Source: Verrucomicrobiales bacterium
GTDB taxonomy: Bacteria; Verrucomicrobiota; Verrucomicrobiia; Verrucomicrobiales; DEV007
Length of the DNA: 64,000 bases
Direction of reading: 5' to 3'
Assembly: GCA_002698785.1 (NCBI GenBank)
Contig: PAAG01000047.1
Span: forward strand, 124,001 to 188,000
A program made the translations under genes and the position numbers. The first letter of the stretch is position 1, and each line of letters starts with the position of its first letter. Below, piece by piece: positions 1-64,000 of this stretch. Below the pieces are notes generated by a model, which made no database searches, was not told the origin of the DNA, and worked only from the letters and a program-made list of their open reading frames with translations.

Positions 1-810
1 GAAGCCTTCGAGCAAACGGGAGGTCTCGACGAAAGTTTCTCCGGTTGGGGATGGGAAGACATGGACTTTGCCGAGCGTCTTAAAGAACTCCACACCCCGC
101 ATACACTTCCTTTAGTGGGAGTCCACCTGCATCACGAAGAAGACCGGATTCCGAACAAAGAGAATTTCACCCGCTATCGGAACGCTCACTTCGGCGACAC
201 TGATCCGGAGGAAATTGAACGCATCCTGGGTCATACGGTATTTCACAACTATTTGTCGAAGTTTTGTGTGATTCTCTTTGGCGAGAGTTCCCTGATTCCT
301 GAGATCGAACGACTCTGTTCTTCGGATGAGAGAGTCGTGTTTCGTCCGTCACCGATCGATCCCAATACCTTTCCCACCCGTCGTGAACTGGCTCGATCAC
401 TCACTGATCAAGTCATATATTCACTTCGCGCAAATGAAGCTCGTTGGGCCGGATTCGCTTGGAACTTGACATCCCCATTCCCTCTTCCCGCTTCCTACGC
501 TGCTTTTCGCGAGGAAGCCTTGATCAACCTACTCGTTGCTTCCAACTTCCGGATCGTTCTCATCGAACCGGGGCAGGACAAGGAAACGGCAGCGCATCTT
601 CACTATCGGCGTCTCCTGAATCTTCTCACGAATGTCTGTGAAGCCTACGCACGGAATTTCGATATGCTGGTTAAACAACTGCCAGAGGCGGAAGTGACGA
701 TGGACTTGTCCTCCAGCGCACGGAATTGCCTCTCCCATTTTGGCATCGCTCCAAAGGAGGACACGCCCGCTGAGAAATTTACTGCTCCCACGGAATTGTC
801 CGTCCGATGA
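1..810 (+). CDS. Glycosyltransferase, C-terminal part (5' end outside window)
   Basis: The reading frame is open from base 1, so the start lies upstream of the window. The first residues read GGLDESFSGWGWEDMD, which matches the C-terminal galactosyltransferase motif (Glyco_transf_7C) of family-2-like glycosyltransferases, where the acidic ED pair helps bind the metal and the sugar nucleotide. The remaining roughly 220 residues match no family I recognise. It probably transfers a sugar in surface polysaccharide assembly, an inference supported by the sulfotransferase, methyltransferase and pyruvyltransferase genes that follow. Its last 32 bases overlap the end of the convergent sulfotransferase gene. 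The donor and acceptor sugars cannot be read from the sequence. Confidence 0.8.
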   Translation, partial: EAFEQTGGLDESFSGWGWEDMDFAERLKELHTPHTLPLVGVHLHHEEDRIPNKENFTRYRNAHFGDTDPEEIERILGHTVFHNYLSKFCVILFGESSLIPEIERLCSSDERVVFRPSPIDPNTFPTRRELARSLTDQVIYSLRANEARWAGFAWNLTSPFPLPASYAAFREEALINLLVASNFRIVLIEPGQDKETAAHLHYRRLLNLLTNVCEAYARNFDMLVKQLPEAEVTMDLSSSARNCLSHFGIAPKEDTPAEKFTAPTELSVR

Positions 811-1543
811 GTGCGGACAGGCCACTGTTCTTCTCAAAATAGAACTCTTTCAGAAATGATCTCAATCGCGGGCGAATTCTTGTCACTGTCCATTTTCGAC
901 GATGTTGGTGTAGCAAAGGAAGGGTCAGGGGTGGAAGTTCGAGAAACCGGAAAATGGATTTCATTTCCTCTTCGAAATTGTCTCCCAAGTGTTCCGCAAA
1001 AACAAAGTGAATCCGGTCCCGGGGAATGATCCGCAAGGCCCGCTCAAGATGAATCGCATAACAGCCCATCCCCAGAAATCCTTGCCCGAAGCCGATCTTT
1101 TCTGCATTGTCCATTTCCGCTTTCAGGTTCTGTTCCAGAGTTCCTTCCGGTCGGGGAATTGGCCACCGTCCGCGGGGGTGGAGCTGGTTCCAGTGGTTCC
1201 ACGCGCTAATGAGCCGGTCCACCGGGTTTCTCATGCCCACGACGAAGCGGGCATCGGGAGCGGCCTTGGCAATTCGGCCGAGTGCGTTCTCGGCGGCGAA
1301 GTAATTCGGCGTTCCGTCGAGCCTATATCTTTCGGTGCATCCGGCATAGAGAGACTCCACGAATTCAATACCTCGATGATAATGCTGATTGAAAAAATGG
1401 GTTTCCTTCGGGTAGGTGCTGCGGTCGAGGTCATGCCAGTCGGAGGGTTCGGAAATTTCCGGATGAAGGATGAGGCTTTCGAATAGGGACGAGGTGGCAC
1501 ATTTTTGAAATCCGGGAATATAGAGATTAGGTATCGAACTCAT
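779..1543 (-). CDS. Sulfotransferase domain protein (PAPS-dependent)
   Basis: This 254-residue protein has the two signatures of the sulfotransferase superfamily: a 5'-phosphosulfate loop near residues 10-21 (PGFQKCATSSLF) and a 3'-phosphate-binding segment near residues 105-115 (RNPVDRLISAW). DGTPNY near 76-81 also fits the family. It should move sulfate from PAPS to a hydroxyl, presumably on a surface glycan given the neighbours. I chose the ATG at 1543 because AAGGA lies five bases before it; an in-frame ATG at 1597 would add 18 poorly conserved residues. The chosen start shares bases with the start of the divergent methyltransferase gene, and the 3' end overlaps the glycosyltransferase. 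Confidence 0.85.
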   Translation of the reverse strand: MSSIPNLYIPGFQKCATSSLFESLILHPEISEPSDWHDLDRSTYPKETHFFNQHYHRGIEFVESLYAGCTERYRLDGTPNYFAAENALGRIAKAAPDARFVVGMRNPVDRLISAWNHWNQLHPRGRWPIPRPEGTLEQNLKAEMDNAEKIGFGQGFLGMGCYAIHLERALRIIPRDRIHFVFAEHLGDNFEEEMKSIFRFLELPPLTLPLLHQHRRKWTVTRIRPRLRSFLKEFYFEKNSGLSALIGRTIPWEQ

Positions 1544-2123
1544 GAATCCTTCATCTAACGAATCAGCGGTCTCCTGGGTGGACAAGTATGAATTCACGAA
1601 AGATTGGTTTTCTAATCGGGAAAGTGACTGGTGGGAATCCTTTGGATACTTGTCTGCAGGTACGGTTCACGCGATGGAGATAGGTTCCCTGGAAGGTCGG
1701 TCGGCGATGTGGATGCTCGAACATCTCCTGGTTCAACAGGAGTCTACGCTAACGTGCATCGATTTGTTTAGCAATCCCGTGGTCGAGGCGCGGTTCGACA
1801 CCAATCTTCAAGCGAGCGGAAAGGCACACAAAGTAACGAAATTGTCCGGCCCGTCGTGGACCCACCTTCGGAATCTCCGGCCCGGCCAATTCGACCTGAT
1901 ATACATCGACGGTTCTCACCACGGCCGGGATGTGCTGGAAGATGGTGTGCTTTCGTTTCGCCTAGTCAAACCGGGCGGATTCCTTATCTTTGACGACTAC
2001 CCCTGGCGGAACGAAGATCATTCGGTATATCCGAAGGATGCCATCGACGCCTTTTTGTATCTCTATCGGGACGACGTACGCGTCTTGCAGAAGAAATGGC
2101 AGGTGTTTCTTCAAAAAATGTGA
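1542..2123 (+). CDS. Class I SAM-dependent methyltransferase
   Basis: The 193-residue product has a glycine-containing SAM-binding segment near residues 45-58 (MEIGSLEGRSAMW), then YIDGSHHGRD near 121-130 and KPGGFLIFDDY near 143-153. This order is typical of the Methyltransf_24-type enzymes common in polysaccharide and cephalosporin-hydroxylase-like groups. It probably methylates a sugar or glycan precursor. There is no membrane segment or signal peptide. The start codon overlaps the start of the divergent sulfotransferase gene within CATG, and the 3' end overlaps the convergent pyruvyltransferase by 13 bases. The substrate is unknown. Confidence 0.8.
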   Translation: MNPSSNESAVSWVDKYEFTKDWFSNRESDWWESFGYLSAGTVHAMEIGSLEGRSAMWMLEHLLVQQESTLTCIDLFSNPVVEARFDTNLQASGKAHKVTKLSGPSWTHLRNLRPGQFDLIYIDGSHHGRDVLEDGVLSFRLVKPGGFLIFDDYPWRNEDHSVYPKDAIDAFLYLYRDDVRVLQKKWQVFLQKM

Positions 2124-2953
2124 TTCCCCATTTTGTCTTTTCGCAAGTGGCCGCACCGCTCTTCGATGGTACGCTTCACGTGCTCCCGATATTCGCGGAT
2201 GTCGTAGCGGTGTTTCTCGGGATCGAGGGAAAGTTCCGGGCAGGCGTCAGGGAGAACCTGTCTCACTTGTGGGGGCAATGCGGTCAGTCTACCTTCGATG
2301 GTGATATGGTCCTGCACGAAGATGACGGCCTTCCCCATTCCCAAGGCCGGAAGCGCGATATGAATTCGGCTTGTGATGACAAGTTCGGCCCGGCTCATCC
2401 ACCGGTGCCTGCGCGCACATTCGCGGACTCGTTCTTCCTGAGACAGGGTAAAGTCGACCACGTTGGTTCCCCACTGGACGGAACCCGCAATCTGTGTCTG
2501 GACGCGGTAGTGTGGGTTGCCCGACTGGAACAGGCGGGGATCCACGTCGACCATGAGGATGGAACCGGGGACTTCTTCCTCGATCGGTTCGCACAGGATA
2601 GTCGGGCATCCGGTGAAACTGGACTGAAGTCCGGCGGCCCGGCATCGCTCCAGGGAATCGGTATCCCGGCAGCCGATCGGTTCGTGGGAGCTTAGGAAGG
2701 CTACTTTGTCCGAGTCCGATAGCAGCATCGGATCGAACCATCCCGCCAAGAAGAGCGGTCTGACCGACTCGTGAATGGGCAGAGCTTCCCTCGTGACGAA
2801 CCCGTTGACGATGAGGTCGGTGACTTCGCCTTTGTAGTTAGCAGCGCCGTCCCTCCACACGAATGCCGCTTTCTCTCCCAGGTATCGGGCGAGGACGTAA
2901 CTCTGGAAGTCGTCTCCAATGTTATTGGTGCGGTAGGAATAGAGGCCAATCAT
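2111..2953 (-). CDS. Polysaccharide pyruvyl transferase family protein
   Basis: The 280-residue protein carries the family's N-terminal RTNNIGDDFQ (8-17), PIGCRD (92-97) and the C-terminal SRIHIALPALGMGK (195-208), which forms part of the phosphoenolpyruvate and nucleotide-sugar binding region in CsaB/WcaK-like enzymes. Such enzymes add pyruvate ketals to sugars of exopolysaccharides or cell-wall polymers. Its start overlaps the stop of the upstream gene as ATGA, so the two are probably translated together. At 280 residues it is shorter than many members (about 300-380), but the key motifs are present. Confidence 0.82.
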   Translation of the reverse strand: MIGLYSYRTNNIGDDFQSYVLARYLGEKAAFVWRDGAANYKGEVTDLIVNGFVTREALPIHESVRPLFLAGWFDPMLLSDSDKVAFLSSHEPIGCRDTDSLERCRAAGLQSSFTGCPTILCEPIEEEVPGSILMVDVDPRLFQSGNPHYRVQTQIAGSVQWGTNVVDFTLSQEERVRECARRHRWMSRAELVITSRIHIALPALGMGKAVIFVQDHITIEGRLTALPPQVRQVLPDACPELSLDPEKHRYDIREYREHVKRTIEERCGHLRKDKMGNHIF

Positions 2954-3705
2954 CTCACGTCGATATCGGTTACGTCACAGTCAAAATACAAAAGCCGATT
3001 GGGGTTGTTCACCTTCGCCTGGTGCTCTTCGGTGCGCAGGCAGTCCACTTTGCGGTTGTAGGCGCAAGCGAGGAACTGCGATCCGGTCTGGAGGCAAACC
3101 ACCTTGGCGGCAGAGCTGACGATATCGCAATAATCGTAAATGGTGCGGTAGGTGATCGATTCGAACTCGCGGGCAACAGGGAGCGGCTCGAATCCACGCA
3201 CCTTGAGATCGTAATTCTCGCGAATCAAGGCGGTGGCGTTTGGATAGTGTCTGCGAACGTAATCCGTGACATTCTCGAAACTGTCGCGGCCTCCGGCGAG
3301 CCGGTAAGAGGAAATGTTCAGGTCCAGCAGGATCTTGTCTTTCAGGACCGGGTTGGACCGGGGATGGTAGAAGAGCCGGATGATCCGGTCCTCCTTGGAA
3401 AAGTCATCTCGTTTCAGAATGCCCGGATTGAACTCGTTTCGTTTAAACGGCTTATCTTCCCTGATGATGCCGTCGACAACGTCGTCTTCCTCAGGCACTT
3501 TCTCGCCAGAAATATAGGGATTTTTGTGGAAGAGAAATTCGAAAGCCTCGCGATTGCTCTTGAGCTGGCTCGTACTAGCAACATAGACTTTGTAGCCCAG
3601 TAGGTGGTACAACCTTGCTCGGGCAGTCCTTTCCACGCCTTCCCCGACTGCGGTGTGAGGGAGCAAAACGACCTTTCTTTGAGGTTGGTTTATTCGAGAG
3701 TTCAA
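2950..3705 (-). CDS. Hypothetical protein, probable glycan-cluster glycosyltransferase-like
   Basis: The 251-residue product has no domain I can name with confidence. VVCLQTGSQFLACAYNRKV near residues 200-220 resembles the acceptor-side 'T(G/D)xxH(L/F)A' segment of GT9/heptosyltransferase-like folds, and LLPHTAVGEG near the N-terminus looks like a Rossmann-type first strand. It is coupled by a 4-base ATGA overlap to the pyruvyltransferase gene, so a role in polysaccharide modification is likely. The start is uncertain: a TTG at 3705 is the first candidate after an in-frame stop, with no clear ribosome binding site, and a TTG at the LLPHT position would also be possible. Confidence 0.65.
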   Translation of the reverse strand: MNSRINQPQRKVVLLPHTAVGEGVERTARARLYHLLGYKVYVASTSQLKSNREAFEFLFHKNPYISGEKVPEEDDVVDGIIREDKPFKRNEFNPGILKRDDFSKEDRIIRLFYHPRSNPVLKDKILLDLNISSYRLAGGRDSFENVTDYVRRHYPNATALIRENYDLKVRGFEPLPVAREFESITYRTIYDYCDIVSSAAKVVCLQTGSQFLACAYNRKVDCLRTEEHQAKVNNPNRLLYFDCDVTDIDVR

Positions 3706-3789
3706 TGTCGGTAGAGACTAGCGACACCTTTGACTGGTATTCAAGGTTTTCTCCACCTGGAAGCTGAATCATTGCGATTTATCGGGCAA

Positions 3790-4165
3790 TTAGGTAATCA
3801 GTTGATTCAGAAAAGCCCGGAACTTCTCGTCCTGAAACCGCTTGCGCCAGTTCCACACTTCCTTGGAGATCAGTCGGGAGAAGAATTCCCGGATGTCTTT
3901 GTCCGCTTCGCCGAGTGGCACCAGCACATGTCTTTTTTTTCGCTTCCAACACACCACTCAGGTGTAGGATCACCAGGGTCGCAAATTGCTCTTCGGCAAA
4001 GGTGATTGGGCTCGTACGTATATCGGGTGCCGGTTCTCTAATGCGCAACAAATCGGGAGAATCGTAGACACGGGACCAAATTTTTCGGTAATTCTCGACA
4101 CCGGAAACCACCCTCTATCCGACTGGCCTTCGCATCGAGTTGAACAGAACGCGCAGATTACTCAA
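3790..4165 (-). pseudogene. Broken small gene of the polysaccharide cluster
   Basis: Read on the minus strand, a TTG at 4165 preceded by a strong purine-rich site (GGGAGAAGAG at about 4168-4178) opens MSNLRVLFNSMRRPVG, meets an in-frame TAG, continues in the same frame as VVSGVENYRKIWSRVYDSP and on to HLSGVLEA. At a run of eight A (forward T run 3931-3938) the sense continues in another frame as HVLVPLGEADKDIREFF and ends in LNQLIT with a TAA at 3790-3792. One stop plus one frameshift therefore break an otherwise coherent protein of about 125 residues. I cannot name its family. It lies upstream of, and in the same direction as, the polysaccharide genes. Confidence 0.55.
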
Positions 4166-4167
4166 AT

Positions 4168-4178
4168 TCTCTTCTCCC
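4168..4178 (-). promoter_or_regulatory. Ribosome binding site of the broken gene
   Basis: The purine stretch GGGAGAAGAG on the minus strand ends a few bases before a TTG codon. It supports the view that 3790-4165 was once a translated gene. Immediately upstream (4179-4341) I see no coding sequence. Confidence 0.4.
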
Positions 4179-4341
4179 TAATTATCCCCCGGTTTTTTAT
4201 ACACCGCTTTTATACACGAAAGCCCAATTTTCGCGCAAAACCACGCAAAGAGAGCGGATTAACCTGAGAGAGACATGATCGCAAACCACTTATATTCAGC
4301 AATTTGCAAAGGAATGAAAAATCCTAAAAACTGAGCTAGCG

Positions 4342-4383
4342 AGAACCTGAATCTAGCGCGTCTACCAATTCCGCCACGTGAGC
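4342..4383 (-). tRNA. tRNA-Leu gene fragment (5' part only, anticodon CAG)
   Basis: On the minus strand, starting at 4383, the sequence reads as the 5' side of a bacterial tRNA-Leu: a 7-base acceptor strand (GCTCACG), the D-arm GGCGGAATTGGTAGACGC, and an anticodon loop TTCAGGT. The expected 3' anticodon-stem strand TCTAG is broken after TCT, and no variable arm, T-arm (GGTTCAA) or closing acceptor strand follows within the next 100 bases. It is therefore a non-functional remnant of about 42 nt, probably left by recombination at a tRNA gene, a common target for integrating elements. Confidence 0.75.
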
Positions 4384-4490
4384 AGCGACGAAAAGCGGGC
4401 CGTAAGAAACACGGAAACCCAGTAAAGACAAACGCTTTTATTTGATCCCGACAGAAAGCCTCTCCACCTTATGTTGAGCAATCGCGATCA

Positions 4491-5198
4491 GTGAAACTTT
4501 CCTCACTAACATACTGGCCCGACATGGTATTCCGAGGTGCAGCAGAAAATATGGCACTCGACCAGGCAATATTTGAGCACACCCAGAAAACTGGTGACGC
4601 CTTTTTTCGATCCTATTGCTGGAACGCACCAGCTGTGACTGTTGGCTACTTTCATCGTTTCGCGCCGAGGGAATACTTGCACGATCCGGCACGTGGCCCC
4701 GTCCGCCGCTTTACCGGAGGCGGAAAGGTCGAGCACGGAGAAGATCTCACTTTTCTTCTCACACTTCCCGCAGGCTCCGAGCTCTCGTCGTTAAATGCGA
4801 CAGACAGATACCAGTGGATCCACCAAATCGTGGCCGATTGTCTGAACAATTTTGGAGCGACAGTCCTTCTGGAGCAAAGGTCCCAACCACTCGCCACTGG
4901 CCCCTGCTTTGAAAACACGGTCGGGTGGGATCTCGTTGATCCAGGTTCTGGGAAAAAAGTTGGGGGAGGCGCGCAACGGCGCTCAGCCGGCCATGTCATA
5001 CACCAAGGGAGCATCCGCGTTCCATCAAAACTCCGCCTACCCGACGCAGATTGGATTCAAGAATTCCTCCAACAGCTTTCTGAAGAGGTCCGACTGACAA
5101 ATGAAATCACGGAATCCAAGTTATTGATGGACGCGGAGACTACACTTGAAAGCCGCTATGCCAGGAAAGAATGGAACGAACTGGCCCGTGGCAATTGA
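4491..5198 (+). CDS. Lipoate/octanoate transferase family protein (BPL/LPL fold)
   Basis: The 235-residue protein has the biotin/lipoate ligase fold motifs: RRFTGGGKVEHGEDLTFLL (72-90), which is the (R)RxSGGGxVxHxxxxL loop, and KKVGGGAQRR (155-164) followed by HQGSI (171-175). Cys139 in GPCFENT sits where LipM-type octanoyltransferases carry their acyl-accepting cysteine, so transfer of an octanoyl or lipoyl group to a lipoyl-domain protein such as GcvH is likely. A ligase role cannot be excluded. The start is a GTG at 4491; the next Met at 4524 would remove residues upstream of the conserved core. It stands alone, 110 bases before the next gene. Confidence 0.8.
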   Translation: MKLSSLTYWPDMVFRGAAENMALDQAIFEHTQKTGDAFFRSYCWNAPAVTVGYFHRFAPREYLHDPARGPVRRFTGGGKVEHGEDLTFLLTLPAGSELSSLNATDRYQWIHQIVADCLNNFGATVLLEQRSQPLATGPCFENTVGWDLVDPGSGKKVGGGAQRRSAGHVIHQGSIRVPSKLRLPDADWIQEFLQQLSEEVRLTNEITESKLLMDAETTLESRYARKEWNELARGN

Positions 5199-5308
5199 CA
5201 AAATTGGTGTGTGACATTCAAATTTTTATGGTAATAAGGCCTTTCGGTGATCTTTGGACTCCCTTGAAATAAGGAATTCTTAACCAACGACGCCGGTAGT
5301 GGGAGATT

Positions 5309-6895
5309 ATGCAGAGTTGGTTTAGTTTCGAATTGGATGGCGAACCTTGCCGCGTAGAAAGCGAAGACACGCACCTGTCGCTAGCGTCCTTCCTTTCCCA
5401 ACTCGACCCCTGCTTTTCCTCATTTGCGCATCACAACCCGTGGCACAACAGCAAGCTGATTGTCATTGGCGATATCGAAAACGAGAGCCACAGATTTCGA
5501 GTGGCCGACGCAGGTCTCTTGATGATGCCCATGCTCGCAGGCAGGCAAGTCTGGACCCCAGAGGGAATTCGCAATGTCGAGCCGGACCATCCTGTAAACC
5601 TTGCTCTTCAAAAGGGAAACTTCGAAAGCGGAACAGAGCGCGAAGATGCTCTCATTACCCTGATGTTCGAAGGATATTACCGCCCGGACCTGCGCCGCCA
5701 GGGGCAAATATCGGACCAATTCGACGCAATCAACACACGCACAGCAAACGTGCCAGCCATTCGAAACGCTGCCGCCCAGGTTTTTGCCTCCACCGAACAA
5801 CTCCGCCACGAAGCAGCACAGAAGGCAGAGCGCAGCGGACAGGAAAGCACCGTCTGGACCGGGAAGAAGGACATCTTCGGAGACCGATTTACCAAACGAC
5901 TTTTCCAGATCAACGAGCGCACAACGCTGAACTACGTCGACAAATCGAAACGACGCTTTTATCGACCGGGAACACTTGTCGAGATGATGCGATTGAAAGC
6001 AGAGTATCCCAGCGCTCAGATCGTAGCAGGAGGGACGGGCCTTACCCGCTTAGGAAAGTCAGTCGAGTTTTCCAATCTCATTTCCCTCGAAGGAGTGAAG
6101 GAATTGAATGAGATCATCACGACTGAAGATGCTTGGGAGATTGGCTCGGCAATTTCATTGACCCAAATAGCAGAGAAGATCGGAAGAGAGTTGACATCCT
6201 TTAACAAGATCCTCCGACGTTTTGGTTCCCGAGCAATTCGAAACCGAGCAACTCTTGGTGGTTATCTCGCAACCGCTTGGCCATACGGACAGCTCGCTCC
6301 TCTCTTGATCGCCCTCAATGCACGCGTCATTCTCCTGTCGCAGGACGGAGAACGGGACGCCCCCATTTCTCAATTCTATCGCGAGGACGGTGGCACGATC
6401 ACCACTCCCGGAGAGATCATTCGCAGCGTGATAATACCCCGAGCAAATGCAGGAATCCTCGCCGCACGTGGAATTACATCTCGTTTGTGTGACGTCTATT
6501 GCGCAGCCCCGAAACGGACCATGAGCCAGTCGTATGCGACGGGAGCCTTTGCTGTGGAACTCCGCGACAAAACAATCGTGAAGGCATGGATCGCCTATTC
6601 AGGAATTGCGAAATCTCCCGTTAGAGTGCGCGAAGTTGAAGAAGCTCTCACCGGTAAGCCATGGACGGAGAGCACAGTCTTCAGCATTCTCCCAATCCTG
6701 AACCAGGCGGTACAAGTGGAGGACGCCGATGCTTCGGATACGCTTACCGACTATCGAAAACAGCTAATCGTAACCCTGTTCCAGAAATTCTATTACCAGC
6801 ACCCTACCCCGAGCAGCACTGATCCTGTGTCATTGACGGCAACTGGCGAGTTTGCCAAACTCAGCCAACCATTTTTTGATTCGTTATCCTCGTGA
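5309..6895 (+). CDS. Xanthine dehydrogenase small-subunit-like protein, iron-sulfur ligands missing
   Basis: The 528-residue protein has the layout of XdhA: a ferredoxin-like N-terminal part (about 1-75), a four-helix part (about 76-165), a linker, then a FAD domain (about 210-500) with VAGGTGLTRL (239-248) and IRNRATLGGYL (310-320). Functional XdhA proteins use eight cysteines to hold two [2Fe-2S] clusters. Here the first 200 residues contain only Cys14 and Cys35, neither in a ligand motif, so both clusters should be absent. In the FAD domain the usual LGGN is LGGY. The partner gene follows 37 bases later. An ancestral electron-transfer role seems lost or changed; the present substrate is unknown. 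The start ATG is preceded by GGGAG. Confidence 0.75.
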   Translation: MQSWFSFELDGEPCRVESEDTHLSLASFLSQLDPCFSSFAHHNPWHNSKLIVIGDIENESHRFRVADAGLLMMPMLAGRQVWTPEGIRNVEPDHPVNLALQKGNFESGTEREDALITLMFEGYYRPDLRRQGQISDQFDAINTRTANVPAIRNAAAQVFASTEQLRHEAAQKAERSGQESTVWTGKKDIFGDRFTKRLFQINERTTLNYVDKSKRRFYRPGTLVEMMRLKAEYPSAQIVAGGTGLTRLGKSVEFSNLISLEGVKELNEIITTEDAWEIGSAISLTQIAEKIGRELTSFNKILRRFGSRAIRNRATLGGYLATAWPYGQLAPLLIALNARVILLSQDGERDAPISQFYREDGGTITTPGEIIRSVIIPRANAGILAARGITSRLCDVYCAAPKRTMSQSYATGAFAVELRDKTIVKAWIAYSGIAKSPVRVREVEEALTGKPWTESTVFSILPILNQAVQVEDADASDTLTDYRKQLIVTLFQKFYYQHPTPSSTDPVSLTATGEFAKLSQPFFDSLSS

Positions 6896-6932
6896 ATTGC
6901 TGTTTCAGCTCCGGCAGTTCTATCCCGTCTCC

Positions 6933-9347
6933 ATGAGTGACCAGGAAAAAGACAATATCACCCCGTTTCGCCTTCCTGATGAAGGCAGTGGCGAGAACAA
7001 AGAAACTTTCGCTGAGCGCCTTCGACGCAGAAAGGACGAACTCAGCTCGGGAGGAAGCTCTCGCCCCGCACCCACATGGCAATCCCGCAGAAGAACGCTG
7101 GCCGCCCTTGTCGTAGAAAGCCCTCACCACTCGGCCTCGATTGCGAGAAAAAGAGCCGATGCCGCTCGAGCTTTAGATGGTGTGGAGGCAGTCATTCTTG
7201 CGGAAGACCTGCCTCCTTTCCAGAACAGTCTGGGCCCCGATTTCTCTGGAGAACCCCTGCTCGCAGGCGACGAGGTTTTCTATCGTGGACAACCTGTCGC
7301 CATTGTCGTTGCAACAGACGAAGCCACCTGCCTCCAGGCAGCGGACGCGCTCGACATAGAATACCACACCACCGAAGGGATCGTCGATCTGGATCATGCA
7401 TTGGCCATGAAGAGCTTCCATGGGGATCCTAGGGTTTGTGAGAGAGGTGCAGCCAAACCCACCCTCTCTGAGGCTCAAAAAACGCTTCGAGGGAGTTTCA
7501 AGATTGCTCCCCAGGAATCCTGCTTATCAGAACCTCTCTCTGTAACCGTCCGTCCAGTGGACAATGGACTGGCATTAAACATCCAGTCAAAGGCACTCCT
7601 TCCTACCTCAGTCCGCACAGCAGCCGCTCGAGCCGCCGACATCCCGGAATCTTCCGTTTTTCTTGATTCCATTCCACTGGCAGGAGCGACCGAAGCGCTG
7701 GAGATGGAACCAGTGCGACTGGCGATGCTAGCGACCCACGCATCAATAAAAACGGGCAGCACTATTCAGTTGGCTCTTTCATCTGAGCATTCTCCCCTCA
7801 CCCGTGGGCGCCGACATGCCGTTCAAGCAGGTTTTGAAGTCGGATTCGATGAGAAAGGAGTGATTTCTGCCCTGAATCTGAATCTCTCCTTGGATGCGGG
7901 CTTTTACGTCGCAGATTCTGCCACCGTAATGGATCGAGCGATGTTGCACGCCGATTCTGTTTACGCCATACCCAACCTACGGATTGCTGCGCGCCTCTGC
8001 CGAACGAATACGATTGTTTCTTCCACTCTTCCCGCTGAGGGGGCCGCACAGGGAACATGGGCGGTAGAAGAAGTTATTCAGAAAGTGGCAGAAGCTGTCG
8101 ACTTGCCACCACACACAGTACGAGAGTCGAATTTCTACAACGAAGAAAAGGAGCTCAAAACGACTCCTTACGGCCAGCCTGTCAATGCCACAGCAATTTC
8201 CCGGGTCTGGAATCAAGTTCTGGTTCGCAGTGATTACGAAAATCGGATCAAGGAAGTGGAAAGGTGGAACAAGAAGAACTCCACCCACAAACGCGGTATT
8301 AGCATCATTCCCATCAAATTCGGATTGGGCGACCCCCGCTCGGAACGAAATGCAGCAGCCTCCATCATCCAGATCCTCGCAGACGGTTCGGTTCTTGTTA
8401 GGATTGGAATGGTGGATACCAATGATGGGCTCTCCTCTCAAATTCAAGAGGAAGTGGCTCGTCATCTCGGCATCGATGCTGATTCCGTCCGAGTCATCCT
8501 GAATGACTTCGACGTTTTGCCGAGAGCCACTCCAGTAATCGGTACCGATGCGGCAGGTTTGGTGCTTCGGTCACTGGAAGAAGCCTGCAAGAAGCTCTTA
8601 TCCCGCCTTCGCGAGGTCGCACTTCAGTTGTTCGCTGCACGTGGCCAGACGGAGATCGAGATGGAAGCCATCCAGTTTTCGAATAACTCCGTGGGTAGTG
8701 ATATTTCTCCCACGAGCCCTTTGCATTTCAAAGAAGTCATTGAAGGAGCCTGGCGGAAACGGGTGAACCTCGTTGAAACCGGATACCATCGTACCCCCAA
8801 CCTCTGGTGGGATCCCGATCTCGGAGGGGGCTGGCCTTTCTCTTCTTTCACCTATGCGGCTGCAGTGGCGGAGATTCAAATCGACGCGTTCACCGGCGAA
8901 ATTCAGGTTCTTCGGCTCGACGTCGCGCACGAGGGCTCTCCGTCAGTAAATCAGAGTGATAGAGATTTTGCTCAGCTAATGCGCTCGTTTACCATCGGAA
9001 TGGGGTGGGTCCTATCCGAAGAGCCCGACTCTCCCTCGAGGGAAAGAGACCACTACGTCGGCGAAGGAATTTCTGGCTTTGCCGATGCTCCATTCCAAAT
9101 CTTTACCGACCGCCTTCGGCCCGCCAGCGATCGCAGCTCGGCTGCCGGGGATCCCTGCGGGGAAGCTCCCCTGCTACTTGCCATTTCAATACGAGAAGCC
9201 CTGTGGGATGCTCTTCGCTCTTTTGGCCTCGATGCAAGCCTGGAGATCGACCTTCCGCTTCCCGCTACGCCTCCGAGCGTATTGGCAACTTGCAAAAAAA
9301 TCAGCCAGCAACTGCGAGAACAAAACGAGGAAAAGAAGAAGGCATAA
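6933..9347 (+). CDS. Xanthine dehydrogenase large-subunit-like protein, degenerate molybdopterin motifs
   Basis: The 804-residue product aligns by eye with molybdenum hydroxylase large subunits: EPLLAGDEVFYRGQPVAIVV (107-126), then a region ending in FTYAAAVAEIQIDAFTGEI (639-657) and CGEAPLLLA (742-750). The last keeps the glutamate that acts as general base in the family (GVGEPP). Other cofactor or substrate motifs are lost: GGGFGGKE becomes PLAGATEALE (248-257), FRGFGGPQG becomes LPAEGAAQG (366-374) and MGQG becomes TNDG (496-499). I start at the ATG at 6933, because the ORF before it overlaps the previous gene and has no similarity. With 5309-6895 it forms a co-transcribed pair. Confidence 0.72.
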   Translation: MSDQEKDNITPFRLPDEGSGENKETFAERLRRRKDELSSGGSSRPAPTWQSRRRTLAALVVESPHHSASIARKRADAARALDGVEAVILAEDLPPFQNSLGPDFSGEPLLAGDEVFYRGQPVAIVVATDEATCLQAADALDIEYHTTEGIVDLDHALAMKSFHGDPRVCERGAAKPTLSEAQKTLRGSFKIAPQESCLSEPLSVTVRPVDNGLALNIQSKALLPTSVRTAAARAADIPESSVFLDSIPLAGATEALEMEPVRLAMLATHASIKTGSTIQLALSSEHSPLTRGRRHAVQAGFEVGFDEKGVISALNLNLSLDAGFYVADSATVMDRAMLHADSVYAIPNLRIAARLCRTNTIVSSTLPAEGAAQGTWAVEEVIQKVAEAVDLPPHTVRESNFYNEEKELKTTPYGQPVNATAISRVWNQVLVRSDYENRIKEVERWNKKNSTHKRGISIIPIKFGLGDPRSERNAAASIIQILADGSVLVRIGMVDTNDGLSSQIQEEVARHLGIDADSVRVILNDFDVLPRATPVIGTDAAGLVLRSLEEACKKLLSRLREVALQLFAARGQTEIEMEAIQFSNNSVGSDISPTSPLHFKEVIEGAWRKRVNLVETGYHRTPNLWWDPDLGGGWPFSSFTYAAAVAEIQIDAFTGEIQVLRLDVAHEGSPSVNQSDRDFAQLMRSFTIGMGWVLSEEPDSPSRERDHYVGEGISGFADAPFQIFTDRLRPASDRSSAAGDPCGEAPLLLAISIREALWDALRSFGLDASLEIDLPLPATPPSVLATCKKISQQLREQNEEKKKA

Positions 9348-9366
9348 CAAAGCCTTGCCCCCTTTC

Positions 9367-11139
9367 CTATCCCTCGGTTAATCCGGCGTGCAATCGCAAA
9401 ATCCTCTCCAGTTCTTCGATCGCTTTCTGATCTTCGTAAGACCGGTGTCCGGTAGGCACAATCAATTCCGATTCGGCCCCTTTCTGATGAGAACTCCAGT
9501 ATTCGACAACCCCATCCGAGCTGTTAGGAGTGTCGTTCTTACCTCGGTCTCCGATAATGGAATGGTAGACGACACCTGGCTTGTAAGGTGCCTGGTTCAG
9601 CGCCTCCACGATGGGAGAGTCAGGTTGAAGTGACTGAATACTCGTCATCTTCTTACCTAACGTTACCCCCAAATCTTTCTGGAAAGGCATTTCAAATACC
9701 GTCGTCGTTACATCAAGAAACCCGGATGGCAATTTTGCCAGGCGAGACACGACATTCGCAGCATTCAGCTCGGCCAATTCAGCCCCTCCGTGAGGTGTTG
9801 AATAGTAGACTGCCCTTCTCACAGCAGGATCGGGAGCAAAGAAAGTCAGCGACCGAGCATCTTCTTTCACTCCACCTGGAGGAAACTCAAATTGCGAAAA
9901 TGGAACATCACTGAATTGATCCCAGAGATGATCCCCCATATCGGCGACTAACAAGTGAGTCAAAACACCCCCCATACTGTGCCCTACCCCAATCATATTT
10001 TTACTGAGCGGGTCATTTCCTTCGGGATCGTATTTCGCCCTCAGATCAGCCAGACATTCTCGAAACAACCTCGCAGATTCTGGTATCGTCAGGGAGCTAG
10101 GATAGGCGAACAGCATGAACTGATACTTTTCCGACAAATCATCCTCAGCACTCATGTGAGGAATGATATCCCTCCAGATCATCGGCGACGAAAACAGCCC
10201 GTGCGTCAAGACAACTGGAATCCGGTTCGGATCATAAGGCTCGGCGAGAAATATTCCCGACTCCTCAATCTGCACTGCAGCCAGAAAAAATCCAGCGAGC
10301 CCCAGAATCAACTCATTCTCTCCCGAAGCAAGCATCTCAACCGGCGATGAAAAGTCGGCTGCAACCGCATAATCAAATCCGCCATACTCATACGAAGTCG
10401 TCACAAGAGGGTTCAAAAACGAAATGGCCACCGACCGACCACCACTCGAATCCGTCACGTTTTCGATCACGGCGGAAACCGGGACATGTAATCCCCGACG
10501 AAAGAAATACTCCATTTCCTCAGCCCGCTCGGGAGACTGATGACGAACACCCACAAGACTGGCACCAATCCCATCCCGTCGCTTCTTCACCACACCACGC
10601 CCCTTCACAGAAACAGTGGAAACAACGTTGTCGAAATAGTCATCCTCGTAATAGGAACCCGCCCCTGTCGAAACATCGAATCTCACATCCCCACAATAAA
10701 ACGTGTCCCCGTCATTACCGCCAGCGCGCCCATTCCCGATCCAATATTCGACAAATCTGGCGAGGGAGAAATTGTGCAATTCCAACAATTTCTTTCTCGT
10801 ATCCAACTCCAGGTGGGTCGCAGCAAGCTCGTTCCTCGCGTAGAGAGCTGAGTGGAGGTAGCATCCCGCAGCACGCCCAGTCTGGCCTCGCCACTCGTAT
10901 CGACGGGCATCCCTCAACAGACTGAGACAATCGACTGCGATCTCCTCGACTTCTTCATTCTTATATGCGTCTTCGTCGAGCATCCGCAGTTCGCGGGCAG
11001 ACTCGATCGACTCGCGAGTCAATTTGCCATGCAGAGTCCGGACCTTGACGGTCGAACACGAGGTAAACGCGAGGAAAAAAACAAGTGGAACGCATCTCCA
11101 AAGGAGAGCGCCACAAATTTTTCGTCCGTGATGCTTCAT
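9367..11139 (-). CDS. Alpha/beta hydrolase (lipase-like) lipoprotein
   Basis: The 590-residue precursor starts with a basic, hydrophobic signal sequence ending in the lipobox LAFTSC, so Cys28 is the likely lipidation site. The catalytic part lies in the C-terminal half: an oxyanion segment VVLTHGLFSSP (309-319), a nucleophile elbow GHSMGG (386-391, Ser388), an acidic residue near SSDGVV and a histidine in PTGHRS near the C-terminus. The N-terminal 300 residues contain no domain I recognise. It is probably an outer-membrane or periplasm-facing esterase or lipase. It converges with the xanthine dehydrogenase-like pair, 19 bases apart. Confidence 0.8.
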   Translation of the reverse strand: MKHHGRKICGALLWRCVPLVFFLAFTSCSTVKVRTLHGKLTRESIESARELRMLDEDAYKNEEVEEIAVDCLSLLRDARRYEWRGQTGRAAGCYLHSALYARNELAATHLELDTRKKLLELHNFSLARFVEYWIGNGRAGGNDGDTFYCGDVRFDVSTGAGSYYEDDYFDNVVSTVSVKGRGVVKKRRDGIGASLVGVRHQSPERAEEMEYFFRRGLHVPVSAVIENVTDSSGGRSVAISFLNPLVTTSYEYGGFDYAVAADFSSPVEMLASGENELILGLAGFFLAAVQIEESGIFLAEPYDPNRIPVVLTHGLFSSPMIWRDIIPHMSAEDDLSEKYQFMLFAYPSSLTIPESARLFRECLADLRAKYDPEGNDPLSKNMIGVGHSMGGVLTHLLVADMGDHLWDQFSDVPFSQFEFPPGGVKEDARSLTFFAPDPAVRRAVYYSTPHGGAELAELNAANVVSRLAKLPSGFLDVTTTVFEMPFQKDLGVTLGKKMTSIQSLQPDSPIVEALNQAPYKPGVVYHSIIGDRGKNDTPNSSDGVVEYWSSHQKGAESELIVPTGHRSYEDQKAIEELERILRLHAGLTEG

Positions 11140-11283
11140 GAATTTTGGCTACGAAATGACTAGCCGACACAGTGTCGCTAGTCGGAAAATGGTAAAATAG
11201 CAAGTTGATCCTGCATGCGGCTTCTCTTGAAACTCTATACGTTGCCACGAGCCATCTGGAATGCTTCAGTCTCATAATCCAGT

Positions 11284-13014
11284 ATGATCCCCCTTTCCGC
11301 AGCCCCCCCAGATCCCGCCACGTCTGAAGTCTGGCACGTCCTTTTCCAATTGGTCGTCCTGCTCGCGCTGGCTCTGGTCATGGGGACATTGTTCGAGAGA
11401 TTCCGGCAATCGGCGATCCTTGGGTATCTAATCGCTGGAATGCTTGTCGGTCCTGGCATGTTTGACATTGTCGATGCCGATTCCGGTGTTCCCGTCATTG
11501 CCGAATTGGGCGTTTCTCTTCTTCTCTTTGCTATCGGGTTGGAATTCTCGGCCCGCAGCCTACTCAAACTCGGTCCGGCAGCAGGAATAGGGGGAACGCT
11601 CCAGATAACCCTGACTCTCGGACTCGGTGCTCTTGCCGCCCTCATTTTCGGCTTGGATGGAAAAGGTGCTCTCGCCGTTGGTGCTACAGTCGCATTGTCC
11701 TCAACAGCGTGCGTTCTGCGGCTCCTCACCGACCGAGCAGAGCTAGACTCCGTGCACGGCCGAACGGCCCTGGGTATCCTACTGATGCAGGATGTTGCCG
11801 TTGTTCCCCTGGTGCTTCTCGTCACGATGTTGTCAGAGGGCGGGACCTTCTCCGAGGTAGTCGTCAGCCTCCTCAAGGCAGCCATTCTCATTGTCTCTCT
11901 CGTCACCGGGTTCCTTCTTCTCTCAAAATTCGTCCTCCCGCCTCTGATGAGACAGCTCAGCTTGGCCCGTGATCGGGAGCTTCTCGTTCTTTTGTCAGTG
12001 GTCCTCGCCATAGGATCAGCGCTCGCCGCTCATTCACTGAATCTCTCTCCTGCCCTCGGCGCATTCCTGGCGGGAATGCTGCTCGCAGAGTCTCCCTTTG
12101 CGACTCAGGTCCGCTCGGATATTGGTGGCCTGCGCATCGTTTTCATCACTCTGTTCTTTGCCTCCGTCGGGATGCTTGGTGATCCCCACTGGATAGCGCG
12201 CCATGCCTTTCCCGTGTTAGGGATCACTGCCCTTCTCCTCGCAGGAAAGGCACTCGTCATAACGGGGATCGCATTGGGTTTCCGTCTGCCTCCACGACAC
12301 GCAGTTGCCAGCGGAATTCTTCTCGCTCAAGTCGGCGAATTCGGCATTGTGATCGCCGGAATCGCCAATGGTTCCGATCTGTTCCCGGAGGAGACATTCC
12401 GATACCTGGTCTCTGCTACTCTCGTTTCCCTTTTTGCTACCCCCTTGCTGATCCGTGTCGCATTACCAATTGGTGACAAAATACAGGCGTTACTTCCTGG
12501 AAAAGGGAGCCTCTCCCAAATTCCCGCCTCCGAGAAAAAGGACCCGTCTGACAGTCTTGTATTAATCGTTGGATTCGGTCCCTCGGGACAACGAGTCGCA
12601 GAAGAAGTCAGAGCTCACGAGGGAGTCACTCCCCGAGTGATCGAGATGAAGCCCAACAATGTCGACCTTGCTCGCTCGATGGGAGTCGACGCAGTTCTTG
12701 GCGATGCGACGAACTTGGATTTTCTCATTCATGAAGGCATTTCACGCGCCTGTGCCATCGTGATTACCCTCCCAGACCACCGAACCGCAATCAAAATTGT
12801 CGAGTCTGTCCGCACACTGAACCACGGCATCGTCATCATTGTGAGAGCCAGGTATCACACCTTCGTCGATGAACTCGAGCGTGCCGGTGCAACAATTGCG
12901 GTCGATGAAGAATACCTCACAGGCACAGGCCTCACCCAGTCCATGAAAGACCTTCTGGATGGCGAAGAGGCCGTGGGCCCAAGGAGACAGGAAAGCGACG
13001 AGAGAGATTCTTAA
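11284..13014 (+). CDS. CPA2-family K+(Na+)/H+ antiporter with RCK domain (KefB/YbaL-like)
   Basis: The first 400 residues of this 576-residue protein form about twelve hydrophobic segments of the Na+/H+ exchanger fold, with the family stretch GYLIAGMLVGP near 49-60 and LLLFAIGLEF near 79-88. A cytoplasmic RCK_N (TrkA-N) domain follows from about residue 425, with the NAD-binding turn VGFGPSGQRVAEEV. There is no C-terminal RCK_C extension. It should exchange potassium or sodium for protons across the inner membrane, gated by nucleotide binding. No convincing ribosome binding site is seen; CATAAT lies five bases before the ATG. Confidence 0.88.
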   Translation: MIPLSAAPPDPATSEVWHVLFQLVVLLALALVMGTLFERFRQSAILGYLIAGMLVGPGMFDIVDADSGVPVIAELGVSLLLFAIGLEFSARSLLKLGPAAGIGGTLQITLTLGLGALAALIFGLDGKGALAVGATVALSSTACVLRLLTDRAELDSVHGRTALGILLMQDVAVVPLVLLVTMLSEGGTFSEVVVSLLKAAILIVSLVTGFLLLSKFVLPPLMRQLSLARDRELLVLLSVVLAIGSALAAHSLNLSPALGAFLAGMLLAESPFATQVRSDIGGLRIVFITLFFASVGMLGDPHWIARHAFPVLGITALLLAGKALVITGIALGFRLPPRHAVASGILLAQVGEFGIVIAGIANGSDLFPEETFRYLVSATLVSLFATPLLIRVALPIGDKIQALLPGKGSLSQIPASEKKDPSDSLVLIVGFGPSGQRVAEEVRAHEGVTPRVIEMKPNNVDLARSMGVDAVLGDATNLDFLIHEGISRACAIVITLPDHRTAIKIVESVRTLNHGIVIIVRARYHTFVDELERAGATIAVDEEYLTGTGLTQSMKDLLDGEEAVGPRRQESDERDS

Positions 13015-13097
13015 CATGTCGAAAATGTCAAATTAGGGAAGTTGCAGCGTTGAATGTGACAGTCGTGTTTCCTGGCTGTTAACCACCACGTCCAAGC

Positions 13098-13595
13098 ATG
13101 CTGTTCACAATCCTCATCGTTGCCGCTTCTTTAGTTATTATCCTCCCACTGCTGAACTTTCTGAGTTACAGGATCATGGGCGGAATCATCCGAAACCGAC
13201 AAGAGACCTGGGACCTGAATATCTGCTGTGGAAAAACGGATGGCGGAGGGGTGAACGTCGATATCGTAAAGCATGCTGACATCCCGAACCTCGTCGTCGT
13301 GGATGATATCTACAATCTGCCCTTCACCGCTGATCAGTTCGAGCACACGCTCTGCTCCCACACCATCGAGCACGTAGAAGATCCCAAAGCATTTTTCGAT
13401 GAACTTCAGCGTGTGTCAAAAGACGTCACGCTCGTCGTTCCTCCCCTTTGGGACCTCAGTGCCGTTCTCAATGTCTTCGAGCATCGCTGGCTCTTTCTCA
13501 CTTTTCGTAAAGAACATCACAAACTTCCCAATTACATTGTTCTCCCCTTTGCGCAGTTCTTTCAGCAGAGACTCGGCCAAAAGATCCGCGCCTAG
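13098..13595 (+). CDS. Membrane-anchored SAM methyltransferase-like protein
   Basis: The 165-residue product has one N-terminal membrane segment (about 3-25) followed by a short Methyltransf_11-type core: LNICCGKTDGGGVNVDI (about 40-56) in the place of motif I, DDIYNLPFTADQFEHTLCSHTIEHV with the typical 'SxxxxEHV' pattern, and VVPPLWDLSAVLN. The acceptor is unknown. Position and direction suggest it may be co-transcribed with the phosphodiesterase-like gene that begins 67 bases downstream. Confidence 0.65.
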   Translation: MLFTILIVAASLVIILPLLNFLSYRIMGGIIRNRQETWDLNICCGKTDGGGVNVDIVKHADIPNLVVVDDIYNLPFTADQFEHTLCSHTIEHVEDPKAFFDELQRVSKDVTLVVPPLWDLSAVLNVFEHRWLFLTFRKEHHKLPNYIVLPFAQFFQQRLGQKIRA

Positions 13596-13662
13596 TCTTC
13601 CCCGACCAAGGGGTTAGCAATATCCCAATCAAGCGGTATCTTCCTGCTCACAATCAATTGTC

Positions 13663-15072
13663 GTGAGCAAGAACGCCAGCAAACTCCCCAGAACAGCCAT
13701 CCTCAATGTCGTCGGCCTGACGCTGCGCCACATCGGGCCAGAAACTCCTTTTATACGTGATTTCCTGCATCGAGAGGAGAACAGGCTGCTGAATATTCGA
13801 CCCACTCTTCCTGCAGTAACGTCGTCAATTCAGGCCACCTACCTCACGGGAAAACTCCCCGGTGACCACGGCATCGTGGCCAACATGTGGTATGATCGGG
13901 AGTATGCCGAGCACCGGTGCTGGAAACAATCCAACCATCTCGTAAAGGGGAGGAAGCTGTGGGAACACATTCGCGAAGAATACGATTCCACATACACCTG
14001 CGCCAAAGTCTTCTGGTGGAACAACATGTATTCCACAGCCGACTATCAGATTACCCCTCGGCCAATCTATTGCGCTGATGGGAAAAAGGTCTTCGATGTC
14101 CAGACATGGCCCATGGACCTGCGTCATCGGATCAAGCGAAAGCTCGGTAAGTTTCCCTTTCCTGCTTTCTGGGGGCCGGCGGCGGGCATCGACTCGAGTA
14201 AGTGGATCGCTGAGTCCGCGAAATGGTTCGAAGACAAATTCTCGCCCAACCTGAACCTCGTCTACCTCCCCCATCTGGACTACAATCTTCAGCGGGTTGG
14301 CCCAGACTCGCCCGACCTCGTTGAAGACCTCTACGCCATCGACAAAGTCGTCAAAGATCTCGTCACTCATCTCGAGAAGCGCGGTGTCCGCGTTCTCCTG
14401 ATTAGCGAATACGGAATCACCAGAGTCGACCGCCCCATACACCTGAACCGGGTCTTCAGGAAAGAAGGCTGGATTTCCTGGAGGGACGAGCTCAAGCGCG
14501 AAGTCATCGACCTCGGCAACTGCAAAGCTTTTGCCATCCCCGATCATCAATTGGCCCACATATACATCAACGATCCATCAATCACCGAAGAAGTGATTGC
14601 CACAGTTCGTTCAATCGATGGAGTCACGGATGTGTTTCGCCCTTCAGATAAACCAGAGCTCGGTCTCGATCACGAGCGGAGCGGCGACCTGGTCGCTGTC
14701 TCGGATCAGTCCAGTTGGTTCACCTATTACTACTGGGAGAAAGACAAGCGTGCGCCTGACTACGCCCGGTGCGTCGACATTCACAGAAAACCTGGCTACG
14801 ACCCGGTAGAACTCTTCATAGATCCCAAGATCAAGCTCCCAAAGCTAAAGGTAGCCGGAAAACTAACGAAAAAAGCCCTGGGTTTCCGAATGCTGATGGA
14901 TCTCATCCCCTTGGATGCCGGCCTCGTCAAAGGAAGTCACGGATGCATTCCCGAAGACGACAATGACTTCCCTGTCCTGATCGGAGATTTTCCTGATTTA
15001 GAACGCGGCGAAAAAATCACTGCTCTCGAAGTCTACGACCACCTTCTCGAATACTGCACCCGGGCAGAATAA
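13663..15072 (+). CDS. Alkaline phosphatase superfamily protein (phosphodiesterase/NPP-like)
   Basis: The 469-residue protein resembles nucleotide pyrophosphatase/phosphodiesterases. The nucleophile region RPTLPAVTSSIQATYLTGK, followed by HGIVANMWYD, is clear, with the reactive Thr in PAVTSS. Other metal-ligand positions differ from the standard: the first Asp (usually xxDG) is replaced in NVVGLT, and SDHG is SEYG (about residues 247-250). The middle PHLDYNLQRVGP and the late SHGC are kept. It has no signal peptide. The start is a GTG. It is likely a hydrolase of a phosphodiester or a related bond with altered metal binding; the substrate is unknown. Confidence 0.7.
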   Translation: MSKNASKLPRTAILNVVGLTLRHIGPETPFIRDFLHREENRLLNIRPTLPAVTSSIQATYLTGKLPGDHGIVANMWYDREYAEHRCWKQSNHLVKGRKLWEHIREEYDSTYTCAKVFWWNNMYSTADYQITPRPIYCADGKKVFDVQTWPMDLRHRIKRKLGKFPFPAFWGPAAGIDSSKWIAESAKWFEDKFSPNLNLVYLPHLDYNLQRVGPDSPDLVEDLYAIDKVVKDLVTHLEKRGVRVLLISEYGITRVDRPIHLNRVFRKEGWISWRDELKREVIDLGNCKAFAIPDHQLAHIYINDPSITEEVIATVRSIDGVTDVFRPSDKPELGLDHERSGDLVAVSDQSSWFTYYYWEKDKRAPDYARCVDIHRKPGYDPVELFIDPKIKLPKLKVAGKLTKKALGFRMLMDLIPLDAGLVKGSHGCIPEDDNDFPVLIGDFPDLERGEKITALEVYDHLLEYCTRAE

Positions 15073-15085
15073 GCGGAGCGCAGCC

Positions 15086-15781
15086 TCACCCTTGCCCGTA
15101 ATAGGCTCCGGCACCGTGTTTTCGAAGGTAGTGCTTGTCGAGAATGTGCTTGGGAAGGCCCCCTTGATCTGGGTTTAGCTGCCATGTGCCCATCGCCATC
15201 TGCGCACACACTTCAAGCGCCACGGAATTTTTCACGGAATCCATCGCATTTTTTCCCCAGGTAAAAGGCGCGTGATATTTTTGAAAACACGCGGGCATCT
15301 CCATGGGGTTGAGATTTCTCCCTGAAAAACACTCCACAATCGCAAGCCCCGTATTGGTCTCGTAATCTTCAGCGACTTCGTCTTTCGAAAGCTCTCTCAC
15401 AACCGGGACCGAACCATAAAAGTGATCTGCGTGGGTCGTTCCCTGGCAAGGCAACTCCACGCCCGCCTGCGACATCATCGTCGCATAGACAGAGTGGGTG
15501 TGCGTGACTCCTCCTATCTCCTCAAATTCTCGGTACAAAATTCGATGAGTAGGAGTGTCCGAAGACGGTTTCAGATCTCCTTCTACCACCTCCCCCTCGA
15601 GATCGACCACCACCATATCTTCAGCCTTGAGAGAATCGTAGGAAACACCACTCGGCTTGATGACAAAGAGGCCTTTTTCCCGATCAATCCCCGAGACATT
15701 TCCCCAAGTCAGTCGGACAAGCCCCTCCTTGACCAGCATCAAGTTAGCGTCAAAAACCTCTTGTTTCAGTTTTTCCAGCAT
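15086..15781 (-). CDS. araD: L-ribulose-5-phosphate 4-epimerase
   Basis: This 231-residue class II aldolase family enzyme matches AraD in length and motifs: TWGNVSG near the N-terminus, KPSGVSY for the phosphate pocket, SSDTPTH, the zinc-binding THTHSVYAT (HxH), HADHFYG, and a third histidine in KYHAPFTWG. It should interconvert L-ribulose 5-phosphate and D-xylulose 5-phosphate, or act on a close analogue such as L-xylulose 5-phosphate (UlaF/SgbE). No araA or araB gene lies next to it. The gene converges with the phosphodiesterase-like gene, 13 bases apart. Confidence 0.9.
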   Translation of the reverse strand: MLEKLKQEVFDANLMLVKEGLVRLTWGNVSGIDREKGLFVIKPSGVSYDSLKAEDMVVVDLEGEVVEGDLKPSSDTPTHRILYREFEEIGGVTHTHSVYATMMSQAGVELPCQGTTHADHFYGSVPVVRELSKDEVAEDYETNTGLAIVECFSGRNLNPMEMPACFQKYHAPFTWGKNAMDSVKNSVALEVCAQMAMGTWQLNPDQGGLPKHILDKHYLRKHGAGAYYGQG

Positions 15782-15886
15782 TCAGGCAATGGAAGCGGGA
15801 GAGACCTCACGTGCAACCGGAGAATTCACGTGAGAAAATTCCGTAGACTTGCGATATCGTAACTCCCCGCCTATGAGGTGGTGACT

Positions 15887-16888
15887 ATGTGGCGCAAAAT
15901 CCAAAAATTCCTCGGAACGATCGTTCCCTCTTTTCTTATCGGGCTTCTCGTCACGGTTGGGATTTGCATGCTCAATCGCTGGGACGCCATGGTTCCCATC
16001 ACTCTCATACCCATCTGGGCATGGGCCGGATTCGCCATGATCGTTTCGCTGCTTTGCTGGATCGTCTGCCGAAACGTATATTCGATCGTTGTGATGTGCA
16101 TATGGCTCGCCGTGGGCGTTGTCTTCTCCGAAGAGACCCACGGAATCACCCGCGAGCTGGGGCACGCCATCTTTACCGCACCTCCCACCAAAGACGAACA
16201 GGCGATCACCCTCTGCGTGGTAAACGTGAATTGTAATGGGCAAAAGTCGTCGCTCGACCGCATCAAAGACTTATCTCCCGACGTCGTAATTATCCAGCAA
16301 GCACCCGAGCAAGAAGCTCTGGAAGCTTTTGCCGACGAGTTGTGGGGAGCAGAGAGAGACCTCCTTACCCACCGGACAAATGCCATTCTTGGTCATGGGA
16401 AATTCCTGAATACCCTGGCCGAAGAAGAATCCTCCACAATTCACGTAAGGCTGCGTCACCCCAAGGGAGCAACGATCGACGTCACAGACATTGAACTATC
16501 CTACTGTGCCCCCAGGATCGACATGTGGAAACCGGAGGTCTGGAACGATCTTATCGATACTCGGATTACCAATCGAAAACTCGTCCGCGCCTTTCTTGGT
16601 GAGAACGAGATGACCACTCCTCGGATTGGCCGAATCGTCAGCGGAGGATTCGGCACACCACCCGCAGACGATGTCTATCGCCCTCTCATCACAGCCAAAC
16701 TTGTTGATTCCTACGCAGAATCCGGAGTCAGTTGGGGCAATACCTACCCTGGAAAATATCCGCTCCTTCGCCTCGATCAGATCTGGGTGTCGAAAAATCT
16801 CGAACCGCGCAAAACATTTGCAGTGCACAACCCCGATTCCGACCACCGCACGGTAGTAACCTATCTTCGCCTTCCCTCTGCCAAATAG
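15887..16888 (+). CDS. Membrane protein with endonuclease/exonuclease/phosphatase-like domain
   Basis: The 333-residue protein starts with three hydrophobic segments (about 10-95), then an EEP-superfamily-like domain: LCVVNVNCNGQ for the first Asn strand, DVVIIQQAPEQ in place of the usual Gln-Glu strand, LRLDQIW and SDHRTVV at the C-terminus, which matches the SDHxP/V end of the family. The middle, where the catalytic Asp-Asn pair should sit, is poorly conserved, so activity is uncertain. I choose the ATG at 15887 because GAGGTG precedes it by six bases; GTG codons at 15878 and 15881 overlap that site. Confidence 0.65.
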   Translation: MWRKIQKFLGTIVPSFLIGLLVTVGICMLNRWDAMVPITLIPIWAWAGFAMIVSLLCWIVCRNVYSIVVMCIWLAVGVVFSEETHGITRELGHAIFTAPPTKDEQAITLCVVNVNCNGQKSSLDRIKDLSPDVVIIQQAPEQEALEAFADELWGAERDLLTHRTNAILGHGKFLNTLAEEESSTIHVRLRHPKGATIDVTDIELSYCAPRIDMWKPEVWNDLIDTRITNRKLVRAFLGENEMTTPRIGRIVSGGFGTPPADDVYRPLITAKLVDSYAESGVSWGNTYPGKYPLLRLDQIWVSKNLEPRKTFAVHNPDSDHRTVVTYLRLPSAK

Positions 16889-16894
16889 CAGGTC

Positions 16895-19705
16895 TTACTT
16901 TCCGGCAAGATTGTCCTTCGCGACTACTCGTAACCGCACCGGAATCGTCGCCTGTTTCCCGTCTTCAGCAGTCCTGAGAAAAAACTCCCTCTCAGTTTCC
17001 GGGACCCAATCCGCAGCCGTCAGGAAAAATCGCTGCTCGTCCTTGCCTTCCGGGATCATCAAGCCATTCAATCCTATGTTATCGACGTAAACTCCGTGCG
17101 GAAGATTTCGGCCCGCATCTTCCTTTCCGAAAGTAATGCGCCCGTTGTAGCCGAGTCGATCTGCCACGACTCTCGCCATAATCGTTTCGCCAGGATGAAT
17201 GATGAACTCCAGCACTCCATCCTTGCCTACTTTTCCACTATTTCCTTCCGGCTGAATCTCTACCATCACCTTGGCATCCGCACCTTTCTCGATCTTTGTC
17301 AGGCCGCTTACATTGTGAGTGAGTTCTTTGGTACCTACTTCTGCCACAGCTGTGAATGACAAACTTTTCATTCCTTCCTCATCTACACCGGCAAAGTCAC
17401 CTGTAGCCGAAAGAGGGATCGAAGCGCGATACTGGTCTCCTTCAATCGTCACTGGACCATGGGAAACGAGGCCATGGGGAAGACCATCAACTCGAATTTG
17501 AATCGGGCCTCGGAATCCATCTTCCCGCTTCGCAGTAAACATGATCTCCGAACTGCTTCCGGGACTTATTTTCAATTCTTTCTGTGAGATGGAAACTGAG
17601 AAGTCTGGCTGGGGCTTCCGAATAGTGAGAGCATAATGGTACCCTTCTCCGCCAAACCCACGCACATCAGCGATCTTCACACGATATTCACCATCTGCAG
17701 GAGCGTGAAATGTGAGCTTTGAATCCTTTCCTGACATCCGTTCAGCGTCATCATCATTCTCGTAATAAATTCGGTATAGTGGCAAACCATTGGGACTCGG
17801 TTCAGCCCCGGGCGCCAGCGCCCTGACAATATAGCAAGGTTGACCGACAGGATGTGCCTTGGCAGTCGTGCCGAAGTATGTATGGCGCGCTCCGAATCCA
17901 GGATAAACCAGGAAGCCGGAATCGGGACCGCGAGGGTAATGCCACAGCTTCACGACCTCCCCGTTGACATACAGGAACTCGTTCAACTCCATCTCCCTCC
18001 AGTTCTGAACGCGGAAATCACCGGACGTTGTCGAGTCCTTTCCTCGAAACGTCAGCCATGAATCACGCATCGCCTGAAGAACGACTCTCTCGACAGGTTT
18101 ACCCTCAGAATCGGCGATCGCGATAATTGAATCGAGCTCGGATTTGGAACGCTCAGCATTGACCTCCACTATCCAAGCCTCGCCCTTTTTCGCAGAAAAA
18201 CGAAACTCATCCGTATCCCCCATCTCACCGATCGTCCCCTTCACCTCAGCAGGAAGAGCAAGAACAGGAGCCTCCCCTTCCGTTTCATCCAGAATGTTCG
18301 TCTTTGGATCTCCACTGCTCATCGACGCACTTGTCTCCGCCTCACGGTATCCTTCACCCCCATCACCTCTCGCGATTTGAAAGCCACTGGCAGACAATAC
18401 TTCAACTGAACCGTCGAGACGCGCCGCTATTAGTTCGTCACCACTTCTGGAAAACGCCAATGAATCGACAACATCAGTCTGGGCCTCGTACACGGTTGCT
18501 GGATTCAAGTCGGGCAGCGACCAGAGTTTCAATGCTCGATCAGCGGAAGCCGTAGCGAGCCATCTTCCGTCCTTCGACATAGCCATTTCGACAATCGCAT
18601 CCTCATGCCCAAAGCGTGCGTGCAGAACAGGATTAATCTTCGGCTCCGTTCTGGAAAGAAGACGCCATACTCGAATCCGATTATCAGCGCCCACAGCGAC
18701 GACAAATTTTCCATCGGGAGTGAAATCGATTCGGTATTGTTCTGCCTGAGGCTGATTCAAGGTATCAAGACGTTCACCATCCGAAACACGCCACAGCTTC
18801 CCGGTCGAGTCCCCGCTGGCGCTCGCCAGAATTGCTCCATCAGGAGAGAACGCTAAGTCATAGACAGCACCATTATGGCTTTCAATTTCCCTGACAGGCT
18901 CGCCATCTTTGGAATCCCAGAGCCGAATGACACGGTCGTATCCCGCCGTAGCCATCAGTTTCCCGTCAGGAGAAAACTCCGCATCGTAGAGAATATCGCG
19001 GTGCATTCCTTCACCGACGCGTTGGATCACCTTTCCCGTTCCAGGATCCCAGATTGTCGCGACTCCCTTGAGACCGGTGATTCCCGAAGCAGTAACAAGA
19101 CGTTTACCGTCGCGAGAGAAATGAACGGAATTGATTTTTCCATCATCCTGCTTCAGCGACCGCACAACTTTTCCTGACTTTGCATCTACTAACACACCCT
19201 CATTGAATCGCGCCTTGGCAATCCACTTCCCATCGGGAGAGTATTCCATAGCCGTCACAGGTTTCTCGATACCTCCAACAGGAGCGATCTCAGGAACAGT
19301 CAGGGTGGAAAGAATCGATACGTCATTTTCCGGCTTTGGGCCTTTCGCCCCTTGCTTCACCCATTCCGTCAAAAGTGCAATCTCCGCATCTTCCATCTGC
19401 GGCTCCCGCTTCGGAGGCATCGCAGGTTCTGCCACCTTGTGAATTGTCTGGAGGAGATACGAATCGTCGGGTTTCCCGGGCACAATAATTGTCTTATCCT
19501 CCGACTCCCCTCCCAGCATCAGGTCCTCGAAAGTCTCAACCGAAAAATCAGCTTCGAAATCATAGTTATTGTGGCACCCCGAGCAGTAATCACGCAGTAG
19601 TGGAGCAATGTCGGTGTGATAGTCAATCTCTCGCCCTGACACATCACCGAGGAAGACTCCCCCCAAGAGCGCTGCCACTGCAACCAAAGCAAATTTGGAT
19701 TTCAT
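16895..19705 (-). CDS. Secreted cytochrome-c (PSCyt1)/WD40 repeat/PPC-domain protein
   Basis: A signal peptide (about 1-24) leads into a planctomycete-type cytochrome domain with CSGCH at 41-45, then about seven WD40 blades (about 115-430, with repeats such as FSPDGKLMATAGYDRVIRLW), then two beta-rich PPC-like segments in the C-terminal half. It is the last gene of a three-gene operon with DUF1549/DUF1553 and DUF1501 proteins. In Planctomycetota and Verrucomicrobiota these sets are very common and poorly understood; roles in periplasmic redox chemistry or polymer breakdown have been proposed. It begins 22 bases after the DUF1549/DUF1553 gene. Confidence 0.85.
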   Translation of the reverse strand: MKSKFALVAVAALLGGVFLGDVSGREIDYHTDIAPLLRDYCSGCHNNYDFEADFSVETFEDLMLGGESEDKTIIVPGKPDDSYLLQTIHKVAEPAMPPKREPQMEDAEIALLTEWVKQGAKGPKPENDVSILSTLTVPEIAPVGGIEKPVTAMEYSPDGKWIAKARFNEGVLVDAKSGKVVRSLKQDDGKINSVHFSRDGKRLVTASGITGLKGVATIWDPGTGKVIQRVGEGMHRDILYDAEFSPDGKLMATAGYDRVIRLWDSKDGEPVREIESHNGAVYDLAFSPDGAILASASGDSTGKLWRVSDGERLDTLNQPQAEQYRIDFTPDGKFVVAVGADNRIRVWRLLSRTEPKINPVLHARFGHEDAIVEMAMSKDGRWLATASADRALKLWSLPDLNPATVYEAQTDVVDSLAFSRSGDELIAARLDGSVEVLSASGFQIARGDGGEGYREAETSASMSSGDPKTNILDETEGEAPVLALPAEVKGTIGEMGDTDEFRFSAKKGEAWIVEVNAERSKSELDSIIAIADSEGKPVERVVLQAMRDSWLTFRGKDSTTSGDFRVQNWREMELNEFLYVNGEVVKLWHYPRGPDSGFLVYPGFGARHTYFGTTAKAHPVGQPCYIVRALAPGAEPSPNGLPLYRIYYENDDDAERMSGKDSKLTFHAPADGEYRVKIADVRGFGGEGYHYALTIRKPQPDFSVSISQKELKISPGSSSEIMFTAKREDGFRGPIQIRVDGLPHGLVSHGPVTIEGDQYRASIPLSATGDFAGVDEEGMKSLSFTAVAEVGTKELTHNVSGLTKIEKGADAKVMVEIQPEGNSGKVGKDGVLEFIIHPGETIMARVVADRLGYNGRITFGKEDAGRNLPHGVYVDNIGLNGLMIPEGKDEQRFFLTAADWVPETEREFFLRTAEDGKQATIPVRLRVVAKDNLAGK

Positions 19706-19727
19706 CGTTTGACCAAAGAGTTGAATT

Positions 19728-22199
19728 TTATCGTTGGAACAGAAACTCTCGCGACGTCATCAATGCCCAGAATAGATCCTCGTAGGCCAGTCGTTTCTCC
19801 GCTCCTTTTGCGGCTACTAAAAGCTCTCGAAACCCTTCCTTCTCTCTCTTCGTCGGATAACGACAGAGAGTCGCGAGATACGCCTCATCAATGACTGCAT
19901 CTGCAGACTTCTCAGAAGACAGCAACTGCTCGACAACACTTTCCTTGGCGGCGAGCTTGTCGTTCAGCGTTGAGCCGTTGGAAAGGTGCAATGCCTGAAT
20001 CATACTCGGCTGGTTGGAACGCTCACATTCGCAGGTGATCTCTCTCTCATTTCTCCCAAAGGTCTTCAGGAAATATGACTGCACTGCAGAATCATATAAC
20101 TCGATCGCCCTTGTGCCCTGGTCATAAAACTCTGTCTTCTGCGTACTCCCATCTTTAAGCACGACATTTTCGAACTTGGTCGGAACTCCCGAAACCTTCA
20201 CGATGGCATCGTGCATAACCTCTGCCATGAGTCGCCTCGGATAGTATCGAGAAAGATACTTGGAGTCGTCTTCGTTTTCTGAGAGCACCTCACCACTCCG
20301 CTGGTAAGTTTCACTTTCCAGGATCAGTCGCATCAGCTCTTTCAAATTAAAGTCAACTTCCTTGGCCAGATACTCCGAGAGCCAGTCGAGAAGGGCTTCG
20401 TTACTCGCAGGATTGGAAGCTCGCAGATCATCCACAGGATCGACAAGTCCTTTCCCGAAATAGGCTGCCCAGACACGGTTCGTGATCGACCGAGAAAAAT
20501 AGGGATTCTCCGGGTCGGTCAGCCAATCAGCCAGTGCCTCACGTCGGTCAGTATCTGATTCCGGATCGATAGATTCTCCGTCCAAAGGGGCAGGAATCTG
20601 GGGCTTTCCTGTCCTCGGCTGAATCAGGTCTCCACGTGGCTCAACGAACAGTGTCCGCATTCCGTCCCCGTTTCTCGCATCACCGCCCCAACCTTTGGCA
20701 CGTACTCTTGAGAAAATATTCGCAAAGGCGTAGTACTGATCGTTCGTCCATTTCTCAAGAGGGTGGTTGTGACACTTCGCACAATTGATTGAAAGGCTCA
20801 GAAAAGACTGGCTTACGTTTTCGGCCATTGTTTCAGGATCCTGGTGCACCGCGTAGAAATTCGTCGCACCGTTTTCATTGCTCACACCTTTGGCCGTAAC
20901 CACCTGCCTCGCCATCTCGTCCCACGGAGCATTCGCTGCCACATTACCTCTTATCCACTCGTAGTAAGCTTTGACGGCATCAGGTCGAAGCAACTGCCCA
21001 TTTACGAGAAAAACATCTGCCCAGCGATAGGTCCAGTAATCGACGAACTCTTCTCGCTCCAACAGTTCACCTATCAATTTCTTTCGCTTGTCAGGATTCT
21101 CATCGGATAAAAATGTTCGCGTCTCTGCAACCGTTGGCAGCATTCCGATTGTGTCCAGGCAAACCCGGCGAAGAAAGACTTCATCCGAGCATCGTCCCGA
21201 GGGTTTCAGCTTGAGTTCTTGTAATTGTGCCAGGACCAACTCGTCGATTTTGTTCGCACTCGGAGCGCTTGTGTAGACTTCCTCGGGGACAGCATTCGGA
21301 AAAGGGCTTCGAAAACGTGCGAGCGATACCTTGCTCGAATACAGAGCTGAAACCGCTCCTTCACCATGACCGATAATCTCAACGAGCCCATCCTTATCGA
21401 CAAATGCGATCGTCTCATCCGCAGAGCTGAACTGCGCCCACTGAGTTACGTCCATCGTCGACCCATCGTTGTAATGCGCGGTAACCAGGACTCGCTGCTT
21501 ATCACCCTTTTTTAGAACGGACAGAGAAGGCATCACCTCGATGCGCTCAATTTCTGCATCGGTCTCTTCCGGAGCTTTGGCACCGTTTGCGATCCACTCA
21601 GCGAGAATTCGATAATCGCGGGACCTCGGATCGAGTCTCTTGCTCCCCTTGTGAGGCGTCGCCATTGTCGGTTTCGTCAATAGCAGGCTTCGGGCTGGAT
21701 CAGCTAACTCCACTCGACGCCCTTTGGCCTCGCGGGTAATGGTGTAGAAATCTCCCGGCGGATCGTATCCCCGAAGACTTAGACGAAATCCACCTTTCCC
21801 CGCCACAGCTCCATGGCATGCGCCCATGTTACACCCCTGCCGAGTCAACACGGGAAGAACATGATTCGAAAAACTCCACGAGAACTCATCATCGAAACCT
21901 GTCACGGTCACCTCCCGAGTAGCTTCACCCCCGGGAGTCTTCGCCGTCACAACAGCCGTGCCATTCCCCTTGGCGATAGCAACACCATCAGCAATCTCAA
22001 CCACCTTCGGGTTACTACTTTGGTAGGATACACTCTCCACCTCTCCAATGAATTGCTGCTTGTCTCGACGAACCGTTAACAGATGCTGCCTTCCTTCCGC
22101 CCCGCGCAAATTAACTTTCTCAGGTAAGATATGCAGTTCCGCCCGAACCAACGGGACGAAAACGAGTGCCGCAGTAATGATAGTAAAAATTGTCTTCAT
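19728..22199 (-). CDS. DUF1549/DUF1553 protein with Ig-like domain and heme motifs
   Basis: The 823-residue secreted protein has a signal peptide (about 1-20), a bacterial Ig-like (Big_2) domain (about 25-100), a cytochrome-like region with CNMGACH at 123-129 (a CX4CH heme motif), a second Ig-like stretch (about 215-300), then DUF1549 (about 320-520, with canonical CAKCH near 473) and DUF1553 (about 545-800, with WAAYFGKGLVDPVDD). The start ATG shares its A with the stop of the DUF1501 gene (TGATG), so the two are translationally coupled. The biochemical function of this family is not established. Confidence 0.88.
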   Translation of the reverse strand: MKTIFTIITAALVFVPLVRAELHILPEKVNLRGAEGRQHLLTVRRDKQQFIGEVESVSYQSSNPKVVEIADGVAIAKGNGTAVVTAKTPGGEATREVTVTGFDDEFSWSFSNHVLPVLTRQGCNMGACHGAVAGKGGFRLSLRGYDPPGDFYTITREAKGRRVELADPARSLLLTKPTMATPHKGSKRLDPRSRDYRILAEWIANGAKAPEETDAEIERIEVMPSLSVLKKGDKQRVLVTAHYNDGSTMDVTQWAQFSSADETIAFVDKDGLVEIIGHGEGAVSALYSSKVSLARFRSPFPNAVPEEVYTSAPSANKIDELVLAQLQELKLKPSGRCSDEVFLRRVCLDTIGMLPTVAETRTFLSDENPDKRKKLIGELLEREEFVDYWTYRWADVFLVNGQLLRPDAVKAYYEWIRGNVAANAPWDEMARQVVTAKGVSNENGATNFYAVHQDPETMAENVSQSFLSLSINCAKCHNHPLEKWTNDQYYAFANIFSRVRAKGWGGDARNGDGMRTLFVEPRGDLIQPRTGKPQIPAPLDGESIDPESDTDRREALADWLTDPENPYFSRSITNRVWAAYFGKGLVDPVDDLRASNPASNEALLDWLSEYLAKEVDFNLKELMRLILESETYQRSGEVLSENEDDSKYLSRYYPRRLMAEVMHDAIVKVSGVPTKFENVVLKDGSTQKTEFYDQGTRAIELYDSAVQSYFLKTFGRNEREITCECERSNQPSMIQALHLSNGSTLNDKLAAKESVVEQLLSSEKSADAVIDEAYLATLCRYPTKREKEGFRELLVAAKGAEKRLAYEDLFWALMTSREFLFQR

Positions 22200-23578
22200 C
22201 AGGCAAACAGCTCTCGAATAGGTTCTGTTCCAAAATCGACGATCGGGAAAGGGCGCCCCGACGGTCCCGGCAAATGCGTCTCCAGGTCAAAACCGAGCGC
22301 ATGAAAAATCGTAGCGACCATCTCAGGCGGAGCCACCGGTCTTTCCGCAGGAAAACCACCGATCGGATCACTCTTTCCAACGACCTCTCCGCCTTTGATT
22401 CCGCCGCCAGCGAAGGAACAGGTGAAACACTGCGGCCAGTGATCTCGGCCACCCGCAGGATTCACTTTTGGTGTTCGGCCAAACTCACTGAGCCCCGCCA
22501 CGACGACATCGCCGAGCATCCCTCTTTGCTCCAGGTCTTCAATCAAGGCCGAGTATGCTTGGTCATACATAGGGGCTACCTCGTCCTTCATTTGAGTCAC
22601 CGAGATGAAAGGCTTCGAACCATGAATGTCCCAGGACAGTTCGTTGAAAACAGTGAGGAAAGTATTCACCGTCACGAAGCGGACACCGTTCTCAATCAGA
22701 CGTCGAGCCAGAAGAAAACACTGTCCGACACGATTCATTCCATAGCGATCTCGAACCGATTGCTTCTCCTTGGAAAGATCAAAAGCAGCGCGTGCGGTCT
22801 CACTCGTCATCAGGCGAAAGGCCGAATGAAAATTTTCATCAAGAAGTCGCGCGTCTTCACTCGCTTCAAACTCTTTCACAGTCTGATCCACGATTTGACG
22901 CATCGATCGTCTGCGCTCAAGGCGTGAGGCCCCGATCTGGTCGGGAGGAAGCAAATCCGGAACCCTGAAGTCCGGCTTGGATGGGTCAGCCATCAGCGCA
23001 AAAGGATCCATTGCTTTTCCAAGAAAACCTCCCGCCTGACCATTTGGTAAATTTCCACCGCCACGACCCATGAGCTCAGGCAAAACCACGAAAGGAGGAA
23101 GATCGTTCCGTGCCTTCATCAGGTAGGAGGCCACCGCACCGGCATGAGGTGTCTCGATCCCCCCGGTAAAACGGCGACCTGTCTGCATGATCTGCCAGCC
23201 AGCGTCGTGCACCGCTGCGCCGCCATGATGGCAGGAACGCACGAGAGAAAACTTATCTGCCACCTTGGCATGCATCGGCAGAATTTCGGAAATATCGATC
23301 GCCTCTGATTTCGTCCGAATCGGTTTGAAAGGCCCTCGAATCTCCTGCGGCGCATCGGGCTTCATGTCCCACAGGTCGACGTGACTCGGTCCCCCCAGGT
23401 TGAAAATCATGATGCATGATTTGGTATCGTCTCCTTTGACGTGCCCCTGCTGCTTCGCGGAAAGCAACTGAGGAAGCGAGAGTCCAATGGGGCCGAGCGC
23501 ACCCACAGTCAGGAACTCTCGGCGAGACCTTTTTGCTCCACAGAGGGGGGCTCTTCCTTCAGCTAGAAAATCGAACAT
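22199..23578 (-). CDS. DUF1501 protein, Tat-exported sulfatase-like
   Basis: The 459-residue product has a twin-arginine signal (SRREFLTVGALG, about 19-30) and the DUF1501 core: IMIFNLGGPSHVDLWDMKPD near 57-76, where sulfatases and phosphatases bind metal, and SEFGRTPKVNPAGGRDHWP near 370-388. The family sits in the alkaline phosphatase/sulfatase clan but lacks the formylglycine signature. It is exported folded and is the first gene of the operon with the DUF1549/DUF1553 and WD40 genes. An AraC-type regulator lies divergently 91 bases away and probably controls it. Confidence 0.9.
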   Translation of the reverse strand: MFDFLAEGRAPLCGAKRSRREFLTVGALGPIGLSLPQLLSAKQQGHVKGDDTKSCIMIFNLGGPSHVDLWDMKPDAPQEIRGPFKPIRTKSEAIDISEILPMHAKVADKFSLVRSCHHGGAAVHDAGWQIMQTGRRFTGGIETPHAGAVASYLMKARNDLPPFVVLPELMGRGGGNLPNGQAGGFLGKAMDPFALMADPSKPDFRVPDLLPPDQIGASRLERRRSMRQIVDQTVKEFEASEDARLLDENFHSAFRLMTSETARAAFDLSKEKQSVRDRYGMNRVGQCFLLARRLIENGVRFVTVNTFLTVFNELSWDIHGSKPFISVTQMKDEVAPMYDQAYSALIEDLEQRGMLGDVVVAGLSEFGRTPKVNPAGGRDHWPQCFTCSFAGGGIKGGEVVGKSDPIGGFPAERPVAPPEMVATIFHALGFDLETHLPGPSGRPFPIVDFGTEPIRELFA

Positions 23579-23633
23579 GACGAGTCGAGGTTGAATTTAC
23601 GACCCAAGAGTATCGGAAATGCGCAAGCTCGTC

Positions 23634-23663
23634 TTGTAACGTGATGGTGGATTTTGGTATATT
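23634..23663 (+). promoter_or_regulatory. Promoter of the PAS-AraC regulator, leaderless geometry
   Basis: TTGTAA at 23634-23639 and TATATT at 23658-23663 are separated by 18 bases. Six bases after the -10 hexamer comes the ATG at 23670, so transcription would begin at or next to the start codon. No Shine-Dalgarno-like sequence precedes the ATG. The promoter lies in the space shared with the divergent DUF1501 operon. Confidence 0.45.
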
Positions 23664-23669
23664 CCGATC

Positions 23670-24422
23670 ATGCCAGCGTTCGATCCGCTCCATTTCCAGG
23701 AAGAATTCTTCTCGCAGAATCCCTCGTTACGAGAGCCGATCGAACTTATCGCTGCGGCACCTCATATCGGAGTCTTCGTGAAAAATCTCGAAAGCCGCTA
23801 CGTCTACAACAACGACTTTCATCGCATTCGCTATGATCGAATTTCGGCAAATGGCCTCATCGGGAGAAGAGCGCGTGACTTTTTCCCGGCCCTCCTCGGC
23901 GATGCCTATGAAGCGAATGATCGGGTTGTCTTCGAAACTGGTAAGATCATCAAAAATCAAATCTGGCTCGTTCCCACCATCAAGGGTACTCCCGGGTGGT
24001 TTCTCTCCAGCAAGTCTCCTCTTCGGAAAGCTGACGGGGTGATTATAGGCCTGTTAGGCATCATGCACCCGATTGATACCCCCGAAGGCCAGCGGGCATA
24101 CTTCGGCGATCTCCAGAAAGCGATCGAATACGTGGAGACCCATTTCGTCGACGAGATCACCGCACAGAAACTGGCCGACCTAGCCGGTATGTCGGTTCCT
24201 CATTTCAATCGCCTTTTCCGAAAACTCCTTCGCCTGTCACCAATGGACTACGTTCTTTCTCTTCGAGTCCAGGAAGCTCAGCGCCTCCTTTCTACCACTT
24301 CGCTTTCGATGAGCGACATCGCCGCAGCCGTCGGCTTCTACGACCAAAGCCACTTCACCAAACGATTCAAAAAGATCAACGGCATCACTCCACTCCAATA
24401 CCGGAAAGAATACATGAAGTGA
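23670..24422 (+). CDS. PAS-domain AraC-family transcription regulator
   Basis: The 250-residue protein has an N-terminal PAS-like sensor domain (about 25-125, beginning HIGVFVKNLESRYVYNND) and a C-terminal AraC DNA-binding domain (about 150-248) with two helix-turn-helix units, seen in LADLAGMSVPHFNRLFRK and DIAAAVGFYDQSHFTKRFK. Proteins of this type often sit beside sulfatase-like and DUF1501 genes in these phyla. It is divergent from the DUF1501 operon and probably regulates it in response to a small ligand. Confidence 0.88.
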   Translation: MPAFDPLHFQEEFFSQNPSLREPIELIAAAPHIGVFVKNLESRYVYNNDFHRIRYDRISANGLIGRRARDFFPALLGDAYEANDRVVFETGKIIKNQIWLVPTIKGTPGWFLSSKSPLRKADGVIIGLLGIMHPIDTPEGQRAYFGDLQKAIEYVETHFVDEITAQKLADLAGMSVPHFNRLFRKLLRLSPMDYVLSLRVQEAQRLLSTTSLSMSDIAAAVGFYDQSHFTKRFKKINGITPLQYRKEYMK

Positions 24423-24469
24423 CAATCCCTCTTCTCTTCGGTCCATTCCGAATTTATCATTCTAAAAGA

Positions 24470-24847
24470 ATGAAATTGCTCCCCTTCCTCATCACCGCGC
24501 TCGTCCTTCCTTTCTTGGTCTTTTCGCAGGAAGCAGAACCGAACGATGCTGAACTCGAAGCCATCACTGAATGGTTCCACGAACAATCGTGGATGATTGC
24601 ACTCTGTTCTGATCTACCCAAAGGGATTTCCATTTCTGCCCAGACATTTCGAGATGAGGAGCCCGATTGGTATTTGGTGGAAGTCAGGGAATTCCATACC
24701 GCCGAGTCCGGATACGATCCCAATGTCTCTCCCATGGTTGGAATGTTTCGCGTCTCAGAAGATCGAAGCAAAATCCTCTACATGGATGTCGTCGCCGGGG
24801 AATTTGTTTCTGTTCGAAAGTTCATCGAGGACAGAAATCTCTGGTGA
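24470..24847 (+). CDS. Small secreted protein of unknown function
   Basis: The 125-residue product starts with a clear signal peptide (MKLLPFLITALVLPFLVFS) and a mature part rich in acidic and aromatic residues. I recognise no domain. I start at the ATG at 24470, preceded by AAAAGA, rather than at the upstream in-frame ATG at 24419, which overlaps the AraC gene and would place 17 residues before the signal peptide. It converges with the flavoprotein gene, six bases apart. Confidence 0.6.
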   Translation: MKLLPFLITALVLPFLVFSQEAEPNDAELEAITEWFHEQSWMIALCSDLPKGISISAQTFRDEEPDWYLVEVREFHTAESGYDPNVSPMVGMFRVSEDRSKILYMDVVAGEFVSVRKFIEDRNLW

Positions 24848-24853
24848 AAGAAA

Positions 24854-26269
24854 TCAAGTTTCGAGACTTACCCTCTGACTTCCTCGGAATAAGTTCGATG
24901 GATCGTATTTCTTCTTCAACTGCTGCAACTTGGAATACCGGCTCCCGTAGTACGCATTTTCCCAGTCGGAAAAATCAAGACTCGGGTAATTCCGGTAGTG
25001 CCTCGACACACCTGATTGCTGAAGTCCTAAACGAATCCTGTCTGTAGCAGCAACCAACCTCTCCCGCTTCTCTGACTGTCCCGGCTCCCAGTAGGCCTGA
25101 ACTTCGCCGAGAAACGGATAGGCTCGATGCGCATAGGCACTCTCAGGCCCGTTTGCGATCTGGCCTCCCAAAGTATTGATCTGAAAGATCAAACCGGATT
25201 CGCTTCTCAGTGCCGAAACAATTCCTTCTGCGGCTCCTTCGATATCGGCCATTCCCTGGTAGAAGCCTCCGGAGAAATTGCGAAATGGGAGAGGTTCTGT
25301 TCTGCCGTAGTATCTCTTCACCGAACGCATAGGTTCCACACGGGAGCTGCCTTTCGATTTCATTCCCGCTGCGCGGAACTGTGCAGAAGCCCGGGAAAAA
25401 GCGGGGCCAGTTTCTGCATAGGTAGAAGTCATCAATACGCTGGCTCCTTTGTGGTTGAGAACGAGAGCAGCAAAAATTGGGTCAGGCAATGCGGTCGCGA
25501 TTTCAAACCATCTCCGCATCAAGCTCACCGTTTGTGAAACACCAGATAGAGAGGCAACGAAACGCTCTGCGGCGATGAACGCAGGAGCCGGTTGTGTTCG
25601 AAACCGGAAGGAAACCGCCACGCCAAAATTACCATTCCCTCCCCCTCGGGCGGCCCACAGGAGATCGGCGTCGTCTTCAGAATCGATCACTTCCCCTGAG
25701 CCACTTACGAAGGTCACTCCTTCCAAGTGGTCGCAGGTCAATCCGTATTGCCGTGCAAAGAGGCCGTATCCGCCACCCAAAGTGAGACCCGCCAGTCCGA
25801 CTCCTGCGCACGATCCGGCTGGTAGCAATCGCCTTCTCGGAAGGAGCAATTCGTAGACTCCTCCCAACTTCACGGCAGGGTCGGCAACAAAGCCCACCCC
25901 ATCTGGAAGAAGTGAGTGACGGTTCATTTCCGTGAGGTCGATCACCACGCCATTGTCGTTCAGACAGTGTCCTACGAAACTATGCCCACCACTGCGAACC
26001 GCGACGGGCAATCCACGCTCGTTGGCATAGTGAATTGCCTTGGACACCGCATCCACCGAACGGCATTTCGCGATGATCTGTGGTTGCAGGTGGACATCCG
26101 TATTGAAGATACCGCACGATTTTGCGAAGGCATCCGAACCTCGTGGCAGGAGATCCAGATCCTGCCGTAACTGTCCATACGATGGTGCTGCCGCCCCGAT
26201 ACCGAAACCTATGCAGGCTGTGGAAAACTTACGTCGCGACCACTTCGGGCTACCAGTTACTTCGGACAT
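24854..26269 (-). CDS. FAD-binding oxidoreductase, berberine-bridge-enzyme type, Tat-exported
   Basis: The 471-residue protein has a twin-arginine-like leader (SRRKFSTACIGFG, about 11-23), a FAD_binding_4 domain with VRSGGHSFVGH and GLTLGGGYG, and the C-terminal BBE segment YYGSRYSKLQQLKKKYDPSNLF. Both residues that can hold FAD covalently in this family are present: the His of SGGHS and the Cys of GSCAGVG, so bicovalent flavin attachment is likely. It should oxidise an alcohol, sugar or similar substrate with oxygen or another acceptor in the periplasm. The substrate is not evident from the context. Confidence 0.85.
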   Translation of the reverse strand: MSEVTGSPKWSRRKFSTACIGFGIGAAAPSYGQLRQDLDLLPRGSDAFAKSCGIFNTDVHLQPQIIAKCRSVDAVSKAIHYANERGLPVAVRSGGHSFVGHCLNDNGVVIDLTEMNRHSLLPDGVGFVADPAVKLGGVYELLLPRRRLLPAGSCAGVGLAGLTLGGGYGLFARQYGLTCDHLEGVTFVSGSGEVIDSEDDADLLWAARGGGNGNFGVAVSFRFRTQPAPAFIAAERFVASLSGVSQTVSLMRRWFEIATALPDPIFAALVLNHKGASVLMTSTYAETGPAFSRASAQFRAAGMKSKGSSRVEPMRSVKRYYGRTEPLPFRNFSGGFYQGMADIEGAAEGIVSALRSESGLIFQINTLGGQIANGPESAYAHRAYPFLGEVQAYWEPGQSEKRERLVAATDRIRLGLQQSGVSRHYRNYPSLDFSDWENAYYGSRYSKLQQLKKKYDPSNLFRGSQRVSLET

Positions 26270-26313
26270 CTAAACTAATAACCCCGAAGCTTCCGCACGG
26301 CAATTTGTTCTAC

Positions 26314-26844
26314 TCACAGATTGTTGGGCGGTTCCCATTCCGTTAAAGGAACCGGTTTCGAATCCACCTTCTTCTCAATCCCGTTTCTGATCACTTTGCC
26401 TGTCAGGTAATTGGCCGAGTAAGAGAGATTAAAATCGAGGTCCAGGGTGTCTCTTGCAACATAGTCATACCCTGCTACTACAAACTGACCTTCTCGAAAC
26501 GCTATGACGGTGCGACTCTCCCACCGATTTCGGCCGATTGCTTCATTTCCTTGAATCACCACCAAAGAATTTGCCTCATTTAGCTCCAGCCAGGGTCGAG
26601 TCAGCATACCTCCTGCGATGGCGAACTCTCGCAATCTCATATCCTGCCCCCTACTCGTTACGAGCAGTAAGTCGGCATCTCCTTTATCCCCTGCCACGAG
26701 AAATGCATGGTCTCTTTTTCCGTCTCCATCCCAATCATAGGAAAGAGCAGCGTAGAGCTCCTTGATGTCCACCGATGTGATCTCTTCAGCCCTCGCCTCT
26801 GCAATGCATGAAAGAAAGCACAGGAGTAAAACGATTCTCTTCAT
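26314..26844 (-). CDS. Secreted protein of unknown function
   Basis: The 176-residue product begins with a signal peptide (MKRIVLLLCFLSCIAEARA). The mature part has a predicted beta-rich pattern and the stretch YDWDGDGKRDHAFLVAGD, which resembles an FG-GAP/VCBS-like calcium-binding repeat (DxDxDGxxD). Its start overlaps the stop of the upstream lipoprotein gene by four bases (ATGA), so it is the last gene of a small operon (27834 to 26314). Confidence 0.6.
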   Translation of the reverse strand: MKRIVLLLCFLSCIAEARAEEITSVDIKELYAALSYDWDGDGKRDHAFLVAGDKGDADLLLVTSRGQDMRLREFAIAGGMLTRPWLELNEANSLVVIQGNEAIGRNRWESRTVIAFREGQFVVAGYDYVARDTLDLDFNLSYSANYLTGKVIRNGIEKKVDSKPVPLTEWEPPNNL

Positions 26845-27596
26845 CGAAGTGCGAACATTCCACCAAAGGTCTCCTGCATCTTTTCTGCGAACTGCTTTCG
26901 CAGCGACGTGTAGACGGTCGACCGGGCGAAGGCGACCATTCGGTCTTTGGGATCGTCGAATCCTTGTTTGAAACTAAAGCTCACTTCCTGAGCCGGAATT
27001 GCTTCAATCAGGAACGAACCCAACAGCTTCATTTCCTGCAAATCTACGAGGTGCCCACTCATCAGCGCGGAGCCGCCGGTGAAGGTGTTATCGCCGGTCG
27101 CCACCACAGGTTCAAAATTCTCGAGCCTTGCCACAGCCAGGTATCGCGTTGCTAGCGTCCCCTCGAACCCTGCAAGATCGTTTTCGCTCACCCTTCGTTT
27201 CTTACCTGCTTCAGCCAGTGGATTCTTATCACCTGTCCACTCCAACTGCCGCTTCAGGTGCTTGGTCAGGTAGAGATCGATTCCACCCTCTTCACTGTAA
27301 TCATAATATGGATCTGTCAGGTTTTTGAACATCATGAACTCTGTGTTCGTCGGCATGGGTTTGGATTCCTCATAATGCATCGGCGGATCTACCTTCACAT
27401 CGCCACTTGAATTCCCTGACATATCCTCAGGTATTAGCGCAGCCACTTCCTTGAGCTTTGCCCGCATCGAATCAAATTCCGGAGACATGCGCACGAGGTA
27501 GTCGCCGAAACGCTCGCCGCATCCCGTCAGCAAAACAGCGATCATCGCAATCAAGATCGGCGAAGTGAACTGATAGACCGAATTGAACACTCTCAT
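26841..27596 (-). CDS. Hypothetical lipoprotein
   Basis: The 251-residue protein has an N-terminal hydrophobic segment ending in LLTGCGE, a lipobox with Cys26, so it is probably anchored in the outer or inner membrane. The mature part contains no domain I recognise. It overlaps the downstream secreted-protein gene by four bases and follows a 75-residue gene by 10 bases. Confidence 0.65.
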   Translation of the reverse strand: MRVFNSVYQFTSPILIAMIAVLLTGCGERFGDYLVRMSPEFDSMRAKLKEVAALIPEDMSGNSSGDVKVDPPMHYEESKPMPTNTEFMMFKNLTDPYYDYSEEGGIDLYLTKHLKRQLEWTGDKNPLAEAGKKRRVSENDLAGFEGTLATRYLAVARLENFEPVVATGDNTFTGGSALMSGHLVDLQEMKLLGSFLIEAIPAQEVSFSFKQGFDDPKDRMVAFARSTVYTSLRKQFAEKMQETFGGMFALR

Positions 27597-27606
27597 GACA
27601 CTTGCA

Positions 27607-27834
27607 CTATTCGTTAGGGACTGAAGTGGCTGGCTTTTCCTGAAACAGGTCGCTCAGGGTCATATCTCCTTTCAAGACGCGATCAATCTGCGCGTGAGAG
27701 TATCCACTGATGAGCAACTCTCTCACGTCTATCCCGAGTCTTGAACTGACATCGCCTATGCTCCCTGGAATCGATCCCTCCGGTGAGCGGTTCGCAGAAT
27801 CTCTGCCCGAATTATCCATATCGCTGCCCTTCAT
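27607..27834 (-). CDS. Small hypothetical protein
   Basis: The 75-residue product is acidic and has no signal peptide. Residues 30-65 (LGIDVRELLISGYSHAQIDRVLKGDMTLSDLF) look like two short helices. It is placed first in the operon with the lipoprotein and the secreted protein, 10 bases before the lipoprotein gene. An alternative start (Met6) lies at 27819. Existence rests on operon spacing and a coherent composition only. Confidence 0.45.
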   Translation of the reverse strand: MKGSDMDNSGRDSANRSPEGSIPGSIGDVSSRLGIDVRELLISGYSHAQIDRVLKGDMTLSDLFQEKPATSVPNE

Positions 27835-27975
27835 ACGGTAACATTACCTGATAATTTCCTCTTTCTATCAACAAGATCCCAACTTTTTCGCCATCGAAAG
27901 ACATCCATTCGTAGTAAGCCCTCTTGAAAAGGCGTTTGCCCCTTCTCCATTCCCGTCGTATCGCAGGGGCCTGTT

Positions 27976-28728
27976 TTGGAACTTCCTTTCGATGCCACCT
28001 GGATCGTAATCGCGCTCGCCTCTCTTGGAGCGCTCAGCCTTGGTATCTCCAAGACCGGCTTTCCCGGACTGGCGATTGTGAACGTCCTGCTGATCGCTGA
28101 GCTTTTCGGGGCGAAAAACAGTGTAGGGATTATTCTGCCAATGTTGGTAGTGTGCGACTTCATCGTGCTTCCCCTGTTCTGGAAGCATGCGACCTGGCGG
28201 CAGATCTGGCCGCTCGTGCCCGTAACGTTTGCCGCAATTGTCGGTTCGTGGTGGCTGCTGGATTCTTTTGATGACACTACTGCCCGACGCGTGATCGGAG
28301 GGATCATTCTTCTGATGTTCGTTCTCCAACTGCTGCGTGAGTTTAAAAAGGAATTTCTCGAACACTTGCCCGACTCTCGCATCTTCCGCTGGATCAGTTG
28401 CTTATTGATTGGGGTTTCTACGATGCTGGCCAACGCAGCAGGGCCTGTCTATTCGATCTACGGTCTCGTTCACAAGATGCCCAAGATGACATTCCTCGGT
28501 ATCGGCGCTCGTTTTTTCCTGCTGGTCAATCTTTTCAAGATGCCGTTCCTGGGCCAACTCGACCTTATCAATAAGGAGTCGCTGTTGCTCAACCTACTAC
28601 TTTTGCCGGCTCTTCTGGTCGGGATTTTTTCGGGTCGAAAATTGATTCATCTTGTTCCCCAACGAGCGTTCGAGATCCTGCTTTATGTCTTTTCTGCGAT
28701 CGCAGCGATTCGAATGCTGTTTTTCTGA
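27976..28728 (+). CDS. TauE/SafE (TSUP) family membrane exporter
   Basis: The 250-residue protein has about seven or eight membrane segments, GALSLGISKTGFPGLAIVNV near residues 14-33 (the family's first conserved loop), and a related second half beginning near LLIGVSTMLANAAGPV. TSUP proteins export sulfite, sulfoacetate or other small organic anions. The start is a TTG at 27976; AGGGGC lies upstream. No sulfur-metabolism gene is next to it, so the transported anion is not predictable. Confidence 0.82.
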   Translation: MELPFDATWIVIALASLGALSLGISKTGFPGLAIVNVLLIAELFGAKNSVGIILPMLVVCDFIVLPLFWKHATWRQIWPLVPVTFAAIVGSWWLLDSFDDTTARRVIGGIILLMFVLQLLREFKKEFLEHLPDSRIFRWISCLLIGVSTMLANAAGPVYSIYGLVHKMPKMTFLGIGARFFLLVNLFKMPFLGQLDLINKESLLLNLLLLPALLVGIFSGRKLIHLVPQRAFEILLYVFSAIAAIRMLFF

Positions 28729-28730
28729 TC

Positions 28731-29918
28731 CTATTGTGCTGGCTGCGCGGCCCTCTGTTCGGGAGACTTCGAGTGAAAGAAGATTCCGGAGAATTGCCAT
28801 GTGCCGGTTTCCTTGAGGAAGGTGAGCGTAGCATAGGCTGGCTCGGCAGGTGTGGGAATGAGCACTTCGATAACCAGTGGTTTCGACACTTCTCCGGTCA
28901 GCTCGGAACTGAGGACTTTGGCCTCTGCAGGCTTCCATGAGGAAAAATCGACTTCGTTGCCGGTGAAGGCGGGGAAGCTCGATTCGAAGTTCTGCAGTGG
29001 GACGACTTCCTGAAAGAATGGAGCTGCTTCCGCGTAGAACGAATCGAGGTTTTTCTCCGCCAAGCCGCTGAACAGCTTCGTCAGGGAAGAGCGGGCCAAC
29101 TCGGTAGCCTCCTCGGATGACGGCTTTTCTGTGCTGGGTTCCGGATTAAAAAACTGGAGTTGCCAGCGGCTCGGCCAAGGATCCGAATTGGGCTCGCCCC
29201 AGAGAGAGACGAACTCAAGAAGGAGTCGACGCTTGAGGTCCGGATAGTCGACCACAAAGTGATAACGTGCGAGTTCGCCATTCATGCTCGCAGGTTTCCC
29301 GGGCTGGACACGGTCAACGAACTCAGACACAGGTCCGTAAGGGGAGGCATCGAGTTGCTCAACAATGCTCACGAGGACGTCGTCGCCGAAAGTCTGGCGG
29401 TGAATGACACTGATCTCGTCGAGATATGGGCCAAAATTTCCGGAGGCTATGCTATCAGCTACGCGCTGGAGAGTTCCTGTGGCAAGCTTCGTCGCGGCCT
29501 CGGGATCTTTTACCGGCGGAAGACCAGAAGTTCCGAAAGTACGGACTCTAAAATAAGACATACCATATCCCTCGCCCTCCTTGGCTATACCAATTGTCAC
29601 CTGGCGCCCCTTCCCTTCACTGTTTTTGGCTTTCCCTTTGATTGTGAGACTCGTCCCGTCGTCTGAAGCCGTGCCCTTGGTAATTTCGAAAGACTTCAGA
29701 TCTCCCGCATCCATCTCCGCCACAAACTTCTCGAACTGCTCCATCGAGTTAACACTCTTGAATTTCTGCGAGGCGCCTTGATAGGCTGCTTCATTTTCTC
29801 CCTTCATCACTTGTTCGATGAAAGAGAGTGCCGCTACCACGCCGGGATGGGTTTCTTGAGAAAGCGCGGTAAACGGAAGAAAAATAGACAGCAACAGAAA
29901 TGGGAAAGCGGTTCTCAT
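28731..29918 (-). CDS. Secreted protein with three NTF2-like repeats
   Basis: After a signal peptide (about 1-20) the 395-residue protein appears to contain three copies of the same unit: about 24-130, 140-260 and 268-385. Each copy begins with a helix of the type AxxFxxxhxxGNxxxhY followed by a hydrophobic segment with Phe (FEKFVAEM, FGDDVLVSIVEQL, FESSFPAF). This is typical of DUF3887/NTF2-like folds that bind small ligands or serve as assembly modules. Function is unknown. It converges with the TSUP gene, two bases apart. Confidence 0.6.
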   Translation of the reverse strand: MRTAFPFLLLSIFLPFTALSQETHPGVVAALSFIEQVMKGENEAAYQGASQKFKSVNSMEQFEKFVAEMDAGDLKSFEITKGTASDDGTSLTIKGKAKNSEGKGRQVTIGIAKEGEGYGMSYFRVRTFGTSGLPPVKDPEAATKLATGTLQRVADSIASGNFGPYLDEISVIHRQTFGDDVLVSIVEQLDASPYGPVSEFVDRVQPGKPASMNGELARYHFVVDYPDLKRRLLLEFVSLWGEPNSDPWPSRWQLQFFNPEPSTEKPSSEEATELARSSLTKLFSGLAEKNLDSFYAEAAPFFQEVVPLQNFESSFPAFTGNEVDFSSWKPAEAKVLSSELTGEVSKPLVIEVLIPTPAEPAYATLTFLKETGTWQFSGIFFHSKSPEQRAAQPAQ

Positions 29919-29964
29919 CTAGAGTGTGACGGGTTAGTGAGGTATCTATGCGGATTGATTTGAA

Positions 29965-31278
29965 TTAATTCCGGCGAAACTGCGTTAATGGAATACGGCT
30001 GTCGGAAAGATCGGTAATGAGTTGTCGGAAATCGGGTCGAGCCGCCATTTCTTCTGCGGTATCGACAAGGAACTTTCGCTGTTCTTCGTTGATTGAGAAT
30101 GCGGAGGCTTTTTTCGGATCGTGTTCCCAATCAAAGCGATACACGTGAAGCCTATTATCGAGGTCTTCCAGATCCAGAGCCGTCATCCATTGCAGGAGAA
30201 TGGATTCACTCCTCGCCTGGTTACGAAAAAGATAATCGGAGAGTTGATCGAACCCATTGTACTCTATCACTTCACTAAATTTTCGAGCTTCGTATTCGTT
30301 GCCACAACCGAGCGAGATCAATACTACCTGTGCCCCGGGGTCTGCCTGCAACATACGAAGGGCCTCGATGGCACACAGTTCGATTGTAGAGTTCTGCGTG
30401 CCCTGCCCACCGTCTGCGAAAGCAGCACCCTTGCGAAGGTACGTTTCCCCATCGGCACGGACCTGCTTCATCGTCACCTCGGGAGCGAGTAGTTTTCCAA
30501 AATACACAGCAGCCGATAGAGCCGAAGCGCTGATGGCATCGATCAGTTGGATGTCCTCGGTGTTCACCGGTGAGTCCTCGCGCCTTTCATTACGAAGAAA
30601 TACAGTTTTCTTTCCCACAAGATCGTATGCAGCGAGAGAAAGGACCGGGACGCGATCCAGTTCGCCCATTCGGACAGAAGGGTCGTAGAGACCGTGCTGA
30701 TCGATTGTTTCGATGAGCTTCTCCTGAAAGGCTTCGCGATCCAGCACATGTTGAAAGACCGGTGCCAGTGGTAATCGTCCTTCTCCCTGAAAGAGTGCAT
30801 ACCCTTTAGTGTAGTAAAAGTCGGCGATGTGCTCGCCAGGAACCCCAGCGGCAATGCCGCCTGTGATGATGGCCCCAGTACTCGTTCCGCTACAGACAGA
30901 AAGGACATCGCAGAGGCGCGCATTCGGCATGCCGGGGCGCTGGTGAATCGCTGCTTCAATTTTGTGGACGAGACGAGACGGGGCGATCCCCATGATTCCC
31001 CCACCATCAATCTGGAGAATGACATAGGTTCTCCGGCCTTTCTGCAATGGCTTGGGCTGTTGCAGCGATTCGCCCGATCCTTCCTGCTTGTCCCACTTGC
31101 TCCGATCTTCCACATCAGACAGCGCACCGTATCCGAACTCGGACATCGGGTGATCGTTCTGCACGAACTTACCTATGAACTCGTATGATGCGCATCCCGA
31201 TTGCAGCAAAACTGCGCACACAAGTGCAAGTTGGGCGAGAGAAACGACAAGGCGCCTCCCTATCGGGTCGCGGTTCAT
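29965..31278 (-). CDS. Patatin-like phospholipase lipoprotein
   Basis: The 437-residue protein starts with a signal ending in the lipobox LLQSGCASY, followed by a patatin domain: QIDGGGIMGIAP for the anion-hole loop, GTSTGAIITGG for the nucleophile Ser, and FADGG for the catalytic Asp. The usual Arg of DGGGxRG is replaced by Met (IDGGGIMG). It should hydrolyse acyl esters of phospholipids at the cell envelope. I begin at the ATG at 31278, directly before the signal peptide; the same frame stays open for 544 more codons upstream but is antisense to a real gene. Confidence 0.82.
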   Translation of the reverse strand: MNRDPIGRRLVVSLAQLALVCAVLLQSGCASYEFIGKFVQNDHPMSEFGYGALSDVEDRSKWDKQEGSGESLQQPKPLQKGRRTYVILQIDGGGIMGIAPSRLVHKIEAAIHQRPGMPNARLCDVLSVCSGTSTGAIITGGIAAGVPGEHIADFYYTKGYALFQGEGRLPLAPVFQHVLDREAFQEKLIETIDQHGLYDPSVRMGELDRVPVLSLAAYDLVGKKTVFLRNERREDSPVNTEDIQLIDAISASALSAAVYFGKLLAPEVTMKQVRADGETYLRKGAAFADGGQGTQNSTIELCAIEALRMLQADPGAQVVLISLGCGNEYEARKFSEVIEYNGFDQLSDYLFRNQARSESILLQWMTALDLEDLDNRLHVYRFDWEHDPKKASAFSINEEQRKFLVDTAEEMAARPDFRQLITDLSDSRIPLTQFRRN

Positions 31279-31455
31279 GAAATCACCGTGACACCCGAAA
31301 GTAGAAACGCAAAGAGAGGTTTCGGGTTTCTCGGTAGCATGCCCGGAGTATGGATACTTGTCCCGATTCTGGAGCCGATTGCGAAACGTCCGAGACAGAC
31401 AATGAAAAACAGTTAGGCTAGCTTCCCATCCCCCAAACTGCCACAATCGCTCTAC

Positions 31456-32964
31456 ATGACGGAAACAGAAACAAAGAAACGCAACTTTTCCTGGTCGTTC
31501 TGGCTTCTTCCCTCGGTCATTTTTGTTGTGTTGATGGTGTTTTCTCGCCAAACCGTTTTTCGGTTTGCTGGCTATGATTTGTCCAAGCCGGACTATTGGA
31601 TTCCGCTTCTCGTCGGGGCTTTTTGTCTGCTCGTGGCCTGGTGGGGATTGCTGCAAAAAAGTCGACCGAAACCCATTCGTGTTGCGGCCAAGTCGGTTTT
31701 TGGTCTTGTTGCACTGTGTATCATTTATGTGCTTGTGAGCCCAATCCCCTGGGTTCGATTTCAAATTTTCCGCTACGAAACACTTCATGGAAACCTTGGA
31801 GTCACCCATCGGGAAGATGGACTTCGAGAGGAGTTGGTGGATGAGCTGCTCAAGCCGGGAATCGGGCCGCGAATTGCGCGCGATCTGGAGCTCTTGCGAG
31901 TGCTTGTGCTCGAACACGGAGAAGAGTTTCGTGGGGAACCGAGGTCTGCGCAGGTGGCCTACGCCGGCCTCAGGGTGGACGGAATGACGTTCGATGAAAT
32001 CCTCAATCAACACGGAGCGAAGGAGTTTCTCTCTGCTGTCCTTCACTCCGAGGCCAACACCAGCGCCTGGTTCGGGCTCGACGATTACCCTCGTCCTAAT
32101 CTGGAACCTGATCCAAACCATGGTTTCTACGCCGGTCTTCTCACTCAAGAGGAAGCGCAGAAGGTCGTGATCCACGAGCGATCCCTCGACCGGGAGGACT
32201 CGCTCGATCACACCGCCTTCTTCTTTGTCAATTTCCCTACCCTGTTTGACGACATTGCCCGAGAAAATCTGGAGGCACAGTGGATCGGCCGTTTTCCCGA
32301 GATGGAAGAGTATGCGGAGCTCGGATTTCGCCTGATCGACGAATTGAGAAATGCTGTTGGAGAAAACTCTCCTGCAACCGTCGCCATTTCTGCTACGCCG
32401 GAGCGTTACTTGAGACCATCTGAGTGGGAACGTAACCGAATGAAACCAACCATCGAGCAGACTCTTCTTGGTCTCGTACGGATGATCGCCCCTAATGTTG
32501 AATTGGTTGAAGATGGAGATGCGGACCTTCAACTGGAAGCGGTAGCCAGCCTCTCCCAGACTTTTGACCGTGTCGTGCCGGTCTATGTGGGAGAGACGGT
32601 CAGGGTCCCGGCAGGGCGAAGATATGTTGGACGAGGAGTCGGACTTACTACTTACCGCAAAGAGTACCGAACCAAACAGGTCGGCACCAAAACAGAAGGG
32701 GTGCTCGATGCTTCGATCATCCTTGAGATCGGTGGAGGCGAGGAGCCCATTGTAATAGGAGAAGAACTTTACTATTGGTACGACGCCATTGTGGCCGCCA
32801 AGAAAAACAGTGGGGCAGATGCGAACGGTCAGCGGGTTGACTGGCGCAGGCTTTACGGCCTCTACGGGAAGCGCATCTGGCCGATCGGGCTGAAAGAGGA
32901 CATGTTTCATTTTGATGGGCCTGTGGAGGAGATCGTTTATTCCGAGGATTTGTCAGAGGAGTGA
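31456..32964 (+). CDS. Membrane-anchored protein of unknown function
   Basis: The 502-residue protein has three hydrophobic segments in its first 110 residues (FWLLPSVIFVVLMVF, WIPLLVGAFCLLVAWWG and VFGLVALCIIYVLV) followed by an extracytoplasmic part of about 390 residues with no recognised domain. GRGVGLTTYRKEYRTKQVG near 395-413 and the acidic C-terminus are notable. It lies divergent from the patatin gene with 177 bases between. Its codons show a long open antisense frame, noted among rejected observations. Confidence 0.65.
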   Translation: MTETETKKRNFSWSFWLLPSVIFVVLMVFSRQTVFRFAGYDLSKPDYWIPLLVGAFCLLVAWWGLLQKSRPKPIRVAAKSVFGLVALCIIYVLVSPIPWVRFQIFRYETLHGNLGVTHREDGLREELVDELLKPGIGPRIARDLELLRVLVLEHGEEFRGEPRSAQVAYAGLRVDGMTFDEILNQHGAKEFLSAVLHSEANTSAWFGLDDYPRPNLEPDPNHGFYAGLLTQEEAQKVVIHERSLDREDSLDHTAFFFVNFPTLFDDIARENLEAQWIGRFPEMEEYAELGFRLIDELRNAVGENSPATVAISATPERYLRPSEWERNRMKPTIEQTLLGLVRMIAPNVELVEDGDADLQLEAVASLSQTFDRVVPVYVGETVRVPAGRRYVGRGVGLTTYRKEYRTKQVGTKTEGVLDASIILEIGGGEEPIVIGEELYYWYDAIVAAKKNSGADANGQRVDWRRLYGLYGKRIWPIGLKEDMFHFDGPVEEIVYSEDLSEE

Positions 32965-33298
32965 AGGGAAGTGATCACCGGTTGATTTGATGGAGCTCGA
33001 AGTTCTGGGGAGTATGAGTATGATTATGAAGAGGAGCAGGAGGCGGAAAATGATGGGAAAAGAGGGGGATTTGCGTTTTCCCTCATTTTGCTGGTCGATT
33101 CCCCTTACCTGATTGAATGTGAATGTGTTGTGGTGTTTTTATGGTCTTTCATATTGATGCATTCTGCCTCATTTCTGGATTTTTGGGGCGCAGAAGCGAG
33201 AGACGTGGCGCGAACGGTTGACGAAGTCTGGCGAGAGAGATCGAGCCATGATAATACTAACATACCCACAATAAAAGATCGAGCTTGAAAACGACCCT
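32965..33298. other. Gene-free interval
   Basis: I see no convincing gene, RNA or repeat in these 334 bases. A 66-codon ORF (33088-33288) has no ribosome binding site and no recognisable protein pattern. The interval presumably holds the promoter of the DUF4013 gene. Confidence 0.5.
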
Positions 33299-34003
33299 AT
33301 GGCCTGCTCGGGCAGAGGGAGTTTTGTTGACGTGGGTTTATTGTGGGCTCCCTTTGTTGCAATGCCAGAACGACAGGAGATCGATCTTTCTACGCCGCTT
33401 CGACTTGGGACGGCGTTTCGGTATCCGCTGCAGTCTGGACTGGCGCGGAAAGAGATCGTGATCGGCGCTCTGTGGTTGTTCGTGCCGGTGATTGGCTGGC
33501 TTTTGAATATGGGACACCGGATTGCGATGGTTCATCAAATGCAGCATGGAAAGTCTGCCTGGCCGGCGTGGACCGATTACCGGTCGCTATTGAAACACGG
33601 GACGGTGACCTTTGTGGGGATGGTGGAGTATCATGCTCCGGCGGTGATCTGTGGTGCTGCGGCGTGGTATTTTGAAATTCCGGTTCTGTATGTCCCAGCC
33701 GTGGTCCTGTGGATTGTCGCGACGATTGCGGTGCCGGGATATATGTCGCACTACTGCTACCAGCTCGATCCCTGGGAGGTGTTCAATCCGGTTCGGGCGC
33801 TCCGACGCGTTTGGGAAGGTGGCCGGGCCTATTGGCATGCGTGGGGTATTGCGCTCGCGGCTCTGGCCTGTTCGTTTTCCGGGCTGCTCGTTTTTGGGGT
33901 GGGCTTTCTCGTGACGAGCGTGTGGTTCTGGCAGGTGGCTGGGTTTTCGTTTGCGACGGTGTTTTCGGAGCGGTTTCGGCTTTGTGAGAGTGGTGAGGTA
34001 TGA
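33299..34003 (+). CDS. DUF4013 membrane protein
   Basis: The 234-residue protein has four to five membrane segments and the family pattern of DUF4013: KEIVIGALWLFVPVIGWLLNMG near residues 51-72, WPAWTDYRSLLKHG, and a late segment PVRALRRVWEGGRAYWHAW. It is an integral membrane protein of unknown role, frequent in Planctomycetota and Verrucomicrobiota. Two starts are possible: the ATG at 33299 or the one at 33362, which begins at MPERQEID and fits the usual family length better. Neither has a clear ribosome binding site. Confidence 0.72.
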   Translation: MACSGRGSFVDVGLLWAPFVAMPERQEIDLSTPLRLGTAFRYPLQSGLARKEIVIGALWLFVPVIGWLLNMGHRIAMVHQMQHGKSAWPAWTDYRSLLKHGTVTFVGMVEYHAPAVICGAAAWYFEIPVLYVPAVVLWIVATIAVPGYMSHYCYQLDPWEVFNPVRALRRVWEGGRAYWHAWGIALAALACSFSGLLVFGVGFLVTSVWFWQVAGFSFATVFSERFRLCESGEV

Positions 34004-34044
34004 ACAGAGGCTTCTGCGGTTGGCATTTACCCTTCGAACGTGAG

Positions 34045-34060
34045 ACAGGCAATCGCCTGT
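34045..34060. repeat. Perfect inverted repeat between DUF4013 and ATPase genes
   Basis: ACAGGC and GCCTGT flank a 4-base loop (AATC). There is no T-run after it, so it may be an operator or a weak terminator for the DUF4013 gene rather than a classic terminator. Confidence 0.4.
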
Positions 34061-34078
34061 GGAATTAATACGTTATTA

Positions 34079-34106
34079 TTGACGCGCGTCGGAAACGACG
34101 TATGTT
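34079..34106 (+). promoter_or_regulatory. Promoter of the ATPase pair with a dyad in the spacer
   Basis: TTGACG at 34079-34084 and TATGTT at 34101-34106 are 16 bases apart. The spacer contains the dyad CGTCG-GAAA-CGACG (34087-34100), which could be an operator. The ATG at 34113 follows the -10 hexamer by six bases, so the transcript is probably leaderless; no Shine-Dalgarno sequence is present. Confidence 0.5.
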
Positions 34107-34112
34107 GTTTGC

Positions 34113-35306
34113 ATGAAGTCGAACCCGGGTGGCCAGCTTGCACCAGAAGAGATCCTCGGTCGGGATGAATTTATTGCCGAATTATGGGAGATCCTGGCAG
34201 GCCGGAACGTCTATATGAATGATCTCCGAAGAATTGGCAAGACAATGATTATCAATAAGATGGAGGCAGAACCACCGCCGGGTTGGGTCGTTCTAAAAAG
34301 GGATCTCGGCGGACTGCGGACTGCTTCCGAATTCGCAACGCGCGTGTTTCGCGATGCCAATTCTCTGCTTAGCATCAAAAAGCGATCTCTGCGCCGAATG
34401 ACAGATTTGATTGGCTCAGTGGAAGAGATTGCTGGCGTATTGAAGCTGAAAAACGGAAGTGTAGCACCTTGGAAAGAAGTTCTATCCCGCACCTTCGCCG
34501 ACCTCGATGAAGACTATAAAACGTCGGAAGAGAGAATCGTATTTTTCTGGGACGAAGTTCCTTTTCTTCTCGATAACATTCGCACCGACGAAGGACCGGC
34601 GCGAGCGATGGAAGTTCTCGATACGCTGCGATCACTTACGCAGGATTACCCCAGCATTCGACTTCTTCTTACCGGGTCTGTCGGGATTCACCACGTGCTC
34701 ACGGAACTACGCCGAGACGGATATAATAACTCCCCCTTAAACACGTTCGAGCGAGTAGCTCCCGGTCCCCTTGATCGTGGCGACGCGATCTACCTCGCGG
34801 ACCAGTTATTACTTGGAGAAAAATTGAAGGTTCCCGAGCGTGGCGATGCTTCAGAGTGCATCGCGTCCCTGACCGGAGATGTTCCCTTTTACATTCACCG
34901 ACTTGTTTCGAGAATGCCAAAGTCGAAGGAAGTAACTCCGGCCTCGCTCCATGACAAATTGGAGAGCGAACTTATCGCTGCTGACAACGACTGGGATCTT
35001 GCCCACTACCGTAATCGCCTGACAAAATACTATCCCAACGGAAATGACGAGACCGTGGTCCTCTCTATTCTCGACAGTCTTTCAGGTGAGGCGGGCGGAC
35101 TCCCTGTTGCCGATCTGATGAACCGGGTGAAATCCACGGTCCCGAAAACTGACGATGAACAGATACGATCATTGCTAAAGCTTCTTTTGGCCGATCATTA
35201 TCTCGTTCGAAATTCCCGCAATCGCTACACTTTCCGCCTCGAAATCGTCCGCCGCTGGTGGGGGGGGGGATCGCGGACTGTAATCCTGACCATTCGACTT
35301 TCATGA
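34113..35306 (+). CDS. STAND/AAA-type ATPase, first gene of a two-gene system
   Basis: The 397-residue protein has an altered P-loop, NDLRRIGKTM (36-45), in which the first Gly of GPRRIGKT is replaced; a Walker B-like strand FFWDEVPFLL near residues 146-155; a sensor strand LLLTGSVGIHHVL near 188-200; and a helical, winged-helix-like C-terminal region (about 310-385). The last codons run through a tract of ten G (35260-35269). As read, the gene ends in TGA overlapping the next ATG. With one G fewer it would end as WWGGDRGL about 24 bases earlier. It probably acts with the following ATPase; the biological role is unknown, and defence or stress signalling are guesses. Confidence 0.72.
   Translation: MKSNPGGQLAPEEILGRDEFIAELWEILAGRNVYMNDLRRIGKTMIINKMEAEPPPGWVVLKRDLGGLRTASEFATRVFRDANSLLSIKKRSLRRMTDLIGSVEEIAGVLKLKNGSVAPWKEVLSRTFADLDEDYKTSEERIVFFWDEVPFLLDNIRTDEGPARAMEVLDTLRSLTQDYPSIRLLLTGSVGIHHVLTELRRDGYNNSPLNTFERVAPGPLDRGDAIYLADQLLLGEKLKVPERGDASECIASLTGDVPFYIHRLVSRMPKSKEVTPASLHDKLESELIAADNDWDLAHYRNRLTKYYPNGNDETVVLSILDSLSGEAGGLPVADLMNRVKSTVPKTDDEQIRSLLKLLLADHYLVRNSRNRYTFRLEIVRRWWGGGSRTVILTIRLS
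35260..35269 (+). repeat. Homopolymer tract of ten G at the gene junction
   Basis: Ten consecutive G bases lie inside the last codons of the first ATPase gene. Tracts of this length slip easily during replication, so the end of the first protein, and its coupling to the second, could vary between cells. A base-calling error in the tract is an alternative. Confidence 0.7.
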
Positions 35307-37723
35307 GTAAGATCAAACGCTTCTCACCCAACTGGTCGGATCCCAGGGCACTCGAAGCCATCACCGTGGCGCGGGAGGGCCTTATCTCCGGGGCGGTCGA
35401 CTCCGTTCGTGAAAGCGCCCTGACAAAGAATAAACATCACCTTCTTTTTGTCGGCCCCAGGGGCTCAGGAAAGACCCACCTCATTACGCTCGTTCGGCAT
35501 CGCCTGCTTGGTATGCCTAAGGTGATGAAAAAGTTGCGCATCGCCTGGCTTAACGAAGATGAAACGAGCGACTCCGTTCTTTCCCTTCTCTTACGAATTC
35601 ATCGTGCGCTTTCGAAGGTTTACCCATCGGAGTTTCCAACCGACTCGACCGAGAGCGTCTATGATCTCACCGATCGTTCTGCAGCACTCGAAGCCATAAC
35701 GGAACTCCTTCTGGAGCAGCTGAAGGAAAATACGGTTCTCGTGTTGATCGAGAATCTTGATGCTCTATTCGAGACATTCGGAGAAGGCGAGGAAAAGAAA
35801 TGGCGAGCGTTGATTCAGAACCACTCCCAATTCTGCACCGTCGCCACGGCCCAGCGACTGTTCCGCGGCGTCGCCGACCAAGATGCCCCCTTCTTCGGGT
35901 TCTTCCGGGTCGAGCACTTGAAGCCATTTACTGTTGGTGAAGCTACTGAGCTACTAGCAAAAGTTGCCGAGGAGAGAAAGGACAATGACCTAGCCGGATT
36001 CGTAGTTTCTTCCCGAGGTCGTGCTCGTATTCGCGCGCTCCACCATCTTACGGGCGGTAATCAGAGGCTATTCATTATTCTTTCCGAATTTATCAACCGC
36101 GAATCTTTGGAGACGTTGGTTGGACCTTTCGAAGAACTCGTGGACGAGCAGCTTACGCCCTATTACCAAGAACGGCTCCGCTGGCTTTCGCCCTTGCAGC
36201 GAAGAATCGTGGAATATCTCTGCTCTGTACCCAAGCCGCAACCGGTTAAAGCGATCGCCCGCCACCTTTTCAATTCCCAGCAAACGATCTCGAAGCAGTT
36301 GAGCGAGCTTCGAAACCTTCATTACGTCGAAAGTCGCCAACGCGGACGAGAATCGCTTTACGAACTCGCTGAGCCTCTCATGCGCCTGAGCCACGAAGTG
36401 AAAGAAGCGATGGGACAGACGCCTCTGCGGTTATTAGTGGATTTCCTGCGGGTTTGGTACGACCGGGAGGAACTGGAGAGGCGAGTAAAGGAGATACCTT
36501 CGAGTGAAACTATCACATTTGCCTATTTCTCTGAGGCTTGTGCTAGATCGCAAACTGAGGGTAGTTTGCTTGTTGAATTCCTTTCCGACGATGCGGCAGC
36601 GATTGACTTGAATAAGTGTAGCGATGAAGATTTGGAGCTTCTTCGCGATCTTCAGGATGAGTCTAAATCATGTGAAGATAAACTACGGTATAGTATTGCA
36701 TTGTATCTGAGAAACAAATCTCAGGAAGCACTAGTTCAAATCGAATTGATATTGAAAGAAGTTAATGTGCCAGATGAAAAGATGGATATGGCACGCTTAA
36801 TGCAAATTTCGTGTCTTGACCAACTTGGAAAAACAAGGGCGATGCAACGAGAAGTCAACGCAATCCTCAACGCCTCACAAACTTCGATTTCACTTAAAGC
36901 GAATGTTTTAGGATTTAGAGGGCTTCGCTGGCGCGATCTCGGAAAGTATAGCGAGGCAATTTCTGATCTGACGGAAGTTATCAATGCTAATACTCTTCCT
37001 TCACACCAACTTGCCCTAATTTATTTAGAGCGTGGCCTGATTCACGTTAGAGCGCAAAATCGAGAGAGCGCTATCAAAGATTTTTCTGCGTTAATCGATC
37101 AAGAGATGGGATCTGCGAAGACTACTGGGACAGCTCGCATTATGAGAGGATTCATCAATATGTTTAAGAATGAGAACACGGAATCCGCACTATGCGACTT
37201 CCAGACTCTTATCGACGAACCCGAACAATTCCCGGATAAGATGATTCGAGAGGCGCACCGAAAGAGTGCAATCATCAGGCTGAGCAGGGGCGAGTGGAAT
37301 CAAGCAAAAGCAAATCTTCGGCAAGGAATTTCGAAGGGCGAAAATGACGAAACGATCTTTTACCTCTATCTCATCTGCAACTTAGGTCACGATCATACAA
37401 TGTGGGCTCCGAATATCAGTGCCGTAGTAGATGTCTACGCTGAAAATGATTCTCTCACCGAACTTGGCGCTGGACTCGTTGAGAGTGTTAAATATTTCCA
37501 AGATATAAATCTTTCAAAGAAAGGAATGCTCGAATGGCAAAAACTGTGGGAAGATCATGCAAAGAAGCATCCCCAACTTGTACTTCCAGCCCGTCTGCTC
37601 AAAGTAGGAATTCAGTATTTCACCTCTGGAGAAAATGAGTCGGTGCTTCTCGACCTTCCTTCCGAAGAGAGAGAGATTCTTTCTCAAGCTCTCGGGTTGG
37701 ATAGCAGCACAGATAAGAAGTAA
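35303..37723 (+). CDS. Large ATPase with winged helix and TPR-like repeats, second gene of the system
   Basis: The 806-residue protein has an AAA/STAND-type nucleotide-binding region: Walker A GPRGSGKTH (51-59) and a Walker B-like LVLIENLDALF (about 139-149). A winged-helix region (about 295-350, with HLFNSQQTISKQLSELRNLHYVESRQRG) follows, then long helical repeats resembling TPR (about 480-690). The start is the ATG at 35303, which overlaps the preceding TGA (ATGA). The first half has base use like the neighbours, while the part after about 36500 is clearly AT-richer, a sign of transfer or recombination. NTP-driven oligomer signalling is plausible from the architecture; function is unknown. 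Confidence 0.75.
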   Translation: MSKIKRFSPNWSDPRALEAITVAREGLISGAVDSVRESALTKNKHHLLFVGPRGSGKTHLITLVRHRLLGMPKVMKKLRIAWLNEDETSDSVLSLLLRIHRALSKVYPSEFPTDSTESVYDLTDRSAALEAITELLLEQLKENTVLVLIENLDALFETFGEGEEKKWRALIQNHSQFCTVATAQRLFRGVADQDAPFFGFFRVEHLKPFTVGEATELLAKVAEERKDNDLAGFVVSSRGRARIRALHHLTGGNQRLFIILSEFINRESLETLVGPFEELVDEQLTPYYQERLRWLSPLQRRIVEYLCSVPKPQPVKAIARHLFNSQQTISKQLSELRNLHYVESRQRGRESLYELAEPLMRLSHEVKEAMGQTPLRLLVDFLRVWYDREELERRVKEIPSSETITFAYFSEACARSQTEGSLLVEFLSDDAAAIDLNKCSDEDLELLRDLQDESKSCEDKLRYSIALYLRNKSQEALVQIELILKEVNVPDEKMDMARLMQISCLDQLGKTRAMQREVNAILNASQTSISLKANVLGFRGLRWRDLGKYSEAISDLTEVINANTLPSHQLALIYLERGLIHVRAQNRESAIKDFSALIDQEMGSAKTTGTARIMRGFINMFKNENTESALCDFQTLIDEPEQFPDKMIREAHRKSAIIRLSRGEWNQAKANLRQGISKGENDETIFYLYLICNLGHDHTMWAPNISAVVDVYAENDSLTELGAGLVESVKYFQDINLSKKGMLEWQKLWEDHAKKHPQLVLPARLLKVGIQYFTSGENESVLLDLPSEEREILSQALGLDSSTDKK

Positions 37724-37961
37724 ATCAGCTGCTTTTATATTCGCCCGTTTGGATTCGATTTCACTTCGTGAGCATTACTTTTTTTAACCCAAAGAGGGCT
37801 TAAAACCGGTGTCTTATCATCTCGTAGGAGCTTAAAAAATTTTTGAACAAAAAGATGCAATGAGGGTCTTATTCGTCAGCAATCAACCACTTGGAAGGTT
37901 GTGCTGAGGTACGAATTTCCTTCCTTCAACACGAACCGTAATTACCTTTTAGAAAGACCCC

Positions 37962-40541
37962 ATGAACCCGAACCAGTTTACTTTAAAATTACAGGAGGCC
38001 TTCCAGGCGGCCCAAAGCCTGGCGAATGACAGCAATCATGCCGAGCTGAGTAGTGTGCATCTTTTTGCGGCGCTGCTGGATCAGGCGGATGGCGTGACGA
38101 AGCCGATTCTCTCGAAGATCGGTGCGGATACGGAGGCGCTCGATTATGAGATCGAGGGTCTGCTAGGTAAGTTGCCTTCAGTAGAAGGGAATGCCGGACA
38201 ACAAGTTTACCTAAGCTCGGATCTGCGCGCTGTCATTAATACGGCGGAGAAGCTCCGCGGAAAGATGAAGGACGACTACACGAGTGTGGAGCACGTTCTT
38301 CTTGCGATTGCGCAGGAGGGAAATGCGGACCTGAAGGCGCTGCTGAAGCGGCATGGTGTCGATGAGAAATCGATCGAGAATGCGATTGTCTCGGTGCGTG
38401 GAAATCAGCGGGTGACGGATCAGGATCCGGAAGGCAAATACCAGGCGCTGGAGAAGTATGGGACGGATCTGACGGCGATTGCGCGTCAGGGCAAGATCGA
38501 TCCGATCATCGGACGCGATGAGGAGATTCGCCGGGTTATGCAGATTCTTTCCCGCCGGACGAAGAATAATCCGGTGCTGATCGGCGAACCTGGTGTGGGT
38601 AAGACTGCGATCGCGGAGGGGCTGGCGCGAAGGATCGTGAGCGGTGACGTTCCTGATTCTTTGAAGAACAAGCGTCTGATCGCGATGGACATCGGATCAA
38701 TGATCGCGGGTGCGAAGTATCGCGGTGAATTCGAGGACAGACTGAAGGCGTTTTTGAAAGAGGTGACGGCCAGTGAGGGTGAGATCATTCTCTTTATCGA
38801 TGAGCTGCACACGATCGTGGGTGCAGGTGCCAGCGAAGGTGCGGTGGATGCCTCGAACATGCTGAAGCCTCAGTTGGCTCGCGGTGAGCTGCGGACGATC
38901 GGTGCGACGACGTTGGATGAGTATCGTAAGTATATCGAAAAGGATGCGGCGCTGGAGCGGCGTTTCCAGCCGGTGACGGTGGACGAGCCGAGTGCGGAGG
39001 ATACGATCGCGATTCTGCGGGGTATCAAGGAGCGCTACGAGGTGCACCACGGGGTGCGGATCAAGGACTCGGCTCTGGTGGCGGCGGCTACGCTAAGCGA
39101 TCGCTATATCGCGGATCGTTTTCTCCCTGACAAAGCGGTCGATTTGATCGATGAGGCGGCTTCGCGTTTGAAGATCGAGTTGGATAGTCTTCCGACGGAG
39201 ATCGATCAACTGGAGCGCCAGAGTATGCAGTTGGAGATGGAGCGTCAGGCTTTGACGAAGGAGAAAGACGATGCATCGAAAGCTCGCCTGGAGAAGGTGG
39301 AGAAGGAGATCGCCGATTTGAAAGAGAAGGCGGATGCCCTGAAGGCTTCGTGGCACAACGAGAAGTCGGTGATCGACAAGGCGAACGTCGTTCAGGAAGA
39401 AATCGAGAAGCTGAAGATGGAGCTGGAGCAGGCGCAGCGCGAGGGCAACCTCGGTCGTGCCAGTGAGATCCAGTATGGTCTTTTGCCGAACAAGGAAGAA
39501 GAGCTGAAGACGGCTCAGGAAGAACTGCACAAGATGCAGGGATCGTCCCGCCTTTTGAAAGAAGAAGTGACGGAAGAGGATATTGCGGAAGTGGTGAGCT
39601 CTTGGACGCACATCCCGGTGTCACGATTGCAAGAGGGCGAACGTTCGAAGCTGGTGAGCATGGAAGAGCGTATCGGCGAACGTGTGATCGGCCAGAAGAA
39701 AGCGATCGAGGCGGTGTCGAATGCGGTGCGTCGCGCTCGTGCGGGGCTACAGGATGAGAATCGGCCGATTGGGTCTTTCCTTTTCCTGGGACCGACGGGT
39801 GTGGGTAAGACGGAGCTTTCACGCTCGCTGGCGGAGTTTCTCTTCGACGACGAGAATGCGATGGTGCGCATCGACATGAGTGAATACATGGAGAAGCATG
39901 CGGTCGCGAGACTGATCGGTGCGCCTCCGGGATATGTCGGCTATGAAGAAGGCGGACAGCTTTCTGAAACGGTGCGACGCAAGCCCTACTCGGTCGTTCT
40001 TTTCGACGAGGTGGAGAAGGCACACCCGGATGTTTTCAACGTGCTGCTGCAAGTGCTGGACGATGGACGAATCACAGACGGCCAAGGTCGGACGGTGGAT
40101 TTCCGGAATACGGTGATCATCATGACAAGCAACATCGGCTCGGAATTTATCATGAGCGAGACGAATCCGGAGCAGCGTGAGGCGCTGGTGATGGAGGCGT
40201 TGCGAGGGCATTTCCGACCGGAGTTCCTCAACCGGGTGGATGAAACGATTATCTTCGACCGCCTGACGGAGGAAGATCTGAAGGAGATCGTGACGGTGCA
40301 GATGGCTCGAGTCGTGAAGCGTCTCACGGCGCAGGGGCTGACCCTGGATATGTCGGAAGGTGCACTCGCCCAGCTGGCAACAGAGGGATACGACCCGGCC
40401 TATGGTGCCCGTCCTTTGAAACGGACGATCCAGAAGCGCCTGCTGGATCCGCTGTCACTGGACTTGCTGGATGGGAAGTTCAAGGACGGGGATACGATCC
40501 ACGTGGATGTGGATGGTGGGAAGTTTGTCTTCACCAAGTGA
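37962..40541 (+). CDS. clpB: ATP-dependent protein disaggregase ClpB
   Basis: The 859-residue protein matches ClpB in length and full architecture: an N-terminal Clp repeat domain (1-145), a first AAA+ module with GEPGVGKTA and [12 protein letters not shown], the long coiled-coil middle domain (about 400-530), and a second AAA+ module with GPTGVGKTE and [13 protein letters not shown]. The coiled-coil middle domain separates it from ClpA and ClpC. With the DnaK system it rescues aggregated proteins. It is monocistronic, 238 bases after the ATPase pair, and ends before a strong bidirectional terminator. Confidence 0.97.
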
Positions 40542-40562
40542 CGGGGAATCGATAACTGAACG

Positions 40563-40593
40563 AAAAAGGCCACGCGAAATGCGTGGCCTTTTT
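40563..40593. terminator. Bidirectional rho-independent terminator
   Basis: A stem AAAAAGGCCACGC / GCGTGGCCTTTTT closes on a 5-base loop, with A-run before and T-run after. It lies between the convergent clpB and TPR genes and can serve both. Confidence 0.9.
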
Positions 40594-40619
40594 GCTGTAA
40601 TCTTTTCTCAAGGTCGGTA

Positions 40620-42041
40620 TCAACCACCGTAGGATTTTTCGACGCGCTCGGCGACGTCTTTGTAGCCGTAATCGACGGCGTAGATCTCTTTGAGAGCATC
40701 CATGTATTCTTCCTCTTTGCCCATCTTCTCGTTGAGCAATCCGAGGTTGTAGAGAAGATCTTTTTTGGTCTCGTCCATGACCTGCATCTCGTCGATGGCT
40801 TCCTTAAACTGGTTGGCCGCAAGGTCTGTCATGTTCATCTTGTCGTAGCACTGACCAAGCATGTTCATCACCTTGATACGCAGGTTGGGGCTGCGCTTTG
40901 CCTGCTGAAGGTGAGCGATTGCCTCGCGGTATTTTTCCGCACGATAGAGACGAGAACCGAGTTCGAATCGGAGTTCGTTGTCGGTGGGATTACGATCCAC
41001 CCGCTCCTGTGACTCGGCGATGAGGGCGTCCAGTTGAGATTGTTCCGCCTCTTTGAGCTGCTCTTTGTATTGCTCGATATCCGGGTGCTCGGGGTTTTCT
41101 TCCACAAACGCACGCAGATTGGTGAGGTAGTTCTCGTTCACGATTTCGCGAATCGACCCGACCTTTTTCTCCAACGCCGGATCCTTTCCGCTGAGGTGAT
41201 AGGCCCACTCGTAAAACTGAAGTGCTGTCTCGAACTGCTCCAACTCCTCGTAGGTGGCGGCGAGCCGCTTGCTGACATCGAGGTTGTTGTTGTCTTCCTG
41301 ATACTCGGCAAGAAGCTGGGCAGCCTGGGCTTCCAGCATCTCCGGTGTCATTGCGGCACGGCTGGAGCTTTCCAGATCCTTGGCGGCGTCTTTGTCCTTG
41401 AGAAGTTCACGCCAGTCACCATCGCTGTCCCATTTCTGTGATGCAATCGAACCACGGGCGGTGGCGTCTTTGTATTTCTTCGCTGCGTTGAGGTCTGTCC
41501 GGTCTTTGTCGACGATCTTCCCGAAGGTGACGGCTGCCTGCTCGTATTTCTCCCGCTCCATATAGAAGTCACCCAGCTTATGGTAGAACTTCAGGTTTTC
41601 GGGATCGCCTTCGATAACAGTCTCAAGGGCGAAACCTCCGGTCATGGGCATGCCGGCGACGACAGCTGCCTCGTAGAGTAGCTCATTTGCCTGAGCGTTG
41701 TAGGGATCGTCGCCGAGAACGTCTTTCTCAAGCGCAGCGATCACTGTAAGAGGATTCTTTTTGACCTGACTCTGCATCCGCAGAACCTTCAGGGCCTCCG
41801 CACCGAGCTTGATGCCTTTTTTCCCTTCGTTGTTCTTGATTGCTGCGAGACGAAGTCTTTTCCGCCCGTCAAGGAAAGCAGGTTCCTTAGTGAGAATTGC
41901 CTGGATCAAGCTGACTGCATACCCCCAGTTGCGAAGCTCCATCGCACTTTCCGCCTTGAGATAGAGTTTCTGAAGGTTTGCGGGGAGTTCGCTCTGCTTG
42001 ATGTCGTCCCGTTCTATCTGTTCTGTCGCTTCTTCAGCCAT
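40620..42041 (-). CDS. TPR-repeat protein
   Basis: The 473-residue protein is almost wholly helical with tetratricopeptide-like repeats (for example LKFYHKLGDFYMEREKYEQAAVTFGKIV near the middle and YNLGLLNEKMGKEEEYMDALKEIY near the C-terminus). No signal peptide is present. I take the ATG at 42041 (MAEEATEQIE) because the 26 residues ahead of it in the longer ORF look non-coding. It is a scaffold-like protein of unknown partner. Confidence 0.72.
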   Translation of the reverse strand: MAEEATEQIERDDIKQSELPANLQKLYLKAESAMELRNWGYAVSLIQAILTKEPAFLDGRKRLRLAAIKNNEGKKGIKLGAEALKVLRMQSQVKKNPLTVIAALEKDVLGDDPYNAQANELLYEAAVVAGMPMTGGFALETVIEGDPENLKFYHKLGDFYMEREKYEQAAVTFGKIVDKDRTDLNAAKKYKDATARGSIASQKWDSDGDWRELLKDKDAAKDLESSSRAAMTPEMLEAQAAQLLAEYQEDNNNLDVSKRLAATYEELEQFETALQFYEWAYHLSGKDPALEKKVGSIREIVNENYLTNLRAFVEENPEHPDIEQYKEQLKEAEQSQLDALIAESQERVDRNPTDNELRFELGSRLYRAEKYREAIAHLQQAKRSPNLRIKVMNMLGQCYDKMNMTDLAANQFKEAIDEMQVMDETKKDLLYNLGLLNEKMGKEEEYMDALKEIYAVDYGYKDVAERVEKSYGG

Positions 42042-42253
42042 ACTATTTTTGATTCCGCTAATTTGAAAGTGTTGTGAAATTTTCGGCTCTTTTGGCTCGC
42101 CGGGCAACGATTGTAACACAAATTGCCTCGCCTGATCTAGCGAATGTTCTGCGCACGGACAACGAAAAAATGGATTTTCGCGACCCGAACCTCACTAAGA
42201 GAATACGGAACTCGACTTGCCAGAGGCGCGATTTCCCGCTTTACTAAGGGGTT

Positions 42254-42769
42254 ATGAAACGCCGCCTCCTCATTTTCCTGCTCCTGGCTGGCTCGCTTTC
42301 CGTTTGTCTGGCAGCGGGAAAAAAGTACAAATTGTACCTGGTGACGTTCCATCTCGAGGGTGAAGAGACTGACAACCCCAAGTTTATCACGCCGGTGAAG
42401 CTCGGGAAGGAGTATCGCCAATATTACTTCAACAAGCTGCCGACCTTTACGGACCACGACATCAAGTGGTTTTACCCATTCACCTCCTCTGACGGGGTGA
42501 GCTACGGTGCGGCTTTCAAGCTGAAGGACCACGCAGCCACCGAGTTGAGGGCGATCACTTTGACAAATCAGGGCAAGTTGCTCGGTCTGCGATGTTCGGA
42601 TGCACCGCTACAGGCTGTTCTCATCGACCGTCCCATCGAGGATGGTGTCGTCGTGATCTGGACCGGGCTGCAACAGAAGCATTTGCAGGAATTTCGAAAG
42701 CGTTTCCCGCATGTGGACGATCTCGCGCCTGCTGAGGGGCCTCAGTTCGCGCTGCCGAACAAAAGGTAA
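42254..42769 (+). CDS. Secreted protein of unknown function
   Basis: The 171-residue product starts with a signal peptide (MKRRLLIFLLLAGSLSVCLA) and has no domain I recognise; KYKLYLVTFHLEGEETDNPKF after the leader is beta-strand-like. The stop codon lies 60 bases before the M23 peptidase start, so both may be on one transcript. Confidence 0.6.
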   Translation: MKRRLLIFLLLAGSLSVCLAAGKKYKLYLVTFHLEGEETDNPKFITPVKLGKEYRQYYFNKLPTFTDHDIKWFYPFTSSDGVSYGAAFKLKDHAATELRAITLTNQGKLLGLRCSDAPLQAVLIDRPIEDGVVVIWTGLQQKHLQEFRKRFPHVDDLAPAEGPQFALPNKR

Positions 42770-42829
42770 ATGCCAAACACGGATCGGTGTGTTACTGGTG
42801 AATCCCACCTCGTTTCACACTATTCGGAT

Positions 42830-43852
42830 ATGAGACCTGCTTTTGCCGCTCTCCTTTTTTTACTGACCTCTCCCCTGTTTGCCGGACCTCTCGGCCTGGT
42901 TCTGCCAACTGAAAACGACGCGATCTTTTCCGAAGATCCCTCGCAGTTTTACATGTATACCAATCGGACGGTCGATGGCGTCCTCACGAAACCGTGGCAG
43001 GGCGGGACATACGGTTTCTCGCGAAATCAGCGACAGACGAGCATTGGACTCGTTTATACTCGCTTTCACGAAGGGGTGGATATCCGTCCAGTGAATCGGG
43101 ACAGCTCGGGGAACCCTCTCGACGAAATCAAGTCCATGGCTGATGGACAGGTTGTGCATGTGAATTCCACTTCACGCCACAGTAACTACGGGAACTACGT
43201 CGTCGTGCATCACGACTGGGATGTGGGGCCTTTTTTCTCGCTGTATGCGCACCTCAGCGAAGCGTATGTAAAGCCCGGTCAGAATGTGCGAGCAGGAGAG
43301 AAAATCGCGAAGATGGGTTACACCGGAGCTGGCATCGATCGAGAGCGCTCTCACGTTCACGTAGAATTGAACATGATCCTGAGCAACAATTTCAACAAGT
43401 GGCACGACATGCACTTTACCAGCGCGAACCATCATGGGATTTTCAACGGGCTGAATTTGATCGGAATCAATATCGCAGAACTGCTCAAGGCTCATCGTCA
43501 GTATCCCGATATCAGCATTCCCCAGTTCCTTGCTGGATCGGAGGAGGTTTATTACAAGGTGTTGGTTCCTGGAGAGAATAATAATTTTCTCAGGCGGTAT
43601 CCTTTTCTAGCTCGCGATTTAAATTCCGTCAGGAAACCTAAGAGTTGGGAATATGCCTTTGCAGCCTCCGGCGTACCTCTTGAAATTCGGCCGAGCGACA
43701 AGGAGATTTCCTACCCTGCTGTGACTTATGTGAAGCCAACAAAAACCGACCATTCTTATCTGACCAATGGTCGGATCACAGGAAGTGGAAGCTCGGCTAA
43801 GCTGACCGCGAGCGGGTCTCGCTACATGCAACTGATCAGTGATTCGTTCTGA
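42830..43852 (+). CDS. Secreted M23-family peptidase (LytM-like)
   Basis: The 340-residue precursor has a signal peptide (MRPAFAALLFLLTSPLFAG) and one M23 domain (about 60-190) with the zinc ligands in HEGVDIRP (HxxxD) and HVHVELN (HxH), plus a conserved His in SLYAHLSEAY. It should cut peptide bonds in peptidoglycan cross-links. The ATG at 42830 is chosen because an upstream start at 42770 would place 20 unlikely residues before the signal peptide. The C-terminal half shows no recognised domain. Confidence 0.85.
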   Translation: MRPAFAALLFLLTSPLFAGPLGLVLPTENDAIFSEDPSQFYMYTNRTVDGVLTKPWQGGTYGFSRNQRQTSIGLVYTRFHEGVDIRPVNRDSSGNPLDEIKSMADGQVVHVNSTSRHSNYGNYVVVHHDWDVGPFFSLYAHLSEAYVKPGQNVRAGEKIAKMGYTGAGIDRERSHVHVELNMILSNNFNKWHDMHFTSANHHGIFNGLNLIGINIAELLKAHRQYPDISIPQFLAGSEEVYYKVLVPGENNNFLRRYPFLARDLNSVRKPKSWEYAFAASGVPLEIRPSDKEISYPAVTYVKPTKTDHSYLTNGRITGSGSSAKLTASGSRYMQLISDSF

Positions 43853-43917
43853 CGAGGCCGGAACCCTCGAAGAAACGGAAAAGAAGTTCTTTTTCATTTT
43901 ACACGAAAAAAGATATT

Positions 43918-43933
43918 GACCGACCGGTCGGTC
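43918..43933. promoter_or_regulatory. TetR operator, copy 1 (upstream of tetR)
   Basis: GACCGACCGGTCGGTC is a perfect 16-base palindrome. An identical copy lies at 44564-44579. It overlaps a TTGACC -35-like hexamer (43916-43921) and sits 16 bases before the regulator ATG, the usual place for autoregulation by a TetR-family repressor. Confidence 0.8.
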
Positions 43934-43949
43934 TGTGTAATTTCATCTC

Positions 43950-44522
43950 ATGCAGAAAGGTTCTGAACAGTCGACAAAACGAGATGAAATTCTCGATGTA
44001 GCTTCCCGTCTCTTTTACGAGCAGGGCTACAATAAGACTGGTGTGCAGCAGATCATCGCTGAGGCAGGTGCTGCCAAAGGGACTTTCTACTCGCATTTCA
44101 AATCCAAGGAGGACTTGGGAATCGCGTGGCTCAAAGCGCGCCACATCACGTGGAACAGCTGGCTCAACGATGCGATTCGAAACAAGCGCTCCGCTCGTGC
44201 GAAGATCGTCGGCATTTTTGATTTTCTGGGAAGATGGATGGCTGATTGTGATTACCGTGGGTGTGCATTCATCAATACTCTCTGCGAAATGCCCGACGGG
44301 GATGCAGCTCTAAGAGAAGAAATCGCGAACCACAAGAACGGCTTGCGACAGCTCTTTCAGACACTTGCAGCGGAACACCATTCCAATCTCCCGAAACAGG
44401 AAACCGACCTTCTCGGATCCACCATGTTCCTGCTCTTCGAAGGAAGCCTGGTCGAAATGCAGAACTTCCGGGAACAGTGGCCTGTCGAAGCAGCCAAGCT
44501 ACAGCTCGAGAGCATGCTGTAA
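43950..44522 (+). CDS. TetR/AcrR family transcriptional repressor
   Basis: The 190-residue protein has the N-terminal helix-turn-helix (TGVQQIIAEAGAAKGTFYSHFKSKEDLG, about 32-59) typical of TetR proteins and a variable helical ligand-binding part. It lies between two identical operator palindromes, so it most likely represses its own gene and the downstream carboxymuconolactone decarboxylase-like operon. The inducer is unknown. Confidence 0.92.
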   Translation: MQKGSEQSTKRDEILDVASRLFYEQGYNKTGVQQIIAEAGAAKGTFYSHFKSKEDLGIAWLKARHITWNSWLNDAIRNKRSARAKIVGIFDFLGRWMADCDYRGCAFINTLCEMPDGDAALREEIANHKNGLRQLFQTLAAEHHSNLPKQETDLLGSTMFLLFEGSLVEMQNFREQWPVEAAKLQLESML

Positions 44523-44563
44523 TTCACACTCACCAAAGTATCACATTTTTTTACCCACAAACC

Positions 44564-44579
44564 GACCGACCGGTCGGTC
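44564..44579. promoter_or_regulatory. TetR operator, copy 2 (upstream of the target operon)
   Basis: The same 16-base palindrome as at 43918-43933 lies 33 bases before the start of the carboxymuconolactone decarboxylase-like gene. The identity supports joint control by the TetR protein encoded between the copies. Confidence 0.8.
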
Positions 44580-44612
44580 TCAGCAAACAGAAAAACAAGA
44601 AAGAAAAGACAA

Positions 44613-45164
44613 ATGAACAGAATACCAACCGTAGAAGCCGAAACAGCACCTCAGCAAATTGCAGGACTGTTCGATGCAGTGAAAAAGAAGCTGGGAATCG
44701 TGCCCAACATGGTTAAGGCCATGGGAAACAGCGCAGCAGGCTTGCAAGGCTACCTCGCCCTTAGCGGCGCCGTCTCTGACGGGACGCTTCGCCCAACCAC
44801 GAGAGAGAAGATCGCTCTTCGCATTGCCGAAGTAAACGAGTGCGACTATTGCCTCAGCGCACACACCGCGATCGGCGGGATGTTGAAAATCCCTGCCGAC
44901 GACATCGTAGCAGCCCGTGGCGGAGAAACCTCCGATGGAAAAGAACAGGCCATACTCGACTTGGTCGATGCCATCCTTGAAACCCGAGGAAATGTCCCGG
45001 ATTCCACCTATTCCGCCGCACAGGTGGCTGGAGTCACGGCAGAAGAAGCCACAGAGATTGTCGCTCATGTCGCGTTGAACGTGTTCACCAACTACTTCAA
45101 TCGTCTCGCCCAGACAGACATCGACTTTCCAAAAGTCGAATCCGGCGTCGCGGTAGCCGCTTAA
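44613..45164 (+). CDS. Carboxymuconolactone decarboxylase family protein (AhpD-like)
   Basis: The 183-residue protein has the CMD core with ECDYCLSAH (about 86-94; CxxCxxxH), the peroxidase-active motif of AhpD-type members. These usually act as alkylhydroperoxidase-like redox enzymes rather than true lactone decarboxylases. It is the first gene of a four-gene stretch (CMD, SnoaL-like, DUF5069, membrane protein) controlled by the TetR operator. Confidence 0.88.
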
Positions 45165-45183
45165 CAAACAGACCACGAGCAAC

Positions 45184-45209
45184 GGCGGCGGGCTCACGCG
45201 CCCGTCGCC
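45184..45209 (+). other. Intercistronic hairpin
   Basis: GGCGGCGGGC pairs with GCCCGTCGCC (one G-T) around a 6-base loop in the short gap between the CMD and SnoaL-like genes. No T-run follows, so it may adjust mRNA processing or translation instead of ending transcription. Confidence 0.5.
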
Positions 45210-45225
45210 ACAATTCCCTAACCCA

Positions 45226-45645
45226 ATGACTACTGCTATCCAACGCCCTCCCCTTCCTCCGTTTACCGAGGAGACCGCCAGAGAAAAAGTGCAACTGGCC
45301 GAAGACGCCTGGAATTCGTGCGATCCAGAACGTGTCGCCCTCGCCTATACCGAAAACTCTGAGTGGCGAAACCGCGCCGAGTTTCTCAACGGCCGCACTG
45401 CAATCGTCGACTTTCTTCGGCGCAAATGGAATCGCGAACTGGACTACAAACTCAAGAAGACCCTCTGGGCTTTTAGTGAAAACCGTATCGCCGTTCGATT
45501 CGAGTATGAGTGGCGGAACGATTCCGGCCAGTGGTTCCGCGCCCACGGAAATGAGAACTGGGAGTTCGATGACAACGGACTCATGGCGAAGCGCTTCGCA
45601 TCCATCAACGATCACCCGATCAGCGAAGACGACCGCCGCTTGTGA
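45226..45645 (+). CDS. SnoaL/DUF1348-like NTF2-fold protein
   Basis: The 139-residue protein fits the DUF1348 group of NTF2-like folds by its [22 protein letters not shown] and [14 protein letters not shown] segments. Such folds form small cone-shaped pockets for isomerases, hydrolases or ligand binders. The TetR-controlled context with an AhpD-like protein suggests a detoxification role, though the substrate is unknown. Confidence 0.8.
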
Positions 45646-45682
45646 CAAAACAAAATTTCTAACATTAAAATAAAATCATCAC

Positions 45683-46141
45683 ATGAACGAAACAATACTT
45701 TCCGACTTAACGAAACATGCGCCACGCAGCCCTCGGGTTCGATTGGGTGGCTTTGCCCATCTTCCCCGCCTGATTGACAAGGGCCGAGCAAAGCTCACAG
45801 GGACTCTTGGCGTCTACGAATATGGCGAAGAGAGCCTCCTTGACGTCGAGTTTTTCAACTTCACTGGCATTGCTGCAGATGCTCTGCTCCAGACGATCGC
45901 CGAAAGCGGGGGAGACCTCGAAATTCTTGAGTGGGTCCTCGAGAACTCGAAACTCCCCCTACTCGCCTATGAGATTCAGGCATGGAGCCAGTGGATTGAA
46001 AATGTCCCCGGCTTGAGCACAGAAGCGAGGGCGTGGTTTGCCGAATTTTCGGGCTCCCTCTCCACTCCTCGACCTGATGTGAGCACCCTCTTCGAATATC
46101 TCGACCTCGATGACTACGTCCGATTCGGTGGTCGCGCATAA
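45683..46141 (+). CDS. DUF5069 protein
   Basis: The 152-residue protein starts with LTKHAPRSPRVRLGGFAHLPRLIDKGRA, the typical opening of the DUF5069 family, which is common in Verrucomicrobiota and Planctomycetota. No catalytic motif is known. It lies 37 bases after the NTF2-like gene in the TetR-controlled operon. Confidence 0.82.
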   Translation: MNETILSDLTKHAPRSPRVRLGGFAHLPRLIDKGRAKLTGTLGVYEYGEESLLDVEFFNFTGIAADALLQTIAESGGDLEILEWVLENSKLPLLAYEIQAWSQWIENVPGLSTEARAWFAEFSGSLSTPRPDVSTLFEYLDLDDYVRFGGRA

Positions 46142-46175
46142 ACAAAAACACTAACTAACACACACAAATAACATC

Positions 46176-46643
46176 ATGAATAATCCAAAACTACTCACAT
46201 GGATCAAAGCCGGGCTCGCTGGCATTATCGGAACATTGCTTTTCGACCTTGTTGGTCTGGCTCTCACCGGAACCTGGTGGGATATCCCAGGAGTGCTCGC
46301 AAAGGCCGTCGGGCTCCCCTTCCCTGTCGCACTCCTGATGCACTACGGGAACGGTGTCGCCCTTGCTGTCATTTACTCAGCTCTTGCACCGACCCTGTTC
46401 GGGCCCGGATGGTTCCGCGCGATTTTCTTCACTACAGTGGAAACGGTGATGCTCGTATGGTTCCTCCTGTTTCCTCTGCTTGGGTTGGGCATCGCTGGAC
46501 TGGAAGGTGGAGCGCTCTTTCCCATCCTTTCGATGACCCGTCACTGGGCCTATGCAATTCCCCTCGCTTACTTCTTTCGGGTAGATTGCGAAACGGATGA
46601 ATCCGTTGTCGATGCGACGGGAGTTCAGGTCGCTGAATGCTAA
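46176..46643 (+). CDS. Four-helix membrane protein
   Basis: The 155-residue protein has four hydrophobic segments (about 11-31, 50-72, 80-105 and 113-136). No family-specific motif is recognised; similar small membrane proteins occur next to DUF5069 and NTF2-like genes. It is the last gene of the TetR-controlled operon and is followed by a terminator. Confidence 0.7.
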   Translation: MNNPKLLTWIKAGLAGIIGTLLFDLVGLALTGTWWDIPGVLAKAVGLPFPVALLMHYGNGVALAVIYSALAPTLFGPGWFRAIFFTTVETVMLVWFLLFPLLGLGIAGLEGGALFPILSMTRHWAYAIPLAYFFRVDCETDESVVDATGVQVAEC

Positions 46644-46667
46644 TTACTAACTGAACAGACACGAGGG

Positions 46668-46702
46668 ATCGCGCGAGCTTTTGTGAGTTCGCGCGATTCT
46701 TT
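46668..46702. terminator. Rho-independent terminator
   Basis: ATCGCGCGAGCT pairs with AGTTCGCGCGAT around a 6-base loop, followed by TCTTT. It lies between the membrane-protein gene and the convergent mnmA gene. Confidence 0.7.
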
Positions 46703-46719
46703 ATGTACTGGCCGTCAAC

Positions 46720-47811
46720 TCAGCAAGGAGCCGGATGATAGATCTCTTGAAAAACTCCACCGCCAAGAAGCATTTCCCCTTCGTAAAACGCGCAGATCTG
46801 TCCGGGCGTAAGGGCACGCTGTGGTTTTTCGTATTCCAAGATCGCAGTTGTTTCGTCGATAAACTCCGCGCGAACCGGTACTGACTCAGTACGATAACGA
46901 GGCTGGGCGGAGATGTTCCCGACTTCGGAAAGAGCTCGATTTGTAACGGAGATACTGCCTACTCGGCAGCGCGTCGCGTAAAGCCCCGGGGTATCAGGTT
47001 CGTCAAAGGCTACCACGAGCTCGTTTGTCTTTGGACGCTTTTCCACGACGACGTATGCTTTTCCAAAGGTATTGGAGGGTACTCCGTGTCCTTTGCGCTG
47101 CCCTAATGTGTGAAGGTGAAGCCCACGGTGCTCACCGACCACATCTCCAGCGAGATTCACGATGGGGCCCGGGGTATCCTTGATGTAGTAGCCGAGGAAG
47201 TCGGACATCTTGATGTCCCCGATGAAACAGATGCCCTGACTGTCTTTTTTCTGCGCCACGGGAATACCCAGGCGTTCGGCTTCTTTTCGCACTTCGGGCT
47301 TCGGAAGATGCCCAATGGGAAACATGGCTGGGCGAATCTGCTCCTGCTCCAGCAAGGCAAGAAAGTAGGTCTGATCCTTTCCTTTCGCTCCCCGAAGAAT
47401 GTCGACAGACTCGTCTTCGTGATGAACAATCTGCGCGTAGTGGCCGGTGGCAACGTATTCGAACTCCTGAGCCATCGCGAACTCGCGGAAGATGCCGAAT
47501 TTCATCTCGCGGTTGCACATGACATCCGGATTGGGAGTGACTCCATCGCGATAGCCTTTCAGCAGATACTCTACGACTCGGTCGCGATAGTCATCCATCA
47601 AACTGAGGATGCGAAACTCGATGCCGAGATACTCACAAACGGCGCGTGCATCACGGATATCCTGCTCCCAAGGGCAATCGCCGGGAAGGCCCTCTTCATT
47701 GGTCCAGTTCTTCATGTACGCTCCCACGACCTCGTGTCCCTGCTCCAGGAGCAGAGCCGCCGCGACACTGGAGTCCACACCTCCGGACATTGCTGCCAGC
47801 ACTTTTGCCAT
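46720..47811 (-). CDS. mnmA: tRNA 2-thiouridine(34) synthase MnmA
   Basis: The 363-residue enzyme has the PP-loop AAMSGGVDSSVAAA (6-19), the conserved NPDVMCNREMKFG with the first catalytic Cys, and SQGICFIG with the second, as in MnmA/TrmU. It thiolates the wobble uridine of tRNA-Lys, -Glu and -Gln with sulfur relayed from IscS. It follows the nucleotidyltransferase gene by 15 bases on the same strand and may share its transcript. Confidence 0.95.
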   Translation of the reverse strand: MAKVLAAMSGGVDSSVAAALLLEQGHEVVGAYMKNWTNEEGLPGDCPWEQDIRDARAVCEYLGIEFRILSLMDDYRDRVVEYLLKGYRDGVTPNPDVMCNREMKFGIFREFAMAQEFEYVATGHYAQIVHHEDESVDILRGAKGKDQTYFLALLEQEQIRPAMFPIGHLPKPEVRKEAERLGIPVAQKKDSQGICFIGDIKMSDFLGYYIKDTPGPIVNLAGDVVGEHRGLHLHTLGQRKGHGVPSNTFGKAYVVVEKRPKTNELVVAFDEPDTPGLYATRCRVGSISVTNRALSEVGNISAQPRYRTESVPVRAEFIDETTAILEYEKPQRALTPGQICAFYEGEMLLGGGVFQEIYHPAPC

Positions 47812-47826
47812 AATAAAAAAATATTC

Positions 47827-48276
47827 CTAACCTAACTGATCAAGATCAGCCAAATCCTGATATCGTCCACTCTCCCTCTTATTGGTTTTGAAATCTTCTA
47901 AACCAATCACTCGTAATTCCACTCCTCCATGTTCGACGATGACTGACCGTTCATAGCAATCGTCAAACGTTACCCCGTCGATTGAAGAAATGACTTCGAT
48001 TCTGTTGGGCGGAAGTCCCATAAAATAAACATTCTTCTCTGTTTCGGTGAAAAAGTCTGCCGCCGTCGGTCCGGGAGCACCAAACTTTACGAGCGCTTCG
48101 CAAACCGCTTTTTCGTTCTCCGGGTCGACGGCCACCCAAATATCAATGTCCTTCGTCAGCCTCGGCCACCCGTGGAACCCCAGCGCCCAACCTCCTACTA
48201 CCATATACCTCACCTTCACCTTGTTCAGTATCTCGATGAAGTCTTTGAAATCGGGAGGCAGCGGCTTCAGTTCCAT
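47827..48276 (-). CDS. Nucleotidyltransferase-fold protein (AbiEii/DUF6036-like)
   Basis: The 149-residue product has the nucleotidyltransferase signature: VVGGWALGFHGWPRLTKDIDIWV (about 26-48), with the GG motif and the DxD metal-binding pair, and a later IEVISSIDGV strand that could supply the third acidic residue. The small gene just upstream overlaps its 5' end. The arrangement resembles toxin-antitoxin or minimal nucleotidyltransferase pairs, but I cannot assign a target. Confidence 0.72.
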   Translation of the reverse strand: MELKPLPPDFKDFIEILNKVKVRYMVVGGWALGFHGWPRLTKDIDIWVAVDPENEKAVCEALVKFGAPGPTAADFFTETEKNVYFMGLPPNRIEVISSIDGVTFDDCYERSVIVEHGGVELRVIGLEDFKTNKRESGRYQDLADLDQLG

Positions 48277-48427
48277 AGAATATTTCTCGAAGTTCTTGAA
48301 TCAAAGAAATACGTTCAGACGGCGTCATTTTCCGATAGTCTTCGCGTGCGACTTTCGTTTGATCCTCAACCTTGTAAGTCCCACATACCCAGTTCTCCCG
48401 CCTCTGCTGCGCACGATCACTACTCAT
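48143..48427 (-). CDS. Small partner protein of the nucleotidyltransferase
   Basis: The N-terminal half of this 94-residue ORF (EDYRKMTPSERISLIQELRE, about 30-49, then FYGTEAAASRFQRL) matches the pattern of small proteins encoded directly before AbiEii/DUF6036-type nucleotidyltransferases. The last 45 codons overlap the nucleotidyltransferase start by 134 bases in another frame and look non-native, so the original stop may have been lost. Confidence 0.5.
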   Translation of the reverse strand: MSSDRAQQRRENWVCGTYKVEDQTKVAREDYRKMTPSERISLIQELREIFYGTEAAASRFQRLHRDTEQGEGEVYGSRRLGAGVPRVAEADEGH

Positions 48428-48457
48428 TGAGTAAAATTACACTTCAACGAAGGTCAA

Positions 48458-49957
48458 TCAAGCTGCGGCACCAATACGCCCTGTCGCCAATTGCATAACC
48501 GCTTCCTCAGTCAATTCGTCGCGTTTGAGTTCTCCGGTGAATTTTCCCTCATGCATGACGAGAGCCCGGTCGGACATGCCGAGGATTTCTTCCATTTCGC
48601 TGGAAACGAATAGAATTGCGACGCCCTGATCAGCGAGTTCTTCCATGAGGGCGTAGATTTCCTGCTTTGCGCCGATGTCGATACCTCGAGTGGGCTCGTC
48701 AAGAAGGAGGATTTTGGGCTTCATCGCTAACCATTTTCCGATCACGACTTTCTGCTGATTTCCTCCGGAAAGGAATCGAACGACCTGCCGCGAAGATGGA
48801 GTCTTGATTCTCATCTTTTCGGTCATCTCCGCAGTGAGCTTTGATTCTGCGTCAAAATTCAAGAAGCCTGCTTTCTGATCTCGTTCCAAAGAAGCGAGGC
48901 TGACATTATCTGCAACGGCCATCTCGATCACAAGTCCCTGCTGTTTTCGATCCTCGGGAACAAGAGCAAGACCGGCTGCGATAGCCTCGCGAGGTGATTG
49001 AATAGGGATCTCTTTCCCTTCGACTTCCATCGTCCCACTCAGGGCCGGAGTGACTCCGAAGAGGGTTTCGAGAAGTTCCGTTCTTCCCGCCCCTACCAGG
49101 CCAGCCATACCTACGATCTCGCCTGCTCGCAGGTCGAAACTCACCTCGTGTGAGGGATGAGCAGGCGTCCGAACGCCAGAGACGGAAAGTACGACATCTC
49201 CAGGCTCTCCCGCATCGTGAGAGTAAAACTGCGAGAGTTCGCGGCCGACCATGAGACTCACCATTGCGTCGTGAGTGATTTCTTCGCGTGCCAGCTCCCC
49301 AGCATTTTCGCCGTCTCGTAATACAACCACGCGATCAGCCAGCTCGATGACCTCGCCGAGACGATGCGAGATGTAGATGATGCTGACTCCATTTTTCTTC
49401 AGGTCCTTGGCCACTTCGAAAAGCTTTTCCGTTTCCCCCTGTGACAGGCTGGACGTTGGCTCATCCATGATAAGGATCTTTGCATTCGTCGACAGGGCCT
49501 TCGCAATTTCGACCAATTGCTGTTTCCCGATGGTGAGTTCTCCAACAAGGGTGTCCGGTCTCACATCCAGACCTACCCTTTCAAGGAATTCTGTGGATCG
49601 ATCTGCAATTTCCTTCTCATCGATCATTCCGAGCTTCCTGGGCTCCCGTCCGAGAAAGATGTTTGCCCCAACGCTGAGGTTAGTTGCGAGGTTCAGCTCC
49701 TGGTGAATGAGAGCGATTCCATGTTCGAGCCCCTCTTCGACAGAACGGATTTCGATCTCTTTCTCGTTCAACCGAATCTCGCCGGAATCTGGCGGCTGAA
49801 CACCCGCCAGGATTTTCATGAGAGTACTTTTTCCTGCGCCATTCTCGCCGATCAAAGCAACGCACTCTCCTTCACCGATGGAAAACCCTACTTCATGAAG
49901 TGCACGTACCCCAGGAAATGATTTCGAAATGTTAGCGACAGCAAGAAGATCGGCCAT
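48458..49957 (-). CDS. Sugar ABC transporter ATP-binding protein (RbsA/MglA-like)
   Basis: The 499-residue protein is a tandem ABC ATPase: the N-terminal half has [12 protein letters not shown] and the signature [16 protein letters not shown]; the C-terminal half has the degenerate P-loop [12 protein letters not shown] typical of the family and [16 protein letters not shown]. In this family the second site is usually inactive. It should energise uptake of a pentose, galactose or similar sugar. No permease or binding-protein gene is adjacent; instead it lies 21 bases after the SIS-domain gene. Confidence 0.9.
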
Positions 49958-49978
49958 GGCCGAATGCTAGCAAAGACA

Positions 49979-51532
49979 TCAGTCAGAGCCAGTCATTTTC
50001 TCCCGCAGTGACGCGACAGTTTTCAAGACAATGGGTTCGTCGGGTTGTAGCTTGCTTCTCTCAACAAGCAATTGGTGTGCGGTGTCTTCGTAAGATGGGG
50101 CACCCCCGCAGTCCCTTTCCATAAGCAGCCGAACATAGCGAATCGCACGGTCAATAAGCTTAAAATTGTTCGCGCTGACGTAAGACATCAAATTCCCCTC
50201 GTAGCGGCCGAGCCGTCCCATGATCAGGGTTGAGTGCGTATTTAGGAGCATTTTCACAAGCAGATTTATCTGCAACTCGTCCACATTTTCTGTGCCTTCG
50301 AGTTCTCTGTGAAGGTTTTGAAAACTCCAGACCACTCGACCATTTCGATCTTTTCCTATGCGGAAAACCTCCTGTCGGGCTCCATTCAGGCGTGCCTCTC
50401 GTTGTTCCATACCCGCATCCGAAAAGTCGAAACGAGTGAGCGCTTCGCTGCCTGTCAAATGTCTCAAATCGCCCCAATCAAGCGGGCGTGGCTCACGATC
50501 AAGTATTTTCCGCCAAGCTTCGTACGCCGAGCATGCCTCAGAGATGTGAAGAAAACATCGAGATGGTGGCTCGGATTCCCCCACCCTCTCAAATGGCGTT
50601 AAGGTGAAGGTAGGAGACCGCTCTGTCGTGTCCGTAAGAACAGCTATGTCGAAATCGCCGGGTTCATAAAGCACGAACCCGCCCTCCCGATACAGGTTTG
50701 ATTCTGCCTCAATAAAATCAGAGAGAAAGCTCCAGTCGCATTGCTCTACGGCCCAGTCTCTCCAAGCGTCAAATTTCTGACGAATTTTGTCAGGCTCATC
50801 CGAGCACATCATCGAAAACCCAATGGCAGCCATCAGAACTGTGCTGGCCTGCATGCGCGTACTCCCGCTCAATGCCATAGGCCCGACTGAGAGGTTGATC
50901 TTCTGAATCGATGGATTTTCCAACACTCGACGTGACCTCTCCGCCGAACGAGCTAGAACTTCATCCGGGTTGCAATAGAGGAAAAAGGGCGAACGTCGAG
51001 ATTGGCGGGCCGCCATCTCCGCACATCCGATGACGAACGGCGTTTCACCTCCTTCCGTGGATGCAATGAGCAGATCATTCCCACCAAACCCGAGTTCCGA
51101 CAATTGTCTCTCGCCGTAGTCCGGACGGTCTTCGAACCGTTCAATCGAACGAATGAGCGCGGCATCGCCGCCTGCCATAAACCCAATCACATTTTTTTCA
51201 GTCGCCCCACGCAGAAGTCCTCGACGCGCATAGATCTCGAGGGATATCGAGAGCCGTCCGGTCGCACCACAGCCACAGAGAAACACCTTTCCTCCACCAT
51301 CGATCGTTTTCCGAATCTCCTCCGCCAATGGCACCAGGTCGCTCATTTTTGTCGCCGAGAGACGAAGTGCTCTGCGATCCACCTCTTTGAGCAAATCGAC
51401 GGCGGATGGTAGATTTTCCCGGGATAGTTCGGACAGGTCTTTTGTAAGCGGATTCGGGCGCTCGGTATCAAGGGATCCAAGCTGAAAGTCTCCAGCTACT
51501 TCAAGAAAATCGGCCAATTCAGGGTGAGACAT
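49979..51532 (-). CDS. SIS-domain protein, MurQ/GKRP-like
   Basis: The 517-residue protein has the glutamate-containing SIS signature GCGATGRLSISLE (about 87-99), the FMAGGDAALIRSIERFED strand-helix of MurNAc-6-phosphate etherases, STEGGETPFVIG, and ALSGSTRMQAS. Length (MurQ about 300, glucokinase regulatory protein about 620) and the extra C-terminal half fit a GKRP-like relative that binds sugar phosphates. It is likely to act on or sense amino-sugar phosphates, with the sugar ABC ATPase following in the same operon. I take the ATG at 51532; an adjacent TTG could also serve. Confidence 0.82.
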   Translation of the reverse strand: MSHPELADFLEVAGDFQLGSLDTERPNPLTKDLSELSRENLPSAVDLLKEVDRRALRLSATKMSDLVPLAEEIRKTIDGGGKVFLCGCGATGRLSISLEIYARRGLLRGATEKNVIGFMAGGDAALIRSIERFEDRPDYGERQLSELGFGGNDLLIASTEGGETPFVIGCAEMAARQSRRSPFFLYCNPDEVLARSAERSRRVLENPSIQKINLSVGPMALSGSTRMQASTVLMAAIGFSMMCSDEPDKIRQKFDAWRDWAVEQCDWSFLSDFIEAESNLYREGGFVLYEPGDFDIAVLTDTTERSPTFTLTPFERVGESEPPSRCFLHISEACSAYEAWRKILDREPRPLDWGDLRHLTGSEALTRFDFSDAGMEQREARLNGARQEVFRIGKDRNGRVVWSFQNLHRELEGTENVDELQINLLVKMLLNTHSTLIMGRLGRYEGNLMSYVSANNFKLIDRAIRYVRLLMERDCGGAPSYEDTAHQLLVERSKLQPDEPIVLKTVASLREKMTGSD

Positions 51533-51648
51533 CAAATCAAAGATATCACCCTTCCTAAGACCTTACACGAATACCGAACGTAATTATGCCAGTCGTAACT
51601 AACAATTTATCGCGCCACAGTTCAGGTCTTTTTCCTCCTCCCTCTCTC

Positions 51649-52728
51649 ATGCGAACAGTTTTGTCATTATTGTCGATTTCCCTGCTTGCTTGTTCCTGCT
51701 CAGATAACGACACAGCTACCGGCTCTGCTCCTGTATCGAAGCCCGTCCCGGTCACAGTAACTAAAGTGGAACGGCAACCCTTTACCGATACCACGGTGGC
51801 CATCGGGAACCTCCGATCGGAGGAGTCTGTCGAAATCACGGCCAACGTCACGGAGCGAATCGACAGCCTCCATTTCGAAGACGGCGAGTATGTGAAAGAA
51901 GGGCAGATTCTCGCGGAGCTTTCGAAGAGCGAAGAAACGGCGATGCTCAGCGTGGCCCAGTCTGAACTGAAAGAACAACAGCGCGAGATCGAGCGACTAC
52001 AGAATCTGACTCGGCAAAATGCGGTGGCCGAAGTAACCCTGGACGAGCGGTTTACCCAGCGCGACATGGCAGAAGGGAAGATCGAGCAAATCTCCTCGAT
52101 GCTCAGAGACCTCACGATCACGGCTCCGTTCAACGGGATCATCGGACTACGAAGGATCAGTCCCGGAGCCCTTGTCGAGCCAGGAACAGTAATCACCACG
52201 GTGGATAAAATCGAGAAAATGAAACTCGATTTCCCTGTTCCGGAAGTCTTTCTCAACGACCTGAAACCCGGCACACGAGTGGAAGCAAAGTCTCCAGCAT
52301 TTCCAGACGATATCTTTGAAGCGGAGATTGCCACGGTGGACTCCAGGGTCGATCCGGTGACTCGCTCTATTGAAGTCCGCGCCATCCTCCAGAATAAAGA
52401 CAGGACGCTGCGGCCCGGTATGCTGATGACGGTTTCTCTTCAGAGAAATGACCGTGAGGCGCTCGCCCTGCCTGAGCGGGCCATCGTTCCTTTCGGGAAC
52501 AAGCATTCAGTCTACGTAGTGAATGAAGACAATACTGTTCGCCTGGCCGATGTGGAACTTGGCGTTCGTCGCCCCGGCTACGTGGAAGTCACAAATGGCC
52601 TGACCGAGGGAACAACAGTCGTAACCGACGGGATTCTTTCCCTGTCGAATGGAGCCACGGTTGAGGTCGCCGGAGAGTTCGACGGCCCTGCCCCGGCATT
52701 CGACCCAACCAACCAGGCCGCAGAGTAA
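51649..52728 (+). CDS. RND efflux pump periplasmic adaptor (HlyD family), lipoprotein
   Basis: The 359-residue protein has a leader ending in the lipobox LLACSCS, a biotinyl/lipoyl-like hairpin, a short coiled coil (about 85-130), and the barrel domain, as in AcrA/MexA-type adaptors. I begin at the ATG at 51649; the ORF start at 51586 adds 21 residues without leader features. The inner-membrane pump gene follows 18 bases later, so both should form one transport unit with an outer-membrane channel encoded elsewhere. Confidence 0.9.
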   Translation: MRTVLSLLSISLLACSCSDNDTATGSAPVSKPVPVTVTKVERQPFTDTTVAIGNLRSEESVEITANVTERIDSLHFEDGEYVKEGQILAELSKSEETAMLSVAQSELKEQQREIERLQNLTRQNAVAEVTLDERFTQRDMAEGKIEQISSMLRDLTITAPFNGIIGLRRISPGALVEPGTVITTVDKIEKMKLDFPVPEVFLNDLKPGTRVEAKSPAFPDDIFEAEIATVDSRVDPVTRSIEVRAILQNKDRTLRPGMLMTVSLQRNDREALALPERAIVPFGNKHSVYVVNEDNTVRLADVELGVRRPGYVEVTNGLTEGTTVVTDGILSLSNGATVEVAGEFDGPAPAFDPTNQAAE

Positions 52729-52746
52729 GCACCGGATTCCGACCCG

Positions 52747-55700
52747 ATGATTTTATCCGATACATCCATTCGGCGGCCGGTATTTGCCACGGTGATGAGC
52801 CTGCTGCTTGTCGCCTTCGGCATCGTGAGTTACACACGCCTGCAGGTGCGCGAGTATCCTGACATCGATCCGCCAATCGTAACGATCGAGACGGCATATC
52901 CCGGCGCATCGGCAGCAGTGGTGGAACGTCGCATCACCCAACTCGTGGAGGACCGCATCAGCACGGTCGAAGCGATCAAGAATATATCGTCGTCAAGCCT
53001 GGACGAGGTTTCCGTAGTGACCGTCGAATTCACCATCGACCGTGACATTGATGCTGCCGCTAACGATCTCCGCGAAGCAGTTTCCGGACTTCTCAGCACA
53101 CTACCTGAAGAAGCTGATCCGCCCGAAATTACGAAAGAAGACTCCGCCACGGAAGTGATGATGTGGCTCAATTTGACGGGCGAAGGGATGACTCCCCTGG
53201 AGCTCGCCGACTATGCAGACCGCTACATTGTCGATCGACTTTCCGTGCAGCGTGGTGTGGCCCGAATTCGAATCAGTGGTGCATCACGGTACGCTATGCG
53301 AATCTGGCTCGACCGCGAGGCACTCGCAGCGAGAAATCTGACGGTTGCCGATGTGGAGGATGCGTTGCGATCCCAAAACGTGGAGTTTCCTGCCGGAACA
53401 GTGCAATCGCTGGATCGCCAGTTTACCGTCCGACTACAACGGGAATTTCGGAGCGCAACCGACTTTGAAGAACTGGTTCTCAAACGCGGTGAGGACGGAT
53501 ATCAAGTCCTGCTCGGCGAAGTCGCCAGGGTAGAACTCGGAGGAAGCCAGCCTCGTCTTTCTTTCCGTGGAAATGGCGTCCCGATGGTCGGAACAGGGAT
53601 CATCAAACAGTCCCGAGCCAACACGCTCGAAGTAGCTCGAGCAGTAAAGGAGGAGGCCGAAAGGATTCGCGAAAGCCTTCCCTCTCACATGAAACTCGAG
53701 CAGAGCTACGATACTTCTACATTTATCGAAGCGAGCCTGCGAGAAGTGAAGAGCACTCTGGCCATCGCGGTGATTCTGGTCGTGCTAGTCATCTACATTT
53801 TCCTTGGCAGTGTGAAGGCTACACTCGTTCCTGCCGTGACGGTTCCGGTCTCCCTGATCAGTGCTGCGATCATCCTTTTTGCACTGGATTTCTCGGTCAA
53901 CGTCTTGACTCTCCTCGCCTTGGTCCTGGCGATAGGCCTCGTCGTCGACGACGCCATTGTCGTACTCGAAAATGTCTACCGCCGACTTGAAAAGGGAGAG
54001 CACCCACTGGTCGCCGCTTTCAAGGGCACCCGACAGGTGGCCTTTGCTGTCATCGCGACCACACTGGTTCTTATCTCGGTATTCTTACCGATCACCTTCT
54101 TACCGGGTGAAACAGGCAAGCTGTTTACCGAGTTTGCCGTTACCCTTGCCGTAGCCGTCGCCTTCTCCAGTTTCGTGGCGCTCAGTCTATCTCCGATGCT
54201 TTGCTCCAAGCTACTCAAGGTAGAAAACACTCAGCGCTCCAACTGGCTGACCCGGACTGTCGAGGCAGTATTTGGTCGCCTGGAATCCATTTACCGAAAA
54301 GTGCTCAAAAAGGTAATCGGTGCCGCATGGCTTGCGACGCTCGGAATCATCGGAATTCTCGCAGCGGGTTGGTGGATGTTTCGGACGATCCCAAGTGAAT
54401 TCACCCCGCAGGAGGATCGCGGCGCTTTCTTCATCATCTCCAAGGCACCGGAAGGAACAAGCTATGGATACAGTCTCGAAGTAGCGCACAAAATCGAAGA
54501 CCGACTGATGTATCTGGCCGAAAGCGGAGAGGCCCAACGTCTTCTTGTCAGGGTGCCCCGAGGTTTCGGAAATGCACTCGATTACAACCAGGTGATCACT
54601 ATCATCAACCTCGCGGACTGGTCGGAAAGACGGCCCGCCAACGAGGTGATGGCCGAAGTAAAACAAAAGCTCTCCGATCTGCGTGGGCTACAACACTTCG
54701 TAATCATGCGCCAGGGGCTATCCCGTGGTCTGGAGAAAAAGGTTCAGTTTGTTATTGGAGGACCAGATTATGAGACTCTCGCCCAGTGGCGTGACATCGT
54801 AATGGCCGAGGCGAAAAAGAATCCCGGTCTTGCTGGACTCGACTTCGATTACAAAGAGACCAAGCCTCAGTTGGGAATCGACATCAACCGGACTCGCGCT
54901 GCCGACCTTGGCGTTCCCATTGCCACGATCGGACGTACGTTAGAGAGCCTTCTCGGATCGAGAGAAGTGACTACCTTCACAGAGGAGGGAGAAGAATACG
55001 ACGTTATGATTGAGGGAGAATGGGACCAGAAACGAAGCCCTGGCGATCTTGATAATTACTTTGTCCGTTCCGAAACCACTGGAGAATTGATTCCCCTCTC
55101 GAACCTCGTGAATCTACGTGAGTTCGCCGACTCGGGGACACTGAACCGCTACAACCGAGTTCGCTCCATCACCATCGAATCAAACTTGAACCCCGGCTAC
55201 ACGCTCAGTGAGGCTCTCGATTTTCTTGATCGAATCGTAAAAGAGAAGCTGCCGGAATCTGCAATCATTGGATATAAAGGCGAGTCGCTGGATCTACGTG
55301 AGTCCAGCGGTTCCATTGTATTCGTTTTCGCCCTGGCACTACTTGTCGTTTTCCTCGTGCTGGCAGCGCAGTTTGAGAGTTTCGTCCACCCGTTTACGAT
55401 CATGCTTGCCGTTCCGATCGCTGTTGTAGGAGCATTGTTAGGACTCCTCCTCACGGGCCAGGCTCAGAGTATTTACAGCCAGATAGGCATGATTATGTTG
55501 ATTGGCCTGGCGGCAAAGAACGGCATCCTTATTGTAGAGTTCATCAATCAGCTGAGGAGTGAAGGAAAGGACTTCGAAGAGGCTGTTGTGGAAGGCTCGG
55601 TGCTCCGTTTTCGCCCAATCGCCATGACGGGACTCACGACGGTAATGGGTTCACTCCCTCTTGTCATCACCAGTGGCGCGGGCTCAGAGACGCGGTTCGT

Positions 55701-55854
55701 TGTGGGCGTTGTGATCCTGTTCGGAGTCTCAATTTCGATTCTGTTTACGCTGTTTGTCATTCCAATCAGCTATCGCCTCATCTCGCGAAAGTCGGGAAGC
55801 CCCGGCGATACAAGCCGCCGAGTTGACGAAGCTCTTGCTGCCGCGGAGAGCTGA
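52747..55854 (+). CDS. RND-family efflux transporter (HAE1/AcrB type)
   Basis: The 1035-residue protein has the full RND pump layout: a first transmembrane segment, a large periplasmic loop, TM2-6, a second loop, TM7-12. TM4 holds the proton-relay pair in LVVDDAIVVLENVYR. It should export hydrophobic or amphiphilic compounds with the adaptor encoded just upstream. No outer-membrane factor gene follows; the next gene is a glutathionyl-hydroquinone reductase, which suggests quinone-like substrates, an inference only. Confidence 0.95.
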   Translation: MILSDTSIRRPVFATVMSLLLVAFGIVSYTRLQVREYPDIDPPIVTIETAYPGASAAVVERRITQLVEDRISTVEAIKNISSSSLDEVSVVTVEFTIDRDIDAAANDLREAVSGLLSTLPEEADPPEITKEDSATEVMMWLNLTGEGMTPLELADYADRYIVDRLSVQRGVARIRISGASRYAMRIWLDREALAARNLTVADVEDALRSQNVEFPAGTVQSLDRQFTVRLQREFRSATDFEELVLKRGEDGYQVLLGEVARVELGGSQPRLSFRGNGVPMVGTGIIKQSRANTLEVARAVKEEAERIRESLPSHMKLEQSYDTSTFIEASLREVKSTLAIAVILVVLVIYIFLGSVKATLVPAVTVPVSLISAAIILFALDFSVNVLTLLALVLAIGLVVDDAIVVLENVYRRLEKGEHPLVAAFKGTRQVAFAVIATTLVLISVFLPITFLPGETGKLFTEFAVTLAVAVAFSSFVALSLSPMLCSKLLKVENTQRSNWLTRTVEAVFGRLESIYRKVLKKVIGAAWLATLGIIGILAAGWWMFRTIPSEFTPQEDRGAFFIISKAPEGTSYGYSLEVAHKIEDRLMYLAESGEAQRLLVRVPRGFGNALDYNQVITIINLADWSERRPANEVMAEVKQKLSDLRGLQHFVIMRQGLSRGLEKKVQFVIGGPDYETLAQWRDIVMAEAKKNPGLAGLDFDYKETKPQLGIDINRTRAADLGVPIATIGRTLESLLGSREVTTFTEEGEEYDVMIEGEWDQKRSPGDLDNYFVRSETTGELIPLSNLVNLREFADSGTLNRYNRVRSITIESNLNPGYTLSEALDFLDRIVKEKLPESAIIGYKGESLDLRESSGSIVFVFALALLVVFLVLAAQFESFVHPFTIMLAVPIAVVGALLGLLLTGQAQSIYSQIGMIMLIGLAAKNGILIVEFINQLRSEGKDFEEAVVEGSVLRFRPIAMTGLTTVMGSLPLVITSGAGSETRFVVGVVILFGVSISILFTLFVIPISYRLISRKSGSPGDTSRRVDEALAAAES

Positions 55855-55898
55855 GATAATGACCTCTGAACTCCTCTCCGATTCGTAATTCTCTAAGA

Positions 55899-56825
55899 AT
55901 GGCTCAGTTTCCCAACGAACAATCTGACGACGGTTCCTTCGACAGGCAGGAAGACGCTTTCCGTGATTGGGTGGAAGATTACCCCGACGCAGCTTTCCCC
56001 GTGGAGAAAAACCGATATCATCTCTACGTCTGCTACGCCTGTCCGTGGGCTCACCGTATCATCATTGCTCGTGAGTTGCTTGGCTTGAGCGAGGCGATCA
56101 GCATGAGCGCCGTAGATCCGATCCGGAACGAAGAAGACGGTTGGGCCTTCCGTGACGGAGATGGGCACGGTCCAGATCCGACCAATGGTTTCCAACTTTT
56201 GAAGGAAGCCTATCTCGCCAGCGATCCAGAATACCAAGGCCGAGTGACTGTTCCGGTGCTCTGGGACAAAAAGGAAAAGTGCATCGTCACGAATTCCGAC
56301 GACGATCTGCTGCGGATGCTGAACAAAGCGTTTCGCTCCCTTGCATCGAGTGATCTTGAACTCGTTCCTGAAGAAAGACTCGACGAAATAGACGAGTTGA
56401 ATGAGATCATCTACGAGCACGTGAACAATGGTGTTTACAAAGCGGGCTTCGCCACCAGTCAGAAATCATATGAGGAGGCTGTCATTCCCCTGTTCGAAAC
56501 CCTCGACATGCTGGAGGAGAAACTCGCCAGCTCGGTTTTCCTGTTCGGGGAGAACCTGACAGAAACAGATATCAGGCTGTTCGTTACCCTGATTCGGTTC
56601 GATCCAGTGTATCACGGGCATTTCAAATGCAACATCCGGCGGATAGTCGATTACCCGAATCTCTCGCGCTTCGTAGATCGCTTTCGCTCGCTGGAAGGCG
56701 TAGAAGCAACCATCAACTTCGACCACATCAAGCGTCACTACTACGTGACTCACGATGACATCAATCCAACAGGAATCGTTCCCGTCGGGCCAGATGGCGC
56801 TCTCACTTTTCTCGCAGGAAAGTGA
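55899..56825 (+). CDS. Glutathionyl-hydroquinone reductase (GST Xi class)
   Basis: The 308-residue protein matches the YqjG/PcpF group: the active-site YACPWAHR with catalytic Cys (about 45-52), DPIRNEEDGWAF, and VPVLWDKKEKCIVTNSDDDL with the thioredoxin-fold cis-Pro segment; the C-terminal all-helical domain with VYKAGFATSQ is complete. These enzymes reduce glutathionyl-hydroquinones to hydroquinones. Confidence 0.9.
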   Translation: MAQFPNEQSDDGSFDRQEDAFRDWVEDYPDAAFPVEKNRYHLYVCYACPWAHRIIIARELLGLSEAISMSAVDPIRNEEDGWAFRDGDGHGPDPTNGFQLLKEAYLASDPEYQGRVTVPVLWDKKEKCIVTNSDDDLLRMLNKAFRSLASSDLELVPEERLDEIDELNEIIYEHVNNGVYKAGFATSQKSYEEAVIPLFETLDMLEEKLASSVFLFGENLTETDIRLFVTLIRFDPVYHGHFKCNIRRIVDYPNLSRFVDRFRSLEGVEATINFDHIKRHYYVTHDDINPTGIVPVGPDGALTFLAGK

Positions 56826-56870
56826 CCTCAAGACTGGAATTGTTCAAAAGAACATGCGACACTCGTCCTC

Positions 56871-59066
56871 GTGAGTGGGAAGGATGCCATTGAACTAAAG
56901 GCCCGATACTATCTCGATCACTTTAACGAGTTGATCGGTTTCGTGGTTTCGCACTACGACCACGCTCTCGAAGATTCACATCGCTCGTTTCTTGGAGACT
57001 TCCAACGGCTCAGCCTCGATGCCCAGTGCCTTTACATTCGACTGGTGACTCGAAAGGGGTCCACCTTTTATCGCGAATACCTAAAGTACGATGAAATTTC
57101 TGACCTCGACCTGACGCTCGATGAATTGCGGACGGCCCGATTTACTCGTGATCCAGATGACCGGGATTTTCTTGAGCTGCTAGCGCTGCAGAAACGACCC
57201 GATCTTGATTCGCTAATTCGCGACATTGCGGAAGATGCAGCATCAGTGCCTCTGCGGCTATCCTCAGCGCGAAAGAAGGAACTGGTTGAGTATGTCTTTG
57301 AGAATTTCTCTTTCGAAGAGTGTTTTCCCTTCCAAGCTCGGTATGGATACCTCGTACAGGATCGCCAGGATGAGGTCGAATACCTCCTCTACCTATACTT
57401 TGGGAAAACTCGATTTGGCCTGACGTCATTCGCCCTACGAGATCTGGGCGTGGTAAAAACTGCGGGTTTCCGGAGAGACTTTAAAGCTCGCTTCGATTCT
57501 CGAGAAGCAGCGCTGGCTTCCTATCATTACGATAAAATGGCGCGAAAGCTGAAGACTGCGCCGGATGCAGAAATTCTTATCCTTGGTGAGGAGTCGGCCC
57601 AATGGCCAACTTCGGACGATCCTGATGCCATGCTATTGCAATCGAGGACCGTTCACACCCTGGGGCGTCGCCTGGAAAGAATGAACGAGATCGAACTGGC
57701 ACTTTCGGTCTACGGTTTGACAGACCAGTTTCCTTCGACCGAACGAGTCGCGCGATTGCTGGTCTCACTCGATCGACGCAAAGAAGCAGAGAGCCTCCTT
57801 TCGCAAATGATCGATAACCCCTCGTGCGACGAGGAGTTGATCTTTGCAGAGGATTTCTTTGCGCGAAAATTCGAAAAGCAACGTGTAGGACGCCTCACTC
57901 AACTCCTTCGTGACGCTCGTGTAATCGGTCTCGATGAAACTGGCCGGGATTACCCCGAAGCAACCGCGGCTGGAAAACTGGCAGAAGAGGGCTGGGAAGC
58001 CTGGCACACTGAGAATACCATCTGGCAGCAGCTCTTTGGCCTCACCTTTTGGGACCTACTTTTTGATCCCGAGAATGCTGCACTGCATAATGAGTTTGAA
58101 TGGCGCCCTTCCGGGCTCGACTCGGGTGTATTCTTCGAACGAAATCGAGAGAGAATCGAAGAGCGCCTTTCTCTTTTCGATTTTCCTGACAAGGCCGTTT
58201 TATTTCTCAGAGAAGTTTGGAATAACCATCGGGACACCCCCAACGGAATACTCCCTTGGTATGAAGATGTCTTCGAGCTGCTTTGCCGATTCGTCTCGCT
58301 TGCACCTTCGGGATCCTTGTCTCCCATTCTTCGGGAATTAGCCTCTGACTACCGGGCAAACAGGAGCGGATTTCCTGACTTGCTCCTGATCAAAGGAAGC
58401 GAGATTCGATTCGTCGAAGTCAAAGCGGAAGGAGATCAGATCCGACGCAATCAACTGCTACAACTCGAGCGACTCCGCAATGCGGGTTTCACCGTCGAAG
58501 TGATCCGTGCCATTTGGACCGTAGATCCAGAACAAGAGTACGTGGTGGTCGATATCGAAACAACCGGAGGAGGCAGCCAATGGAACCGCATCACAGAGAT
58601 CGGAGCGGTAAAAATGAAAGGAAACCGCATCGTCGATGAGTGGTCGAGCCTGGTAAACCCCGAACGACGTATTCCTAAGAACATCGTCCACCTCACCGGG
58701 ATTACTGATGAAATGGTCAGTAATGCTCCAACATTTCGCGAGATCGCAGACGAGTTTCGGAGTTTCGTGGGAAATGCCGTTTTTGCGGCCCATCGTGCCG
58801 CATTCGATTACGGGTTTATCCGAGCCGAATACCAAAGACTGGAACAGGATTTTCGGTGCCCAACCCTTTGCACCGTCGTCGCTGCAAGGAGGCATTTACC
58901 CGGAATGTCATCCTACGGTCTAGCCAATCTGTGCCGCGAACTCGAAATTACCCTTGAGTCCCATCACCGTGCTCTTTGCGACGCCCGCGCCACCGCTGAA
59001 ATCCTCCAGAAGATCAACCATCGACGCATGGAGAAGGAAAAATCCTTTTCTGGCGAGAAACTCTGA
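56871..59066 (+). CDS. FAN1-type VRR-NUC nuclease fused to a DnaQ-like exonuclease
   Basis: The 731-residue protein has a long helical N-terminal part (about 1-480) like bacterial FAN1 proteins, a VRR-NUC domain with GFPDLLLI (about 499-506; the PD) and FVEVK (about 514-518; the ExK), RRNQL, and, from about 555, a DEDDh exonuclease with VVDIETTGGG (about 559-568), HLTGITDEMV, AAHRAAFDYGFI and HRALCDARA (about 698-706). All four acidic exonuclease residues and the His are present. FAN1-type proteins cut branched DNA in interstrand cross-link repair; the fused 3'-5' exonuclease could trim the product. The start is a GTG at 56871. Confidence 0.85.
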   Translation: MSGKDAIELKARYYLDHFNELIGFVVSHYDHALEDSHRSFLGDFQRLSLDAQCLYIRLVTRKGSTFYREYLKYDEISDLDLTLDELRTARFTRDPDDRDFLELLALQKRPDLDSLIRDIAEDAASVPLRLSSARKKELVEYVFENFSFEECFPFQARYGYLVQDRQDEVEYLLYLYFGKTRFGLTSFALRDLGVVKTAGFRRDFKARFDSREAALASYHYDKMARKLKTAPDAEILILGEESAQWPTSDDPDAMLLQSRTVHTLGRRLERMNEIELALSVYGLTDQFPSTERVARLLVSLDRRKEAESLLSQMIDNPSCDEELIFAEDFFARKFEKQRVGRLTQLLRDARVIGLDETGRDYPEATAAGKLAEEGWEAWHTENTIWQQLFGLTFWDLLFDPENAALHNEFEWRPSGLDSGVFFERNRERIEERLSLFDFPDKAVLFLREVWNNHRDTPNGILPWYEDVFELLCRFVSLAPSGSLSPILRELASDYRANRSGFPDLLLIKGSEIRFVEVKAEGDQIRRNQLLQLERLRNAGFTVEVIRAIWTVDPEQEYVVVDIETTGGGSQWNRITEIGAVKMKGNRIVDEWSSLVNPERRIPKNIVHLTGITDEMVSNAPTFREIADEFRSFVGNAVFAAHRAAFDYGFIRAEYQRLEQDFRCPTLCTVVAARRHLPGMSSYGLANLCRELEITLESHHRALCDARATAEILQKINHRRMEKEKSFSGEKL

Positions 59067-59106
59067 GATTGAACATTTTGCGGGATTTATGTTCAAATAA
59101 CTTCCT

Positions 59107-59523
59107 ATGAACTTCCTTCTCCGATCCCTTTTACTTTTGGGCCTGGGTGCTTCCGGCAGCCTGCTCGTGGGATGCTACCCGAGTTATCCATCTGGATATG
59201 GATACGGTGGATACTCCCGTCCCTATTATTCGCGCCCATACTATGGCGGCGGCGGTGGCTACTACTACTCCCGACATAACCACGACCATCATGATCACCA
59301 TGGCCACGACAACCGCAAGCGGTACTACGGTACCCCGGCGAATCACGGCGGCAACAAGCCGAAAAAAGTAAGCAGCTCGAACTCAAGTAACAGGAAAGTG
59401 AACCCCAATACAGGGGGCTATGCGAATCCCCGTATGCAGGCTGCGTACCAGGCGCGGAACGCAAATCGCAACCGAAGCAGCGGCGGTGGAGGCGGCGGGA
59501 ACAACAAGAAGAAGAAAAACTAG
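59107..59523 (+). CDS. Gly/Tyr/His-rich lipoprotein of unknown function
   Basis: The 138-residue precursor has a lipobox (LLVGC, Cys23) and a low-complexity mature part: Tyr/Gly/Pro repeats (YGYGGYSRPYY), a His/Asp cluster (HNHDHHDHHGHD, about 57-68) that could bind metal ions, and a Gly/Asn/Lys-rich tail. It is most likely a small surface lipoprotein. It has its own terminator downstream. Confidence 0.7.
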   Translation: MNFLLRSLLLLGLGASGSLLVGCYPSYPSGYGYGGYSRPYYSRPYYGGGGGYYYSRHNHDHHDHHGHDNRKRYYGTPANHGGNKPKKVSSSNSSNRKVNPNTGGYANPRMQAAYQARNANRNRSSGGGGGGNNKKKKN

Positions 59524-59558
59524 GCCGTTTCTTATCCAACTACTCAAAATTAGAATCG

Positions 59559-59586
59559 AAACGCTCCCCCGCCAGGGAGCGTTTTT
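59559..59586. terminator. Rho-independent terminator
   Basis: AAACGCTCCC pairs with GGGAGCGTTT around a 6-base loop and runs into TTTTTC. It ends the lipoprotein gene and may also serve the convergent DapA-like gene. Confidence 0.8.
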
Positions 59587-59607
59587 CTTTTTCCAGTGGA
59601 CGCTTCG

Positions 59608-60660
59608 CTAGTCGTTCATCCAGCGGTCGAGGTTATTCCTGACAAACTCATCATCTTCCAGGAAAGAATAGGCCTCCAGGACTCGGTCGATTTCTTCTTT
59701 TTGACCGGGCGACAATGTTTCTTCGGGATCAAGGCAGCGAATCGAAGGTAACAGCCCCTGCCTCCTCAACACCTCATGAATTCCCGGAATGGAGCCAGCA
59801 AACTCGTTGGCGGCATCGAACAGCGCTCCATTCGCATCGGTCAATTCCGTGTTCCTGGTAAGCCACCACGACTCGATCTGCTTCGGGTTCCGAGCTTTCA
59901 TCAGTTTGATTTCCTCCAACGTATCGACGGCTGCTTTCGTCCAGACCGCCCACTGTCCCAGAAGGCCACCACTTATATGTCTCTTCGATCCACTGAAATT
60001 GAAGACCGTCAGCAAATCGTTGATGATATTATCATCGTTGCCTGTATACAGCGCTATGTCGTCACGCCCCGCATCGATCACCGCGCGTACTACTTCGAAA
60101 GTCGCATAGCGGTCGAACGGAGCAATCTTGATGGCAACGACATTCTCGATCTCAGCAAACCGCCGCCAGAAGGAATAAGGATACATGCCACCGCCGATCT
60201 TCGGCTGAAGGTAAAACCCGAACAACGGGATGATCTCCGCCACGGCACGGCAGTGCTCGATGAGGCGGTCCTCGCTCTCCTCACTCATCGCAGACATGCT
60301 GAGAAGGCCAGCATGATATCCACACTCAACTGCTAGGTTGGCTTCTCGCAAAGCCTGGTCGGTATCACCACAGATGCCCGCGATCTTTGCAACGCGTCGC
60401 GGCTTCTCTCCCAGCCACTGGTCTTGTTTTTCCGAACAAAATCGCAAGATAGACTCCAGAAGGTCGTGCTCCGGTTTACGAATTTCAAACTGAGTGGTGT
60501 GAACCCCGACAGCGACGCCCCCGACTCCTGCATCCAGATAGTATCGCACCAGAGCTCTCTGATGTTGCTGCGACCAGGAGCCGTCTTCATTCAGTGCCAA
60601 TGGCATAGCAGGAATAACCTGCCCCGCTAGAAGATGAATTCGTAAATCCGAAATCGTCAT
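59608..60660 (-). CDS. Dihydrodipicolinate synthase family protein (DapA-like)
   Basis: The 350-residue protein is a class I aldolase of the DapA/NanA family: VGGVAVGVHTTQFE near 44-57, the catalytic-Tyr region FGFYLQP near 147-153, and the Schiff-base Lys in VAIKIAPFDR (about 175-184). It is longer than typical DapA (about 290), and the final 50 residues are not family-like. The SDR gene on the same strand ends one base before its start, so both are co-transcribed. The substrate is probably a 2-keto sugar acid; lysine synthesis is not indicated. Confidence 0.82.
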   Translation of the reverse strand: MTISDLRIHLLAGQVIPAMPLALNEDGSWSQQHQRALVRYYLDAGVGGVAVGVHTTQFEIRKPEHDLLESILRFCSEKQDQWLGEKPRRVAKIAGICGDTDQALREANLAVECGYHAGLLSMSAMSEESEDRLIEHCRAVAEIIPLFGFYLQPKIGGGMYPYSFWRRFAEIENVVAIKIAPFDRYATFEVVRAVIDAGRDDIALYTGNDDNIINDLLTVFNFSGSKRHISGGLLGQWAVWTKAAVDTLEEIKLMKARNPKQIESWWLTRNTELTDANGALFDAANEFAGSIPGIHEVLRRQGLLPSIRCLDPEETLSPGQKEEIDRVLEAYSFLEDDEFVRNNLDRWMND

Positions 60661-60661
60661 G

Positions 60662-61693
60662 TCAGTATTTTCCGTCTCTTACTTCAAAATGAGTGGGCTT
60701 TCCTAAAATAGGATTACCTCGCTCAGTCCAGTACGCAACCCACTCCATCAGACTTGCTTCGTCGACCTTGGGTTTGCCATAGAGTGCATGTGCCTTGCCT
60801 GCATCACTCAGCCACGCAGTCGGAGCTTCCTCACCTATTACGGTAACGGGTTTCCCGAACCGCTCTCCAAACCATTCCGCGATCTCCCTTACCTTCAATA
60901 TTCTCTCTCCCGTGACGTTCAAGATGAAGGAATTCGGAGAGGCCGTTGCGTCAGAGAGTGCTCTGACAATATGACGTGTTGCATCCCCTTGCCAGATGCA
61001 ATTCAGGTAACCCATGGAAACGTCGACCGGCTCCCCAGAAAATACGTTTTGAGCAATGTCTACCAAGACCCCATAACGGAGATCGACAGAGTAGTTCAGG
61101 CGAATCAATGCGATGGGTGTTCCCTTTTCGAGGCTCACGCTTTCAAATGCCTTTTCCCGACCGACACAGGAAACGGCATACTCCCCGGTTGGCCCCACAG
61201 GTTCTGTTTCTTTCGAGCCTTCTGAGGATGGGCTTACGAACGGATATACACAGCCTGTCGACAAAGCGACGATTGGAACGTCTGAATAATGGAGGGCGAA
61301 ACGGGCAGGCATATCCTCGTTGAATACCTTGAGCATTTCGGGTGAGCTGCTCGTTCCAAATTTCATACCGGCCAGGTAAAACGCCGCAGCGACTTTGGGA
61401 AGATTTTCGTAGCCCCGCTCAGTCGATAGATCAGTTGGAATAGTATCGATTCCACTGTCTTCGAAGGATTTCCTCTTCTCTTTGTCCTCGAAACGGGAGA
61501 TCGCATAGACCTTCTTTCCATCACCCGACCGTTCGATTGCTCTGCGTAGCATCAGGCAAAGATGAAAACCCATTTTACCACCAGCTCCCGCGACGGCTAT
61601 ATCCCCGTCGATGCGCTCTGCACATTTCACCGTTCCTTCGTCAGGCTCGGATGCAAGCTCGTCGAGCTCAATCTCATTATCTGGCGGAACCAT
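60662..61693 (-). CDS. NAD-dependent epimerase/dehydratase family protein (extended SDR)
   Basis: The 343-residue protein has the nucleotide-binding turn GAGGKMGFHL (about 35-44) and a later substrate region typical of extended SDRs. The catalytic YxxxK motif is altered: after the Tyr of EYAVSCVGREK the fourth residue is Cys, not Lys. It lies directly ahead of the DapA-like gene in the same operon, so both probably act on the same sugar-acid pathway. Confidence 0.8.
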   Translation of the reverse strand: MVPPDNEIELDELASEPDEGTVKCAERIDGDIAVAGAGGKMGFHLCLMLRRAIERSGDGKKVYAISRFEDKEKRKSFEDSGIDTIPTDLSTERGYENLPKVAAAFYLAGMKFGTSSSPEMLKVFNEDMPARFALHYSDVPIVALSTGCVYPFVSPSSEGSKETEPVGPTGEYAVSCVGREKAFESVSLEKGTPIALIRLNYSVDLRYGVLVDIAQNVFSGEPVDVSMGYLNCIWQGDATRHIVRALSDATASPNSFILNVTGERILKVREIAEWFGERFGKPVTVIGEEAPTAWLSDAGKAHALYGKPKVDEASLMEWVAYWTERGNPILGKPTHFEVRDGKY

Positions 61694-61844
61694 TACTCAC
61701 ACCCTGACTGAGTACGCCAATTCTGACAAGTGCGTGAGTGAGGCAAACATTGGCGGTCCAAAAATGAAACGGAAATGTAATCCACAAAATGCAGAACAGC
61801 AGGAATACTGACATCGTAATTTTCTTTCTACCCCCTATTTGACG

Positions 61845-62306
61845 ATGAGCATTTTCGATCCATCCCTACAAGGTTTCCTCTGGGTTCTGGCCATTGCGAT
61901 GACTGTGCTGGTACTCGATATTTTTTTCGAAACAGAATTCCTCAGCCTCGCAGCTCTGATCGGTATCTCGATCTATCTCTCACTGCTCTTCGACGTTTCG
62001 ACGAAATGGACGATTCTTATTAGTTTGGGATGCCTATCGGTCTTGATCGCGATCTTTTACCTACTATGGAAACAGATGATAGCCCCCCTGGTTCGCCGCT
62101 GCCTGCCTTCTGGAGCAGACGAAGCCATTCATTCTGCGGTCGGAGCTACTGCGACGTTCCGAAAGATCAATGAAAAGACTTTTGTCGAATGGAACGGCGA
62201 CTTGTGGCCTGTTGATATCAGTTCCGATTCTCCAAGGTTTTCCGATCGCGCTCCAGTGAAAATCACTTCCGTAGAAAATGGTGTCTTCTCTATTACAACA
62301 CTCTAA
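61845..62306 (+). CDS. NfeD-like membrane protein
   Basis: The 153-residue protein has two or three membrane segments (about 8-75) and a C-terminal OB-fold region, VGATATFRKINEKTFVEWNGDLWPV (about 99-123), as in the short form of NfeD. It lies 16 bases before a stomatin/prohibitin-like gene, the usual NfeD-slipin pairing, in which the SPFH protein scaffolds membrane domains. The ATG at 61845 is preferred to the TTG at 61839. Confidence 0.8.
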   Translation: MSIFDPSLQGFLWVLAIAMTVLVLDIFFETEFLSLAALIGISIYLSLLFDVSTKWTILISLGCLSVLIAIFYLLWKQMIAPLVRRCLPSGADEAIHSAVGATATFRKINEKTFVEWNGDLWPVDISSDSPRFSDRAPVKITSVENGVFSITTL

Positions 62307-62322
62307 CCCAACTACCACTACC

Positions 62323-63207
62323 ATGATATCCACAGTCCCACAGAATCATTGCCGCATCATCGAACGTTTCGGTAAGCCAGTAAAAGTTCAGCACAGCGGG
62401 CTCCGCATCAAACTTCCCTTTCTCGACAAAGTTCGAGATGTGTCGATGGAATGGGGAGACGAAACCAACAAGGATGGCGTCTTTATCGAGCTATCCGAAC
62501 AGATTTGCGACACGAATTCCCGCGAATGTATCTCTCGGGACAACGCAAAGGTCACCGTTGACTGCATGATCAGTTGGCGTGTCGTCGATCCGCTGAAAGC
62601 CGTGTACGAGGTCGACCATCTGCATCAATCTCTATTGCAGGCGGCCCTGAACGTCATTCGCTCTGAAATCGGCCTTCGCGATCTTGACGATGCTCTCTCT
62701 GCCCGAGCTGAATTGAATGAAGCCATTGTTTCTGGTCTGAGCGATACTCTTCGTAAGTGGGGTGTCCAGCTTCTCCGTGTCGAGATCCAGGAACTTCGCA
62801 CCGACGACGCGACGGGAGCAGCCATGCTGCAGCAGCTTGAAGCCGAACGCCGCAGCCGAGCAATTGTATCGGAAGCAGAGGGACAGGCCGCAGCTACCCT
62901 TCGGACAGCCGAAGCGGAACGCGACGCAGCAATTGCACGAGCCGAAGGCCAGGCCAAGGCTCTGCAAATTACCGCGCAGGCAGAAAAGCTGTATCTCGAT
63001 ACTCTGTCCCAGACAGTCGGAGCTAGCGAAGCTACAGAAATCTTGATCGCACAGAAAGTGCTCGAAGGTTTTAATACCATCTCCAAGAATCCCGGAGACA
63101 AGGTATTCCTTCCCTCCAGCCTTCAAGGAGTGCTCGAACTCAGCGGTTCAAGGAATACTCAGAAGTCGTCGACTCCTGTCGTTTCGGACAATTCGGCAAC
63201 TACCTAA
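62323..63207 (+). CDS. SPFH-domain (stomatin/QmcA-like) protein
   Basis: The 294-residue protein has an SPFH domain (about 5-170: QNHCRIIERFGKPVKVQHSGL and DNAKVTVDCMISWRVVDP) followed by a coiled coil rich in Ala/Glu (about 180-240, with repeats of AEGQA) as in QmcA-like proteins. The usual N-terminal membrane segment is missing. It is encoded directly after the NfeD-like protein and likely works with it at the membrane. The ATG at 62323 is used; the upstream ORF adds 15 residues without features. Confidence 0.85.
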   Translation: MISTVPQNHCRIIERFGKPVKVQHSGLRIKLPFLDKVRDVSMEWGDETNKDGVFIELSEQICDTNSRECISRDNAKVTVDCMISWRVVDPLKAVYEVDHLHQSLLQAALNVIRSEIGLRDLDDALSARAELNEAIVSGLSDTLRKWGVQLLRVEIQELRTDDATGAAMLQQLEAERRSRAIVSEAEGQAAATLRTAEAERDAAIARAEGQAKALQITAQAEKLYLDTLSQTVGASEATEILIAQKVLEGFNTISKNPGDKVFLPSSLQGVLELSGSRNTQKSSTPVVSDNSATT

Positions 63208-63240
63208 CCCGCCCATTCCAAGAGATGGAGAAATGAGTTC

Positions 63241-63269
63241 CCGGAAAAACCTTCCTTTGGTTTTTCCGG
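63241..63269 (+). terminator. Hairpin between the stomatin-like gene and phoU
   Basis: CCGGAAAAACC and GGTTTTTCCGG form an 11-base stem with a 7-base loop. It is followed by AACTTACTC rather than a T-run, so it is a weak candidate for termination of the NfeD/SPFH operon. Confidence 0.45.
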
Positions 63270-63294
63270 AACTTACTCTAATCTCTTTCAATAC

Positions 63295-63987
63295 ATGTCA
63301 GAGATTCCTCACACGCTTCACGAATTCGAAGAAGGCTTGGCCAATACAAAGAAATCTATTCTTTTGATGGCGAGCACCGCTTCGGTAAATCTTAAGAATG
63401 CGGTCATCGGTCTGTTGGAAAGAGATTCCAACCTCTGCAACCAAGCCATCGCTGACGACGATATCGTCAACACATTCGAGCGCCAGATCGACGAGGACGG
63501 GATGGAAATCCTGATGCGCTTCAACCCCGTTGCCACAGATTTGCGGAGTGTAATCGGGTCGATGAAAATTTCCACCAACCTGGAAAGAATCTCCGATCTT
63601 GCTGAGCATATCGCCCGGAGAGCCAGGAAAATCCTGAAGAAACCGAACCAAAGCGAGACACGTTTGATTGAGCCTCTTTTTCAAAAGGCGGCTGATCTTC
63701 TCGACGACGCGATCCAAGCCTATTCCGAGGGCGATGTTGAACTTGCTCTCACTCTTTTCAAAAGGGACGAAGAGCTCGATGCTCTCCACGGAAAGATCCT
63801 GAAAAAGCTGACCCGCCTGATGGAGCAAGACACCGAGAATTTGCGGACTTACTTGAATTTGATCTTCATCGTTCGGTGCCTGGAGCGTGTTGGTGACCAC
63901 TCGGTGAACATCGGCGAAGAAGCGGTCTACATTCATCGTGCCGCCGATATTCGGCATGTCGGCCCTTCTGCCTTGGAAGAGGAATAG
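63295..63987 (+). CDS. phoU: Phosphate-signalling complex protein PhoU
   Basis: The 230-residue protein has the two three-helix bundles of PhoU, with the metal-binding ExxxD motifs visible as NLERISDLAEHIARRARK (about 95-112) and CLERVGDHSVNIGEEA (about 198-213). PhoU links the PstSCAB phosphate transporter to the PhoR/PhoB two-component system and keeps it silent when phosphate is ample. The pst genes are not in the window and may follow beyond it. Confidence 0.93.
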   Translation: MSEIPHTLHEFEEGLANTKKSILLMASTASVNLKNAVIGLLERDSNLCNQAIADDDIVNTFERQIDEDGMEILMRFNPVATDLRSVIGSMKISTNLERISDLAEHIARRARKILKKPNQSETRLIEPLFQKAADLLDDAIQAYSEGDVELALTLFKRDEELDALHGKILKKLTRLMEQDTENLRTYLNLIFIVRCLERVGDHSVNIGEEAVYIHRAADIRHVGPSALEEE

Positions 63988-64000
63988 TAGCCGAAGTCTC

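What the first reader, a model, noticed from the sequence alone, without database searches (positions are those of the whole stretch)
34113..37723. Two-gene ATPase system with altered P-loop, winged helix and TPR, function unknown
A small STAND/AAA-like ATPase with an atypical P-loop (NDLRRIGKT) is translationally coupled to an 806-residue ATPase with a normal P-loop, a winged helix and long helical repeats. The architecture (NTPase, DNA-binding-like domain, repeat sensor) is that of signal-transduction ATPases used in defence or regulation, but I recognise no named system. Base use shifts to AT-rich within the second gene.
Basis: partly seen in the sequence, partly recalled or inferred. Interest (0 to 1): 0.7.

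Follow-up and report, generated by a model that had tools for sequence, protein, structure and literature searches.

The report
Self-regulated mobile pair of ATPase genes
Two adjacent bacterial genes encode partner ATPases, one with a fast-changing repeat region that looks like a sensor, and they occur together across several bacterial phyla with a shared DNA switch at their promoter; the pair appears to be unnamed and may be a defence sensor, though its trigger and action are unknown.

Summary
P1 (34113-35306, 397 aa) and P2 (35303-37723, 806 aa) overlap by ATGA. A full-length P1 lies upstream of P2 in 48 of 59 loci from seven phylum-level groups. Both models show the STAND/ORC-Cdc6 ATPase-plus-winged-helix fold; only P2 has TPRs, and no effector domain was recognised. 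P1's odd P-loop is a family trait (first Gly replaced in 47 of 48). P2 has Asn at the catalytic-Glu position in 38 of 38.

New here:
(1) P2's repeat array is hypervariable (67-723 aa; less conserved than the core in 170 of 170 compared pairs).
(2) A 34-bp tandem palindromic element, TACGT-N8-ACGTACGT-N8-ACGTA, overlaps a sigma70-like promoter upstream of P1. In leave-one-out scans it is the best site of the locus in 42 of 49 (33 at 25 bits or more), including the window. The operon is therefore probably autoregulated.
(3) The pair lies in a 9.2-kb insertion between tauE and clpB; these two genes are neighbours in 5 of 19 examined same-genus stretches.

Best reading: a mobile, autorepressed two-ATPase sensor module, probably for genome conflict. 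Defence is not shown: known defence genes are not enriched nearby, and trigger, output and DNA binding are untested.

The parts
34069..34102 (+). Tandem palindromic element, putative operator (two 18-bp palindromes, 16-bp period, centre CGCG in place of the common GTAC)
   Evidence: Best-scoring site of the 64-kb window with a matrix trained on 31 other loci (29.4 bits); 2 of 4 matches of ACGNNCGTN8ACGTA in the 7.0-Mb genome. The window does not meet the stricter one-mismatch palindrome test
34079..34106 (+). Sigma70-like promoter TTGACG-16-TATGTT overlapping the element; 6 nt separate the -10 hexamer from the start codon, so the mRNA may be leaderless (inference)
   Evidence: Consensus scan (5 promoter-like sites in the region, 3.5 expected by shuffling, so weak alone); same layout in homologues
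34113..35306 (+). P1: STAND/ORC-Cdc6-type NTPase plus C-terminal winged helix, 397 aa
34221..34244 (+). P1 P-loop DLRRIGKT (residues 37-44); first Gly replaced
   Evidence: 47 of 48 sequences lack the first Gly; R40, G42, K43 in 48 of 48
34551..34556 (+). P1 Walker B Asp147-Glu148
   Evidence: 48 of 48 sequences
35303..37723 (+). P2: NTPase - ArsR-like winged helix - TPR array - conserved C-terminal cap, 806 aa
35453..35476 (+). P2 P-loop GPRGSGKT (residues 51-58)
   Evidence: G51, R53, G54, G56, K57 in 38 of 38
35750..35761 (+). P2 Walker B ENLD (residues 150-153); Asn at the catalytic Glu position
   Evidence: E150 N151 in 38 of 38
36188..36382 (+). P2 winged helix, residues 296-360
   Evidence: NF033788 ArsR/SmtB E=1.3e-9, below its curated cut-off; PADLOC Csa3 6.6e-8
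36575..37402 (+). P2 hypervariable TPR array, residues 425-700, AT-rich
37403..37720 (+). P2 conserved C-terminal cap, residues 701-806
   Evidence: Mean pairwise identity 0.35 against 0.22 for the repeats
28731..37961 (.). 9.2-kb lineage-specific insertion between tauE (27976-28728) and clpB (37962-40541) that contains the pair
   Evidence: tauE and clpB are neighbours (114-199 bp between the matches) in 5 of 19 fetched same-genus stretches and have one ORF between them in 3 more

Best explanation
P1 and P2 form a two-protein STAND/ORC-Cdc6-type ATPase switch that represses its own promoter and moves between genomes as a self-contained unit, most likely serving genome conflict. At rest P2, alone or with P1, sits through its ArsR-like winged helix on tandem palindromes that cover the -35 to -10 region of the operon and keeps it low (element shown by conservation; binding and repression inferred). 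The trigger is read by P2's fast-changing TPR array (inferred from variability). Trigger binding changes the nucleotide state. P1 keeps the Walker B Asp-Glu and P2 has Asn in place of the catalytic Glu, so P1 is proposed as the hydrolysing partner and P2 as the ATP-holding switch in a mixed assembly (inferred). Release from the operator would raise P1 and P2 levels, and the assembled complex would act on an unknown target. No nuclease, NADase, protease or membrane domain was recognised, so the output step is open.
For: Pairing: full-length P1 upstream of P2 in 48 of 59 loci; P1 and P2-core identities correlate, r = 0.89 over 33 loci, 0 of 2000 permutations as high (shows joint inheritance, not contact). 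Operator: palindrome with exactly 8-bp spacer (at most 1 mismatch) upstream of P1 in 31 of 50, against 10 sites in 735 kb elsewhere in those loci; spacers 2-7 and 9-11 give 0-1. Top site of the locus in 42 of 49 by leave-one-out, 33 of them at 25 bits or more. In G000 the 11-base pattern has 4 matches, 2 of them here, so this search shows no wider regulon. The winged helix matches DNA-binding ArsR/Csa3 domains by sequence. Folds: P1 best 2qen Z 26.8 and 2fna Z 24.7, then NLR resistosome and CED-4 NTPases Z 19-22; P2 best ORC2 Z 21.4 plus a TPR superhelix. Repeats vary far more than the core. Mobility: empty site in congeners; phyla mixed in the tree; up to three P1 relatives per genome. Two distant relatives lie in conflict-type loci.
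Against: No enrichment of PADLOC families within 3 kb. No conserved third gene and no effector domain. No P2 relative in viral contigs, no P1 relative in phage records (P2 was not searched there), and plasmid matches are distant only (about 22-30% identity). Covariation between operator type and P2's winged helix is not above that of the rest of the core, so which protein binds is not resolved. Of the 18 loci not used to train the matrix 11 have the promoter as top site, but only 3 (window, L110, L138) at 25 bits or more. A clade including L094, L101, L103, L111, L118, L124 and L145 keeps the pair with at most a degenerate element. The loci are related, so they are not independent tests. TPR arrays often drift in length without immune selection (own knowledge).
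Confidence: 0.55

Rival explanations
1. A toxin-antitoxin-like addiction pair: two overlapping genes, autorepressed through tandem palindromes, mobile and with no fixed neighbours; one ATPase is harmful alone and the other restrains it.
For: Two-gene overlap, conserved promoter element, stand-alone, patchy.
Against: Both proteins are large NTPases with no toxin domain recognised. P1 is broken or shortened beside P2 in several loci (L100, L114, L123, L130, L132, L147), with no clear lone-gene pattern. A 67-723 aa hypervariable region is not typical of toxin-antitoxin pairs (own knowledge).
Confidence: 0.15
2. A MalT-like cellular signal transducer: P2 senses a metabolite or protein through TPRs and regulates its own and perhaps host genes; not a defence module.
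For: NTPase - winged helix - TPR order is that of STAND regulators (own knowledge). Conserved promoter element.
Against: The 11-base pattern occurs 4 times in the genome, 2 of them here, and about 3 are expected by chance in 7 Mb (estimate mine; a looser pattern was not tried). No fixed neighbour genes. Cross-phylum spread and repeat hypervariability do not suit a conserved metabolic ligand.
Confidence: 0.15
3. A relic or minimal replication or partition initiator: ORC/Cdc6-like proteins bind iteron-like repeats at their own gene, as plasmid initiators do.
For: ORC2 and Cdc6/Orc1 are among the best folds; tandem repeats with 16-bp period lie upstream.
Against: Only one to three repeats were found, on -35/-10-like elements. 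The pair lies on a 780-kb contig beside clpB here, and plasmid hits are distant only.
Confidence: 0.05
4. Ordinary drift: two unremarkable ATPases, with TPR variation and AT shift being neutral repeat turnover.
For: TPR arrays expand and contract readily (own knowledge). The AT shift is family-wide (mean GC3 drop 10.5 points in the other 37; window 15.2, rank 10 of 38), so it is no sign of a recent swap in this copy.
Against: It does not explain the conserved promoter element, strict pairing or cross-phylum spread.
Confidence: 0.1

Closest known systems
Archaeal STAND/MNS-type ATPases (PDB 2fna SSO1545, 2qen PABY2304; the label MNS is recalled)
   Same: P1 has the same NTPase-plus-winged-helix fold over its length (Z 24.7-26.8) and is found by profile (2fna 3.3e-9, 2qen 1.4e-6).
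   Different: Those were solved as single proteins; P1 is tied to a second ATPase gene and lacks the first P-loop Gly.
ORC/Cdc6 initiators (1w5t ORC2, 2qby Cdc6/Orc1 heterodimer)
   Same: P2's NTPase and winged helix match best (1w5t Z 21.4); a paired ATPase near repeated DNA sites at its own locus.
   Different: P2 has TPRs, Asn at the catalytic Glu, an ArsR-like winged helix, and a promoter element instead of an origin.
STAND immune receptors (NLR resistosomes, CED-4/Apaf-1; bacterial Avs)
   Same: NTPase, winged helix, then superstructure-forming repeats with high variability.
   Different: No N-terminal effector; DNA-binding-like winged helix with a promoter element; a second ATPase subunit. 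Avs is compared from own knowledge.
Mobile Orc/Cdc6 conflict loci with a second Orc/Cdc6 of intact Walker A and disrupted Walker B (PMC10853773, passages seen)
   Same: Two ORC/Cdc6-type ATPases in one operon, one with an altered Walker B, in mobile settings.
   Different: Those also carry a KAP NTPase, and related ones carry REase or HerA partners; no third gene is conserved here. Whether they are homologous was not tested.
MADS mad8 (PADLOC PDLC04140)
   Same: P2's NTPase region matches weakly (2.1e-5).
   Different: Not an orthologue by that score; no mad gene set accompanies the pair.

Membership tests
STAND NTPases | ORC/Cdc6-clade P-loop NTPase followed by a winged helix | tested here: met
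   P1 and P2 models match 2fna, 2qen, ORC2, CED-4 and NLR NTPases over about 300-335 residues.
STAND NTPases | GxP motif after the NTPase core | tested here: inconclusive
   P1 P258 is 90% or more conserved. P2 has G251 G252 invariant and N253 nearly so, but the following Pro varies (Q in the window).
STAND NTPases | C-terminal superstructure-forming repeats | tested here: met
   P2 TPRs by Pfam and model; P1 model shows none.
Avs / NLR-like defence receptors | Fused effector domain | tested here: not met
   P2's P-loop starts at residue 51 and P1's at 37; no effector family found.
Avs / NLR-like defence receptors | Stops phage after recognising a phage protein | not testable with these tools
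   No experiment possible.
MADS | mad1-mad8 gene set | tested here: not met
   No third gene conserved next to the pair. The mad3, mad8 and mad2 matches among 125 neighbours are few, and mad2 and mad3 occur among the 91 controls too.
ORC/Cdc6 replication initiators | Binds an origin and loads helicase | not tested
   Fold similarity only.
ArsR/SmtB regulators | Whole protein meets the curated family score | tested here: not met
   NF033788 37.7 bits, cut-off 55; only the winged helix is ArsR-like.
Toxin-antitoxin modules | Autoregulated two-gene operon | tested here: inconclusive
   Conserved promoter element and overlap support autoregulation; binding untested.
Toxin-antitoxin modules | One product toxic, the other neutralising | not testable with these tools
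   Needs expression assays.

The most novel reading that the evidence does not exclude
A previously undescribed prokaryotic immune receptor type: a two-ATPase STAND/ORC module that is its own repressor, in which a hypervariable, AT-rich TPR cassette between a constant NTPase/winged-helix core and a constant C-terminal cap provides invader recognition, and in which trigger binding both frees the promoter and arms the complex. Clades carry their own operator types, so the DNA-reading part may diversify with the operon.
Probability: 0.3. Interest if true: 0.8.

Novelty: new variant of a known kind. Interest (0 to 1): 0.62.

Why it matters
If the reading is right, it joins three jobs usually kept apart (sensor, switch and transcriptional repressor) in one mobile gene pair, and offers a simple system for testing how repeat arrays gain new targets. 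The promoter element gives an immediate, sequence-level handle: a 34-bp DNA that should bind the protein, and a reporter that should respond to the trigger, turning an uncharacterised ATPase pair into a screenable sensor.

Tried and rejected
Defence-island association: PADLOC scan at 1e-10 of 125 of 127 neighbour proteins (160 aa or more, within 3 kb) at 31 of the 59 loci, two very long ones left out for the residue limit, against 91 of 152 more distal ones (those beyond 5 kb) of the same loci. At most about 10 against about 8 proteins, read from the family tables, of which one search shows 25 of 28. No enrichment.

Conserved third gene: all-against-all comparison of the genes in 30 fetched stretches and the window; the largest other cluster has 5 members.

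Mobile-element ends: no direct or inverted repeats of 18 bp or more in 28500-38200. RNA families at gathering threshold: none in the window. tRNA: none.

Operator-winged-helix covariation: with hand-assigned operator classes, winged-helix columns do not separate them better than the rest of the core (0.360 against 0.385). Recognition-helix columns are slightly higher (0.420), but this is confounded with clade.

General palindrome test against approximate dinucleotide shuffles is weak for the close group: 10 of 28 chosen loci at 5% or better, and the window itself is not significant (24 of 100 shuffles as good). The distant group gives 7 of 12, one of which (L069) owes it to a palindrome away from the promoter-like one. 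The motif-based tests carry the claim; the motif was first seen in these same upstream regions, and only the leave-one-out scan guards against that.

Recent TPR swap in this copy: not supported as special, because GC3 falls from core to repeats in 35 of 38 proteins.

Operator in viral contigs: 3 exact matches, one inside a repetitive stretch (L212); one search found no P2 relative in that collection. Taken as near chance.

Papers: searches listed no paper that I recognised as naming this pair. PMC12839542, PMC10853773, PMC7159879 and PMC8195603 were seen as passages only; the others only as listings.

Rows dropped: the P1 alignment A3 leaves out L106 and L142, and A4 leaves out L100, L106, L114 and L142 (near copies or broken). 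L087 and near copies were dropped. Phylum tallies come from record titles, most of them MAGs.
Full report
Observation. P1 (34113-35306) and P2 (ATG at 35303, end 37723) are open, overlap by ATGA and read as stated. P1 alone has no significant Pfam match and no PADLOC, NCBIfam or PDB sequence match up to E = 1 (three Pfam rows at 0.14-0.2). A 28-member profile finds the archaeal ATPases 2fna (3.3e-9) and 2qen (1.4e-6), and members of the family match AAA_22 (18 of 28) and AAA_16 (12 of 28). P2 matches AAA_22/AAA_16 weakly, ArsR-type winged helices (NF033788 1.3e-9, below cut-off; PADLOC Csa3 6.6e-8) and TPRs.

Structure. AlphaFold2 models are confident (P1 mean pLDDT 92.9, pTM 0.90; P2 90.7, pTM 0.76). 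P1 aligns over its length with 2qen (Z 26.8, rmsd 4.0, 335 aligned) and 2fna (Z 24.7, rmsd 4.3, 336 aligned), then with plant resistosome and CED-4 NTPases. P2 residues 1-370 align best with ORC2 (Z 21.4, rmsd 4.2, 325 aligned) and 2fna; residues from about 420 to 760 match TPR superhelices. Both are thus STAND/ORC-Cdc6-type NTPases with a winged helix. P2 has the repeats, and neither has a recognised effector.

Motifs. In 48 P1 sequences the first P-loop Gly is A (33), D (13), S (1) or G (1), while R40, G42, K43, D147 and E148 are invariant. In 38 P2 sequences GxRGxGK is invariant and the Walker B is E150-N151 in all 38, so Asn stands where the catalytic Glu is expected.

Pairing and spread. 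A pattern-seeded scan of the 84,980-species genome collection with the P2 alignment gave 59 loci: 21 Verrucomicrobiota, 19 Pseudomonadota, 14 Planctomycetota, 2 Myxococcota, and one each of Acidobacteriota, Kiritimatiellota and SAR324. It is not exhaustive. A full-length P1 (380 aa or more, with the C-terminal Trp motif, or an open full-length frame by tblastn) lies upstream in 48 of 59. Of the other 11, L132 and L146 have a somewhat shorter P1; L100, L114, L123 and L130 a truncated or split one; L092 and L143 are cut by the contig end; L147 keeps the C-terminal part; L148 and L149 are P2 fragments without P1. P1 and P2-core identities correlate (Pearson r = 0.89, Spearman 0.77, 33 loci, 0 of 2000 permutations). 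In the window's order the same 27 of 189 genomes have P1 and an ATPase-bearing P2 relative. In the phylum, 11 of 387 genomes match the P2 profile at 1e-30, a lower bound because two candidates per genome were scored. The P1 tree mixes phyla: the Verrucomicrobiota label needs 8 changes, at least 5 of them forced by starred branches (a quick tree, and such counts are no proof of transfer). Most records are MAGs, but strain genomes such as Cerasicoccus frondis, Thiorhodococcus drewsii, Methylomonas methanica and Thiobaca trueperi carry it too.

Setting. I fetched stretches around clpB from 19 same-genus genomes. In five, tauE and clpB are neighbours (114-199 bp between the matches); in three, one ORF lies between them; in the other 11 no tauE was seen in the stretch, which was short in some. 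In the window 9.2 kb with six genes lies there, the pair included. No gene besides P1 and P2 recurs broadly in the flanks of relatives. PADLOC families are not enriched nearby.

Hypervariable repeats. Across 38 P2 proteins the part aligned to residues 426-699 spans 67-723 aa (median 292), while the core (421-504 aa, start-site choice included) and the cap (100-144 aa) vary little. In 170 homologue pairs with core identity of at least 62%, repeat identity is lower than core identity in 170 of 170 and lower than cap identity in 165 (means: core 0.71, repeats 0.38, cap 0.53). Extreme cases are L116 and L084 (core 0.88, repeats 0.34) and Methylolobus L104 and Methylotetracoccus L123 (core 0.95, repeats 390 and 78 aa, though L123's P1 is cut short).

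Operator. Reading P1 upstream regions side by side showed a shared DNA element: two 18-bp palindromes TACGT-N8-ACGTA, 16 bp apart, covering a TTGAC-like -35 box and running into a -10-like box. The exact 8-bp spacer (at most one mismatch) occurs in 31 of 50 upstream regions, against 10 sites in 735 kb of the rest of the same loci; spacers 2-7 and 9-11 occur in 0 or 1, and 13-19 in 0-3. Spacer 12 (23 of 50) most likely follows from the tandem layout. With a leave-one-out matrix from 31 loci (34-bp consensus TACGTtAaTaTTGACGTACGTTAAATTTGACGTA), the P1 promoter is the best position of the whole locus in 42 of 49, in 33 of them at 25 bits or more. The window, not in the training set, scores 29.4 bits at -44, best of 64 kb. 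Of the 18 loci outside the training set 11 are top, but 8 of these at 2-15 bits; two more (L119, L120) have a 36-38-bit site 271 bp upstream of the called start. A Verrucomicrobiota-rich clade seems to have lost the full element. In the whole genome the core pattern has four matches, two of them here. Distant clades carry other palindromes near the same place, for example ATTCATATGAAT twice in L072 and L075 (7 of 12 distant upstreams beat 95% of shuffles). In 12 of 31 loci the start codon lies 5-9 nt after the -10-like box, 6 nt in the window, so a leaderless mRNA is plausible there.

Distant relatives in conflict loci. A Moraxella osloensis plasmid carries a P1-like and P2-like pair followed by dUTPase, PRTase-CE, ORC-CDC6-like, a triple-CARF protein and an N6-methylase. 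An Agrobacterium plasmid carries a lone P2-like protein divergent from two adenylate/guanylate-cyclase genes, of which the one scanned matches PADLOC Pycsar models, and an E1-E2 gene. A third plasmid looked at, in Mycobacterium intracellulare, shows a P2-like gene with no such neighbours in its annotation. These are hand-picked cases, not a rate.

Verdict. The pair is real, conserved, mobile and apparently unnamed; its autoregulation is strongly indicated by the promoter element and untested biochemically. A conflict role is the most likely purpose (overall about 0.55 for the full statement), but trigger and output are unknown.

Noticed in passing
window 29968-31230 (-): Patatin-like phospholipase (Pfam 9e-12) whose upstream reading suggests a lipoprotein signal (by eye); it lies in the same tauE-clpB insertion.
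   Followed up: partly
window 28734-29918 (-) and 31456-32961 (+): Two proteins of the same insertion without a Pfam match at 0.01 (395 and 502 aa).
   Followed up: no
L151 8884-17560: Moraxella osloensis plasmid operon: P1-like, P2-like, dUTPase, PRTase-CE, ORC-CDC6-like, triple CARF, N6-methylase; looks like a multi-gene conflict system.
   Followed up: partly
L152 3283-11192: Agrobacterium plasmid: 1078-aa NTPase - winged helix - TPR protein divergent from two adenylate/guanylate-cyclase genes (the one scanned matches Pycsar cyclase models) and an E1-E2 gene.
   Followed up: partly
L113 3361-8649: Two P1 genes in tandem before one P2 (Gemmataceae MAG).
   Followed up: no
L061, L064, L065, L068, L071, L072, L075 upstream of P1: Distant clades carry different palindromes at the P1 promoter region, as if operator and DNA-reading domain changed together.
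   Followed up: partly
L119 and L120, 271 bp upstream of the called P1 start: Full-strength element (36-38 bits) further upstream than usual, perhaps with a small leader gene between.
   Followed up: no
L213 852-885 and L214 4850-4883: Exact matches of the tandem palindrome pattern in two viral contigs in which no P2 relative was found; in L214 just upstream of a small secreted-looking ORF. Chance not excluded.
   Followed up: partly
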